The translations under genes and the position numbers were made by a program. Source: Gammaproteobacteria bacterium Ga0077554 (GTDB lineage Bacteria > Pseudomonadota > Gammaproteobacteria > Ga0077554 > Ga007554). From it: a DNA stretch of 48,396 bases. Of this stretch, positions 1-48,396 are shown piece by piece (positions within the stretch are counted from its first letter, which is position 1; the number at the start of each line of letters is the position of its first letter). The DNA lies in contig LNFF01000027.1 of the NCBI GenBank assembly GCA_001464585.1, positions 1 through 48,396 on the forward strand. The letters are read 5' to 3'. The notes beneath the pieces were generated by a model. It saw only the letters and a list, made by a program, of their open reading frames with translations, was not told the origin of the DNA and made no database searches.

Positions 1-107
1 CGTTATCGCAACAGGCGAAAACGTTTTGGGTTGCGATTTAACTTGATCGCAGGGATATACAACGTTGAGCTTGAAATTTAAGTTTCGAAAGAGGTCTAGT
101 GTATTTA

Positions 108-219
108 CCCCCTCTCCCGCAGGGCGGGAGAGGGTTGGGGAGAGGGTGGATGGCGAGCCAAAACTATCTGAAAAAATCATATTTTCAACTGCCCCTCTCC
201 CCGCTTACGAGGAGGGGGG
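108..219. repeat. CCCTCTCCC-type palindromic repeats
   Basis: Positions 110-120 and 124-134 form a perfect 11-bp inverted repeat (CCCTCTCCCGC / GCGGGAGAGGG) with a 3-nt loop. A looser relative lies at 192-219, and another near 9178-9201. The first 253 bases hold only these repeats and no credible gene; short ORFs crossing them are repeat translation. Confidence 0.6.
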
Positions 220-253
220 ATATATTTATTCACTGGTTGAAGTGGAAATGGAA

Positions 254-1597
254 TTACGCCCTCTCTCCCAACATCCAAATCCGCGCATGTGACGCACCCT
301 CAGTAACAGCGATGGTTTCCATTATTTCATCGCTCTTGCCGTCGATGACGACCAGCGATCCTGCTTCGGCATTCGATGAAAATACCAAATCCGTGACGCC
401 ATCTTTTACCAGAAAAGTCACTGATCCGGCCGGGCCAGTTTTGATCTCTTGTATCAGGCGCAGCTTGGGCAACGCGGTGAGGTCAAATACCAGCAGCACG
501 TCGGGCTTGATGTTGGCCTGTTGTTCCGGGCTGCCGGAGTTGCCGGTGGTCATGTAGAGTTTGGTGCTTTCGGCGTTGAAGTAATATTTGCTGAAGTAGA
601 TGTCTGGCAGGTCAAGATGATCCACCACGCGTTGGGTTACGGTGTCCAGCACGGCGATTTTGGCTATGACGTGGTTGGGATCGGTTTTGCGGTCTGCGCC
701 GCGTGCGATGAGATAACGTCCATTTTGTTCACCACTAGGCACAGCGAACAGATTGCTGTAACCCTTGAGGGGTGTGCGCGTTTCAATGGCGTTGGTCAGC
801 GGGTTGATGACGGCGAGTGTGCCGTAACCGCTGTTGAGGTTATAGAGTTTGCCGGTGACGGATGAATAGGCCAGGCCGTGTGGAAACGCGCTGTTGGGCT
901 GGAAAGTTGCTCCTGCATTTCCAGCAACCCCCCTCGCTTCGCTCTCCCCATCCCTGGCGGTCGGAATTTTGTGGGCAATGCCGTCTTCATGCTCAGATTT
1001 ACACAGGTTAATGGTGGCCAGTAGTTTCAGATAATGTTCGGCATCTTTTTCATCGCTGCCAATCACGGAAATCGTGCCATCGTTGAGATTGCTGATGTAG
1101 GCGCGTCGTGGCATGGCAGGTGCGGCGGGGGAGGGCGCGGTAAATGCAGCCTGGTGATGGCCGCGTCCAACACAAATGGTTTTGAGGTATTGCACATCCA
1201 GACGGCTGGCGGTGTTGGCGATGACGGTGACTGACGAGCCTTTGTCGCCGCAATTTAAAGTGTCGTTGCCGGTGTCTTTGTCGCCGTCGTTCATGAACCA
1301 ATCGCGGTTGGAATAAGGATCAGCATAGAGATGCGCGGGAAAGCCATCGACGGGGAATGCGGTTTCGATATGTGTTTCTTTGGTGCTGGGGTTGAGCAAC
1401 ACTACCTGGCGCTCGGCGGTCATGCCGACCAGTATCGGCTTGCGCATTTTCTCCAGGCCGGTGTCAGGTGCCGTGGGAAAATGCTCGATGGTGGTTACGC
1501 CGTTTTTGTGGGTGACGATATGCAGCGTGCCGGTTTTACGGTTACCGATGTAGTAGACCACGACGAAGTCGTGTGATGTTAAATTTGAAGTCGTCAT
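254..1597 (-). CDS. YVTN/beta-propeller-like protein
   Basis: This is a 447-residue protein of unknown function. Strand-like segments recur at roughly 40-50 residue spacing, for example 'YISNLNDGTISVIGS', 'LYNLNSGYGTLAVINP' and 'VFSSNAEAGSLVVIDG'. This is the pattern of YVTN/lactonase-like propellers, where each blade carries a 'xxVxVID' strand. No signal peptide, lipobox, haem motif or membrane segment is visible, so the product is probably cytoplasmic, unlike most YVTN proteins. A stretch near residues 210-230 (encoded around 908-965) is low complexity and may be repeat-derived. It lies 18 bp downstream of the reductase gene and may be co-transcribed with it. The fold is inferred; the substrate is unknown. 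Confidence 0.7.
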   Translation of the reverse strand: MTTSNLTSHDFVVVYYIGNRKTGTLHIVTHKNGVTTIEHFPTAPDTGLEKMRKPILVGMTAERQVVLLNPSTKETHIETAFPVDGFPAHLYADPYSNRDWFMNDGDKDTGNDTLNCGDKGSSVTVIANTASRLDVQYLKTICVGRGHHQAAFTAPSPAAPAMPRRAYISNLNDGTISVIGSDEKDAEHYLKLLATINLCKSEHEDGIAHKIPTARDGESEARGVAGNAGATFQPNSAFPHGLAYSSVTGKLYNLNSGYGTLAVINPLTNAIETRTPLKGYSNLFAVPSGEQNGRYLIARGADRKTDPNHVIAKIAVLDTVTQRVVDHLDLPDIYFSKYYFNAESTKLYMTTGNSGSPEQQANIKPDVLLVFDLTALPKLRLIQEIKTGPAGSVTFLVKDGVTDLVFSSNAEAGSLVVIDGKSDEIMETIAVTEGASHARIWMLGERA

Positions 1598-1615
1598 TGT
1601 ATGTTCTCGTCGATT

Positions 1616-2374
1616 TTAATTACTGAGTGAGCGCCCGCCATCCACCGTCAACACATGGCCGCTGATGTAGCCCGCGTCGCGGATTAAAAATAGCACGGCC
1701 TGGGCAATATCGTGCGGCGCGCCTTGGCGTTTGAGTGCGGTGCGGGAAATAATATAGTCTTTGGCCGCCGCGTCAAGATCGTGTTCCGGCCACAGAATCG
1801 CGCCGGGCGCAACGGCGTTCACGCGCACCTGTGGGCCGAGTTCGCGCGCCAGCGCCTTGGTGAGCATCACCAACCCGGCTTTCGCGATGCTATAGACAGG
1901 GTGGGCTTTCAGTGGCCGGTCGGCGTGGATGTCGACAATGTTCACGATGCAACCGTGCTGTTGCGCCAGAGAGGGCGCGGCGGCCTGTGCCAGAAAAAAC
2001 GGCGCCTTGAGATTGCTGCCCATCAGGTCGTCCCACTGCGCTTCGGTAACGCTGCCCACCGGCGTAGGGTAAAAACTGGAGGCATTGTTCACCAGCACAT
2101 CAAGGCGCTGCCAGGCGTTCAACGCGGTGTTTACCAGCGTAGGCAAAGCGACGCTATCGAGTAAATCCGCCTGTACCAAAACAACAGAATCAGCACGGGC
2201 GGCGTTCATCTCGGCCTGTAGTCGTTGCGCGGCCTCGCCAGAGTGGCGGTAGTGCAGCACCAAGTTCATGTCCTGGGCATGCAGCGCGCGCGCGATCATC
2301 GCGCCCACGCGATGCGCCGCGCCCGTAATGAGCGCGACTTTGCCAGCCAGGTTGCCATGGTCAAAAGATGTCAT
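1616..2374 (-). CDS. SDR-family pteridine reductase (FolM/PTR1-like)
   Basis: A 252-residue short-chain dehydrogenase that probably reduces a pterin (dihydromonapterin or dihydrobiopterin type) with NADPH in the cytoplasm. The cofactor motif is 'TGAAHRVG' near residue 17; the basic residue in the TGxxxRxG form is typical of pteridine reductases. 'VNNASSFYPTPVG' replaces the usual NNAG. The catalytic region 'VDIHADRPLKAHPVYSIAK' has Asp where ordinary SDRs have Ser, 13 residues before the Tyr of YxxxK. That matches the Asp-Tyr-Lys arrangement known for Leishmania PTR1. It is divergently placed 44 bp from trmB. Membership of SDR is certain; the pterin substrate is a family-based inference. Confidence 0.85.
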   Translation of the reverse strand: MTSFDHGNLAGKVALITGAAHRVGAMIARALHAQDMNLVLHYRHSGEAAQRLQAEMNAARADSVVLVQADLLDSVALPTLVNTALNAWQRLDVLVNNASSFYPTPVGSVTEAQWDDLMGSNLKAPFFLAQAAAPSLAQQHGCIVNIVDIHADRPLKAHPVYSIAKAGLVMLTKALARELGPQVRVNAVAPGAILWPEHDLDAAAKDYIISRTALKRQGAPHDIAQAVLFLIRDAGYISGHVLTVDGGRSLSN

Positions 2375-2418
2375 TCTTCAAGTATACTATAGGTTTAATG
2401 TTCCCCTAGAGCCTGCCC
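2375..2418. promoter_or_regulatory. Divergent promoter region, pteridine reductase / trmB
   Basis: Only 44 bp separate the two divergent starts. A symmetrical TATACT-like hexamer at 2383-2388 could serve as a -10 element in either direction. No -35 box is convincing, so this is a candidate only. Confidence 0.35.
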
Positions 2419-3114
2419 GTGAATAAATCCCCTGAAAACCGCCATATCCGTAGTTTCGTGCGCCGTGACGGACGCTTCACAGACGCGCAGCGCCATGCCC
2501 TGGAATCGTTGTGGGCAGACTACGGCGTAGAGCCAGGCGAAGCAGCGCTGGATTTTCCATCCCTGTTTGGCGGCCGCCACGCCCCCCAGTATCTGGAGAT
2601 CGGCATTGGCATGGGCGATGCGTTAGTGGAGATGGCCCAGGCTGATCCTCAAGGTAATTACCTGGGCATTGATGTGCATCGTCCCGGCCTCGGCAGCGCC
2701 ATGCAAAAAGCGCACGCACGCGGGTTGAGAAACCTGCGCGTGATGAGTGCCGATGTGATTACGGTATTGCAAAAAAATTTGCCGGATGCGTCACTTGAGG
2801 CCGTGTACCTGTTTTTCCCCGATCCCTGGCCCAAGCGCCGCCATCACAAACGCCGCATCGTGAATGCTGTTTTTGCCGAATCAATACGCCGCATACTCAA
2901 GCCCGGCGGGCATTTTCATATGGCCACGGATTGGCAGGAATATGCCCAGCACATGATGGATGTCATGGGCGCGGCGCCGGGGTTTTTCAACATCGCGGGA
3001 GTGGGGCAATACATGCCACGCCCCGAATATCGCCCACTCACCAAGTTTGAACAGCGCGGCCAACGGCTGGGGCATGGGATTTGGGATTTGATTTTTGCGA
3101 AGGAATCTTATTAA
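2419..3114 (+). CDS. trmB: tRNA (guanine-N7)-methyltransferase TrmB
   Basis: The product methylates N7 of G46 in the variable loop of tRNAs using S-adenosylmethionine. It has 231 residues, normal for TrmB. The SAM-binding motif 'LEIGIGMGDALVEMA' is followed by 'NYLGIDVHRPGLG' and by the diagnostic 'FFPDPWPKRRHHKRR' motif used for tRNA and SAM contact. The gene starts with GTG at 2419, the only start giving the full N-terminal 'VRRDGRFTDAQRHAL' block seen in the family. It is transcribed alone; a palindromic repeat follows the stop. Confidence 0.95.
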   Translation: MNKSPENRHIRSFVRRDGRFTDAQRHALESLWADYGVEPGEAALDFPSLFGGRHAPQYLEIGIGMGDALVEMAQADPQGNYLGIDVHRPGLGSAMQKAHARGLRNLRVMSADVITVLQKNLPDASLEAVYLFFPDPWPKRRHHKRRIVNAVFAESIRRILKPGGHFHMATDWQEYAQHMMDVMGAAPGFFNIAGVGQYMPRPEYRPLTKFEQRGQRLGHGIWDLIFAKESY

Positions 3115-3118
3115 TCGG

Positions 3119-3220
3119 TGTCATTTCGAGTGTAGGGAGAAATCTTTGTCTCGAGTCTCGACCGAAAGTGAGAGATCTTTGTGGGATCTTTCAGGATTTC
3201 TCGCTACACTCGAAATGACC
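3119..3220. repeat. Dispersed palindrome, TCATTTCGAG family, copy 1
   Basis: Bases 3121-3135 and 3204-3218 are perfect 15-bp inverted repeats at the ends of a roughly 100-bp element. The interior contains the 'GAGAGATCTTT' core shared with the copies near 12894, 24083, 24819, 27772, 32519 and 35155. It lies between convergent genes and may also act as a transcription end. Confidence 0.8.
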
Positions 3221-3226
3221 ATAAAG

Positions 3227-4123
3227 TTAAAGCTGCTTCACCTGAAAATTTTTCTTGCGCAGCAGATTAATCATGCCCTGCTCACCGGTCAGGTGCATAG
3301 CGCCAACCACCACAAAATACGTTTCCTTGTTTTTCAGAAAATCCTCAACTTTTGTTGCCATGGTTTTATTTCTTGAGATAATCATTTTTTCATTAAACGT
3401 GGTTTGAAGTTCCGGCGCTTCAGCAAGTGATGCATCGGCGACTTTTGCCAATCGCACCGGATCGCCCTGCTGCCAGGCGCTGAACATCGCTTTTAGTTCA
3501 TCACCCACCTTGTTTTTTTCGATGCTGACCAACGTGTGTTTGAACATCGCCGTTTGTTCTTTGGCAGTCAGCGAATCCATCATGCGCATTTGGCTGTCGG
3601 CAGACTCAAGTTCAATAATTTTCTTTTGATCAGTCTTGGCCCGCTTGAGAAAGTGCAAATCAATGCCGTGTTCCGGCGCATAACCAAGCCGCGCGCTTTC
3701 AGATAGCGTTAACACCATCGCCGCCATATACGGCTTCATCATCTGCACCGCCTCCATGGGCAAGCTGTAATTAGGCAGGATTTTCTGCATGCGCGCGATC
3801 AGATCTTGTGGCAGATGATTGTTGATGTTATCCGGCGGCGTGTAGAGCGCCGTCATCATGGTGGACATCATGGCCTGCTCATCGGTCGCATCTGCTTCAA
3901 CGGCCAGCACGCTGGATTGGGTAAACGCATCTTCAATGGTTTTGTTCAGCGGATAAAGTGAGCTGTTTCCCACATGCACTGATCCCAGCATATACACTAC
4001 ATTTTGTTTCGAGGTGATTTGCCATAAAAACGATTTTTGTTCGGCATTGGCGTGGGGCGCCAAAATTGCCAGCAGCCATACAATGGCAATGCTCCGCATG
4101 AGCGTGTGTAATGTGGTTTTCAT
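3227..4123 (-). CDS. TraB/GumN family exported protein
   Basis: A 298-residue protein with a Sec signal peptide ('SIAIVWLLAILAPHANA', cleavage after residue 27) followed by a TraB/GumN domain. The family hallmarks are the N-terminal 'VYMLGSVHVGNSSLYPL' (GxxH) and the C-terminal 'VVVGAMHLTGEQGMINLL' (GAMHLxG). The domain is related to the Tiki/EreA fold, in which conserved His and Glu residues may bind a metal. A role as periplasmic hydrolase is possible but no substrate can be named. It lies 54 bp downstream of the NYN-like gene on the same strand. Confidence 0.85.
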   Translation of the reverse strand: MKTTLHTLMRSIAIVWLLAILAPHANAEQKSFLWQITSKQNVVYMLGSVHVGNSSLYPLNKTIEDAFTQSSVLAVEADATDEQAMMSTMMTALYTPPDNINNHLPQDLIARMQKILPNYSLPMEAVQMMKPYMAAMVLTLSESARLGYAPEHGIDLHFLKRAKTDQKKIIELESADSQMRMMDSLTAKEQTAMFKHTLVSIEKNKVGDELKAMFSAWQQGDPVRLAKVADASLAEAPELQTTFNEKMIISRNKTMATKVEDFLKNKETYFVVVGAMHLTGEQGMINLLRKKNFQVKQL

Positions 4124-4177
4124 GTGCTTTTCTCCTTGGTGCAGATTACGCGTGTGTAATGTTCAAAGTAATGGATG

Positions 4178-4774
4178 CTATATGGGAAGTGCATATGAAA
4201 CTCGCGTGTCATGAATTGTGACAATGCCCTGTTTTTGTAACTCGTCCAGCAGTGACGACAACCCTTGTTCTGAAAGTTGTCCCTGAAAGAGTGAGTTGAT
4301 GGTGTTGGTAAGGGTCTTGACCGTTCGTGGCTTACCTGTGCCACGTTGTTGAAGGTTCGTTACGATTAGGGATAGTTGCTCGCTGGGTGATTTTGAATTC
4401 GCAGCCTTCACGATTGTAATGTCAGCCACGTCGTGTGTGCGACAGGCCAAAATTTTTCTGGTCTTGAGATGTTGAACGAGGGGGTCGAACCCTGTGTCTT
4501 TGGAAATGATGTGGAAATATGCTTGTGGCTCTTGCGTGGCGATCTGTCCAATGTAAAAGGCGATATGAAAATCGAGAGCGTTTGAGCCATTGCCAGCGAT
4601 CTTGATGTACTCGGCCCGATCCCCCATGCGCTGGATTGCCAATGCCATTTCAAAGGGAATCTTTGCTTGGTTGGCCCCAATGAACACGATGACCTTAAAG
4701 TGTTCATTATCAAGAACGGCCATAGTGTCAGGCTGCACGTTCTCGTAGTCGATAAGCACGTAATTCGTTCTCAA
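4178..4774 (-). CDS. PIN/NYN-like domain protein
   Basis: A 198-residue protein. The N-terminus 'YVLIDYENVQPDTM' with its early Asp and Asn, 'NALDFHIAFYIGQ' and 'FHIISKDTGFDPLVQHL' are the acidic positions expected of the PIN/NYN nuclease fold, so it may be an RNase. Residues from about 130 on are predicted helices resembling a winged-helix tail ('SEQGLSSLLDELQKQGIV'). The start is probably TTG at 4774, because a GGAG motif lies six bases upstream. It precedes the TraB gene and lies 20 bp downstream of serB on the same strand. RNA targets are unknown. Confidence 0.75.
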   Translation of the reverse strand: MRTNYVLIDYENVQPDTMAVLDNEHFKVIVFIGANQAKIPFEMALAIQRMGDRAEYIKIAGNGSNALDFHIAFYIGQIATQEPQAYFHIISKDTGFDPLVQHLKTRKILACRTHDVADITIVKAANSKSPSEQLSLIVTNLQQRGTGKPRTVKTLTNTINSLFQGQLSEQGLSSLLDELQKQGIVTIHDTRVSYALPI

Positions 4775-4794
4775 GTGGTCTCCAGTCCTGACCT

Positions 4795-5637
4795 CTAACT
4801 ACCAATATCCAGCAACCCCAAAACACACTCCAACCCGCCATGATTAATCACCGCATGTGCCTGTGCCTGCACTGTGGGTTTAGCGTGATAGGCGATACTC
4901 AGTCCAGCGATTTTCATCATTTCCAGATCATTCGCGCCATCGCCCATCGCAACCACTTGCTGGGGTGATATGCCGAGTTGTTTGCACAGATCCAGCAGAA
5001 ACTCTGCTTTGCCCGCTGCGCCAGTAATCTTGCCCAGAACGCGGCCAGTGAGCCGTGCGTCGGCAATCTCCAGCACATTGGCGCGCGCATAGTCGAGGCT
5101 GAAGCGTTGTTTGAGTCGGTCGGTGAAAAAAGTGAATCCGCCTGACACCAGGCCAATCTTGATGCCTGCCGCGCGCAGTCCGCGCACCATTTCTGCGGCG
5201 CCGGGATTCGGTTTGAGCCGTTCGTTATACACGTGTTCCAGGGCGCTGGCGTCCAGCCCGGCGAGCAAGGCGACACGCTGTGTCAGCGACGCTTCAAAAT
5301 TAATTTCACCTCGCATGGTAGCGGCCGTAATCGCCGCAACCTGAGGTTTGACGCCAATAAAATCCGCGATCTCATCAATACACTCAATATTGATGAAAGT
5401 GGAATCCATGTCGGTGACCAGCAGCCGTACTTGCGCCGGATCAAAGTTTTCCGGCAGCACATTAATGTCGAAATTGGCCGTGTGGCGCAAAGTGGCCAAG
5501 GTTTCGGGCGCTACGGGTTTGTCGGTGCGCAGGGTGTAATGGCTGCCACGCTCTTTAATGGCGGCGTTGAGTTCATCGGCAATGGTATGCGCGGCTTCGC
5601 GGGTGAGCGCGGCGCCTTGAAGTATCAGGGTAGGCAT
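4795..5637 (-). CDS. serB: Phosphoserine phosphatase SerB
   Basis: Catalyses the last step of L-serine synthesis, hydrolysis of O-phosphoserine. At 280 residues it has a short N-terminal regulatory-like region (1-70) and a HAD-superfamily domain. Motif I is 'DMDSTFINIECIDEIADF' with the nucleophile Asp, motif II 'LVSGGFTFFTDRL', and motif III 'VAMGDGANDLEMM'. The residue after DMDST is Phe rather than the more common Met or Val, which should be harmless. Likely cytoplasmic. It heads a same-strand series serB, NYN-like gene, TraB gene. Confidence 0.95.
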   Translation of the reverse strand: MPTLILQGAALTREAAHTIADELNAAIKERGSHYTLRTDKPVAPETLATLRHTANFDINVLPENFDPAQVRLLVTDMDSTFINIECIDEIADFIGVKPQVAAITAATMRGEINFEASLTQRVALLAGLDASALEHVYNERLKPNPGAAEMVRGLRAAGIKIGLVSGGFTFFTDRLKQRFSLDYARANVLEIADARLTGRVLGKITGAAGKAEFLLDLCKQLGISPQQVVAMGDGANDLEMMKIAGLSIAYHAKPTVQAQAHAVINHGGLECVLGLLDIGS

Positions 5638-5809
5638 TGGGTTTGTGTGCAGTATCAGCTAGTTGGGATGGCTCATAATCATACACCATTTTGGCGCAAC
5701 TTCAGATTTTGCGGGGGATTGAGTTAAAAACTGAGGCTTCTGTCGCAAATCGCACGAAAACCTTTCAAGAAATCGCCAGCGGGTCGATATAGTCAGGTAG
5801 GGCGGCTTA

Positions 5810-6973
5810 TTAAGCTGGCAAAAACAGCGCGATTAAGTCATTCAGAAAGCGTTTGCCCAGGTCTGTAGGGCGGATGGTGTGAATATCCCAGGTGATGAGC
5901 TTTTTTTGCTCGGCCTGGGCGAGCGCCGCCGCTACCGTGGAAATCGGCAGGCCGGTATGTTCGGCAAACAGGGCGGTGGGAAAGCCGTCGGTGAGGCGCA
6001 GGGCGTTCATCATGAACTCCATGCCAGCATCGGCTCGTGTTAAGCGCTGGGTGCCGCCGAGGCGCTCGCCCGTGGCGGCTTTGGCCATGTAATCACGGGG
6101 GTTTTTGACTTTCCAGGTGCGCGTTATATGCTGGTATTGCGCATCACTGATTTTGGCATGGGCGCCCGCGCCGATGCCCAGGTAGTCGCCAAAGCGCCAG
6201 TAATTGAGATTGTGGCGGCTTTCCCGCCCCGGTTGGGCGTAGGCAGAGATTTCATACTGCCCATAATGATGGGCGGCAAGCATGGCTTGGCACTGTTCCT
6301 GCATTTCCCAGAGTGTGTCATCCTCGGGCAAGGTGGGCGGATTAACATAAAACGCCGTGTTCGGCTCCAGGGTGAGCTGGTACAGGGAAATATGGGTCGG
6401 TTTCAGGGCGATGGCATGTTCTATATCTGACAAGGCTTGAGCCTGGGTTTGCCCCGGCAGGCCATACATCAGGTCAAGGTTAAAATTTTCAAAGCCCACG
6501 GCATGGGCGGTTTCGGCAGCACTAAACGCCTCATGCGGGCCATGGATGCGACCTAGACGTTTGAGCATCTCGGCGTCAAAGCTTTGGATGCCAAGCGACA
6601 AACGATTGACGCCGAGGGCGCGAAATTCACGGAATTTGCCGTATTCCCAGGTGCCGGGGTTGGCTTCCATGGTGATTTCGGCGGTGGGTCGGCACGGCAG
6701 ACGGGCGCGGATTTCTGAGAGCAACCGGTCAATACTGGCCGGGGAAAACAGGCTGGGCGTGCCGCCGCCGATAAAAATGCTGTCAATGGATCGCCCCCAC
6801 ACCGAGGGTAGATCCTGCTCCAGATCGGCGATGAGCGCCGTAATGTAGTCGGCTTCGGGAAGTTGCTGTTGCCGGGTCTCATGGGAATTAAAGTCGCAAT
6901 ACGGACATTTGCGCACGCACCACGGAATGTGGATGTACAGCGATAATGGCGGCAGTGCGGTGAAGTTAAACAT
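5810..6973 (-). CDS. hemW: Radical SAM haem chaperone HemW
   Basis: A radical-SAM protein of the HemN-like family that in known cases hands haem to haem proteins rather than oxidising coproporphyrinogen. 'LYIHIPWCVRKCPYCDFNS' contains the CxxxCxxC [4Fe-4S] motif. 'GGGTPSLFSP', 'TMEANPGTWE', 'LSLGIQSFDAEMLKRLGRIH' and 'FNLDLMYGLPGQT' follow in family order, with the C-terminal HemN_C domain. I chose the Met at 6973 (387 residues), which puts the cluster motif near the N-terminus as in the family; the frame stays open to a Met at 7024. In many gammaproteobacteria hemW follows rdgB; here rdgB is nearby, on the same strand, about 1.5 kb upstream. Confidence 0.92.
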   Translation of the reverse strand: MFNFTALPPLSLYIHIPWCVRKCPYCDFNSHETRQQQLPEADYITALIADLEQDLPSVWGRSIDSIFIGGGTPSLFSPASIDRLLSEIRARLPCRPTAEITMEANPGTWEYGKFREFRALGVNRLSLGIQSFDAEMLKRLGRIHGPHEAFSAAETAHAVGFENFNLDLMYGLPGQTQAQALSDIEHAIALKPTHISLYQLTLEPNTAFYVNPPTLPEDDTLWEMQEQCQAMLAAHHYGQYEISAYAQPGRESRHNLNYWRFGDYLGIGAGAHAKISDAQYQHITRTWKVKNPRDYMAKAATGERLGGTQRLTRADAGMEFMMNALRLTDGFPTALFAEHTGLPISTVAAALAQAEQKKLITWDIHTIRPTDLGKRFLNDLIALFLPA

Positions 6974-7068
6974 GGGCATATGTCTTTGTAAAGCGTTGCA
7001 TTGTGACACTGGACAATGACACATGGGAATTGTTTTTTTGTCATAAATCTAGGGTAAAGTGAGTACCA

Positions 7069-7101
7069 TTGCTCATACAGTGGCTATTATTCTGATATAA
7101 T
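7069..7101 (+). promoter_or_regulatory. Candidate promoter upstream of the endopeptidase gene
   Basis: A perfect TATAAT lies at 7096-7101, about 170 bp before the GTG start. The nearest TTG-type hexamer (TTGCTC, 7069-7074) is too far away at 21 bp, so the -35 assignment is weak. The long A/T-rich leader at 7102-7256 shows no recognisable riboswitch. Confidence 0.35.
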
Positions 7102-7269
7102 GGATAATATTTACACGGTCGGGTAGGGTATACGGAAATGTCTCTATTTTTCATTTGATATTAAGCAATTGAAAAATAAAGGAAAAGAGCGGTTTTTGAG
7201 TTGCTTTTCGCGTCACGGAGCCCATCATACGGGGGGTTTTGGGCGTTTTTGCCAGTGGAGGCGTAAACG

Positions 7270-8307
7270 GTGTTGATAAAAATATTGGTGACCAGTTTAA
7301 TAGTAGGCCTTTCCCTGACTTCTGCAAGGCCGATAATGGCGGCGACGGCCGTGGCTTCTGTGAGCGCGCCTGCTGTGCCGTCTGGGGTCGCTACGGTGAA
7401 GGCCACCAAAGCCCCGGTTTCCAAGTCGATGGTGCGTAAGGCCAAGAAGGCTACCCATCGAGTGTTGAAGCAAAAAAAGTTGATTGTAAAGCGCCGCAGC
7501 AGCCCTGCGCGTACCATGACACGTGACGGCCTGCCGATTTTACGTTCGTCCATGGCGCTGGTGATTAACCAGGAAGATGGTAGCGTGATCTACGCCAAAC
7601 GCTCCTCCGTTAAAAGCCCGATTGCGTCCCTGACCAAGCTGATGACCGCCATGGTGGCAATGGATGCGAACTTGCCGCCGGATGAGCTGATCGCAGTAAC
7701 GCAAGATGACGTTGATACCCTGAAAGGCACCAGTTCCAGACTCAAAGTGGGCGCCACGTTAAGCCGTCAGGCCATGCTGCATCTGGCGCTGATGGCCTCG
7801 GAAAATCGTGCCGCATCCGCCTTGGCGCGCGCCTACCCGGGTGGTACCCCGGCTTTTGTCGCCGCCATGAACAAAAAAGCCCGTGATCTGGGCATGGCGC
7901 AAACCCATTTTCTTGACTCGACCGGGCTGAATGCCGGCAATCTTTCCACGGCAGAAGACCTGGTCAAGATGGTGAACGCGTCGTACGAATACCCCATAAT
8001 TCGCCAGTTCAGCACCTCGCAGTCCTATGAAGTGGTGCTGGATGATTACCGTCGCCCCATTCACTTCGGCAATACCAATGCCTTGGTCAAGAATGACACG
8101 TGGGATATTGGCTTGAGCAAAACCGGCTACATCAGCGAAGCCGGACGTTGCCTGGTAATGCAGGCGCGCATTGCGCAGCAGGCCGTGATTATCGTGCTGC
8201 TTGATTCGCAAGGCATGCGCAGCCGTCTGGGTGATGCTAACCGCCTGAAACAATGGATGGAAGCGAAGTTGCTACGGGCTGCTGGGAATAAACTGGCCAA
8301 GCTTTGA
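7270..8307 (+). CDS. pbpG: D-alanyl-D-alanine endopeptidase (PBP7-like)
   Basis: A low-molecular-weight penicillin-binding protein that cleaves peptidoglycan cross-links in the periplasm. An N-terminal signal or anchor segment (residues 1-25) is followed by a Lys/Arg-rich linker (about 44-76) and a peptidase S11 domain. The active-site motifs are S120-L-T-K123, S177-E-N179 and K284-T-G286. The GTG at 7270 is preceded by GGAGG at 7257-7261, which fixes the start. The 345-residue length exceeds E. coli PBP7 because of the basic linker, which may contact the wall or nucleic acid. Divergent from hemW. Confidence 0.9.
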   Translation: MLIKILVTSLIVGLSLTSARPIMAATAVASVSAPAVPSGVATVKATKAPVSKSMVRKAKKATHRVLKQKKLIVKRRSSPARTMTRDGLPILRSSMALVINQEDGSVIYAKRSSVKSPIASLTKLMTAMVAMDANLPPDELIAVTQDDVDTLKGTSSRLKVGATLSRQAMLHLALMASENRAASALARAYPGGTPAFVAAMNKKARDLGMAQTHFLDSTGLNAGNLSTAEDLVKMVNASYEYPIIRQFSTSQSYEVVLDDYRRPIHFGNTNALVKNDTWDIGLSKTGYISEAGRCLVMQARIAQQAVIIVLLDSQGMRSRLGDANRLKQWMEAKLLRAAGNKLAKL

Positions 8308-8376
8308 AAAAACGATTTACATTACAGGGGTGATCAAGACATCCCAGAGATGAAGCGGGAAACTCTCGGAGTTGGG

Positions 8377-8467
8377 GTGCGCGGAAAATACTTTAAGCAA
8401 CTCACGCAGGAGGCGCAAAGCTTAACCGGACGCGCAAGACGGATGTTCCGTAAGCGGGTTGCGCTTT
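8377..8467 (+). ncRNA. Candidate c-di-GMP-I (GEMM) aptamer, no downstream gene
   Basis: The fold I can draw by eye matches the GEMM architecture. An outer helix TTAAGC (8393-8398) / GCTTAA (8420-8425) encloses an asymmetric internal loop (AA opposite GCGCAAA) and an inner CTC/GAG helix at 8401-8403 and 8410-8412. The 3' strand GCGCAAAGC (8413-8421) resembles the conserved GACGCAAAGC of the family. A second hairpin uses CGGA/TCCG (8428-8431, 8446-8449). AGCGGGTTGCGC (8453-8464) resembles the conserved 3' end, and its GCGC pairs with 8379-8382. The inner loop is not a GNRA tetraloop and P1 is short. The RNA leads into a terminator and not into a gene. Confidence 0.45.
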
Positions 8468-8487
8468 AATTGTGACGCGAAATAACG

Positions 8488-8523
8488 AAAGGCGCTGGAG
8501 ATATATTCGCCTGCGCCTTTTTT
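8488..8523. terminator. Intrinsic terminator between endopeptidase gene and rdgB
   Basis: A perfect 8-bp stem, AAAGGCGC (8488-8495) with GCGCCTTT (8513-8520), is followed by three more T residues on the plus strand. It touches the rdgB stop codon (8522-8524), so it may serve both convergent units. It would also terminate the GEMM-like RNA and could be its expression platform. Confidence 0.75.
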
Positions 8524-9118
8524 ATTGGCGGGCGCCCAACGCCGTGAGCAATTGGCGCAATGCCTGCCCTCGGTGGCTGAGGTTGTTTTTGACTACTGGC
8601 GGTAATTCTGCCGCCGAGCAGTTATGGGTGCGCACAAAAAACACCGGATCATAGCCAAAGCCCTGTGTGCCGCGCGGTTCAAACAGAATGCGGCCTTCCC
8701 AGGTGCCCTGGCAAATGATGGGCGTGGGGTCGTTGGCGTGCTCCATATACACCATCAGGCATTGAAAGCGTGCGGTGCGTTGCGCCCCTTCCGCTCCTGT
8801 CAGCGCCGCCAGCAATTTTGCGATGTTATCGCTGTCAGAGGCATCATCGCCCGCGTAGCGCGCTGAATAAATCCCCGGTGCGCCATGCAGCGCGTCCACT
8901 TCCAGGCCTGAGTCGTCGGCGATGGCTGGCAGTCCGCTGTGAGTTGCCGCATTGCGCGCCTTGAGCAGGGCATTTTCGACAAAAGTGAGGCCGGTTTCTT
9001 CCACTTCAATTACATTAAAAGCGGATTGCGGCAGCACTTCAATGCGGTAATTGGCCAGTATTTCGCTGATTTCACGGGCTTTGCCGGCGTTGCCGCTGGC
9101 TAATACGATGCGTTTCAT
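8522..9118 (-). CDS. rdgB: Non-canonical purine NTP pyrophosphatase RdgB/HAM1
   Basis: Hydrolyses dITP, XTP and ITP to monophosphates, keeping deaminated purines out of nucleic acids. The 198-residue product starts at 9118 with 'MKRIVLASGNAGKAREI', the family's usual N-terminus; an upstream in-frame Met at 9163 would add 15 non-conserved residues. 'ETGLTFVENALLKARNAA', 'PAIADDSGLEVDAL' and 'GAPGIYSARYAG' are the substrate and metal-binding motifs, and the C-terminal 'SHRGQALRQL' is conserved. It lies downstream of rph on the same strand, the arrangement seen in many proteobacteria. Confidence 0.95.
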   Translation of the reverse strand: MKRIVLASGNAGKAREISEILANYRIEVLPQSAFNVIEVEETGLTFVENALLKARNAATHSGLPAIADDSGLEVDALHGAPGIYSARYAGDDASDSDNIAKLLAALTGAEGAQRTARFQCLMVYMEHANDPTPIICQGTWEGRILFEPRGTQGFGYDPVFFVRTHNCSAAELPPVVKNNLSHRGQALRQLLTALGARQ

Positions 9119-9177
9119 TTTTAAATCTACAGTTGAGTTTCCGGGGGGGGGCAAATCAATCAAAGAGCAATTATATA

Positions 9178-9217
9178 CCCCTCGCCCCGCGTGCGGGGAG
9201 AGGCAGGGAAAGGGGAG
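9178..9217. repeat. CCCTCTCCC-type palindrome between rph and rdgB
   Basis: CTCGCCCCGC (9181-9190) faces GCGGGGAG (9193-9200) with a two-base loop, and is followed by an AGGGAAAGGGGAG tract. It is the same general design as the repeats at 108-219. A run of nine G lies just beyond, at 9143-9151. Confidence 0.5.
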
Positions 9218-9227
9218 AAAAGAATAG

Positions 9228-9944
9228 TTAACCCTGCAACGCCGCCTGCTGCTTTGTAATCAATTCACCAATGCCGCCTTTGGCAAGCTCCAGCATGGCT
9301 TGCAGCTCGTCCATGCGAAACGCATGACCTTCGGCGGTGCCCTGAACTTCAATAAAGGCGCCAGCTTCGTTCATGACCACGTTCATGTCGGTTTCGGCGT
9401 CGGAGTCTTCGGTGTAATCAAGATCCAGCACGGGCACGCCTTGATAGATGCCCACTGACACCGAGGCGATATAGCCGTGAATCGGGTTGCTCTTGATGAT
9501 TTTGCTTTTACGTAAGTGGGCAATCGCATCCACCAGCGCCACATAGCCGCCGGTGATGGAGGCAGTGCGGGTGCCGCCATCGGCCTGGATGACATCGCAG
9601 TCAATGGTGATGCTGCGCTCCCCGAGGGCTTGCATGTCGACCACGGCGCGCAGGGAGCGTCCGATCAAGCGCTGAATTTCCATGGTGCGTCCACCCTGTT
9701 TGCCCTGTGCGGCTTCACGACCCATGCGCTGGCCGGTGGAACGCGGCAGCATACCGTATTCGGCGGTGACCCAGCCTTTGCCGGTGCCCTTGAGAAAGCG
9801 CGGTACTTTGTCTTCGATGGTGGCATTGCAGATGACTTTGGTATCGCCAAACTCCACCAGCACTGAGCCTTCCGCATGTTTGGTATAGTACCGGGTGAGT
9901 TTGATTTGACGTAATTCGTTTTGTGCTCTGCCGCTGGGTCGCAT
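9228..9944 (-). CDS. rph: Ribonuclease PH
   Basis: A phosphorolytic 3'-5' exoribonuclease that trims the 3' ends of tRNA precursors. The 238-residue length is standard. '[41 protein letters not shown]' is the expected N-terminus, followed by '[14 protein letters not shown]', '[31 protein letters not shown]' (phosphate and RNA-binding Arg residues) and '[18 protein letters not shown]' (catalytic Asp). Cytoplasmic, forming a ring-shaped hexamer in known cases. It is divergent from yicC, with 118 bp between the starts, and precedes rdgB. Confidence 0.96.
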
Positions 9945-10062
9945 CTGATACCTTTTGCAATGAAAAAGAAGCTATTATACGCCAAGGATGTGGGGGTGGG
10001 CGGTTTTTTAGGCATTACCCGCCGTTTTTAGGTTCAAAAGCTTTTTGCAGGATAAAGTATAA

Positions 10063-11609
<1,547 letters not shown>

Positions 11610-11752
11610 TATTTTTATCTTAAAAACCCAGTTACAGGATAAAATACAAGCTTAAAAAATAATATTCAGTGTGATAGCATTGATCTCATCATGCGCCATA
11701 GGGAATATTGTTCGCCTCTTCAAGCGTACATACAGCCAACAAGGAGATAATC

Positions 11753-12835
11753 ATGAGCATGTCTTTATTCACATCGTTTGATCTCGGCAAGCTACATCTC
11801 AAAAATCGGATGGTCATGGCGCCGTTGACACGATGCCGCGCCACGGCCGAACACATACCTACAGATCTCATGGCTACTTACTATGCCCAGCGTGCGACCG
11901 CAGGACTCATTATTACAGAAGGCACATCGCCTTCACCAAATGGCCTGGGTTATGCGCGCATTCCTGGCCTGTTCGCACCCAGTCATGTGCCCGCATGGCG
12001 CAAGATAACGCAGGCGGTGCATGAGCGCGGCGGTTGCATTTTCGTGCAACTGATGCACACAGGACGGGTGTCGCACCCGCTGAATATGCCCGAAGGTGCG
12101 CGTATTCTCGCGCCTTCGGCGGTAGGTCTTTCTGGTGCGATGTGGACGGATCAGCAAGGCATGCAGCCCTATCCCACGCCTGGGATAATGTCAGAGGCGG
12201 ATATCGGCAAGGCTATTGAGGAATACGCAGCAAGCGCGGCCTTGGCAATCGAGGCAGGATTTGACGGCGTAGAATTACACGGCGCGAACGGTTATCTGAT
12301 AGAGCAGTTCCTTAATACCGCAAGTAATCGGCGCACCGATCAATGGGGCGGTTCGATGGAGAATCGCGCGCGTTTCGCCATAGAGGTAGCAACGGTGGCT
12401 TCAAATCGTATCGGTGCATCGCGCATCGGTATGCGTCTTTCGCCCTACGGTGTCTTTAATGACATGGTCGCGGACGCTGAGACAGACGCGCTGTATGCAC
12501 ATCTCGTCGGGGCATTGTCAAAGCTGGGTTTTGCTTATATCCACATTGTTGATCATAGTTCTCAGGGCGCCCCCGAAGTGCCTGCGACAATAAAGGCGCG
12601 AATTCGTGAGGTTTTTCATGGAGCGTTGATTTTGTCGGGTGGCTATGACCGTGCGCGTGCTGAGGTAGATCTAAACGCAAAGCGCGGCGATCTTGTCGCA
12701 TTGGGCCGACCCTTTCTGGCCAACCCTGATCTTGTCGAACGTCTTAAAAATGGCACGGCGCTCAATCAACCTGACGCCAGTACTTTTTATACGCCCGGTG
12801 AAAAAGGATATACCGACTATCCCTCAGTGACCTGA
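11753..12835 (+). CDS. Old Yellow Enzyme-family alkene reductase (NemA-like)
   Basis: An FMN-dependent ene-reductase acting on electrophilic alkenes, maleimides or nitro compounds. 'LKNRMVMAPLTRCRA' is the FMN-binding N-terminus. 'FDGVELHGANGYLIEQFLN' carries the HxxN substrate-anchoring pair and 'NRRTDQWGGSMENRARF' the conserved helix. 'ALGRPFLANPDLVERL' closes the barrel. The ATG at 11753 is preceded by AAGGAG at 11741-11746, so I chose it over an upstream in-frame Met at 11708; this gives 360 residues. It is a single gene with no neighbour in the same pathway. Confidence 0.92.
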   Translation: MSMSLFTSFDLGKLHLKNRMVMAPLTRCRATAEHIPTDLMATYYAQRATAGLIITEGTSPSPNGLGYARIPGLFAPSHVPAWRKITQAVHERGGCIFVQLMHTGRVSHPLNMPEGARILAPSAVGLSGAMWTDQQGMQPYPTPGIMSEADIGKAIEEYAASAALAIEAGFDGVELHGANGYLIEQFLNTASNRRTDQWGGSMENRARFAIEVATVASNRIGASRIGMRLSPYGVFNDMVADAETDALYAHLVGALSKLGFAYIHIVDHSSQGAPEVPATIKARIREVFHGALILSGGYDRARAEVDLNAKRGDLVALGRPFLANPDLVERLKNGTALNQPDASTFYTPGEKGYTDYPSVT

Positions 12836-12893
12836 GTCAATATTGTTCGTTTTAGAGGATGGGCAATGTTATTCACATCAGCCTCCATCATGC

Positions 12894-12957
12894 TGTCATT
12901 TCGACCGAAACGAACGTGAGAGATCTTCCAGGATTCCTCGCTACGCTCGGAATGACA
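12894..12957. repeat. Dispersed palindrome, TCATTTCGAG family, copy 2
   Basis: The left end TGTCATTTCG and the right end CTCGGAATGACA flank the shared 'GAGAGATCTT' core. The element is about 64 bp, shorter than copy 1. It follows the OYE gene. The remaining gap to 13130 shows no gene or clear promoter. Confidence 0.7.
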
Positions 12958-13130
12958 CGCTTTATGTGTACTGTCCCAAGTTTATTTAGTTGTGTTTAAC
13001 GCCGTAGATTTATCGTGATTAGCGTGACAAAATTAGTGACGGGATTTATCATGCCAAGAATGCGGTGGATAAATCAGCGGTTCCTGGATAATAAATGCAA
13101 TATGGAACATCTCACGCAAGAGGAGGGGTC

Positions 13131-14369
13131 ATGGCACGCATTATAAAAAAGGCAGCAACCCGGAAAAAATCACTTCCAAAAAAACCAGTTCGGAAAAAAC
13201 AAAGTACAACCGTTCGCGCCAAGAGCGCGACGCGCCGTGTGATCGTGCTGGTCGCCACCCGCAAGGGCGCGTGGCTGTTGCACGGTGATGCGGCGCGCAA
13301 AACGTGGCGTGTTGATGGGCCGCATTTCCTCGGCCACATCATTAACCATCTGGTGCTTGACCCGCGCGACGGGCGCACGTTATTAGCCGCAGCAAAAACC
13401 GGCCACCTCGGCCCGACGATTTTCCGTTCTGCTGATCGCGGCCGCACCTGGAAGGAAGCCACCAAACCGCCCGCGTTTGAAAAACCAGCCGATGGCGCAG
13501 ATGCAAAAATGCCAGCGCGCGCCGTTGACCACACCTTCTGGCTCACGCCGTGCCACGCCAACGAACCGAACGTGTGGTATGCAGGCACATCGCCACAGGG
13601 TTTGTTCCGCTCTGAAGATGGTGGCGATACCTGGCAGCCGTTTTCTTGTATCAATGACGACCCGCAATATCGCGCATGGATGGGCAGCGTGCAGGACAGC
13701 ACGCCCGACGGGCCGAAGCTGCACTCGATCATCGTTGACCCGCGTGATCCAGCGCATCTCTACTTCGCCATGTCAGGTGGCGGTGTGCATGAATCGGTGG
13801 ATGGTGGCCGCAGTTTTACAACTCTTATTGCAGGTATGGAAGTGGTAGGGGGGTTCGACGCCGCCAATGTCGCCTTCCACGACCCGCATTGTGTGCGGCT
13901 GTGCCCGAGCAACCCGGATCGCTTGTACCAACAGAACCACTGCGGCATTTACCGGATTGACCGGCCCTCGAACCAGTGGGTTCGCATCGGCAAGAACATG
14001 CCAAAACGCGTCGGAGACATTGGCTTTCCCATGGTAGTACATCCACGTGATGCCGACACCGCGTGGGTATTCCCCATGGACGGTCAGACCGTATGGCCGC
14101 GCACCAGCCCAGACGGAAAACCCGCTGCCTATGTCACGCGCAATGGCGGCAAGCGCTGGCAACGTCTTGATGTTGGCCTGCCCGATAGCCAGGCGTGGTG
14201 GACGGTGAAGCGCCAGGCCATGACCGCCGACGCGCACGATCCAGTCGGCCTGTATTTCGGCACCACCAGCGGCGAACTATGGATGAGCCGCGACGAAGGC
14301 AAACGCTGGACGTGCATCGCCCGCAACCTTCCTGAAATCTATGCGGTCGAGTCTGCGGAAGTGCGGTAA
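13131..14369 (+). CDS. BNR/Asp-box (sialidase- or sortilin-like) propeller
   Basis: A 412-residue protein with at least five Asp-box repeats (SxDxGxxW): 'SADRGRTWKEA', 'SEDGGDTWQPF', 'SVDGGRSFTTL', 'TRNGGKRWQRL' and 'SRDEGKRWTCI'. These form the turns of sialidase-type beta-propellers, but true sialidase catalytic residues are not evident. The N-terminus is extremely basic ('KKAATRKKSLPKKPVRKKQ') and lacks a signal peptide. I chose the ATG at 13131 because a GGAGGGG motif lies just before it; the frame is open to 13095. The next gene, a MoaD-like protein, begins 2 bp after the stop, so the two are almost certainly translated together. Function unknown. Confidence 0.8.
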   Translation: MARIIKKAATRKKSLPKKPVRKKQSTTVRAKSATRRVIVLVATRKGAWLLHGDAARKTWRVDGPHFLGHIINHLVLDPRDGRTLLAAAKTGHLGPTIFRSADRGRTWKEATKPPAFEKPADGADAKMPARAVDHTFWLTPCHANEPNVWYAGTSPQGLFRSEDGGDTWQPFSCINDDPQYRAWMGSVQDSTPDGPKLHSIIVDPRDPAHLYFAMSGGGVHESVDGGRSFTTLIAGMEVVGGFDAANVAFHDPHCVRLCPSNPDRLYQQNHCGIYRIDRPSNQWVRIGKNMPKRVGDIGFPMVVHPRDADTAWVFPMDGQTVWPRTSPDGKPAAYVTRNGGKRWQRLDVGLPDSQAWWTVKRQAMTADAHDPVGLYFGTTSGELWMSRDEGKRWTCIARNLPEIYAVESAEVR

Positions 14370-14371
14370 GC

Positions 14372-14635
14372 GTGCTGATGAAAGTCCTGATCCCCAGCCC
14401 GCTGCTTTCTTACACCGGCAAGAGCGAAGTCGACGCCAGCGGCGCGACACTCACGGAACTGCTCGCTGATCTCGACCACCAATACCCCGGCCTGCGATTC
14501 CGCGTCATCAACGAACAAGACCAGATCCGCCCGCACATGCGCTTCTTCATCAACGGCGAGCAAGTGTTTGACCTGGCGCACCCGTTGCGTACAACCGATG
14601 CGGTTTATCTGGTGCAGGCGTTGAGTGGCGGGTGA
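14372..14635 (+). CDS. MoaD/ThiS-family small protein ending in Gly-Gly
   Basis: An 87-residue ubiquitin-fold protein. The pattern 'GATLTELLADLDHQYPGLRFRVINEQDQIRPHMRFFINGEQV', the late 'DAVYLVQALSGG' and the terminal Gly-Gly are those of MoaD/ThiS sulfur carriers, in which the last Gly is adenylated and thiocarboxylated. No MoaE, ThiG or E1-like gene is present in the window. The start is GTG at 14372 or ATG at 14378. Its tight linkage to the Asp-box propeller suggests a dedicated role with that protein rather than molybdopterin or thiamine synthesis. Confidence 0.8.
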   Translation: MLMKVLIPSPLLSYTGKSEVDASGATLTELLADLDHQYPGLRFRVINEQDQIRPHMRFFINGEQVFDLAHPLRTTDAVYLVQALSGG

Positions 14636-14671
14636 TCTGCGATGGGGTGACCTGAAAACCTTGATAGGGTC

Positions 14672-14815
14672 ATGTCTCAATACAATACACTTCCCGTTCA
14701 TCCTGAGCCTGTCAAAGGGCTGTGGATGCGGGGCAGGTGGTTCGCGACAGGGTTCTCCTGAGTTTATCGAAGGACTCACCACGAACGGCTAAACTGAACC
14801 GTATTGGACCACATC
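14672..14815. repeat. Nested inverted-repeat element
   Basis: CAATAC (14678-14683) pairs with GTATTG (14801-14806), ATGT (14672-14675) with ACAT (14811-14814), and CCGTTC (14694-14699) with GAACGG (14783-14788). Inside are two diverged direct copies of a 'CCTGAGxxTxTCxAAGG' segment. It looks like a small non-coding repeat element. The rest of the 14636-15034 gap holds no gene. Confidence 0.5.
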
Positions 14816-15034
14816 TTGATTTTTGACATTTTAACCCCCCTATCCATCCGGCAGGCCACTACAAAACCGGACAGATCATATGCTACAACTTAAGACAGTT
14901 TACTTGCTCGCCACACATACCTCTTGCCTTGGCGCGGTTTCCGGGGTTTAATCGGTGCGCGGCTGGTTTTGGTTCGATGTGAACCTCTCCTGCATCCTAT
15001 TCTCAAGTCTTCATCAAACGTAACAGGTAGTAAT

Positions 15035-15883
15035 ATGTCCACCCCAAAATCCAATATGACGATGTTGCTGGTGCCCGTGGTGCTGGTGGTGGGTTTTGCG
15101 CTGATGCTGATGTGGTTGGCGACGCCCATGGTGCCTGTGGCGGATCAGCCTGGTTCGGTGCCCACGGCTGCGACGGACAAGCGCGTTACCGGGGAGATAA
15201 CCGCCCAAGGCATGGCCATGCTGCTGCTGCCGGGCGGCCGTTTTGTGATGGGACGAGCCTCTGACGACCAGCCCGGTGGCGCGGATGAATTACCCGCGCA
15301 CGCGGTGAATGTCGCGCCTTTCTATATAGGCAAATATGAAGTGACCCAGGCGCAGTGGGTGGCGGTCATGGATTTTAACCCCAGCCGTTACAAAGACCCG
15401 CGCCGCCCGGTGGATCAGGTGACGTGGTTGCAGGCGCAGGAATTCATACAGAAACTTAACAAGCTGGAGAAAACCACCAAATACCGGCTTCCCACCGAGG
15501 CCGAGTGGGAATACGCCGCCCGCGCGGGCACCACCAGCACTTATTTCTTTGGCGATAACCCACGGGATTTGTCCCGTTATGCGTGGTTTGGCGCAGAAAA
15601 TGACGTGGGCACCGCCCCCGTAGGCAAAAAGCAGCCTAACCCGTGGGGTTTGCATGATATTTACGGTAATGTCTGGGAATGGGTGGAAGATTGCGCGCAT
15701 CCCGATTACCAGGGAGCACCCACCGATGCCCGCCCCCGACCCGGCGGCGATTGCGCGCTACGCGTAGTGCGTGGTGGTGGCTGGAACAGCCCGGCGGATT
15801 ATGCCCGTTCCGCAGTGCGCGGCAACTCTGTGCCAGACTTGAACGACAGCGGCACCGGCTTTCGCCTGGCGCGCTGGCCTTAA
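15035..15883 (+). CDS. Formylglycine-generating-enzyme (SUMF1) fold protein
   Basis: A 282-residue protein with one N-terminal membrane segment (about residues 12-31) and a SUMF1/FGE-sulfatase domain from about residue 60. The domain motifs are 'MLLLPGGRFVMGRAS', 'PFYIGKYEVTQAQWVAVM', 'RLPTEAEWEYAARAG', 'NPWGLHDIYGNVWEWVEDC' and 'RVVRGGGWNSPADYARSAVR...GFRLAR'. The last segment has no Cys pair where formylglycine-generating enzymes carry catalytic cysteines, so formylglycine production is unlikely. The membrane anchor suggests a periplasmic binding or PvdO-like role. I chose the ATG at 15035 because it places the membrane segment at the N-terminus; the frame is open from 14924. Confidence 0.85.
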   Translation: MSTPKSNMTMLLVPVVLVVGFALMLMWLATPMVPVADQPGSVPTAATDKRVTGEITAQGMAMLLLPGGRFVMGRASDDQPGGADELPAHAVNVAPFYIGKYEVTQAQWVAVMDFNPSRYKDPRRPVDQVTWLQAQEFIQKLNKLEKTTKYRLPTEAEWEYAARAGTTSTYFFGDNPRDLSRYAWFGAENDVGTAPVGKKQPNPWGLHDIYGNVWEWVEDCAHPDYQGAPTDARPRPGGDCALRVVRGGGWNSPADYARSAVRGNSVPDLNDSGTGFRLARWP

Positions 15884-15924
15884 TTTGCTCTTTAGCAAGG
15901 TTGTAACCGATCTTAAATTCATTT

Positions 15925-15955
15925 CTGGCACTTTTTTGGCGGCTGGCTGTATAAT
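15925..15955 (+). promoter_or_regulatory. Candidate ccm operon promoter
   Basis: TATAAT at 15950-15955 lies 41 bp before the ccmA GTG. The best upstream hexamer is CTGGCA at 15925-15930, with a 19-bp spacer. The -10 is good and the -35 is poor. Confidence 0.4.
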
Positions 15956-15996
15956 TTCCGGTTCAGGGCGAACCTTAGTGAAGGCCAAATCCAGTC

Positions 15997-16644
15997 GTGC
16001 TAGAAGTCTCTAATCTTGAATGTGTGCGTGGTGATCGCCGCCTGTTCGCCGGAATGTCGTTTTCCGTCAAGCCCGGCGAATTGCTGCATGTCCAAGGCGC
16101 CAATGGCAGCGGCAAAACCAGCCTGCTGCGCATGGTGTGTGGTCTGGTGTCGCCAGTGCAGGGCGATATTTGCTGGGGCGGCGAGAATATTCGCATTTTA
16201 CGCGAAGATTATTTCAGGGAAATGACCTACATGGGTCATCTCAGCGGCATTAAAGAAGATCTGACTGCATTGGAAAACCTGCGCATTCTTATGGGCTTGG
16301 CTGGTGATGAGGCGCCTGAAGAGGCGCTGGTAGCCGCGCTGGATCACATGGGTCTGGCGGGGCGCGAAGATTTGCCCGCCAAGGTCTTGTCGCAGGGGCA
16401 AAAACGCCGCGTGGCGCTGGCGCGGCTGGTGTTGTGCGGCGTGGCATCGCATAAAACCCGGCTATGGATATTGGACGAGCCGTTTACGGCGCTGGATGTG
16501 GCGGCGATTGCAGTGGTTCAGGCGTTGTTAAGCCAGCACCTGCATAATGGAGGCATGATTATCCTCACCACGCATCAGGATCTCGACGTGTTGAGCAAGG
16601 CGAGTCCGGCAGGTGCCGTTCAGCGTTTGTCCCTGATCTCCTAG
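15997..16644 (+). CDS. ccmA: Haem exporter ATP-binding protein CcmA
   Basis: The ATPase of the CcmABCD complex, whose ATP hydrolysis releases holo-CcmE from CcmC during cytochrome c maturation System I. The 215-residue product has Walker A 'GANGSGKTS', the ABC signature 'LSQGQKRRVALARL' and Walker B 'LWILDEPF' followed by the His switch 'TTHQDL'. It begins with GTG at 15997. First gene of the ccm operon; ccmB starts 22 bp after its stop. Confidence 0.95.
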   Translation: MLEVSNLECVRGDRRLFAGMSFSVKPGELLHVQGANGSGKTSLLRMVCGLVSPVQGDICWGGENIRILREDYFREMTYMGHLSGIKEDLTALENLRILMGLAGDEAPEEALVAALDHMGLAGREDLPAKVLSQGQKRRVALARLVLCGVASHKTRLWILDEPFTALDVAAIAVVQALLSQHLHNGGMIILTTHQDLDVLSKASPAGAVQRLSLIS

Positions 16645-16666
16645 TGGGAACTCCTGATGGCGCGGC

Positions 16667-17344
16667 ATGTCTAGTCTGGTAACCGCCCTGCGTTGCGTGG
16701 TAATGCGTGATCTCACGCTGGCGATGCGCCGCCGTGCGGATGTGCTGGCGACCCTGTTTTTTTTCGTCATTGTGGTGAGCTTGTTCCCGCTGGGCGTCGG
16801 GCCGGACATGGCGACGTTACGCATTATTGGCCCCGGTATTGTATGGGTGGCGGCGCTGCTGGCCTCCATGCTGGCGCTGGAGCGCATGTTTGCGGTGGAT
16901 TACAGCGACGGCACCCTGGAGCAGATGTTGCTCACGCCCCAGCCGCTGGTGGTGCTGGTGCTGGGCAAAACGCTGGCGCACTGGCTGGTGTCGGGTTTGC
17001 CGCTGGTATTAATAGCGCCGCTGCTCGGGTTGCAGTACGGCATACCGGCGCAAGGGTTGTGGATACTGGTGTTGTCGCTGTTGCTGGGCACGCCGGTGTT
17101 GAGCTTGATCGGCGCCATCGGCGCAGCGCTGACCTTGGGGGTGCGCGGTGGCGGGGTGCTAGTGTCATTGCTGGTGCTGCCCCTCACCATCCCCGTGCTG
17201 ATTTTCGGTGCAGGCGCGGTGGACGCAAGCCTTTCCGGATTGGGAGCGCAGGCGCATTTATCGTTACTGGGCGCATTTTTACTGGGCGCATTGATTCTGG
17301 CGCCATGGGCAATCGGCGCGGCATTGCGCATTTCGATGGAATAA
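16667..17344 (+). CDS. ccmB: Haem exporter membrane protein CcmB
   Basis: A 225-residue integral membrane subunit of the CcmABCD complex. It has about six hydrophobic segments, beginning with 'VLATLFFFVIVVSLFPLGVG' and including the typical 'ALLASMLALERMFAVDYSDGTLEQMLL'. It is normally followed directly by ccmC. Here about 570 bp holding a toxin-antitoxin pair separate the two. Confidence 0.95.
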   Translation: MSSLVTALRCVVMRDLTLAMRRRADVLATLFFFVIVVSLFPLGVGPDMATLRIIGPGIVWVAALLASMLALERMFAVDYSDGTLEQMLLTPQPLVVLVLGKTLAHWLVSGLPLVLIAPLLGLQYGIPAQGLWILVLSLLLGTPVLSLIGAIGAALTLGVRGGGVLVSLLVLPLTIPVLIFGAGAVDASLSGLGAQAHLSLLGAFLLGALILAPWAIGAALRISME

Positions 17345-17354
17345 GGGCAAATGG

Positions 17355-17389
17355 CAGTCAGATTGACTGGCGATGTATCTTTATAAAAT
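17355..17389 (+). promoter_or_regulatory. Candidate TA promoter with overlapping operator
   Basis: TTGACT (17363-17368) and TAAAAT (17384-17389) form a -35/-10 pair with a short 15-bp spacer, directly before the toxin gene. CAGTCA (17355-17360) and TGACTG (17364-17369) form a perfect dyad with a 3-bp spacer that overlaps the -35 box. This is where an antitoxin repressor would be expected to bind. Confidence 0.5.
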
Positions 17390-17397
17390 GATGCGCT

Positions 17398-17670
17398 ATG
17401 GAATTTGAAGATGATCCAGTAAAAGCGGCGCGTAATCTGAAGAAGCATAAGGTTAGCTTTGAGGATGCGGCATCGGTTTTTGGTGATCCGATGTCCTATA
17501 CTTTTGCGGATCCAGACCATTCAGTGGGTGAAGAGCGTTGGCTTATGTTTGGCTTATCCCAGGCAAAACGGGTGCTCGCGGTGATATATACTCATCGGAG
17601 AGGAAAATACCGCATTATCAGCGCACGTCTTGCTACAAGACGCGAGAGGAAAATATATGAAGAAGGCTAA
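17398..17670 (+). CDS. brnT: BrnT-family toxin
   Basis: A 90-residue BrnT-type ribonuclease toxin of the RelE-like fold. Nearly every family feature is present: 'DDPVKAARNLKKHKVSFEDAASVFGDP', 'DPDHSVGEERWLMFGLS' and 'YRIISARLATRRERKIYEEG', with the Arg/Lys/Glu residues used for RNA cleavage in Brucella BrnT. It overlaps the putative antitoxin by 14 bp and sits inside the ccm operon in the same direction. It appears intact. Confidence 0.93.
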   Translation: MEFEDDPVKAARNLKKHKVSFEDAASVFGDPMSYTFADPDHSVGEERWLMFGLSQAKRVLAVIYTHRRGKYRIISARLATRRERKIYEEG

Positions 17671-17911
17671 GGAAATGCGCGCCGAATATCGGCGTGAGGA
17701 TCTCGGCAAAGGTGTGCGCGGAAAACACCATGCTGAATTCAAAAAAGGCAGTAATCTGGTTTTGTTGACGCCTGAGTTGTCAAAAATTTTCCCTAATAAT
17801 GAAGCGGTAAATGCGGCGCTCAATTCTCTGGTGGGCGTTGCCCGATCCGTAACCAGCCTAACCCGACGCTCAACACGGACGCGCGCGAAAGCAACGCGCG
17901 CTGACGTGTAA
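17657..17911 (+). CDS. Antitoxin partner of the BrnT-type toxin
   Basis: An 84-residue protein from the ATG at 17657. 'EMRAEYRREDLGKGVRGKH', 'LVLLTPELSKIFPNNEAVNAALNSLV' resembles a small-protein family I recall next to BrnT- and RelE-like toxins. The last part has a helix-loop-helix of ribbon-helix-helix type that could bind DNA. It is not a classic BrnA sequence ('RLSPEVVEAFR'). The Arg/Lys/Thr-rich tail after residue 65 is unusual and may be an added end. The stop lies 6 bp before ccmC. Antitoxin identity rests mainly on the overlap with the toxin. Confidence 0.75.
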   Translation: MKKAKEMRAEYRREDLGKGVRGKHHAEFKKGSNLVLLTPELSKIFPNNEAVNAALNSLVGVARSVTSLTRRSTRTRAKATRADV

Positions 17912-17917
17912 CGCATT

Positions 17918-18682
17918 ATGCCATTATATATAGGGGGCACGAAAATTAACTGGTTCAAATATTCCTCACCGCAAGCCTTCTATCCGCTGGCGGGCAAGAT
18001 GATTCCGTGGTTTACGATTGCGGCACTGTTGTTTACCGTGCCGGGGCTGTATTTCAGTTTCTTTGTCGCCCCCCCGGATTATCAGCAGGGCGAGGCCTAC
18101 CGCATCATGTTCATACACGTTCCGGCGGCGTGGATGTCGATGTTTATTTATGTAGTGATGGCGGCCTATGCGGGCATGGGCCTGGTGTTTAATTCACGGC
18201 TATCGTCGATGATGGCCTCGGCGCTGGCGCCCACTGGCGCCATGTTCACTTTTCTGGCGTTATGGACGGGTGCTTTGTGGGGCAAGCCGATGTGGGGCGC
18301 GTGGTGGGTATGGGATGCGCGCCTGACCTCTGAGTTGATTTTACTGTTTTTGTACATCGGATTTATTTCCTTGCAGGCCGCCATTGACGAACCGCGCCGC
18401 GCCGCGCGGGCCAGCGCGATTCTGGCGCTGGTCGGCGTCGTTAACATTCCCATCATTTATTTTTCCGTGAAGTGGTGGAACACCTTGCATCAAGGCGCGT
18501 CCATCACCGTCAGCAAAGCCCCCACCATGGCCGCCAGCATGTTGACCGCCCTATTGTTAATGACCTTCGCCTTCTGGATGTACACCATCGTTGTCGCCCT
18601 GTTACGGGTACGCTGTGAAATTCTCGAGCGGGAGCGTCACACCGAATGGGTGGCGCAGGCGATGACGGGGGAGGCGCGATGA
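17918..18682 (+). CDS. ccmC: Haem-handling membrane protein CcmC
   Basis: The membrane subunit that loads haem onto CcmE. The 254-residue product carries the WWD haem-binding motif 'WGKPMWGAWWVWDARLTSELI' between 'VPAAWMSMFIYVVMA' and 'SVKWWNTLHQGAS', whose His residues are haem ligands in the family. The first 8 or so residues ('MPLYIGGT') are atypical and no ribosome-binding site is seen before 17918, so the N-terminus may have been reshaped by the adjacent TA insertion or translation may be coupled to it. Confidence 0.95.
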   Translation: MPLYIGGTKINWFKYSSPQAFYPLAGKMIPWFTIAALLFTVPGLYFSFFVAPPDYQQGEAYRIMFIHVPAAWMSMFIYVVMAAYAGMGLVFNSRLSSMMASALAPTGAMFTFLALWTGALWGKPMWGAWWVWDARLTSELILLFLYIGFISLQAAIDEPRRAARASAILALVGVVNIPIIYFSVKWWNTLHQGASITVSKAPTMAASMLTALLLMTFAFWMYTIVVALLRVRCEILERERHTEWVAQAMTGEAR

Positions 18683-18897
18683 ATTGGGGTGATTTTTTCG
18701 CCATGGGCGGTTATGGCCTGTATGTGTGGGGTTCGTACAGTGTTACTGCGTTGTGCATGGCGGTCGAAGTAATATTACTGTTGGGCCGCAAACGAACTTT
18801 ATTGCAGCGGCTGGGTCGTATTGGGGGTCGTATGAGTCGGGCTGGCGCGGATACAGTCGCGCACACGGGCGAGATTAAACATGAAGACCGGATATAA
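18679..18897 (+). CDS. ccmD: Haem exporter accessory protein CcmD
   Basis: A 72-residue single-span protein that helps release holo-CcmE from the CcmABC complex. 'FFAMGGYGLYVWGSYSVTALCMAVEVILL' is the typical CcmD membrane segment, followed by the basic 'GRKRTLLQRLGR'. The ATG at 18679 overlaps the ccmC stop (ATGA). The tail after about residue 50 is longer than usual for the family. Confidence 0.9.
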   Translation: MNWGDFFAMGGYGLYVWGSYSVTALCMAVEVILLLGRKRTLLQRLGRIGGRMSRAGADTVAHTGEIKHEDRI

Positions 18898-18905
18898 ACA
18901 ACACT

Positions 18906-19406
18906 ATGAAATCTAGACATAAGCGATTGGCGTTCATTGTTGCGGGATTGGCGGGGCTGGGAGGCGTGGCGGCGCTGGTGCTGAATGCCTTCAGCGATAA
19001 TATGGTGTTTTTCTTCAGCCCCACCCAGGTATTCGCCAAAGAATCACCGGAGGGGCGTAACTTTCGTTTGGGCGGACTGGTGGAAAAAGGCACCATCAAG
19101 CGTGAAGATGACGGCCTGACAGTGCATTTTGTGGTCACCGACAATCACAAGAACATTAACGTCACATATACTGGTATCCTTCCTGACCTCTTCAAGGAAG
19201 GCCAGGGGGTAGTGGCGCAAGGACGTATCGGGCCGGATGGGGTGTTTCTCGCCGAAGAAGTGCTGGCCAAGCACGATGAAAACTACATGCCGCCGGAAGT
19301 AAAAGAAGCGCTCGACAAAGGCAAGGCCGACTCGATAAAAGCCAAGGCCAATAGCGCCGCCGCAGGTACGTCAGCAACCGGCACTACAACATTGATTTCT
19401 CAATAG
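18906..19406 (+). CDS. ccmE: Haem chaperone CcmE
   Basis: A periplasmic haem chaperone anchored by an N-terminal membrane helix (residues 8-28). Haem is bound covalently to His123 in 'LAKHDENYMP', with Tyr127 four residues later as in the family's HxxxY motif. 'VFFFSPTQV' and 'RLGGLVEKGTI' open the OB-fold. The 166-residue length is normal; the tail from about 135 is Ala/Lys-rich and disordered. It lies 8 bp downstream of ccmD. Confidence 0.95.
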   Translation: MKSRHKRLAFIVAGLAGLGGVAALVLNAFSDNMVFFFSPTQVFAKESPEGRNFRLGGLVEKGTIKREDDGLTVHFVVTDNHKNINVTYTGILPDLFKEGQGVVAQGRIGPDGVFLAEEVLAKHDENYMPPEVKEALDKGKADSIKAKANSAAAGTSATGTTTLISQ

Positions 19407-19420
19407 GGGGTAAAAGAAAA

Positions 19421-21505
19421 ATGATTCCTGAAATTGGGCATTTTGCGCTGATCACGGCCTTGGGCCTGGCGCTGTTACAGGCCACCGTGCCTATTATCGG
19501 TGCGGCGCGCGGCATGTCTGGCTGGATGGCGGCGGCTCGCCCCATCGCCCAAGGGCAAGCGCTGTTTGTGGCGATTGCCTTTGCCTGCCTCATGTATTCC
19601 TTTGCTGTAAACGACTTTTCCGTGCTCTACGTCGCCTCGCACTCTAACTCGCTGTTGCCCCTGGAGTACCGCCTGTCGGCAACGTGGGGTGGCCATGAAG
19701 GTTCGTTGCTGCTGTGGATAGCGATGCTCGGCGGCTGGACAGTGGCCGTCACTTTTTTCAGCCGCAGTCTCCCGGAAGAGATGGTGGCGCGCGTGATCGG
19801 GGTGATGGGGTATGTCTCCGTGGGTTTTCTGTTATTTACGCTGCTCACCTCCAATCCCTTTGACCGGCTGATTCCCGCCGCTGTGGATGGGCGCGACCTC
19901 AACCCGCTGTTGCAGGATTTTGGCCTGATTGTTCATCCCCCCATGCTGTATATGGGCTACGTGGGCTTTTCGGTGGCGTTCGCCTTCGCCATCGCCGCCT
20001 TGCTGGGTGGCAAGCTTGATGCCGCCTGGGCGCGCTGGTCGCGGCCCTGGGCAACATCGGCCTGGGCGTTCCTGACCTTCGGTGTCGCGCTGGGGAGCTG
20101 GTGGGCGTATTACGAGCTGGGCTGGGGCGGCTGGTGGTTCTGGGATCCGGTCGAAAACGCCTCGTTCATGCCGTGGCTGGTGGGTACCGCGCTGATCCAT
20201 TCGCTGGCGGTAACGGAAAAGCGCGGCAGCTTCAAGAGCTGGACGGTGCTGCTGGCGATTGTGGCCTTCTCGCTGAGCTTGCTCGGCACCTTCCTGGTAC
20301 GTTCCGGCGTACTCACCTCCGTGCATTCGTTTGCCACCGACCCCGAGCGTGGGGTGTTTATTCTAGGCTTTTTAGTGGTGACGATCGGCGGCTCGCTGGC
20401 GCTGTATGCTTGGCGCGCGCCCAAAATAGGTTTGGGTGGCAACTTTGATCTGGTGTCCCGCGAGTCGCTGTTGTTGGGCAATAATGTGCTGTTTATGGCG
20501 GCTGCCGGCACGGTGCTGCTGGGTACGTTATATCCCCTGTTCCTTGATGCCCTGGATATGGGCAAGATCTCGGTGGGTCCGCCCTATTTCGATAGCGTAT
20601 TTCTGCCGTTGATGGCTCCGGCGATGTTTTTGATGGGCCTTGGCCCCCTCGCGCGCTGGAAAAAGGCCAGTTTGCCTGAAATGGCCGTACGCCTGCGCTG
20701 GGCGTTTGCGGTGAGTGCCGCCACGGCAATTATATTGCCGTTTGTGATGGGTGAGTGGTTTCCGCTGGTGAGCCTGGGGTTGTTAATGGCCGCCTGGATT
20801 ATCACCACCTCAGTGCAAAGCATTTGGCAGCGCGTTGGCAAGTCGCAGGGTTCTGCCACGCCAGGATCTACATTGGGCTCCAGGCTGGCGGCGCAGTCGC
20901 GTAGTTATTACGGCATGATGCTGGGGCATGTAGGCGTGGCGGTTTTCATTATTGGCGTCACGCTCGTCAAAGGCTATGAGGTTGAAACGGACGTGCGTAT
21001 GAATGTCGGCGACACGGCTGCTATCGGCGGCTACGTGTTTCGCTTTGATGGTGTGGTGGATGTTGATGGGCCGAATTATACCGCCAGCCGCGGCTACATC
21101 CATGTCAGCAAAAACGGCAAGGAAGAAGGCGTGATGCACCCGGAAAAGCGCCACTATCAGGTGCAGAACATGCCCATGACCGAAGCGGCGATTGATACCG
21201 GCCTGCTGCGTGACTTGTATGTTTCGTTGGGCGAGCCGGTGAGTAACGGCGCGTGGAGCGTGCGCATCTATTACAAACCGTTTGTTGACTGGATCTGGGC
21301 GGGCGCTTTCTTTATGGGTCTGGGTGGTTTTCTCGCCGTGTCCGACCGTCGTTATCGCTTAGCCGAACGCAAGGCGCGCAAAGCCGCCGCACAGGGTTCT
21401 GCCAGTGCTGAAGGCAAGATGCCGGGCGTGACCGCTGAAGAAGGTGCAGGTAATAATTCAGCGCCCACGGCGGGCTTGGCAACGCAGATGGAGAGTAAAC
21501 CCTGA
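19421..21505 (+). CDS. ccmF: Cytochrome c haem lyase subunit CcmF
   Basis: The large membrane subunit that, with CcmH and CcmG, attaches haem to apocytochrome CxxCH sites. The 694-residue product has many transmembrane segments, the WWD domain 'WGGWWFWDPVENASFMPWL', and the flanking His-containing loops 'IVHPPMLYMGYVGF' and 'SHSNSLLPLEYRLSATWGGHEGSLLLW'. The C-terminal 55 residues are hydrophilic and variable. The TGA stop overlaps the ccmG ATG by one base. Confidence 0.97.
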   Translation: MIPEIGHFALITALGLALLQATVPIIGAARGMSGWMAAARPIAQGQALFVAIAFACLMYSFAVNDFSVLYVASHSNSLLPLEYRLSATWGGHEGSLLLWIAMLGGWTVAVTFFSRSLPEEMVARVIGVMGYVSVGFLLFTLLTSNPFDRLIPAAVDGRDLNPLLQDFGLIVHPPMLYMGYVGFSVAFAFAIAALLGGKLDAAWARWSRPWATSAWAFLTFGVALGSWWAYYELGWGGWWFWDPVENASFMPWLVGTALIHSLAVTEKRGSFKSWTVLLAIVAFSLSLLGTFLVRSGVLTSVHSFATDPERGVFILGFLVVTIGGSLALYAWRAPKIGLGGNFDLVSRESLLLGNNVLFMAAAGTVLLGTLYPLFLDALDMGKISVGPPYFDSVFLPLMAPAMFLMGLGPLARWKKASLPEMAVRLRWAFAVSAATAIILPFVMGEWFPLVSLGLLMAAWIITTSVQSIWQRVGKSQGSATPGSTLGSRLAAQSRSYYGMMLGHVGVAVFIIGVTLVKGYEVETDVRMNVGDTAAIGGYVFRFDGVVDVDGPNYTASRGYIHVSKNGKEEGVMHPEKRHYQVQNMPMTEAAIDTGLLRDLYVSLGEPVSNGAWSVRIYYKPFVDWIWAGAFFMGLGGFLAVSDRRYRLAERKARKAAAQGSASAEGKMPGVTAEEGAGNNSAPTAGLATQMESKP

Positions 21506-22032
21506 TGTTGCGTTTTTTGGTGCCGCTGGGCATTTTTGCCGCACTAGTGGCGTTTTTGTGGGTGGGTTTGGGGAAAGATCCCAGCCTGGTGCCATCGCCG
21601 CTCATCGGCAAGCCCGCGCCGGCGTTTCGTGTGGTGCAATTACATGACCCCAATAGCCAGATTGGCAACGCTGATATGCTGGGCAAGGTCTGGCTGTTGA
21701 ATGTATGGGCGTCGTGGTGTGCTTCCTGTCGTCACGAACACCCGTTGTTCATGGAGTTGGCGCGTGCGCGTCTGGTGCCTATTTATGGACTTAACTATAA
21801 AGACAAGCGTGAAGACGGCGTGAATTGGTTGAGCCAGCTTGGCGACCCATATGTGGTCAGCGCCTTTGATGCGGATGGTCGCGTGGGTATTGATTATGGC
21901 GTGTATGGTGTGCCGGAGACTTATGTCATCGACCGCCAGGGCATTATCCGCTACAAACACGTTGGGCCAGTGACGATGGAAGCGCTGCAAACCAAAATCC
22001 TGCCATTAGTGAAGGAGCTTGAAAAAATATGA
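21505..22032 (+). CDS. ccmG: Thiol:disulfide interchange protein CcmG/DsbE
   Basis: A membrane-anchored thioredoxin that keeps apocytochrome or CcmH cysteines reduced. The 175-residue product has an N-terminal anchor (1-22), 'LLNVWASWCASCRHEHP' with the C72xxC75 site, the family's 'GLNYKDKREDGVNWLSQLGDPY' loop and 'GVYGVPETYVIDRQGIIRYKHVG' with the cis-Pro. It starts one base within the ccmF stop and overlaps ccmH by 4 bp. Confidence 0.96.
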   Translation: MLRFLVPLGIFAALVAFLWVGLGKDPSLVPSPLIGKPAPAFRVVQLHDPNSQIGNADMLGKVWLLNVWASWCASCRHEHPLFMELARARLVPIYGLNYKDKREDGVNWLSQLGDPYVVSAFDADGRVGIDYGVYGVPETYVIDRQGIIRYKHVGPVTMEALQTKILPLVKELEKI

Positions 22033-22661
22033 AACATCTGTTGGAAACCCCTAAAAATTCCATCCCTGGAATTTTTAGGGGAGAAAAGCAAAAATGGCCG
22101 CTCCTGCGGAACCCTTCGCTTGCGCTCTTCCCTGCGCCTGCGGCATTTGTACTTCCTGTACCGCATCATTTTTTCTTTTCTCTACTTTTGCTGGCCATGC
22201 TCTGGATAGCCATGCCGCTGGCAGTGGCGGGTGAAGCTCAGCCTGTGGCGGAAGATCCCGTGCTGGAAAAGCGCGTTATGGCGTTAGCTGAAGAATTGCG
22301 TTGCCTGAAGTGCCAGAACAATACGCTGGCAGACTCGCCCTCCGAACTGGCGCATGACTTGCTCCGTGAAATACGTACTTTAATGCAGTCCGGCAAGAGC
22401 GATGCCGAGGTGGTGGCTTATCTGGTGGAGCGTTATGGCGAGTACGTGCGTTTTCGTCCGTCGATGAACCAGACTACGGCGTTGTTATGGTTTGGCCCCC
22501 TGATTCTGATCGTGGGGGGCGCAATCGTATTATTGATTACCCTGTTACGGCGGCGCAAGCGCATCGCTGCCGCGACGCCGCTGTCGGATGCGGAGCGCAC
22601 ACGCGCCGCTATATTGCTGAATAAAAAAATGAATGATGGGGCGGGAGAAGCTGGAACATGA
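22029..22661 (+). CDS. ccmH: Cytochrome c maturation thioreductase CcmH
   Basis: A 210-residue membrane protein that presents the reduced apocytochrome to CcmF. The redox motif is 'ELRCLKCQNNTLADS' (C92xxC95). A C-terminal membrane helix ('LLWFGPLILIVGGAIVLLITLL') follows, as in the family. The ATG overlaps the ccmG stop. The first 45 or so residues are an abnormal extension before the signal segment (48-63), and residues 7-18 are encoded by a perfect hairpin repeat. No in-frame start codon lies between the repeat and the signal segment, so the repeat is either translated or initiation uses a non-standard codon. Confidence 0.92.
   Translation: MKHLLETPKNSIPGIFRGEKQKWPLLRNPSLALFPAPAAFVLPVPHHFFFSLLLLAMLWIAMPLAVAGEAQPVAEDPVLEKRVMALAEELRCLKCQNNTLADSPSELAHDLLREIRTLMQSGKSDAEVVAYLVERYGEYVRFRPSMNQTTALLWFGPLILIVGGAIVLLITLLRRRKRIAAATPLSDAERTRAAILLNKKMNDGAGEAGT
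22048..22081. repeat. Perfect hairpin inside the ccmH 5' coding region
   Basis: A 15-bp perfect inverted repeat (22048-22062 with 22067-22081) has a 4-nt TCCC loop. It begins CCCCTAAAAATTCCA. It starts 19 bases after the ccmH ATG, so it is transcribed and would be translated. A/T richness and position make it unlike a terminator, since the operon continues. Confidence 0.85.
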
Positions 22662-24043
22662 TTGTATTCTGGATTGTAGCGGCGTGTTTCATTATCGCCG
22701 CATTGTTGTTTGCTGTGCCGCCGTTATTGGCCCGTGGCGATAAAGGCGCCGACAAAAATACGGGCAAGCAGAGTCCTGATAAAGAAAGTCATAATAGAGG
22801 AAAAGGGCAGTCCCTCGGGCGTTCGGCGATTAACACTACGATTTATCAAGATCAGCTTGTCGAACTGGAAAATGACCTGCGTAATGATATGGTGCAGCCT
22901 GAGCAATATGCGCAGGCTCGTCGTGAGCTGGAGCGACGTTTGCTGGACGATGTAACGGTTGAGCCAAAAACTGTTGCGGCTGGCGCGTCCGCCGCGCAGT
23001 CAGCTTCTGGGGGCAACCGCGTAGCGGCGATAGTGGTGGGTATCATGGTGCCGCTGTTCACCGTGTTGGTGTACCTCAAAATCGGTAACCCACAAGTGAT
23101 GTCGCCGCAAACCGCTATGGCCACTGTCGATGCCAATGGCGAGGCAGGCGTGCCTGCCGGGCAGCGTCATTCTGATGCGCCCGAACAGATCCAGAAAATG
23201 GTGGACGCCCTGGTGGAACGGTTGCGCGCCAATCCGCAGGATGCGGAAGGTTGGGCGGTGCTGGGCCGTTCATTCTATGCGATGGGTCGTCATGCCGAAG
23301 CGGCAGAAGCTTTTTCCAAGGCTGTGGCGATGCTGCCAAATGACGCGCAATTGTTGGCCGACTACGCTGACGCGATGGCGATGGCCAATGGTGAGCGGCT
23401 TGATGACCAATCCATCGCATTAATACGCCGCGCCTTGCAGGCCGACCCTGATAACCAGAAAGCCTTGTGGCTGGGCGGCACCGCCGAATTTGAATCCGGC
23501 AACTTTGCGGGCGCAGTGAAATATTGGGAACGCCTGCTAAAGCTGTTGCCGCCAAATTCCGAGGTGTCGCAAATCATGGCGACCAATATCGAAGAGGCGC
23601 GCGGGCTGGCATCGGGTAATCCGAATTCCCCAAGCAGTTTTCCCACCATGAATAGTGACGCGCCACTTGCTGCGGCCAGCGGCGGCGCTACTGACAGTGA
23701 TGCTACGGTAGCGGGCACAGTGACCATAACTCCCGCACTGGCAAGCAGGATAGCGCCTACCGATACGTTATTTATCTTTGCCCGCGCCGCGCAAGGGCCA
23801 CGTATGCCGCTGGCCATCATGCGTGCCCAAGCCAAAGATTTGCCCCTGACATTCTCACTTAACGACGCTATGGCTGCCATGCCCACCATGAAATTGTCGA
23901 GCGCTTCTGAAGTAATTATCGGCGCGCGCATTTCCAAATCAGGCGATGCCATGCCCCGTGCCGGTGATCTGCAAGGCAGCAGTGCGGTTGTGAAAGTGGG
24001 TAGTGCGGGCGTGAAGATCACGATCGACTCGGTGGCGCCATGA
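22658..24043 (+). CDS. ccmI: Apocytochrome c chaperone CcmI
   Basis: A 461-residue membrane protein that binds apocytochromes for the CcmFH haem lyase. The N-terminal part has helix 1 (1-25), a cytoplasmic loop with 'INTTIYQDQLVELENDLRNDMVQPEQYAQARRELERRLLDD', and helix 2 (about 123-146). The periplasmic part holds TPR units ('AEGWAVLGRSFYAMGRHAEAAEAFSKAVAMLPNDAQLLADYADAMA') and a C-terminal beta-rich domain ('LFIFARAAQGPRMPLAIMRAQAKDLPLTF'). It overlaps ccmH by 4 bp and ends the ccm operon. Confidence 0.94.
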   Translation: MIVFWIVAACFIIAALLFAVPPLLARGDKGADKNTGKQSPDKESHNRGKGQSLGRSAINTTIYQDQLVELENDLRNDMVQPEQYAQARRELERRLLDDVTVEPKTVAAGASAAQSASGGNRVAAIVVGIMVPLFTVLVYLKIGNPQVMSPQTAMATVDANGEAGVPAGQRHSDAPEQIQKMVDALVERLRANPQDAEGWAVLGRSFYAMGRHAEAAEAFSKAVAMLPNDAQLLADYADAMAMANGERLDDQSIALIRRALQADPDNQKALWLGGTAEFESGNFAGAVKYWERLLKLLPPNSEVSQIMATNIEEARGLASGNPNSPSSFPTMNSDAPLAAASGGATDSDATVAGTVTITPALASRIAPTDTLFIFARAAQGPRMPLAIMRAQAKDLPLTFSLNDAMAAMPTMKLSSASEVIIGARISKSGDAMPRAGDLQGSSAVVKVGSAGVKITIDSVAP

Positions 24044-24082
24044 TGTCATCCCAAATAATCCTTATGCTTATGGCAAAGGGGT

Positions 24083-24142
24083 TGTCATCCCGAACGAAGT
24101 GAGGGATCTTGCTGAAGATCCCTCACTTCGTTCGGGATGACA
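24083..24142. repeat. Dispersed palindrome, copy 3, perfect 28-bp arms
   Basis: Bases 24083-24110 and 24115-24142 are perfect inverted repeats with a 4-base loop (GCTG), starting TGTCATCCCGAACG. This is the most regular member of the family. It follows ccmI directly. Confidence 0.9.
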
Positions 24143-24145
24143 TAG

Positions 24146-24177
24146 AAAATCCCCGCAGCAAATTCCGGGGATTTTTA
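24146..24177 (+). terminator. Terminator-like hairpin after the ccm operon
   Basis: AAAATCCCCG (24146-24155) pairs with CGGGGATTTT (24166-24175), then T-rich DNA to 24177. With the palindrome just before it, this is the likely transcription end of the ccm operon. It lies 28 bp before the next gene, so some read-through is possible. Confidence 0.65.
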
Positions 24178-24204
24178 TTCCCCGTTTTTAGGAGTTTGAA
24201 CCTT

Positions 24205-24765
24205 ATGCTGCGGCTTGGGATGTTTCTTGTGCCGTTGCTGTTGTGGGGCTGCGAAGCCAGCACGGGGGTTGGCAATAACGCCCAGCCATCCGCCTTAACC
24301 GTGGGGCACGTCGTACCTGATGTTACCTTGACCGGGCTGGACGGTAGCAAAACGACACTTGCGGCTTACCGTGGTAAACTGGTAGTGCTCAATACCTGGG
24401 CGACGTGGTGTCCGCCGTGCCGGCGCGAAATGCCCAGCCTGGAGCGTTTGAGCAAGGCGCTGGATGCCGGGCATTTTGCCGTGCTGGGGGTGTCGGTAGA
24501 CGAACATGAGCTTGGCGTACGTGAATATCTCAATGACAAGGCGGTGACATTCGCGGCCTTTATTGATAAAGATCTTAAGGTGGTGCACGATACCCTGGGC
24601 ATCAAGATTTACCCCACCACATTGTTGATCGCGCCCAATGGTACGCTCATCGGCGTAATGGTGGGGCCGCGCGACTGGGACAGCCCGGCAATGATCCGGT
24701 TGCTGGAAAATGCCTGGCAAGGCACGCCAGTAAATGTAGACGCCATTCCTGTGAGCCGCTTCTAG
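24205..24765 (+). CDS. TlpA/ResA-like thioredoxin lipoprotein
   Basis: A 186-residue envelope thiol reductant. The lipobox 'LLLWGC' places Cys16 as the lipidated residue, followed by a TlpA-like domain with 'VLNTWATWCPPCRREMPSL' (C69xxC72) and 'GIKIYPTTLLIAPNGTLIGVMVGPRDW' with the cis-Pro. I start it at 24205, where AGGAG at 24190-24194 precedes; the longer open frame upstream is only the palindromic repeat and terminator. Its position suggests reduction of cytochrome cysteines beyond CcmG, but that is inference. Confidence 0.88.
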   Translation: MLRLGMFLVPLLLWGCEASTGVGNNAQPSALTVGHVVPDVTLTGLDGSKTTLAAYRGKLVVLNTWATWCPPCRREMPSLERLSKALDAGHFAVLGVSVDEHELGVREYLNDKAVTFAAFIDKDLKVVHDTLGIKIYPTTLLIAPNGTLIGVMVGPRDWDSPAMIRLLENAWQGTPVNVDAIPVSRF

Positions 24766-24818
24766 TCATCCGTTTCACAGATGTGTGTCATCCCGACCGC
24801 TCAGACGCTCAGATCAAC

Positions 24819-24878
24819 TGTCATCCCGAACGAAGAGAGGGATCTTTATAAGATCTCTCACGTTCGTTCGGGATGACA
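24819..24878. repeat. Dispersed palindrome, TCATTTCGAG family, copy 4
   Basis: The left end TGTCATCCCGAACGAAG and the matching right end ending CTTTCGGGATGACA-like (exact: TTCGTTCGGGATGACA) enclose 'GGGATCTTTATAAGATCTC'. Arms are near-perfect with a TATA loop. It precedes the monohaem cytochrome gene by about 85 bp. Confidence 0.8.
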
Positions 24879-24963
24879 ACTTTTTTCCGGTCGAGATGAC
24901 AATGGATCTGACCTTTTGCCCTTTTAATATAAGATAATACAAGACCGTAACAGGAGAACTACC

Positions 24964-25278
24964 ATGCTGCGACGTTACTTATCCACGACCTTGATCACCA
25001 CTGCGCTGCTGTTGGGAAACACAGCGGTAGCGTATGCCGCTGACCCAGGTAATGGCGCGAAGATTTATGCCACGCATTGTTCGGGGTGCCATGGTGACGG
25101 TGGCGTGAGCAATATGCCGGGTACTCCGGATTTTTCACGCCGTGAGCGGCTGTTTCAGCCGGACATGGTGCTGCTGGGGAGTATCCGCGATGGCACGGGC
25201 GTGATGCCCGCGTATAAAGGCCTGCTGAGCGACCAGGAAATGCTGGATGTGATTTCTTATTTGAGAACCTTGCGCTGA
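24964..25278 (+). CDS. Small class I cytochrome c
   Basis: A 104-residue periplasmic monohaem cytochrome. The signal peptide runs to 'AVAYA' (about residue 25). The haem motif is C39-S-G-C42-H43 ('CSGCHGDGG'), and Met81 in 'DGTGVMPAYKGLLS' is the expected distal ligand. 'EMLDVISYLRTL' is the usual C-terminal helix. AGGAG lies just before the ATG. Its stop overlaps the start of the first propeller gene by one base, so the two are translationally coupled. Confidence 0.93.
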   Translation: MLRRYLSTTLITTALLLGNTAVAYAADPGNGAKIYATHCSGCHGDGGVSNMPGTPDFSRRERLFQPDMVLLGSIRDGTGVMPAYKGLLSDQEMLDVISYLRTLR

Positions 25279-26468
25279 TGCTGGTTTTTTCCCGGCTTGG
25301 AGTCGTGTCTTCGGGCATTGTTTTGTGCATGGCATTGGCCATTTCCGCGTGTTCCGACGCAAAAGAAACCTCGCCTGCCGCCAAGCCGGCGGCGCCAGCG
25401 GCCCTTAAAGATTCCTTGCGCGTGCTGGAAACCTTTGGCGTGGGTGAAGGGGTGTATGTGCGTGCTCTGGAGGTTGAGCCAGCCAAAAACAGTATGTGGG
25501 TGGCGACCTCAATGGGTGTGCATGAGGTGGATTTAACGACGCGTGATGTGCGCAATACCTTTACCCGCGAAGATGGGCTGGCGAATGAATATGCCTTTGA
25601 CATTATGGTCGACAGTCGCGGCAATAAATGGTTTGGCACCAACGGCGGTGGCGCGTCACGCTACCGTGACGGCAAGTGGAAAACATTTTTTCCAATGCAT
25701 GGGCTGGCGGATTACTGGGTGTATTCGTTTGGTGAACAGCGCGATGGTACAGTGTGGATCGGCACCTGGTATGGCGTTACTCGGGTGGATGCCAGTACCG
25801 GCAAGTTTGATACCTATGTCAAAGAGTTGGTCAATGAATGGGTGTATGGCATTGGCATAGATGCGCAAGAGCGGGTGTGGTTCGGCACTGAAGGTGGCGT
25901 GTCCATGTTCGATGGCAAAACCTGGCAGGCCTGGACGCATAAAGAAGGGTTGGGCGCGCCCAACCTCGATAATCTGCCCGCCAGCCCCAATACCGGGTTA
26001 GGTACGCGTTCGCGGCATGATCTGGGTGTGTTGATGGATGGTAAGCCCACCTACAATCCGAATTATGTGTTTTGCATCCATGTCAGCGCTGCCGCCGCCG
26101 CTAATAACAATTCTGGCGCCGTGTGGGCCGGGACGTGGGGCGGCGGCGTGAGCCGTTTTGATGGCAAGCGGTGGACAAACTACACCGTCAAAGATGGTCT
26201 GGCGAGTAATATGGTATTCAGCATCGCCGAGGATAAACAGGGTGTATTATGGTTTGGTACGGATCAGGGTTTGACGCGTTATGATGGCAAGACCTGGCGC
26301 ACCTTTACGCGGCGTGATGGTTTGTTTAACGATGGCGTGTATGCTGTCAAGATTGCCCCCAACGGTGATGTATGGGTGGGAACGCGCGGTGGGGTGGCGC
26401 GTATCGGCCTGCCTGATAAAGCTACCGGTGCCGATAATATAAAGGTGCCGACACCGGCAGTGCCGTGA
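25278..26468 (+). CDS. Reg_prop-type beta-propeller lipoprotein
   Basis: A 396-residue protein with a lipobox 'LAISAC' (Cys25), then repeated blades of the two-component-regulator propeller type. Examples are 'NSMWVATSMGVHEVDLTTRDV', 'NKWFGTNGGGASRYRDGKWKTF', 'TVWIGTWYGVTRVDASTGKF', 'VWFGTEGGVSMFDGKTW' and 'VLWFGTDQGLTRYDGKTWRTF'. Unlike the sensor kinases that usually carry this domain, there is no membrane or kinase part, so it is a stand-alone envelope propeller. It is coupled to the cytochrome gene and followed 9 bp later by a paralogue. Confidence 0.88.
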   Translation: MLVFSRLGVVSSGIVLCMALAISACSDAKETSPAAKPAAPAALKDSLRVLETFGVGEGVYVRALEVEPAKNSMWVATSMGVHEVDLTTRDVRNTFTREDGLANEYAFDIMVDSRGNKWFGTNGGGASRYRDGKWKTFFPMHGLADYWVYSFGEQRDGTVWIGTWYGVTRVDASTGKFDTYVKELVNEWVYGIGIDAQERVWFGTEGGVSMFDGKTWQAWTHKEGLGAPNLDNLPASPNTGLGTRSRHDLGVLMDGKPTYNPNYVFCIHVSAAAAANNNSGAVWAGTWGGGVSRFDGKRWTNYTVKDGLASNMVFSIAEDKQGVLWFGTDQGLTRYDGKTWRTFTRRDGLFNDGVYAVKIAPNGDVWVGTRGGVARIGLPDKATGADNIKVPTPAVP

Positions 26469-26477
26469 ACAGAGGTA

Positions 26478-27728
26478 ATGAACGTGAAACTGGATTATAA
26501 AGGCTGGGCTATTATCGTGCTGGCGGCAGGCGCTGTGGCAGGCGGTGGTGGTTATATGCTCGGCATGGGCCAGAAACAGTCGGGCGCATCCGTATCCAGT
26601 GCAAATGAAAGCAGCAGTGGCTCGCCCTTCCTCAATAAGGCCACCGCTGCGGCAGCATCCCCCACCCACCCCTCCATGGCGGGCGCGAAAGGTGCGGGCA
26701 ATGGCAAGTTTACCCATTTTCGCGTGGGTAACCGCAATGTCAAAGGCATGTACGCAGACGGCAACATTATGTGGATTGGTACCTCGGGCGGGGTGATTCG
26801 TTATGATGTTGAGTCCGATAACTTCAGGATTTTTGACAATAAAACCAAAGGTCTGCTATCCAACGGCATTTTTCATGTGAGCAAGCTGGGTGACAAGATC
26901 GTGGCGGGCACCTACGGCGGCGGCTTGTCGGTGTATGACCCGAAAACAGACCAGTGGAAAAATCTGAACATCCCTGACGGCCTGGCTGACCAGTTCGTCT
27001 ATGACGTGCAAAAAGTAGCGAATGGCGACGTGTGGATCGCCACCTGGTCGGGCGTGAACCGGGTGCGTGGCGGCGTGCTGGAAGACGCTTCGAAGTGGGA
27101 CACCTTCACCGTCGAGAGCACGCAGCGGGGCCTGCCGAATCCGTGGGTGTATGGGCTGGAAGAAGGCAAGAATGGCGAGATGTGGTTTGCCACTGAAGAA
27201 GGTCTGGCGCGCTATAAAGACGGTAAGTGGCAGAACTGGCAACATAAAGACGGCCTGGGCGCGCCACTCGACGCTGTAAAGGATGCGATCCAGTTTACTA
27301 ACGATCCCGCCAAGTCCTCATCGCATCACGCCCAGCAAAAGGCCGAACAAGGTTTGCAGGATGTGAATGTCGCGTATAATCCCAATTATATTATTTCACT
27401 CAAGGTTGATCGTCAGGGTGTGGTGTGGTGTGGCACCTGGGGCGGTGGTCTGGCGCGTTTTGACGGCAAAACCTGGCGCAACTTTACAACAGCAGATGGC
27501 TTGCCCGCCAATCATATCTTTATGCTGTATCTGGATCCGCAAGGCAAGCTGTGGGCCGGTACCAACCGGGGTCTGGCGCGACTGAATGATGATGGTAAAA
27601 GCTTTACCGTGATGACCACCGCCGATGGCTTGTACGCAGACAATGTGTTTTCCATGGCGAACGCAGCCGATGGCAGTTTATGGATTGGCAGCTTTGGTGG
27701 TGTGGCGCATCTGGTAGCGCAGCGGTAA
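26478..27728 (+). CDS. Second Reg_prop-type propeller, membrane-anchored
   Basis: A 416-residue paralogue of the preceding protein. An N-terminal hydrophobic segment ('WAIIVLAAGAVAGGGGYMLG') probably anchors it, followed by a Ser/Ala-rich linker and about seven blades, such as 'NIMWIGTSGGVIRYDVESDN', 'DVWIATWSGVNRVRGGVLED', 'GEMWFATEEGLARYKDGKWQNW' and 'SLWIGSFGGVAHLVAQR'. Both proteins share a long insertion before 'YNPNY', so they arose by duplication. No haem or catalytic motif is visible. Likely to work with the cytochrome; function unknown. Confidence 0.88.
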   Translation: MNVKLDYKGWAIIVLAAGAVAGGGGYMLGMGQKQSGASVSSANESSSGSPFLNKATAAAASPTHPSMAGAKGAGNGKFTHFRVGNRNVKGMYADGNIMWIGTSGGVIRYDVESDNFRIFDNKTKGLLSNGIFHVSKLGDKIVAGTYGGGLSVYDPKTDQWKNLNIPDGLADQFVYDVQKVANGDVWIATWSGVNRVRGGVLEDASKWDTFTVESTQRGLPNPWVYGLEEGKNGEMWFATEEGLARYKDGKWQNWQHKDGLGAPLDAVKDAIQFTNDPAKSSSHHAQQKAEQGLQDVNVAYNPNYIISLKVDRQGVVWCGTWGGGLARFDGKTWRNFTTADGLPANHIFMLYLDPQGKLWAGTNRGLARLNDDGKSFTVMTTADGLYADNVFSMANAADGSLWIGSFGGVAHLVAQR

Positions 27729-27771
27729 TGCGGAGCGTATCTAATGGCGCAACGCTGATTAATGCAAATCA

Positions 27772-27884
27772 TGTCATTTCGAGCGTAGCGAGAAATCCTT
27801 GTCTCGAGTCTCGAACGAAGGTGAGAGATCTTTGAGAGATCTTAAAGGATTTCTCCCCCCGCTTTCGCGGGGGTCGAAATGACA
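27772..27884. repeat. Dispersed palindrome, TCATTTCGAG family, copy 5
   Basis: ATGTCATTTCGAGCGTAGCG at the left and 'GGGTCGAAATGACA' at the right enclose the same internal 'TGTCTCGAGTCTCGA' and 'GAGAGATCTTT' blocks as copy 1. It separates the propeller genes from the GGDEF-EAL gene. The rest of 27729-27997 shows nothing else. Confidence 0.75.
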
Positions 27885-27997
27885 ACATGGCAGCGTTTTC
27901 ATGTAATCAACAACCCTCATAAGGATGGGTATCCGTTTGTTAATGTTACCCACTGTCGCATGCCCTCTTATATGCCCTATCATATGAGTGGGCACTC

Positions 27998-30490
27998 ATG
28001 AAAAGTCTCGGGCTGCGCCTCGCCCTGGTCATTTCCGGCGTCTTGCTGTGCCTGATGTTGATCGCCGACGTTTGGCTGGAACGCCAGTTAACCAAGGCGA
28101 TCTACGAAGAAGAGCGAACCCAGGCCGAGACGCACGCCAAGACCCTGCTTGCCAGTCTGCAAACCCTGATGCTCAATGGACAGGGCACATTGGCCCGCGA
28201 ATGGCTGGATCGCCTGCACGGGGCTGTCGGCATCGTCGACATCGAAGTATTGCGCCGTGACGGCAATGAGGCTTTCAACGATCTTTCCACTGTAAGGCAG
28301 GTTAATGATTTCCTGAACATGCCGCGTTTTCAACGTGAGCCCCGTTCCCCGCACGACCCTCGACCCGTGTCCACGCCGTCGTTTCAGAAAGCACTGCAAG
28401 GTGAGACAGTCCTGGAGCGCAGCACCGACAGTTTTACCGTGCTGATGCCGATCCCTGTCAAAACCGAATGCTTGGCATGCCACGGTTACGAGGAGTCGCC
28501 GTTGCGTGGTGTGCTCAAACTTTCCCTTTCGACGGCAGGCACTGAGGCCCGCATCACTAACATGCGCCACAATTTATGGGCAACCTCGCTGCTGTTGGTG
28601 ATGTTGGTAGGCGTGGCGATGTGGCTCGCCTTGCGTTTTAGCGTATTGCGCCCCATCGCCAATTTGCGGGATGCGATTGTGCGCGCCGGCCACGGCGAAC
28701 GCAACACCAAGCTACCCGTGCACCACAAGGATGAGTTGGGTGATGTGGCGCAGGTTTTTAACCGCATGCAGGATGATCTGCAAGGCTACGAGGCGCGCAT
28801 TCGGGCGGTGATGGATAATGTGGTGGACGCCATTGTCACCATTGATGAGCGCGGCAGTATCGAGTCGGTTAATCCGGCGGTAGAAAGAATGTTTGGCTAT
28901 CTTCCGCATGAGCTGATCGGTGAAAATGTCAAAATCCTCATGCCTGAACCCTACCGCAGTATGCACGATGAATATCTGGCGACCTATCAGCGCACGCGCA
29001 AAACCAGAATATTAGGCGCCAGCCGCGAGCTGGTAGCCATACGTAAAGATAACTCAATATTCCCTGTTGATTTGACGATTAGTGAAATGCGCTTGGGCCA
29101 GGATATGGGTGGGCATAGCCATTTTATCGGCGTGATGCGCGACATTACCGAACGCAAGGAACAAATGGCGGCACTGGAGTATCAGGCCTTGCATGACGCC
29201 TTGACTGACTTGCCTAATCGTACCCTGTTGTCAGACCGGGTTTCCCAGTCCATATTGCGCGCGCAACGTGAAGGATCCCAACTGGCATTGGTGCTGACCG
29301 ATCTGAATCGCTTTAAGGAAATCAATGACACCCTGGGCCACCAGAATGGCGATTTGATATTGCAGCAAGTATCGATGCGCTTGCGCAGCGCGTTGCGTGA
29401 GTCTGACACCATTGCCCGGTTAGGCGGAGATGAGTTCGCGTTATTGCTGCCTGGTGTCGATTTGGCCCAGGCTACCAGTATTGTGCGCAAGTTGATTGAC
29501 GCATTGGAAGATCCCTTGATCGTTGATGAACAGGCCTTGCATGTGGGCGCAAGCTTCGGCATCGCAATGTATCCGGGGCATGGTGAAGATGAAAGTGCAT
29601 TAATGCGCCATGCGGATGTAGCTATGTATATCGCCAAGCATGGCAGTTTGGGTTATACAGTTTATGATCCTGCCAAAGATCAACATAGCCTGCGTAATCT
29701 CGCCCTGGTCAGTGAGTTGCGCAGAGCCATTGATGGTGACCAACTGATTCTTTATTACCAGCCAAAAGTACTGTTGTCTACCGGGAAAGTCATTGGAGTA
29801 GAAGCGCTGGTCAGGTGGCGCCACCCGCGCTATGGTTTAATGTTCCCTGACAGTTTTATTCCGCTTGCCGAACAAACGGGCCTGATTAACCCGCTCACGC
29901 AATGGGTGATTGCGGCCGCATTGGAACAATGCCGGCAATGGGAAATAAGGGGCGTGCCCTTGATTATTGCGGTGAATTTGTCGGTGCGCAATTTACTCGA
30001 TATGCAATTCGCTGAGCATCTCGCTGTGGCATTGCAGAGCGTGCCGCAGGCTGCCCGACGCCTGTGCCTGGAAATTACCGAGACGGCCATGATGGCAGAC
30101 CCGGTGCGTGCCTTGACTATCCTGAATGCCCTGAATGAGATGGGCGTTACCTTGTCCATTGATGATTTTGGCACGGGCTATTCATCGCTATCGTATATCA
30201 AGCAGTTGCCGGTTAATGAACTGAAGATAGATAAATCGTTTGTAATGGGTATGAGCGTTAGTGATGATGATATAGTTATTGTACGCTCCACCATTGACCT
30301 GGCGCACAATATTGGTTTCAAAGTAGTGGCCGAAGGCGTGGAAGATGAGGCTACTTATAACATGTTAATAGAATTGAACTGTGATGTGGCGCAGGGCTAT
30401 TATATCAGCCAGCCCGTGTTACCTGATGATATTGAGGTGTGGTTACGGGAGTCGCGGTGGTCGCTGGATGAGTCGATACTTAATAAATAA
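27998..30490 (+). CDS. GGDEF-EAL protein with periplasmic CxxCH and FixL-like PAS
   Basis: An 830-residue c-di-GMP signalling protein. Order: TM1 (about 7-27), a periplasmic DUF3365-like sensor with 'TECLACHGYEE' (C158xxC161H162, a c-haem site), TM2 (192-214), HAMP ('RPIANLRDAIVRAGHGE'), PAS (265-388), GGDEF (about 400-560) and EAL (about 570-825). The PAS closely resembles FixL; 'EPYRSMHDEYLATY' keeps the proximal haem His (H323), and an Arg equivalent to the FixL distal-pocket Arg is present in 'LGASRELV'. GGDEF is intact (476-480) with an RxxD inhibitory site (467-470). EAL is intact (602-604). Both synthesis and hydrolysis are possible. Confidence 0.92.
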   Translation: MKSLGLRLALVISGVLLCLMLIADVWLERQLTKAIYEEERTQAETHAKTLLASLQTLMLNGQGTLAREWLDRLHGAVGIVDIEVLRRDGNEAFNDLSTVRQVNDFLNMPRFQREPRSPHDPRPVSTPSFQKALQGETVLERSTDSFTVLMPIPVKTECLACHGYEESPLRGVLKLSLSTAGTEARITNMRHNLWATSLLLVMLVGVAMWLALRFSVLRPIANLRDAIVRAGHGERNTKLPVHHKDELGDVAQVFNRMQDDLQGYEARIRAVMDNVVDAIVTIDERGSIESVNPAVERMFGYLPHELIGENVKILMPEPYRSMHDEYLATYQRTRKTRILGASRELVAIRKDNSIFPVDLTISEMRLGQDMGGHSHFIGVMRDITERKEQMAALEYQALHDALTDLPNRTLLSDRVSQSILRAQREGSQLALVLTDLNRFKEINDTLGHQNGDLILQQVSMRLRSALRESDTIARLGGDEFALLLPGVDLAQATSIVRKLIDALEDPLIVDEQALHVGASFGIAMYPGHGEDESALMRHADVAMYIAKHGSLGYTVYDPAKDQHSLRNLALVSELRRAIDGDQLILYYQPKVLLSTGKVIGVEALVRWRHPRYGLMFPDSFIPLAEQTGLINPLTQWVIAAALEQCRQWEIRGVPLIIAVNLSVRNLLDMQFAEHLAVALQSVPQAARRLCLEITETAMMADPVRALTILNALNEMGVTLSIDDFGTGYSSLSYIKQLPVNELKIDKSFVMGMSVSDDDIVIVRSTIDLAHNIGFKVVAEGVEDEATYNMLIELNCDVAQGYYISQPVLPDDIEVWLRESRWSLDESILNK

Positions 30491-30575
30491 AATCCCCCTT
30501 GATCCCCCTTTTTCAAAGGGGGAGGTTATCATCCCTCGCCGTTCCCCCCTTTGTAAAAGGGGGGCAGGGGGGATT
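30489..30575. terminator. Double C/G-rich hairpin between convergent genes
   Basis: Two hairpins (CCCCCTTT 30504-30511 with AAAGGGGG 30515-30522; CCCCCCTTT 30544-30552 with AAAGGGGGG 30556-30564) are nested inside an outer AAATCCCCC / GGGGGGATTT pair. The outer arms give runs of A and T at both edges, so it can act as a two-way terminator. It is also a repeat of a kind common in bacterial genomes. Confidence 0.65.
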
Positions 30576-31678
30576 TACTTATCTCCCGCATACCCTTCAT
30601 ACGCCTGCAACGCGATCGGCCTGAACACATCCACTTTGCGAAAGAACTGATCCACCATGTAAATGCGCCCATCTTCATCAACATCAATACCGGCGGGTAA
30701 CATGTACTTAGCGGGCGCGCCACCCGCGCCGCGCTCGCCAATGAACATCAGCAATTGCCCCTGGCTATTAAAAATCTGAAAATTGCCAAACGCCGTGTCT
30801 ACCACATAAATATTGCCCTGCGCATCGGTGGCGATGCCTTTGGGGCTGGCAAACTGGCCGGGAAAGCGTCCGGCGCTGCCAAAGGCGCGCACAAAACTGC
30901 CATCGGGGTTAAACGCCTGAACGCGAAAATTACCTTTGTCTACTACGTAGAGCGTGCCATCGGGTGCCACGGCCGCTTGTAGCGGCATGTTGAACTCACC
31001 GTCTTTAATGCCACGTTTGCCTATCGTTTGCAGATGCGCGCCGCTTTGCGCGTCAAACACCAACACTTGATGCGCATCACTTTCCACGCCGCCAGTATCG
31101 ACGACATACGCGCGAGTGCCGTCAGGACTCACGGCCACCCCCGAGGGTCGGTTGAACAGGGTTTTGTTACCGAAGGTGCGTAAATATTTACCTTCGCTGG
31201 TATACACAAATATTTGCCGCAAGGTCATGTCGGAAACAAATACTTCGCCGAGGCTCGATACATCAATGCCCATCGGTTTGGTCAACTGGCCGGGCTTGTC
31301 TACGCCGATTTCCCTATAACGTCCGTGCGCAATATCAAATACTACCACCAGGCGCTGTGCCGTGTCGGTGACGTACACCTGGCCGCGATACGCGGCAACA
31401 CCAAACGGTTTGATGAGTCCCTTGACAGTCTTTTGCTCGCCCAAGGCAAATAGCCTGAAGCGGTCACCGCGCGTGGTGGTTTCGACGTTATCGCTGAAGC
31501 TCAAGCTGCGTTCAAAAATAAAACGCGCTGGATCCGGGGGGGAGGGGAACACCGGCGGGACAAATTCTGGTGCAGGTGGCACTGAAGCACATCCTGCCAC
31601 CACCGCCATGAATAGCAAGGGTAGCAAAGATAAAAAGCCGCGCCGCGCCGCACCCGCGCCGCTTATTTTATGTGGCAT
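30575..31678 (-). CDS. NHL-repeat lipoprotein
   Basis: A 367-residue lipoprotein (lipobox 'VVAGC', Cys30) with about six NHL blades: 'VKGLIKPFGVAAYRGQVYVTDTA', 'LTKPMGIDVSSLGEVFVSDM', 'FNRPSGVAVSPDGTRAYVVDT', 'FNMPLQAAVAPDGTLYVVDKGNFRVQAFNPDGSF', 'FASPKGIATDAQGNIYVVDTAFGNFQIFNSQGQ' and 'YMLPAGIDVDEDGRIYMVDQ'. NHL propellers bind proteins, sugars or RNA; here the envelope location suggests protein interaction. It overlaps the 3' end of the pentahaem cytochrome gene by 16 bp, so the two are coupled. Confidence 0.9.
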   Translation of the reverse strand: MPHKISGAGAARRGFLSLLPLLFMAVVAGCASVPPAPEFVPPVFPSPPDPARFIFERSLSFSDNVETTTRGDRFRLFALGEQKTVKGLIKPFGVAAYRGQVYVTDTAQRLVVVFDIAHGRYREIGVDKPGQLTKPMGIDVSSLGEVFVSDMTLRQIFVYTSEGKYLRTFGNKTLFNRPSGVAVSPDGTRAYVVDTGGVESDAHQVLVFDAQSGAHLQTIGKRGIKDGEFNMPLQAAVAPDGTLYVVDKGNFRVQAFNPDGSFVRAFGSAGRFPGQFASPKGIATDAQGNIYVVDTAFGNFQIFNSQGQLLMFIGERGAGGAPAKYMLPAGIDVDEDGRIYMVDQFFRKVDVFRPIALQAYEGYAGDK

Positions 31679-32451
31679 GTCTCACAGAGCCGGTCAGAGG
31701 TGGCGCGCAGCAGCAGGTTGATGTCGGGATCGTGTACGTTGTGGCAGGTGGCGCATTCTACTTTGCCGTCGTACAGCTTCACCCCGTTGTCAAAGCCGTA
31801 GGGGCTGTCCGGCGCCCAGAAGTCGGCGTCTTTTTGATTTAAGCCGGCGTACTGCATGGAAATGGGATGGTCATTGCGCAGGTCAGTACCGAGATGTTTG
31901 ATTTCGATGCTGTGGGCTACTTTACCGTTATGGCATTTGCCGCAGCTCATCAAATCATCGCCGCCGTTGAGGCGCACATGCAGCGCGGCGTCCTCACTGC
32001 TGTTCCAGCCATTGGGTTTGAACACCGTCATGTCCAGCGCCATCGTGCCGTCATGACACGACAGGCACAGCAAGCTGATCGGGCTGGGGGTGCGCACTTT
32101 GTTTTCCAGGCTGCGGCTGTCATACAGATTATAGCTGTCAGGATCGGGTAAAAAACGGTTCCAACTGGGGTTCCCCCCCAGTGCCGCCCCTTGTTTGATG
32201 GCGTCTTCAATGCTTTGTGCGGGGTCGGTGCCCGATGGGGTCGTTTTATCGGGTGGAATATGGCAATAGACGCACGGCGAGCCGTAGTCCGAAAAGGCCA
32301 CGCCCGACATCGCTACAACACCCGCGCGGGCATTCAAGCCCGTGAAGTCATGCTTGGTGCCTAAAATGGTGCCGCTGAGTGACGGCCCTATCCATGCGCT
32401 GTTCAGCGCCAGTGCGGCGCCAATCACAACAAACCATTTACGCTTGATCAC
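31663..32451 (-). CDS. Pentahaem c-type cytochrome
   Basis: A 262-residue periplasmic or surface cytochrome with five CxxCH sites: 'CVYCH', 'CLSCH', 'CGKCH', 'CATCH' and 'CETCH', the last only two residues from the C-terminus. Spacing and 'NDHPISMQYAG' fit the doubled-CXXCH cytochrome families common in metal-reducing and other respiring bacteria. The signal peptide is 'MIKRKWFVVIGAALALNSAW'. GTG start at 32451, preceded by GAGG. It is upstream of and overlaps the NHL lipoprotein gene. Electron donor and acceptor unknown. Confidence 0.88.
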   Translation of the reverse strand: MIKRKWFVVIGAALALNSAWIGPSLSGTILGTKHDFTGLNARAGVVAMSGVAFSDYGSPCVYCHIPPDKTTPSGTDPAQSIEDAIKQGAALGGNPSWNRFLPDPDSYNLYDSRSLENKVRTPSPISLLCLSCHDGTMALDMTVFKPNGWNSSEDAALHVRLNGGDDLMSCGKCHNGKVAHSIEIKHLGTDLRNDHPISMQYAGLNQKDADFWAPDSPYGFDNGVKLYDGKVECATCHNVHDPDINLLLRATSDRLCETCHIK

Positions 32452-32518
32452 GCAGTGCCTCGTTTTATTGTTTCTGGCGCTACCACCAGAGAAATACCGG
32501 ATGTATTGAGCGCCTCAT

Positions 32519-32551
32519 TGTCATTTCGAGCGCAGCGAGAAATCTTCCGCG
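32519..32551. repeat. Dispersed palindrome, TCATTTCGAG family, half copy 6
   Basis: Only the left arm (TGTCATTTCGAGCGCAGCG and following AGAAATCTTCC) is present; no right arm is found before the MITE. It is a truncated family member. Confidence 0.6.
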
Positions 32552-32644
32552 CAGGAATACCATGCCATGCTTATTTATTTATAGAAGTATAGAGTACCAC
32601 GGAGTATTTTGGGGTAACAGTAGTCAAATAAGGTGTACAGTGTC

Positions 32645-32790
32645 AAGGGCGCCTCTGAAAATCCACTGAAGCCACGATGACCGCGTTAGAAATGGGTTCA
32701 AAATGCCCATGTACTTTAGTGTACATTCCGCTTTTTCACCCATTTCTGCCTTGCCCTCGCGTCTTGAGCGGATTTTTAGAGGCACCCTTA
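32645..32790. mobile_element. MITE-like element with 20-bp terminal inverted repeats
   Basis: AAGGGCGCCTCTGAAAATCC (32645-32664) and the complement of 32770-32789 match at 18 of 20 positions. Internal dyads (GAAATGGGT 32689-32697 / ACCCATTTC 32738-32746; ATGTAC 32709-32714 / GTACAT 32721-32726) let the whole 146-bp unit fold as one hairpin. It codes for nothing. No target-site duplication is visible. It separates the pentahaem and hexahaem cytochrome genes. Confidence 0.75.
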
Positions 32791-32863
32791 CAGATATTAC
32801 CTTGTGTTACGCGGCTATACTATAATACTGCGGCGGGTTTCCCTAAATTTAGTCAGGTAGCGC

Positions 32864-34075
32864 ATGAGCGGTAAGTCAGGATTACAGTGGGGCATGTGGG
32901 TGCTATTGGGCGCGTTGTGCGCAGCCTCCCTTACGGCATGGTCCGCGCCTGCGCCTGACGTAGCCACCGCCCCGCAGCTTTATCAGAAATATTGCTCGGC
33001 CTGCCACGGCGAAAAGGGCAATGGGCAAAGCCGCGCCCTCGGCGCGCTCAACCCGCCACCGAAAGATTTCACCTCGGCTGCCGTGCAGCAAGAATTATCC
33101 CGCGAGCGCATGATTATCTCTGTGACGCATGGTCGCCCGGATACCGCCATGGTGGGATGGGGAAACAAGCTTTCGCCCCAGCAGATCGAAGGTATTGTGG
33201 ATTATATCCGCGCCACTTTCATGAAGCCGCACCTGCCGGTTGCGGCAGCGGCACCTGCCCCTACATCGCCTCCCGCATCACATGGCGGTGCAGTGCGTGG
33301 CGGGCCAGGTTCCAATTCGCGGCGCATCATCCCGGTCGATGCCAGCCTCGGCGAGCGCGTTTATCTCAATAATTGCGCGGTGTGCCATGGCGACAAAGGC
33401 GCGGGCGCAATGTGGACGCAGGCCTCGCTCAACCCGCCGCCACGCGATTTCACCTCAGCGCAAACCCGCCAGGAACTGACCCGCGAACGCATGATCACCT
33501 CTGTCACCTATGGCCGCCCCAACACTGCCATGATGTCATTCAGAAAGCGCCTCTCTGATGCGGAAATTGCCGCCGTGGTAGATTACGTGCGCGCCACTTT
33601 TATTGAGGGCAGCGCGAAGAACGCCACTGCCGCGCCGCCGCCGGGGCATGGCAGCGCCGCTATACAACCGGAGGCGGCACCAAAGGTTCCCGCGCCCGCG
33701 CCCATTGTTGACGCCGACATGTCGCTGCCTTTCCCCAAAGGACTGGTCGGTGACGCCGCCAAGGGCCGCGCGTTCTACATGGAAAACTGTTACGTCTGCC
33801 ACGGCAAGGCGGGGGACGGCGAAGGGCCGCGCGCCACATTCATCCGCCCCAAACCACGCAACTTCCTGCATCCCGACGCGCGCCGCACGCTGAATCGTCC
33901 CACCTTGCTCAAAGCTATTTATAACGGCAAGGTCGGCACGGTCATGCCCGCCTGGGGCAAAGTTTTGAGCGAACAGGAGATCGCCAATGTCGCGGAATTT
34001 GTGTTTCAGGGCTTTGTTAAGGGCAAAGAAACGGGCGCGAGCGGGGAGACTAAAAAAAAAATAGCCAGCCCCTGA
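32864..34075 (+). CDS. Modular cytochrome c, first part (three haem modules)
   Basis: A 403-residue ORF with signal segment 'GMWVLLGALCAASLTAWSA' and three similar modules of about 85-110 residues. Each has a CxxCH ('CSACH', 'CAVCH', 'CYVCH'), a 'PPPxDFT'-like block and a Met-containing 'DTAMVGW/NTAMMSF/GTVMPAW' distal loop. The ORF stops at 34073-34075 just after an A10 run. The -1 frame continues with a fourth module, so the product may be a truncated or a full 750-residue hexahaem protein. Start ATG at 32864. Confidence 0.9.
   Translation: MSGKSGLQWGMWVLLGALCAASLTAWSAPAPDVATAPQLYQKYCSACHGEKGNGQSRALGALNPPPKDFTSAAVQQELSRERMIISVTHGRPDTAMVGWGNKLSPQQIEGIVDYIRATFMKPHLPVAAAAPAPTSPPASHGGAVRGGPGSNSRRIIPVDASLGERVYLNNCAVCHGDKGAGAMWTQASLNPPPRDFTSAQTRQELTRERMITSVTYGRPNTAMMSFRKRLSDAEIAAVVDYVRATFIEGSAKNATAAPPPGHGSAAIQPEAAPKVPAPAPIVDADMSLPFPKGLVGDAAKGRAFYMENCYVCHGKAGDGEGPRATFIRPKPRNFLHPDARRTLNRPTLLKAIYNGKVGTVMPAWGKVLSEQEIANVAEFVFQGFVKGKETGASGETKKKIASP
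34052..34061 (+). other. A10 slippery run joining the two cytochrome frames
   Basis: Ten consecutive A residues lie at the boundary between modules 3 and 4. In the upstream frame the codons are AAA AAA AAA ATA and a stop follows four codons later. One extra A in the transcript, or a -1 ribosomal slip, puts translation into the frame that runs to 35115. A homopolymer read or assembly error would give the same picture. Confidence 0.7.
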
Positions 34076-35115
34076 GTAAAACCAAAAAAAGCGCGGGTTA
34101 TGCTGCCAATGCCACTGCGCGCAACAGCGACCCAGGTCGCGCAATCTATAACTACCGCTGCTACTTCTGCCATGGTTATGCGGGAGACGCCAAAACCGTC
34201 GCCGCCACTTACCTGTCTCCACCACCCCGCGACTTCACCACACGTAATATAGACCGGCAAAAAATGATCGCTGCCGTTACCCACGGCAGCAAAGGCAGCG
34301 CCATGATGTCCTTCAAAAGCGTGCTGAAACCGCATGAAATCGAAGCCGTGGTAGACTTTGTGCGCCAGGAGTTTATGCAGGGCGAGGCTAAAAACACCCG
34401 CTATCACACCGTCGAAAACGGTTGGCCCAGCCATGAGCGTTACCGTGCCGCGTTCCCTTTCGCCTTGGGCGAGATTGCGCTTGATACGCCGTGGGAATCG
34501 CTCACCCCTGCGCAACGCACGGGCAAGCAGCTTTTCATGTCAGGGTGCGTCACTTGTCACGAAGGCTCGCGCCGCACGCCACTCAAAGATGACCCGATGT
34601 GGGATCCGCGCGCGCTATCGTTTCCGCGCAACGGTTATTCGCACGCCGTGCAGGGGCGCACAAGTGCCGGTCGCTCCCGGCATCCTGCCTCTGGCGACAC
34701 TAGTGCATCCATGCATGTCGTGATAGGCAGGATGCCGGAAACGGCCCAGCCGCCAGCCGCCGTAGACGCCGTCACCAGCGCCAGCGTCTACGCCAAACAT
34801 GACATCCCCCCGAAACTCGCCAACCTCACCGCCCAGGAACAGCAGGGCGAAACCCTGTTCCAGCAGAATTGCGCGTTTTGCCACGCCGCAGACGGCACCG
34901 GCCGCAACTGGATCGGCAGCTTCCTGCAGCCCCCGCCGCGCAATTTAACCAGCGCCACCGCCATGCAAGGCATGACCCGCGCCCGACTCAAAAAAGTAAT
35001 CCGCGACGGTCTGCCCGGCACCACTATGTCCGCCTGGAAATCGGTATTGAATGATGGTCAGATCAACGCCGTCATCACCTACGTCTCCCGCGCTTTTCAT
35101 CAGCTGCCGGAGTAA
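34054..35115 (+). CDS. Modular cytochrome c, second part (three haem modules, -1 frame)
   Basis: This frame is open from 34054 (after TAA at 34051-34053). It encodes 'YNYRCYFCHGYAGDA' (module 4) before the first ATG at 34264, then 'CVTCH' (module 5, atypical and shorter) and 'CAFCH' (module 6) with 'QPPPRNLTSATA' and 'GTTMSAWKSVL'. There is no ATG, GTG or TTG start and no signal peptide upstream of the fourth haem site, so it cannot make a proper exported cytochrome alone. It is best read as the C-terminal half of the preceding protein. Confidence 0.85.
   Translation, partial: KKNSQPLSKTKKSAGYAANATARNSDPGRAIYNYRCYFCHGYAGDAKTVAATYLSPPPRDFTTRNIDRQKMIAAVTHGSKGSAMMSFKSVLKPHEIEAVVDFVRQEFMQGEAKNTRYHTVENGWPSHERYRAAFPFALGEIALDTPWESLTPAQRTGKQLFMSGCVTCHEGSRRTPLKDDPMWDPRALSFPRNGYSHAVQGRTSAGRSRHPASGDTSASMHVVIGRMPETAQPPAAVDAVTSASVYAKHDIPPKLANLTAQEQQGETLFQQNCAFCHAADGTGRNWIGSFLQPPPRNLTSATAMQGMTRARLKKVIRDGLPGTTMSAWKSVLNDGQINAVITYVSRAFHQLPE
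34677..34738. repeat. In-frame palindrome in the cytochrome linker
   Basis: CCGGCATCCTGCCT (34677-34690) and AGGCAGGATGCCGG (34725-34738) are perfect 14-bp inverted repeats. They lie within the coding frame between modules 5 and 6 and are translated as a Ser/Arg/Pro-rich linker. The insert does not break the frame. Confidence 0.85.
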
Positions 35116-35154
35116 GGGGCGCGCCCGCGATAGTTGCGATATACTATTCACCCA

Positions 35155-35210
35155 TGTCATTCCGAGCATGGCGAGGAATCTTAAGATCCCTCACGGCGTT
35201 CGGGATGACA
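35155..35210. repeat. Dispersed palindrome, TCATTTCGAG family, copy 7
   Basis: TGTCATTCCGAGCATGGCGA at the left and 'GGCGTTCGGGATGACA' at the right surround 'GATCCCTCA'. It sits between the cytochrome and argC; the argC start lies 50 bp beyond. Confidence 0.75.
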
Positions 35211-35259
35211 GCAAACACCGCAAATGGTGACGGGATCTGCCCCAAAGAGATTGAATAGC

Positions 35260-36303
35260 ATGATCAAAGTAGGCATCGTCGGCGGCACCGGATACACAGG
35301 CGTAGAACTGCTTCGCCTGCTTGCCGCGCATCCATCCATAGAATTATTCGTCATCACCTCGCGTGCCGAGGCCGGCATCGCCGTGGCCGATATTTTCCCG
35401 AATCTGCGCGGCCACATCGCCCTGACGTTCACCGCGCCCGACAGCGCCGCCGCCATCGCCATGTTGGCAGCCTGTGACCTGGTATTTTTCGCCACCCCCA
35501 ACGGCATCGCCATGACGCAGGCGCGCGAACTGCTGGCCGCTGGCGTGCGCCTCATCGATCTCGCCGCCGATTTCCGCCTCAAAGACGTTGATGTATGGCA
35601 GCACTGGTACAACATGCAGCACGCCTGCCCCGAGCTGCTGCCAGAAGCCGTGTATGGCCTGCCTGAAGTCAACCGCGCCGCCATTCGCGCGGCGCGTCTG
35701 GTGGCTAATCCCGGCTGCTACCCCACGGCAGTGCAACTCGGCTTGCTGCCCCTCATCGAGCAGGGCGTGGTGGACATTAAACACCTGATCGCCAACGCCG
35801 TGTCCGGCATCAGCGGTGCCGGGCGCAAGGCCGAAGTCGCCGCCCTGTTCAGCGAACGGGCGGAAAATTTCCGCGCCTATGGTGTGCCCGGCCACCGTCA
35901 CCTGCCCGAAATCATGCAGGGATTAGCCCAGGCCGCCGGACAAGACGTGGGGCTGACGTTCGTGCCCCATTACCTGCCTGTGGTGCGCGGCATTCACGCC
36001 ACGCTGTATGGTGTCGTCAATGACAAGCATCTGGATTTGCAGGAAATTTACGAAAAACGCTATGCCAACGAACCGTTTGTCGACGTGCTCCCGGCCGGGG
36101 CTTACCCTGAAACCCGTAGCGTCAAAGGCGCCAACACCTGCCGCCTGGCGGTGCATCGTCCTCAATGTGGCGACACCGTGGTGGTGCTGTCCGTCATCGA
36201 CAACCTGGTCAAAGGCGCGGCTGGTCAGGCAGTGCAAAACATGAATATCATGTTTAATCTCGACGAAACCGCTGGACTCAACGCTATTGCCTTGCTGCCT
36301 TGA
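35260..36303 (+). CDS. argC: N-acetyl-gamma-glutamyl-phosphate reductase ArgC
   Basis: Third step of arginine synthesis, the NADPH reduction of N-acetylglutamyl phosphate. 347 residues from 35260. '[21 protein letters not shown]' is the Rossmann motif, '[17 protein letters not shown]' holds the catalytic Cys, and 'HRHLPEIMQ' the catalytic His. The open frame begins at 35224, but the family N-terminus starts at 35260. In Pseudomonas-like genomes argC lies close to erpA, as here. Confidence 0.96.
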
Positions 36304-36394
36304 CAGCCGCCCCACATAAGCGGAAAATGGATTATATCCTGCCATCATTATATTATAGATAATGATAACCAACAGATTCTAATGGAGAAATTCT

Positions 36395-36742
36395 ATGGGT
36401 GCGATTGACATGCCGACTCCGTTGCTTTTCACCGACAACGCTGTGAATAAAGTGCGCGACCTGATCGTCGAGGAGGGCAACAACAACCTTAAGCTGCGCG
36501 TGTTCGTCTCGGGCGGCGGGTGCTCGGGTTTTCAATACGGCTTCACCTTTGATGAAAGCGTCAGCGACGACGACACCCTGGTAGAAAAGGGCGGCGTCAC
36601 CCTGTTGATAGATCCCATGAGCTACCAGTACCTGGTCGGCGCAGAAATCGACTACACCGAAGGCCTCGAAGGCGCGCAATTCGTCATCCGCAATCCTAAT
36701 GCCACCACCACCTGTGGCTGCGGGTCTTCGTTCTCCGTTTAA
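36395..36742 (+). CDS. erpA: Iron-sulfur insertion protein ErpA
   Basis: An A-type carrier that delivers [4Fe-4S] clusters to target enzymes. At 115 residues it has the three conserved Cys: '[13 protein letters not shown]' and '[11 protein letters not shown]'. '[16 protein letters not shown]' is the usual N-terminus. It is the last gene of the conserved argC-erpA pair before the accessory block. Confidence 0.96.
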
Positions 36743-37122
36743 ACCCCTTACGTGTCTCGGGTTAGGTTTGCCGCAGACTTCCCAATGTATAATTGGCCGT
36801 GTCCGGCGGTGCGGGATCTTTGTCGGCGCGTATAAGCTGATGAGGCCGCCCAGCAAACAATCGCCTCACCTGAAAAATATCAAAATATGTTATTGAGCGA
36901 AGCGCTGCGGCATAACGCATGTTAATGCGAACAAGCGGATCCAACACTTATTCTCTGATGAGGCTCACAGGGGTTCATTAAAGATCCGTTCACAGGGCAT
37001 AAACTTGACGCGCACCCTTCACGTCCAACCCCGCGTTCGAGTGAACGCGGCTGTGCAATCTGCCGAGGTGTTGCTCAGTGGTTCTGCCTCAACATGGATA
37101 AAGAAAATTAGGGTCGGCTTCA
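36743..37122. other. Gap with a strong leader hairpin before the MBOAT gene
   Basis: No gene is seen. CCGCGTTC (37031-37038) pairs perfectly with GAACGCGG (37043-37050) across a GAGT loop, about 75 bp before the MBOAT ATG; a TTGACG lies at 37005-37010 without a clear -10. The base composition shifts toward A/T just after this region. Confidence 0.5.
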
Positions 37123-38721
37123 ATGCTTTTTAATTCATACATTTTTATTTTTGCATTCCTCCCAATTGTCTTTTTCGGTTTTTTTCGTATTGGAAAATAC
37201 AGCCACAATCTAGCCTCACTCTGGCTTGCCGCCGCCTCATTATTTTTTTATGGTTGGTGGGATATACACTTTGTCGGTCTGTTACTTGGCTCTATCGTAT
37301 TTAATTATAGCGCTGGGTATTTAATTGGACATAGAGTTGCCAGTCAGCCAGTCAGCCAGTCAAAAATACTGTTGGTCAGTGCGATTGCAAGCAATTTAAT
37401 TTTGCTTGGTTACTTCAAATACGCCAACTTCTTTGCTGACAACCTGAATCATCTCGTGGGCACAACACTTCCAATAAGTGAAGTTTTTCTCCCTCTCGGC
37501 ATATCCTTCTTCACCTTCACCCAAATCGCCTTTCTAGTAGACACCTACCAAGGCAAAGTGAAGGAATACAATTTCGTTTACTACACCCTGTTCGTTACCT
37601 ACTTCCCACATCTGATCGCCGGTCCGGTACTGCATCACAAAGAAATGATGCCGCAGTTTGCCAAGCGGGGGGTCTGCCACCTCAACTGGGACAACATTGC
37701 CGTTGGCTTGAGTATCTTTGTGCTGGGGTTGGCGAAAAAATTGCTGATTGCTGATCCTGTGGGGGAATTTGCTACCCCTATTTTCAATGCCGTTGCGGCG
37801 GGAGGGCGCCCGATGTTGTTCGAAGCATGGGTCGGTGCGCTGGCTTATACGCTACAGTTATATTTTGACTTCTCCGCCTATTGCGATATGGCGATTGGTT
37901 TGTCATTGATGTTCAACGTGCGCCTGCCGATGAACTTCAATTCCCCTTACAAAGCCACCAGCATCATCGAATTCTGGCGACGCTGGCACATGACCTTATC
38001 GCGCTTTCTGCGCGATTATCTATACATCCCATTGGGTGGCAGCCGTAACGGGAAATTCCAGCGTTATTTAAACTTGATGATTACCATGTTGCTTGGTGGT
38101 CTGTGGCATGGTGCGGGTTGGACTTTTATCATATGGGGTGGATTGCACGGCTTTTACCTGGTTGTGAACCACGCTTGGCGCGGCTTAAAACAGCGCATGG
38201 GGTGGGGTGATGGTGGTCGATTGGCTAACCTTGGCGCAGGCGCACTAACCTTTACGGCGGTGGTGGTGGGCTGGGTGTTCTTTCGTGCAGATAGCGTTTC
38301 GTCAGCGATGGCTATGCTACATGGCATGGTCGGAATCAATGGGGTTTCTTTGCCAAATTCATTGGAAGGAAAACTTGGAAAGTATTTTCTACAGCATGAA
38401 TGGATTGTTTTTGGCCAATGGATGCCATTGACCTCGCTACATGCTAAGAATGTTTTTCCTGTTTTGATGATCGGCTTTGCCGTTGCCTGGGGCTTGCCAA
38501 ATGTGCGGCAACTGTTCCTAAAGTATCATCCCACTTGTGAAGATATTGAGAGCGCCAAGCCGTTATCTAAGGCCGAGGTTGTGCTTTCAAGCCGGTTGTT
38601 TAGTTTTTTTAGGTGGCAACCTTCGATATTGCAAGGGGCATTTTACGGGGTGCTGTTTTTCATGATAATCATTTACATGGCATCCGCAAGCAAATCAGAA
38701 TTCCTCTACTTTCAGTTCTGA
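37123..38721 (+). CDS. MBOAT-family O-acyltransferase (AlgI/DltB-like)
   Basis: A 532-residue membrane-bound O-acyltransferase with about ten hydrophobic segments. 'NFNSPYKATSIIEFWRRWHMTLSRFLRDYLYIPLGG' and 'MLLGGLWHGAGWTFIIWGGLHG' with the catalytic His are typical of the AlgI group, which transfers acetyl groups through the inner membrane to periplasmic polysaccharide. The following gene encodes an SGNH-like partner, as AlgI is paired with AlgJ/AlgX. No sugar transferase or polymerase genes are nearby, so the target polymer cannot be named. Confidence 0.9.
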   Translation: MLFNSYIFIFAFLPIVFFGFFRIGKYSHNLASLWLAAASLFFYGWWDIHFVGLLLGSIVFNYSAGYLIGHRVASQPVSQSKILLVSAIASNLILLGYFKYANFFADNLNHLVGTTLPISEVFLPLGISFFTFTQIAFLVDTYQGKVKEYNFVYYTLFVTYFPHLIAGPVLHHKEMMPQFAKRGVCHLNWDNIAVGLSIFVLGLAKKLLIADPVGEFATPIFNAVAAGGRPMLFEAWVGALAYTLQLYFDFSAYCDMAIGLSLMFNVRLPMNFNSPYKATSIIEFWRRWHMTLSRFLRDYLYIPLGGSRNGKFQRYLNLMITMLLGGLWHGAGWTFIIWGGLHGFYLVVNHAWRGLKQRMGWGDGGRLANLGAGALTFTAVVVGWVFFRADSVSSAMAMLHGMVGINGVSLPNSLEGKLGKYFLQHEWIVFGQWMPLTSLHAKNVFPVLMIGFAVAWGLPNVRQLFLKYHPTCEDIESAKPLSKAEVVLSSRLFSFFRWQPSILQGAFYGVLFFMIIIYMASASKSEFLYFQF

Positions 38722-38723
38722 TC

Positions 38724-39746
38724 ATGAAATTCATAAAATCATTTTTTGTTTCTGCTTTTGTGGCTTGCGGGGTCTATTATCTTGCCGTCGTGATGTTGGT
38801 TGACGCGCCAGTTCCAGCCGAATACTGGGTTGCTGAAATGATTACCATCAAGAAAGAGTTAGTTAAGGAGTATGCGGGAAGAAGAAAAATAATCATTGCG
38901 GGTGGGTCGAGCGCCTTGTTTGGAGTTAATGCGGAGTATGCAAGCGCGCAACTGGATATGCCGGTAATTAATTTTGGTTTGCACGCCGGATTGAGATTAG
39001 AAAAAATCCTCCAGGAAATGAGCGTTGTGGTTGAGCGTGGCGATTTTTTGATCCTTTCATTAGAGCCCCCATATTACGACTGCAATTCAAAATTGAACTC
39101 ATGGCAGGTTAGTAACATTGTCGGATGGGATCACGATGCCTGGAAAGAGATGAACTATTTGGAGAAGAGTGAATTTGTTTCTTTGGTTTCGCCTGCATTG
39201 CTCGGTCAAATGCTGGTTGCTGAAATCCTGAAAAAGTTTTATCCAGCTAGGATTTCTGACCGCTTGGCTGCGCTTGATAACTCCTTGGTTTTGTCTAGGT
39301 TTCGTGTCCGCACAGTTCCCGCTATTTTTAAATACTCTGCATATAACCTCAATAAACATGGAGATATGTTGCGGGCAGAAGGCTCTAAATTCAAAGGACA
39401 AGGCTATGATTTTAGCAATCCGAGCCATGTATGCGATAAAACAGCAAACCACCTGATGGGCTTTGTAGATAGCATGAGAAAAAGGGGGGTACAGGTCTAT
39501 TTCGCGAATACTCCCTATATCGCTTCAGAGGTTGGTTTGGACACCTTAAGAAGAGGCGAATTAAGTTTTCGTCAGGAATTTACCCGTATCGGATGCATTA
39601 TTGATAGACGTGAGGATTTGGTTTTCGATAGAAAGTACTTCTTTGATACCCATTTGCATTTAAACGTCGAAGGTCGGTCTCTTCGAACAGATTTACTCAT
39701 AAAGGCGATACTTAACAAGGTACTTTCTGAAACATGTGGTCTTTAG
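38724..39746 (+). CDS. SGNH-like periplasmic partner of the MBOAT protein
   Basis: A 340-residue protein with an N-terminal membrane anchor (about 6-28). 'RKIIIAGGSSALFGVNAEY' resembles the GDS block I (here GGSS), 'NFGLHAGLRLEKILQEM' block II, and 'FFDTHLHLNVEGR' supplies a DxxH pair near the end. This fits the AlgJ/AlgX or DltD type, which accept acyl groups from the MBOAT protein. Start at 38724, 2 bp after the upstream stop, so likely co-transcribed. Sequence similarity to named enzymes is weak, and A/T content is higher than in neighbouring genes. Confidence 0.7.
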   Translation: MKFIKSFFVSAFVACGVYYLAVVMLVDAPVPAEYWVAEMITIKKELVKEYAGRRKIIIAGGSSALFGVNAEYASAQLDMPVINFGLHAGLRLEKILQEMSVVVERGDFLILSLEPPYYDCNSKLNSWQVSNIVGWDHDAWKEMNYLEKSEFVSLVSPALLGQMLVAEILKKFYPARISDRLAALDNSLVLSRFRVRTVPAIFKYSAYNLNKHGDMLRAEGSKFKGQGYDFSNPSHVCDKTANHLMGFVDSMRKRGVQVYFANTPYIASEVGLDTLRRGELSFRQEFTRIGCIIDRREDLVFDRKYFFDTHLHLNVEGRSLRTDLLIKAILNKVLSETCGL

Positions 39747-39990
39747 GTTTGTTCCGAATTAAAGTTGGGACAGAGTGAATTTAAATGTCAAACTCTTGTA
39801 CGGCTCCTATGCTATGGCCACAACACTTCAGCCGAAAGTGCGTGTTTTGATTTGATTTCAAAAGTGGATCAGGAGCGTGTTCTGGACCAAACCCTTATCA
39901 GGGCTCATCCATCGCTATTGCACGGCGATGTTACAGACGGTTTTCGCCTGTGTCCCAGAAATATGTTGTGCCCTTTTCTCGGCTCATTCA

Positions 39991-40052
39991 GCGGATCGGG
40001 CTTGGATTGGGATGCCCCAAAAGCGGCGCATCCCTCAACTTAAACGATCCGC
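39991..40052. repeat. Nested hairpin in the gap before the citrate synthase gene
   Basis: GCGGATCG (39991-39998) pairs with CGATCCGC (40045-40052), and GGGATGCC (40009-40016) with GGCGCATCCC (40025-40034). The remainder of 39747-40122 has no convincing gene; an open frame at 39765-40043 lacks any recognisable motif. The hairpin may end the MBOAT transcript or be a repeat. Confidence 0.55.
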
Positions 40053-40122
40053 ACCTAAACCAGGTTTTCCCGCCCTCTTTTCTGTTATGCTATTTCCTTT
40101 AGATTAGCGATAAGGGTGCATC

Positions 40123-41283
40123 ATGAGCGACTATCTGCCCGGCCTGGAAGGCGTTCCGGCGACTAAATCCAATATTTCTTTTATCGACGGTGAGCGCGGC
40201 GTGCTAGCCTATCGCGGTTATCCCATCGAATCATTGGCCGAGCACAGTACCTTTGAAGAAACGGCGCTGCTGCTGCTGGATGGACGCTTGCCCACTGCGC
40301 AAGAGCTGGCGCAATTCGACGATCAGTTGCGCACCAATCGCCGTGTCAAATACAACATTCGTGAAATGATGAAAAGCCTGCCACCCGATGGGCACCCCAT
40401 GGAAATGCTGCAAACCGCCGTGGCAAGTCTGGGCATGTTTTACCCTGGCACCGAAGGCCTTACCGGCAGCGATGTGGGCCGCAATCTTGATTACGTGCAT
40501 AGCATGACCGTCAAAATCATTGCGCGCATGGCCACTCTCGTCGCCATGTGGGAGCATATCCGTAATGGTTACGACCCAGTGCCGTCGCGCACTGACCTCA
40601 CCTACGCCGAAAATTTTTTATACATGATGAGCGGCAAAGAGCCCGACCCGTTTCACGCCAGCATCATGGACACCTGTCTGGTGCTGCATGCCGAACACAC
40701 CATCAATGCCTCAACCTTTGCCGCGCTGGTGGCCGGTTCCACGCTTGCTGCGCCTAACGGCGTCATCGCTTCCGCCATCGGCACACTCTCCGGCCCGCTG
40801 CACGGTGGGGCTAATCAACGCGTGGTGGAAATGCTGCAAGAGATCGGTGCGCCCGAGCACGCCAAAGCCTGGGTGGACAAACAGCTCGCTGTTAAAGCCA
40901 AAATCTGGGGCATGGGGCACCGCGAATACAAAGTCAAAGACCCGCGCGCCGTTATCCTGCAAAAGCTCGTGGAAAAACTTGCCGTTTACAAAGGCGGCAA
41001 CGTCAGCCCGTTGTTTGAAACCGCACTAAAAGTAGAAGAAGTCGCCACCGAACGCCTGGCCAGCAAGGGCGTTTACCCCAACGTGGATTTTTATTCCGGC
41101 GTACTCTACGCCGAAATGGGCATCCCCGCCGACCAGTTCACCTCCATCTTCGCCATCTCCCGCTGCGCCGGATGGCTCGCCCATTGGCGTGAACAGCTCG
41201 CCGACAACCGCATCTTCCGACCCACGCAAGTGTATACCGGCGAGAAAGACCGGGAGTATGTGTTGCTGGGCGCGCGGGGCTAG
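40123..41283 (+). CDS. gltA: Citrate synthase, short type
   Basis: Condenses oxaloacetate and acetyl-CoA. At 386 residues it is the short dimeric type seen in many bacteria and archaea, not the 427-residue NADH-regulated E. coli enzyme. The catalytic triad is His in 'LHAEHTINAST', His in 'GMGHREYKVKDPR' and Asp in 'NVDFYSGVLY'. A 2-methylcitrate synthase role is possible since the two are hard to tell apart; no prp genes are nearby. A single gene preceded by its own leader. Confidence 0.9.
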   Translation: MSDYLPGLEGVPATKSNISFIDGERGVLAYRGYPIESLAEHSTFEETALLLLDGRLPTAQELAQFDDQLRTNRRVKYNIREMMKSLPPDGHPMEMLQTAVASLGMFYPGTEGLTGSDVGRNLDYVHSMTVKIIARMATLVAMWEHIRNGYDPVPSRTDLTYAENFLYMMSGKEPDPFHASIMDTCLVLHAEHTINASTFAALVAGSTLAAPNGVIASAIGTLSGPLHGGANQRVVEMLQEIGAPEHAKAWVDKQLAVKAKIWGMGHREYKVKDPRAVILQKLVEKLAVYKGGNVSPLFETALKVEEVATERLASKGVYPNVDFYSGVLYAEMGIPADQFTSIFAISRCAGWLAHWREQLADNRIFRPTQVYTGEKDREYVLLGARG

Positions 41284-41329
41284 GAAGCCAGTTTAGCAAC
41301 GGCAGCACACATGGACGCTACTCATTGCA

Positions 41330-42181
41330 GTGGTGATGACGCTGGCGCCACTGGCGGCGGCAGTTGTGACGCTCTACACGCCATACCGCAGCGTTGCTTT
41401 TGCCTTCCTGGTGGTGTCCATCACCGCTGCTCTTTATGCTGGTGTGGTGACGGGTGTTGGAGCCTTGGCCGCTGTCATTCTTGTGGTTTTGTGTTATTTC
41501 GCCGCTAATACGCGTGATGATCGGCGCAAGCAAGCCTTGTGGTTGACGGGTATTGGTTGTATCAGTTTCTTGATGGCGTTGCACATCATCCCCGGATTTA
41601 ATTACACGCCAATCGTGTCGAATATGCTACTCAGCCCGCAGGCAACATCCTTCAGGCTCGCTATTGGATATGACAAGGCGCTCGCTGGAGCGCTCCTCGT
41701 TTTTTTTCTCGTTCAGGTAACACGCACCAAAGACGGCTGGCGGAAAGTCATACGCGCAACGCTGGTGGCATCAGTGGCGACATTGTTGTGCGTAATACCA
41801 TTGGGCTTGTTGTTGGGAGTCTTCGCATTTGACCCAAAGCTTTCGCCTTACCTGCCGTTATGGATATTCTTGAACCTGTTCGTAACCGTCATAGCCGAAG
41901 AAGCATTTTTCCGCGTGTTGCTGCAAGATAATCTGACGGCCTATTTAAGTGGGAAAGTACGCTACGCGGCATGGTGGTCGGTGCTGGTGGTGGCGATTAT
42001 ATTTGCGGTTGCACATGGAGGCGGTGGTTTCACATACGCCGTGCTGGTGTTTTTTGCGGGCTGTGGGTATGGGATGGCGTATAAATTAGGGGGTGGTATT
42101 GAAGCGGCTGTGGGCACTCATTTTATTGTGAATCTTGTGCACTTTGTATTTTTTACATATCCGATGTTGGCCAACCCGTAA
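41330..42181 (+). CDS. CPBP-family intramembrane metalloprotease
   Basis: A 283-residue polytopic membrane protein with the CPBP (Abi/CaaX-protease) motifs: 'VIAEEAFFRVLLQD' (EExxxR), 'IFAVAHGGGGF' and 'THFIVNLVHF' (HxxxN). About seven hydrophobic segments are seen. The start is uncertain: GTG at 41330, GTG at 41333 or ATG at 41336; the frame is closed at 41294. Substrate unknown. It follows the citrate synthase gene by 46 bp. Confidence 0.85.
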   Translation: MVMTLAPLAAAVVTLYTPYRSVAFAFLVVSITAALYAGVVTGVGALAAVILVVLCYFAANTRDDRRKQALWLTGIGCISFLMALHIIPGFNYTPIVSNMLLSPQATSFRLAIGYDKALAGALLVFFLVQVTRTKDGWRKVIRATLVASVATLLCVIPLGLLLGVFAFDPKLSPYLPLWIFLNLFVTVIAEEAFFRVLLQDNLTAYLSGKVRYAAWWSVLVVAIIFAVAHGGGGFTYAVLVFFAGCGYGMAYKLGGGIEAAVGTHFIVNLVHFVFFTYPMLANP

Positions 42182-42185
42182 TGTA

Positions 42186-42214
42186 GGGTGTCAATAAGCG
42201 AAGCGCATTGCACC
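42186..42214. repeat. REP-like hairpin
   Basis: GGTGTCAAT (42187-42195) faces ATTGCACC (42207-42214) around 'AAGCGAAGCGC'. This looks like the GTAGGGTG-type repeat found in many genomes. It lies between convergent genes and could aid termination. Confidence 0.5.
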
Positions 42215-42267
42215 GTATGTTGCTATGCAGACATGGAGGCGCGGCAATCTGGCCAGTACCAGACTTT

Positions 42268-43053
42268 TTATGTGTTGGCCGCAATTTCTCTCGCCACCTT
42301 ATACCATTGGTTATTTACTATCTGATCCAGTTCGCCGATATTTGGAAGGGTACTTTCATCTATGTACTTTGATGTGAAGGCGTGGTGCTTGCCTAGACAA
42401 AGATCAAGGGCTTTCCTTGGTTTATTTAGACGGTAATTACCCCGGTGTATCATTTGCGCGCTGAAAATCAATACGTCTCCTGGCGCCAACTCGATTAATA
42501 CAGCACCTGGAAGATCCTCGCTATTTTTATGACCGTTAAGTTCGAGGCGTACATTCTTTTCCAGGTCAGTGTCCCACCGTTTGTGCGTCCCCGGAATTAG
42601 TTCAACCCCTTTCTCGTGAACAAGAGGAATCCGAACATGTAAGGTGACCATGTTTTTTTGTTCATCTTTTAGAATCGAATCATCAATCGGACTGTATTGC
42701 ATATCCCTGTGCCAATAGGGGAGCCTCTTGTTTTCGAATGGGTTAAAGAACAGTTGTGTGTTGTGAAAATATAAGCCATCTCCAAACATGCTATCCAGCA
42801 ATTGCGTAAGCCGATTTGACGCAATCGTTTGAAAGAACAATAGCCTTTCAGCCTCATGCCCCTCGAAATACCGTGGACTCGTTAGCGAATGCATGTTTAC
42901 AAGTTTGTGTTCAATGAAATCAGCATGGTTTTCATTTAGCCATTGGCCATAGATACGATCAACGATCGCTGCCAACTTTTCGATATCAAATTGGCTAAAG
43001 AGATTTTTGACGATTACATACCCTTGATAGTCGAATGTCCCGGCTTCTTTCAT
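42268..43053 (-). CDS. Phytanoyl-CoA dioxygenase (PhyH) family protein
   Basis: A 261-residue Fe(II)/2-oxoglutarate-type oxygenase. 'PYWHRDMQY' provides the HxD pair, and 'MIHRGNYRLNKPRKALDLC' the distal His and the Arg that would bind 2-oxoglutarate. 'DYQGYVIVKNLFSQFDIEKL' is the family N-terminus. The substrate cannot be told; PhyH members act on lipids, amino acids and secondary metabolites. It is a lone gene on the minus strand, in DNA that is richer in A/T than its surroundings. Confidence 0.82.
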   Translation of the reverse strand: MKEAGTFDYQGYVIVKNLFSQFDIEKLAAIVDRIYGQWLNENHADFIEHKLVNMHSLTSPRYFEGHEAERLLFFQTIASNRLTQLLDSMFGDGLYFHNTQLFFNPFENKRLPYWHRDMQYSPIDDSILKDEQKNMVTLHVRIPLVHEKGVELIPGTHKRWDTDLEKNVRLELNGHKNSEDLPGAVLIELAPGDVLIFSAQMIHRGNYRLNKPRKALDLCLGKHHAFTSKYIDESTLPNIGELDQIVNNQWYKVAREIAANT

Positions 43054-43078
43054 GTTGCTAGACCTTTAGCACGTAGCT

Positions 43079-43105
43079 TGGGTTAGCCGCTCATTGGGTA
43101 ACCCA
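43079..43105. repeat. Hairpin between anmK and the PhyH gene
   Basis: TGGGTTA (43079-43085) is complementary to TAACCCA (43099-43105). It lies just downstream of anmK and upstream of the PhyH start; a T-rich tail is missing. Confidence 0.4.
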
Positions 43106-43128
43106 GGGGTTTTATCCGCTCACACAAA

Positions 43129-44250
43129 CTACGCCCGATAAACCCCCCCCAATACCCTCAAATGTCTTGCCCCCGTAACACTCGGCACATTCCCCGGCTT
43201 GCATTCCATGGTCTGTTTCGCCAGCCACGCAAAAGCCATTGCTTCCACCCAGTCAGGATCAATGCCAAACGCCGACGTTGAAAGTACTTCACGCGGTTTC
43301 AATAATTCATGCAGACGCAAAAACAAGGTTTGATTATAAATGCCGCCGCCGCACACCAGCACTTGTTGCGCATCCACCGCATGCGTAATGATGGTTTGGG
43401 CAATGCTCACGGCCGTCAATTCGCATAAGGTGGCCTGAATATCGTGCGACGGAATCACCGCCATCTTGCCGATGCGCAACGCGCTGCGCAGCCATTCGAG
43501 GTGAAAGTATTCACGCCCGGTGCTTTTCGGCGGCGCCATACTGAAGTAGGGATCTTTAAGCAGAATATCAAGCAGAGGTTGATGCACCGCGCCGCTGGCG
43601 GCCCAGCGCCCATTATCGTCGCGCGGTGTACCCAAGTGTTCATTGGCCCACGCATCCATCAGCGCATTACCGGGGCCAGTGTCAAAACCGGTGACAGGTT
43701 GCTGCGCATCAGCGGGCAAAATGGTGATGTTGGCGATGCCGCCAATATTCAGCACCACACGGGTTTTCCCGGGTGACTGAAACACCGCTTGATGAAACGC
43801 CGGCACCAGTGGCGCACCTTGTCCGCCTGCGGCAATATCGCGGCGGCGAAAATCAGCCACGGTAGTAATGCCGGTGATTTCGGTGATCAAATTCGGATCG
43901 CCCAGTTGCACGCTGGTGGGGTGCGCGCCCAGCGGTTGATGAAATACCGTCTGGCCATGGCTGCCAATCGCCGTTACCTGCGCGGCATTGACGCCAGCCT
44001 GTTGCAGTACATTAAGCGTGGCCGTAGCGAACAAACGCCCCATCTCCACATCCAGCCGCATCATTTGTTCCAGAATATTATGGGGAGCGTGGCGCAAACC
44101 AAGCAATTCGCGGCGTAATTCTGCGGCAATCGGCAGGCCAGTGCAGGCCAGTATCTGTGGTGTGTTACCCGCGCTGTCCGTCAGATCCACCAGCACCGCA
44201 TCGACTGCGTCCATGCTGGTGCCTGACATTAGCCCGACGAATAGCGCCAT
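43129..44250 (-). CDS. anmK: Anhydro-N-acetylmuramic acid kinase
   Basis: Phosphorylates and opens 1,6-anhydroMurNAc released by lytic transglycosylases during cell-wall recycling. The 373-residue product has the N-terminal 'FVGLMSGTSMDAVDAVLVDL', 'AIGSHGQTVFHQP', 'VLNIGGIANITIL' and 'GFDTGPGNALMDAW'. It follows the M23 endopeptidase gene by 11 bp, so the two form a wall-turnover operon. Confidence 0.96.
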   Translation of the reverse strand: MALFVGLMSGTSMDAVDAVLVDLTDSAGNTPQILACTGLPIAAELRRELLGLRHAPHNILEQMMRLDVEMGRLFATATLNVLQQAGVNAAQVTAIGSHGQTVFHQPLGAHPTSVQLGDPNLITEITGITTVADFRRRDIAAGGQGAPLVPAFHQAVFQSPGKTRVVLNIGGIANITILPADAQQPVTGFDTGPGNALMDAWANEHLGTPRDDNGRWAASGAVHQPLLDILLKDPYFSMAPPKSTGREYFHLEWLRSALRIGKMAVIPSHDIQATLCELTAVSIAQTIITHAVDAQQVLVCGGGIYNQTLFLRLHELLKPREVLSTSAFGIDPDWVEAMAFAWLAKQTMECKPGNVPSVTGARHLRVLGGVYRA

Positions 44251-44261
44251 GGAGGGCTGTG

Positions 44262-45614
44262 CTAAGGCGTACGAGCGGTGAGCGTGCGCTTGAACGCGGT
44301 GAGCTGATCCATCAAGGTTTTTGCTTCGCGGGCGAACTCCGACTTTTCTTGTGATGGAATCGGTTCTGCCTGCGTAAGTTTGATCGTGAGCGGGTTGCGG
44401 TGCTGATCATTAACACGAAACTCGTAATGCAAATGCGGTCCTGTCGCCAGGCCGGATTGCCCAACATAACCAATCACCTGTCCCTGTTCGACACGGTCGC
44501 CCTCGTTCAACCCTTCAGGGTAGCGCGACAAGTGCGCATACAAAGTCGAATACTGCTTGCCGTGCTGCAAAATCACCGTCTTGCCATAACCGCTCTTGTT
44601 ACCCGCAAAAGATACCGTGCCATCACCCGCCGCTTTCACTGGCGTACCCGTGGGCGCCGCATAATCCACACCTTTGTGCGAACGAATATGGTTCAAAATC
44701 GGATGCCTGCGCCCTAAACTAAAGCCCGAACTGATGCGTGAAAACTCCACGGGTGTGCGCAAAAACGCTTTACGCATGCCCATCCCGTCCGGAGTGTAAT
44801 AACTGGCGTGACCCTTGCCATCATTAAAGCGAATCGCCTGCAGCGTCTTGTCACCGTTCGTGAATTCCGCCGCCAGAATCTCACCTGCACGCACCTTTTC
44901 ACCCTGCGCGTAAAACTCCTCATACAGCACGGTAAAATTATCACCGCGCTGCACATCGGTTGCAAAGTCGATATCCCAGCCAAAGATATTTGCCATCTCC
45001 ATGGTTAGCGCATCAGGCAGGCCCGCCTTTTGTCCCGCCAGATAAAGCGAGCTACTAATCGTGCCCGCCGCACGCGCAATGCGCCGCTCCAGCGGATGCT
45101 CCACCGTATTGGCCATAAAACTCGCCGCGTCGCCCTGTTCCTTGATATGCAGCGTGCGTGTCGGCGTAATGTTATAGAGCAATTCCTGCAAGCGCCCCTC
45201 GGCGCCCATCTTGATCTTTAACGTCTTGCCCGGATAAAGACGCGCCAGTTTGGCCGCCTCCCCACCCAGCGCCAGCACCTTATTCAATTGCTGGGTATCC
45301 AGGCCCGCCTGCTTGAAGACCTGCGCCAGCCTGTCGCCCGGCTGAATTTTAACCGAAATCCAGCGTTCCGCAGACCGCATCATCGCAGTTGCCACGTTGG
45401 CCGAGCGGATATCCGCAGCCTGTGCCGTAGATAGAGCAAGCGGAAGGATGCTGCTGTGACCTGTCGGCGGCGCATCCTGCAGCAGCCTCGGCGTAAACGC
45501 GAACACCAGGCCAAGCGTTACCGCCCCTGCAAGCAAGGTTGAGCGATAGGAATATGCAATGTTATGCAGCCCCATCGCTATCGGCTGTGGAGCCGAAGAT
45601 TTTATTAGATTCAT
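44262..45614 (-). CDS. M23 murein endopeptidase with OapA-like LysM domain
   Basis: A 450-residue envelope peptidoglycan hydrolase (MepM-like). It has a membrane anchor (about residues 25-42), an OapA/LysM-like region ('SVKIQPGDRLAQVFKQAGL', 'LYPGKTLKIK'), a second Csd3-like domain, and a C-terminal M23 domain with 'SHKGVDYAAPTGTPVKA' (HxxxD zinc site) and 'TGPHLHYEFRV' (HxH). The ATG at 45614 has an AAAGGA eight bases upstream, so I prefer it to the Met at 45659. It is divergent from tyrS, a common gammaproteobacterial arrangement. Confidence 0.92.
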   Translation of the reverse strand: MNLIKSSAPQPIAMGLHNIAYSYRSTLLAGAVTLGLVFAFTPRLLQDAPPTGHSSILPLALSTAQAADIRSANVATAMMRSAERWISVKIQPGDRLAQVFKQAGLDTQQLNKVLALGGEAAKLARLYPGKTLKIKMGAEGRLQELLYNITPTRTLHIKEQGDAASFMANTVEHPLERRIARAAGTISSSLYLAGQKAGLPDALTMEMANIFGWDIDFATDVQRGDNFTVLYEEFYAQGEKVRAGEILAAEFTNGDKTLQAIRFNDGKGHASYYTPDGMGMRKAFLRTPVEFSRISSGFSLGRRHPILNHIRSHKGVDYAAPTGTPVKAAGDGTVSFAGNKSGYGKTVILQHGKQYSTLYAHLSRYPEGLNEGDRVEQGQVIGYVGQSGLATGPHLHYEFRVNDQHRNPLTIKLTQAEPIPSQEKSEFAREAKTLMDQLTAFKRTLTARTP

Positions 45615-45976
45615 TGCGAGTCCTTTGCGCCTTTTCGTAGGCACCCATAGATACGCCAAAGCCGCCTTACTTAAGTAGGCAAACTCAAATACTCATTGGA
45701 TTTGCGCAAACCCCACTTTTTCGCCCACCTTAAGGTGGGTCGCGCCTGGCCAGAATAAGGGAACCTCCACCAAGCGCCTACTGTTGCTGCCAGCACGGCG
45801 TAATTGAGCTTACTAATAGCGGCACCCATTAATTATCTTTAAAGGGGTGCATTGCCCTATCTTGTATAAATCCGTGGACGCCGCAGTAAGATTACTTTAT
45901 TTATCACCATTATGACAAGGAAAGCCCCATACTTTTAGGTTAAAATATTCAACACTGTATAAAAACGGGACATAAC
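45615..45976. other. Divergent region, M23 peptidase gene / tyrS
   Basis: This 362-bp space must hold promoters for both genes. A perfect 16-bp palindrome (45724-45739, CCCACCTTAAGGTGGG) stands in the peptidase leader without a T-run on either side. TAAAAT at 45941-45946 is a possible -10 for tyrS, with no good -35. No known riboswitch is recognised. Confidence 0.45.
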
Positions 45977-47188
45977 ATGACATCTGTAACGGCAAGCGAA
46001 GCCCTGAGCTTAATTAAACACGGCACCCAGGAGATTCTGCTCGAAGACGATCTGCTGAAAAAACTCAGCACCGGTAAGCCCCTGCGCATTAAAGCCGGCT
46101 TTGACCCGACCGCCCCCGATCTACATCTCGGGCACACCGTCCTGCTCAACAAGCTACGCCAGTTTCAGCAACTCGGCCACGAAGTCCTGTTCCTGATCGG
46201 CGACTTCACCGGCATGATCGGTGACCCCACTGGCAAAAACACCACGCGCCCGCCCTTGACCCGCGACGCAGTCATCGACAACGCCCGCAGCTACGAAAGC
46301 CAGATCTACAAGATTCTCGAGCCCGAAAAGACCCTGGTCATGTTCAACTCCAGTTGGCTGGGCGGAATGAGCGCCGCTGACCTGGTGCAACTGGCCGCCA
46401 AACACACCGTCGCACGCATGCTCGAGCGCGACGACTTTCATAAGCGCTACACCGGCAACCAGCCTATCGCCATCCACGAATTCCTCTACCCGCTATTACA
46501 GGGCTACGATTCCGTCGCCATGAAAGCCGACGTCGAACTGGGCGGCACCGACCAGAAATTCAACCTCTTGGTCGGCCGCGAACTACAGAAACACTATGGG
46601 CAAGCGCCCCAGGTCGTCATCACCCTGCCGATCCTCGAAGGGCTGGACGGCGTGCAAAAGATGTCCAAATCGCTCGGCAACTATATAGGTATCATCGACG
46701 CCCCCGATGACATGTTCGGCAAGCTCATGTCGATTTCCGACATGTTAATGTGGCGCTACCTCGAATTGCTCAGCTTTGAAACCGCCACAACCCTCGCCGC
46801 CTGGCGCCGCGAGGTCGAGCAGGGCGCCAACCCCCGCGACATCAAAGTGCGCCTTGCAATGGAGATTGTCGCGCGCTTTCATGGGCAAGACGCCGCCGCG
46901 CACGCCAACCACTCCTTTATAGCGCGTTTCCGTAAAGGCGAAACCCCCGGCGACATGCCTGAGTTCCAGTTGGCGGCCAGCCCGGCCAGCGATGGCCTGC
47001 CCATCACCCACGTCCTGCGCGATGCCGGACTCACCCCCACCACCTCCGATGCCCTGCGCATGATCCAGCAGGGCGCGGTGCGTATTGACGGCGAACGCAT
47101 TGATGACCGCCACCTGATAATTAAATCAGGCGGCAACCATGTCATTCAAGTGGGCAAACGCCGCTTCGCGCGCGTCCTGGTGCACTAA
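45977..47188 (+). CDS. tyrS: Tyrosyl-tRNA synthetase
   Basis: Charges tRNA-Tyr. The 403-residue product is of the TyrZ-like bacterial subgroup. The HIGH-like motif is '[13 protein letters not shown]', the KMSKS motif is intact in '[14 protein letters not shown]', and the C-terminal S4 RNA-binding domain is '[21 protein letters not shown]'. It lies directly upstream of the rRNA operon. Confidence 0.96.
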
Positions 47189-47276
47189 GCCCTATTTTTG
47201 TGTGATATAACTACTTGATAACATTATTAAAAGTTAATTTAACGCAAAATACTTTGAAAATAATGCCCCGTAGCTG

Positions 47277-47304
47277 TTGACCTCCCGCTCAGGCTGCGTA
47301 TAAT
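47277..47304 (+). promoter_or_regulatory. rrn promoter P1
   Basis: TTGACC (47277-47282) and TATAAT (47299-47304) with a 16-bp spacer, followed by a GC-rich start region, as in growth-regulated rRNA promoters. The A/T-rich DNA just upstream (47220-47265) could be an UP element. Confidence 0.8.
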
Positions 47305-47384
47305 GCGCAACTCCTGATGACGAACAGGGCGAACCGGGAAGAAACGGCGCACTGGCAGAAGCAGGAAGAAGCGAAAATAAGGTG

Positions 47385-47412
47385 TTGACGGCAATTAGAA
47401 ATGATGTATAAT
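47385..47412 (+). promoter_or_regulatory. rrn promoter P2
   Basis: TTGACG (47385-47390) and TATAAT (47407-47412) with a 16-bp spacer, about 108 bp downstream of P1. The pair repeats the P1-P2 layout known from E. coli rRNA operons. Confidence 0.8.
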
Positions 47413-47448
47413 TGTCGACTCGGTTGAGCCAAGCTGCTCTAACCTAAA

Positions 47449-47460
47449 GCTCTTTAACAA
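47449..47460 (+). promoter_or_regulatory. rrn antitermination boxA
   Basis: GCTCTTTAACAA is the consensus boxA sequence bound by NusB-S10 for rRNA antitermination. It lies 136 bp before the 16S start, downstream of P2, as expected. Confidence 0.85.
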
Positions 47461-47595
47461 CATAAAAAGACCAAGTAATTTGTGTGGGTGCTTGCGTTAT
47501 GATTCCTTGCAAAAGTAATCGACGTAAGCTGCCTTAAAAATTTTTAAGTCAGTAGAGTCAAAGAGATTGGCCACCATAAGTGGCTAAGCAGCATT

Positions 47596-48396
<801 letters not shown>

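Follow-up and report, generated by a model that had tools for sequence, protein, structure and literature searches.

A conserved A9/A10 tract and a putative programmed -1 frameshift joining two trihaem cytochrome halves

When two reading frames that each encode half of a multihaem cytochrome meet at a run of ten A residues, are they two proteins, one misread gene, or one gene with two products? The question is raised by a locus in the window, the whole 48,396-nucleotide stretch of DNA analysed here, which belongs to a 2.9 Mb draft genome (97% complete) of Gammaproteobacteria bacterium Ga0077554. According to the original prediction, two trihaem frames meet there at an A10 run, and slippage on this run would make a trihaem and a hexahaem protein from a single gene. 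The coordinates, the CxxCH sites and the -1 relation of the frames were all confirmed (Table 1), and the slippage reading is supported by comparison of homologous loci. In the absence of RNA or protein data, a conserved programmed -1 frameshift, whether made by the polymerase or by the ribosome, that would give trihaem A and hexahaem A-B is considered very probable indeed. Annotation would report two trihaem proteins, one of them seemingly without an export signal, where the cell probably makes one trihaem and one hexahaem cytochrome.

Table 1. Features of the cytochrome locus and of its divergent neighbours (positions in the window)
Feature	Position	Strand	Remark
NHL beta-propeller, divergent neighbour	30575..31678	-	kept beside A-B in 68 of 81 loci
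Five-CxxCH cytochrome (Paired_CXXCH), divergent neighbour	31663..32451	-	conserved beside A-B; best PDB sequence match 7tfs
ORF A, trihaem class I c-type cytochrome, secreted	32864..34075	+	ATG 32864, TGA 34073-34075, 403 aa
Likely signal peptide of A, MSGKSGLQWGMWVLLGALCAASLTAWSA	32864..32947	+	inferred from reading by eye, no dedicated predictor
Haem 1 site CSACH	32993..33007	+	CxxCH in ORF A
Haem 2 site CAVCH	33374..33388	+	CxxCH in ORF A
Haem 3 site CYVCH	33788..33802	+	CxxCH in ORF A
TAA stop of the -1 frame, at the 5' end of the run	34051..34053	+	frame switch confined to 34054-34072
A10 slippage site, frame 0 ACT AAA AAA AAA ATA	34052..34061	+	predicted site, sequence only
ORF B, second trihaem cytochrome half, -1 frame	34054..35115	+	open frame with three CxxCH
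Frame-0 stop TGA	34073..34075	+	11 nt 3' of the run
Haem 4 site CYFCH	34159..34173	+	CxxCH in ORF B
Haem 5 site CVTCH, atypical module	34546..34560	+	CxxCH in ORF B
Palindromic repeat element, in frame, haem 5-haem 6 linker of B	34677..34738		absent at the same place in the sister genome
Haem 6 site CAFCH	34870..34884	+	CxxCH in ORF B

Both halves meet the criterion for class I c-type cytochromes, CxxCH sites within class I modules (Pfam Cytochrome_CBB3/Cytochrom_C), with three stretches of A and two of B matching Cytochrome_CBB3 above cut-off. The predicted common design of the modules thus holds for most of them and fails for one in B, module 5 judging by its position, which has no Pfam match of its own. 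The module around haem 5 seems to go unrecognised by the Pfam class I models, its CxxCH is kept in nine aligned rows, and it may have a different haem-binding fold. AlphaFold2 models of both halves are of low confidence (pLDDT 57 for A and 54 for B). Mean column identity across homologues is 68% and 67% for the two halves, and a pseudogene or decayed gene was excluded because both are well conserved. Read in frame 0, the product of ORF A ends in ETKKKIASP. ORF B has its first ATG at 34264, 3' of haem 4, as had been predicted together with the lack of a signal peptide; neither ATG, GTG nor TTG occurs in it between 34054 and 34159, and no signal peptide was found before haem 4. It is outside the cytoplasm that c-type cytochromes acquire their haem. 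With no usual start and no export signal, B would therefore not arise by itself as a working cytochrome.

The two frames join in the linker that separates module 3 from module 4, at the module border where the junction had been placed. Since the -1 frame is shut by a TAA where the run begins, and frame 0 by a TGA shortly after the run, passage from one frame to the other is possible only in the tract and the next few codons. Pattern searches of the 2,912,042 bases of the genome found no other A10 or T10 run, and only 12 runs of A or T of at least nine. A run that is unique in its genome, within a layout that recurs in 56 homologous loci, is more than chance.

The palindromic repeat in B is incidental to the frameshift. 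Its core, GGCATCCTGCCTCTGGCGACACTAGTGCATCCATGCA, forms a hairpin (z -5.67) and has about 40 copies in the genome. Copies also lie inside the genes of RimO, GlgB, SufD, a NifS-type cysteine desulfurase and QueE, proteins whose identity was confirmed by family models (L002-L006, L169-L173); most encode a GRSRHPASGDTSASMH-like peptide, and some lie in other frames or orientations. The element resembles the Rickettsia palindromic elements, yet it sits in a gammaproteobacterial family. Repeats of another type (GTCATTTCGAGCGCAGCGAGAAATCT / GTCATTCCGAGC...GGGATGAC) flank the A-B locus on both sides, at 32520-32546 and 35155-35211.

The same two-frame layout was observed in each of the two genomes searched from the same genus, in four from the same family and in two distant relatives. 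All nine junctions of this set have AAA AAA AAA in frame 0, then a stop within a few codons, in an otherwise unconserved linker. A scan of named genomes, together with a class-wide search of 369 genomes, brought the sample to 107 distinct loci, most of them metagenome assemblies; two (L071, L162), cut at contig ends, were excluded from the four states into which the rest were sorted. The poly-A state (S) holds 57 loci, 49 with A9, seven with A10 and one with A8, the last of which also has a second site. Another 41 loci (T) lack A9 and provide B with a signal-like start of its own, which in some cases comes with a lipobox and often overlaps the stop of A as ATGA or GTGA. Six complete loci (U) show neither an A run nor a signal-like start on B, and in one (F, L161) A and B form a single ORF of 664 codons with six CxxCH sites. 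The proposed search of homologues for a continuous ORF thus returned only this single-ORF hexahaem protein, and instead 56 loci with a run of at least nine A. Absence of a signal-like start entered the definition of state S, and in a cross-table run and start were therefore scored separately: 56 loci have at least nine A and no signal-like start, 41 have the reverse, none has both, and eight have neither (the six U loci, the fusion L161 and the A8 locus). Across loci, the A run and a signal peptide on B are mutually exclusive, signal peptides being judged here by hydrophobicity, with no trained predictor. It had been predicted that homologues with two separately exported proteins would refute slippage. 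Such loci do exist, but they leave slippage unrefuted: none of them has the A run, and in each of them B begins with a signal-like start.

Within the poly-A state, the features around the run are equally regular. B lies in the -1 frame in all 56 scorable loci, whereas the relation is mixed in the two-gene loci (23 at -1, 11 others). The frame-0 stop lies at a median of 6 nt 3' of the run, and in 18 of the 57 loci the -1 frame stays closed until the run is reached. The run keeps to 9-10 A although the codon phase in which it lies differs between loci, and the sequence around it is otherwise a poorly conserved linker. Elsewhere in these loci, runs of at least nine A occur only three times in 542,541 bp, both strands included, and AAA makes up just 51% of the Lys codons in A and B.

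A tree of B was built (midpoint-rooted, for drawing only), on which the poly-A class is spread over many families and about five state changes account for all rows. The six U loci share an in-phase CCG GGA AAG, that is G_GGA_AAG, and cluster together (92/78) inside the poly-A class, beside three graded relatives: L108 with A9 only, L089 with A9 and a downstream CCG GGA AAG CCG TAG, and L080 with A8 and CCG GGA AAG TAG. In this sub-clade the A tract would have been swapped for a ribosomal slippery heptamer, with the outcome unchanged. The fusion L161 is sister to the A9 locus L149 (100/98), on a long branch. Nothing argues more strongly for selection on the fusion itself than this retention of a one-chain A-B outcome through different signals. 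Only four usable pairs were available for an independent-pair test, which was underpowered, and the association of A9 with loss of the signal peptide is not proven by independent contrasts; the case rests on how deeply a tract that is unstable by nature has been conserved, and on the replacement series, not on many independent origins. The ATGA or GTGA overlap at which B starts in many two-gene homologues already sets it at -1 relative to A. If B then lost its signal peptide and an A tract grew, the poly-A state would follow with no other rearrangement, a direction that is inferred. A bolder hypothesis, which remains tentative and is somewhat doubtful as a whole, is that selection repeatedly re-made the fusion (by A9, by G_GGA_AAG and by plain fusion) from a separately exported pair with an ATGA-set -1 frame, and also that polymerase slippage sets the ratio of three-haem to six-haem carriers in a tunable periplasmic or extracellular conduit.

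The explanation that accounts best for the whole, and that is regarded as highly likely, is that polymerase slippage at A9/A10 yields A and an exported A-B, that the ribosome may add to it, and that one sub-clade uses G_GGA_AAG. RNA polymerase would add one A, or drop two, in part of the transcripts. Unslipped mRNA would be read in frame 0 up to a stop, usually within 5 codons, giving secreted trihaem A, whose short tail is rich in Lys; slipped mRNA would lead straight into the -1 frame, giving a single exported hexahaem A-B that uses the signal peptide of A. The ribosome may contribute through -1 slipping on A_AAA_AAA. Slippage in the cell and the ratio of the two products are both inferred.

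A frameshift would not be needed if the homopolymer had been misread or misassembled and the locus were truly one ordinary hexahaem ORF with an A11 run, the plain alternative in the original prediction. Homopolymers are the classical place for such errors, and a natural fused ORF is known (L161). This alternative was rejected on the evidence of homologues and is left with practically no weight: the sister species G002, assembled independently, shares both A10 and the frame relation, more than 50 further, independently assembled loci combine A9/A10 with B in the -1 frame, and in six loci the -1 overlap of the two frames persists although no A run is present. A and B could also be separate proteins, with B translated alone through coupling or reinitiation as in the 41 two-gene homologues, where the overlap is typically ATGA or GTGA; moreover, coupling can mimic frameshifting. 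However, no B of the A9 class has a signal-like start (the best hydrophobicity is 1.28, against at least 1.64 in the two-gene class), the run often lies just 17-25 codons from haem 4, and a cytoplasmic B would be unable to obtain haem by the known Ccm route, all of which makes separate translation very improbable. Hardly more credible is phase variation at the DNA level, in which tract length would differ between cells and turn B on or off. Homopolymers are hypermutable, and surface or secreted genes often vary in this manner (PMC3711429), but no scorable locus departs from a tract of 9-10 A or from the -1 relation. Had the locus been switching, random sampling should have caught in-frame (ON) forms with the run, none of which was seen, and the G_GGA_AAG class, without poly-A, cannot vary in this way.

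The choice between polymerase and ribosome is less clear-cut. Slippage on A9 is established in bacteria (PMC1088944), and in E. coli reporters frameshifting reached 40% on a cassette of nine A and 10% on seven (PMC3711429). Those marks of slippage genes that sequence can show are present here: a run of about nine or more A at the frame switch, a run and a frame relation that are both kept across divergent homologues, and dispensable stimulators. An in-phase slippery heptamer is present as well, A_AAA_AAA in every A9/A10 tract and G_GGA_AAG in the sub-clade, and ribosomal slipping consequently cannot be excluded from sequence alone. If dnaX-like -1 ribosomal frameshifting on A_AAA_AAA were the main mechanism of the poly-A class, with transcripts unslipped, it would also fit a slight folding bias downstream and the move of a related sub-clade to G_GGA_AAG, which E. 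coli work places among the top three heptamers by efficiency of -1 ribosomal frameshifting (PMC4066793). Seven bases suffice for the ribosome, however, so that A_AAA_AAG alone would be expected, while the run always has 9-10 A (the one A8 having a backup site). No enrichment of an SD-like stimulator was found upstream of the run at the usual distance (5/56 versus 7% in the control), and strong downstream structure was not found in the poly-A class (mean z -0.81 versus -0.23 in the control). Ribosomal frameshifting as the main mechanism is therefore considered unlikely, without being dismissed. Because the run stays at 9-10 A with varying codon phase, bare A_AAA_AAG never takes over from it, the SD-like stimulator is unenriched and downstream folding is barely above control, RNA polymerase slippage is probably the main mechanism, as far as comparison of sequences can tell. 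The six sister loci with G_GGA_AAG look ribosomal; most have an upstream GGAG 11-14 nt away, and no conserved downstream fold or stem-loop was found in this class.

The role of A-B is inferred to be that of a periplasmic or extracellular electron conduit in two lengths. In a survey of neighbours at 81 loci, an upstream divergent Paired_CXXCH cytochrome with 4-5 haems was kept in 55. In the window, the best PDB sequence match of this neighbour is 7tfs, the Geobacter OmcE filament. Further genes near A-B (24109-27728) encode a TlpA-like thioredoxin, a monohaem cytochrome and two Reg_prop propeller proteins, and members of the same TlpA-like/monohaem/Reg_prop clusters closely follow the two-gene form at L120-L122.

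As a kind, programmed frameshifting is already known, both on A9 and on slippery heptamers. In the literature searched, which included few subscription papers and no supplements, no report of programmed frameshifting of a trihaem, hexahaem or other multihaem cytochrome was found. The main text on GeneTack names no cytochrome, and the family may still lie within its clusters. No earlier c-type, multihaem cytochrome from programmed frameshifting seems to be on record, and recoding would here serve to join two redox modules. Moreover, split, slipped, re-slipped and fused states within one family make the origin and the replacement of a recoding signal traceable in sequence.

Several known systems resemble A-B in part. 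Uet-type clusters (undecahaem electron transfer), with NHL, trihaem and tetrahaem cytochrome genes, have been described in Gallionellaceae and Tenderiales (PMC10734462), and, as at A-B, Uet/OmcE-type extracellular clusters have an NHL propeller and a 4-5-haem cytochrome next door. Membership in UetDEG was rejected, because the UetDEG trihaems are of the cytochrome C7 type (PMC10734462), whereas A and B consist of class I (Cytochrome_CBB3) modules; neither an undecahaem protein nor a porin (UetJ, UetC) was identified among the conserved neighbours of A-B. The two-gene pairs of Aromatoleum, Azoarcus, Ramlibacter, Gallionella and Magnetococcales (among them L081, L087, L052 and L100) have homologues of A and B, likewise in that order, and an ATGA overlap often puts B at -1 already, but there B has its own start and a signal peptide or lipobox, and the A run is missing. 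The lambda gpG-gpGT frameshift and those of IS type at G_GGA_AAG or A_AAA_AAG share the X_XXY_YYZ heptamer, a -1 downstream frame and a fusion product, which fits the six-locus sub-clade; in contrast to them, no conserved stimulatory stem-loop was found in the A-B family, which relies in its majority on poly-A. Thermus thermophilus dnaX, IS elements and Shigella mxiE/spa share with A-B a run of at least nine A or T, a nearby stop and two length variants (PMC1088944; PMC3711429). In contrast to the A9 slippage genes of the dnaX type, slippage here would give the longer product, joining two whole secreted haem-protein halves, and would do so in a c-type cytochrome family that also has split two-gene and fused single-ORF homologues.
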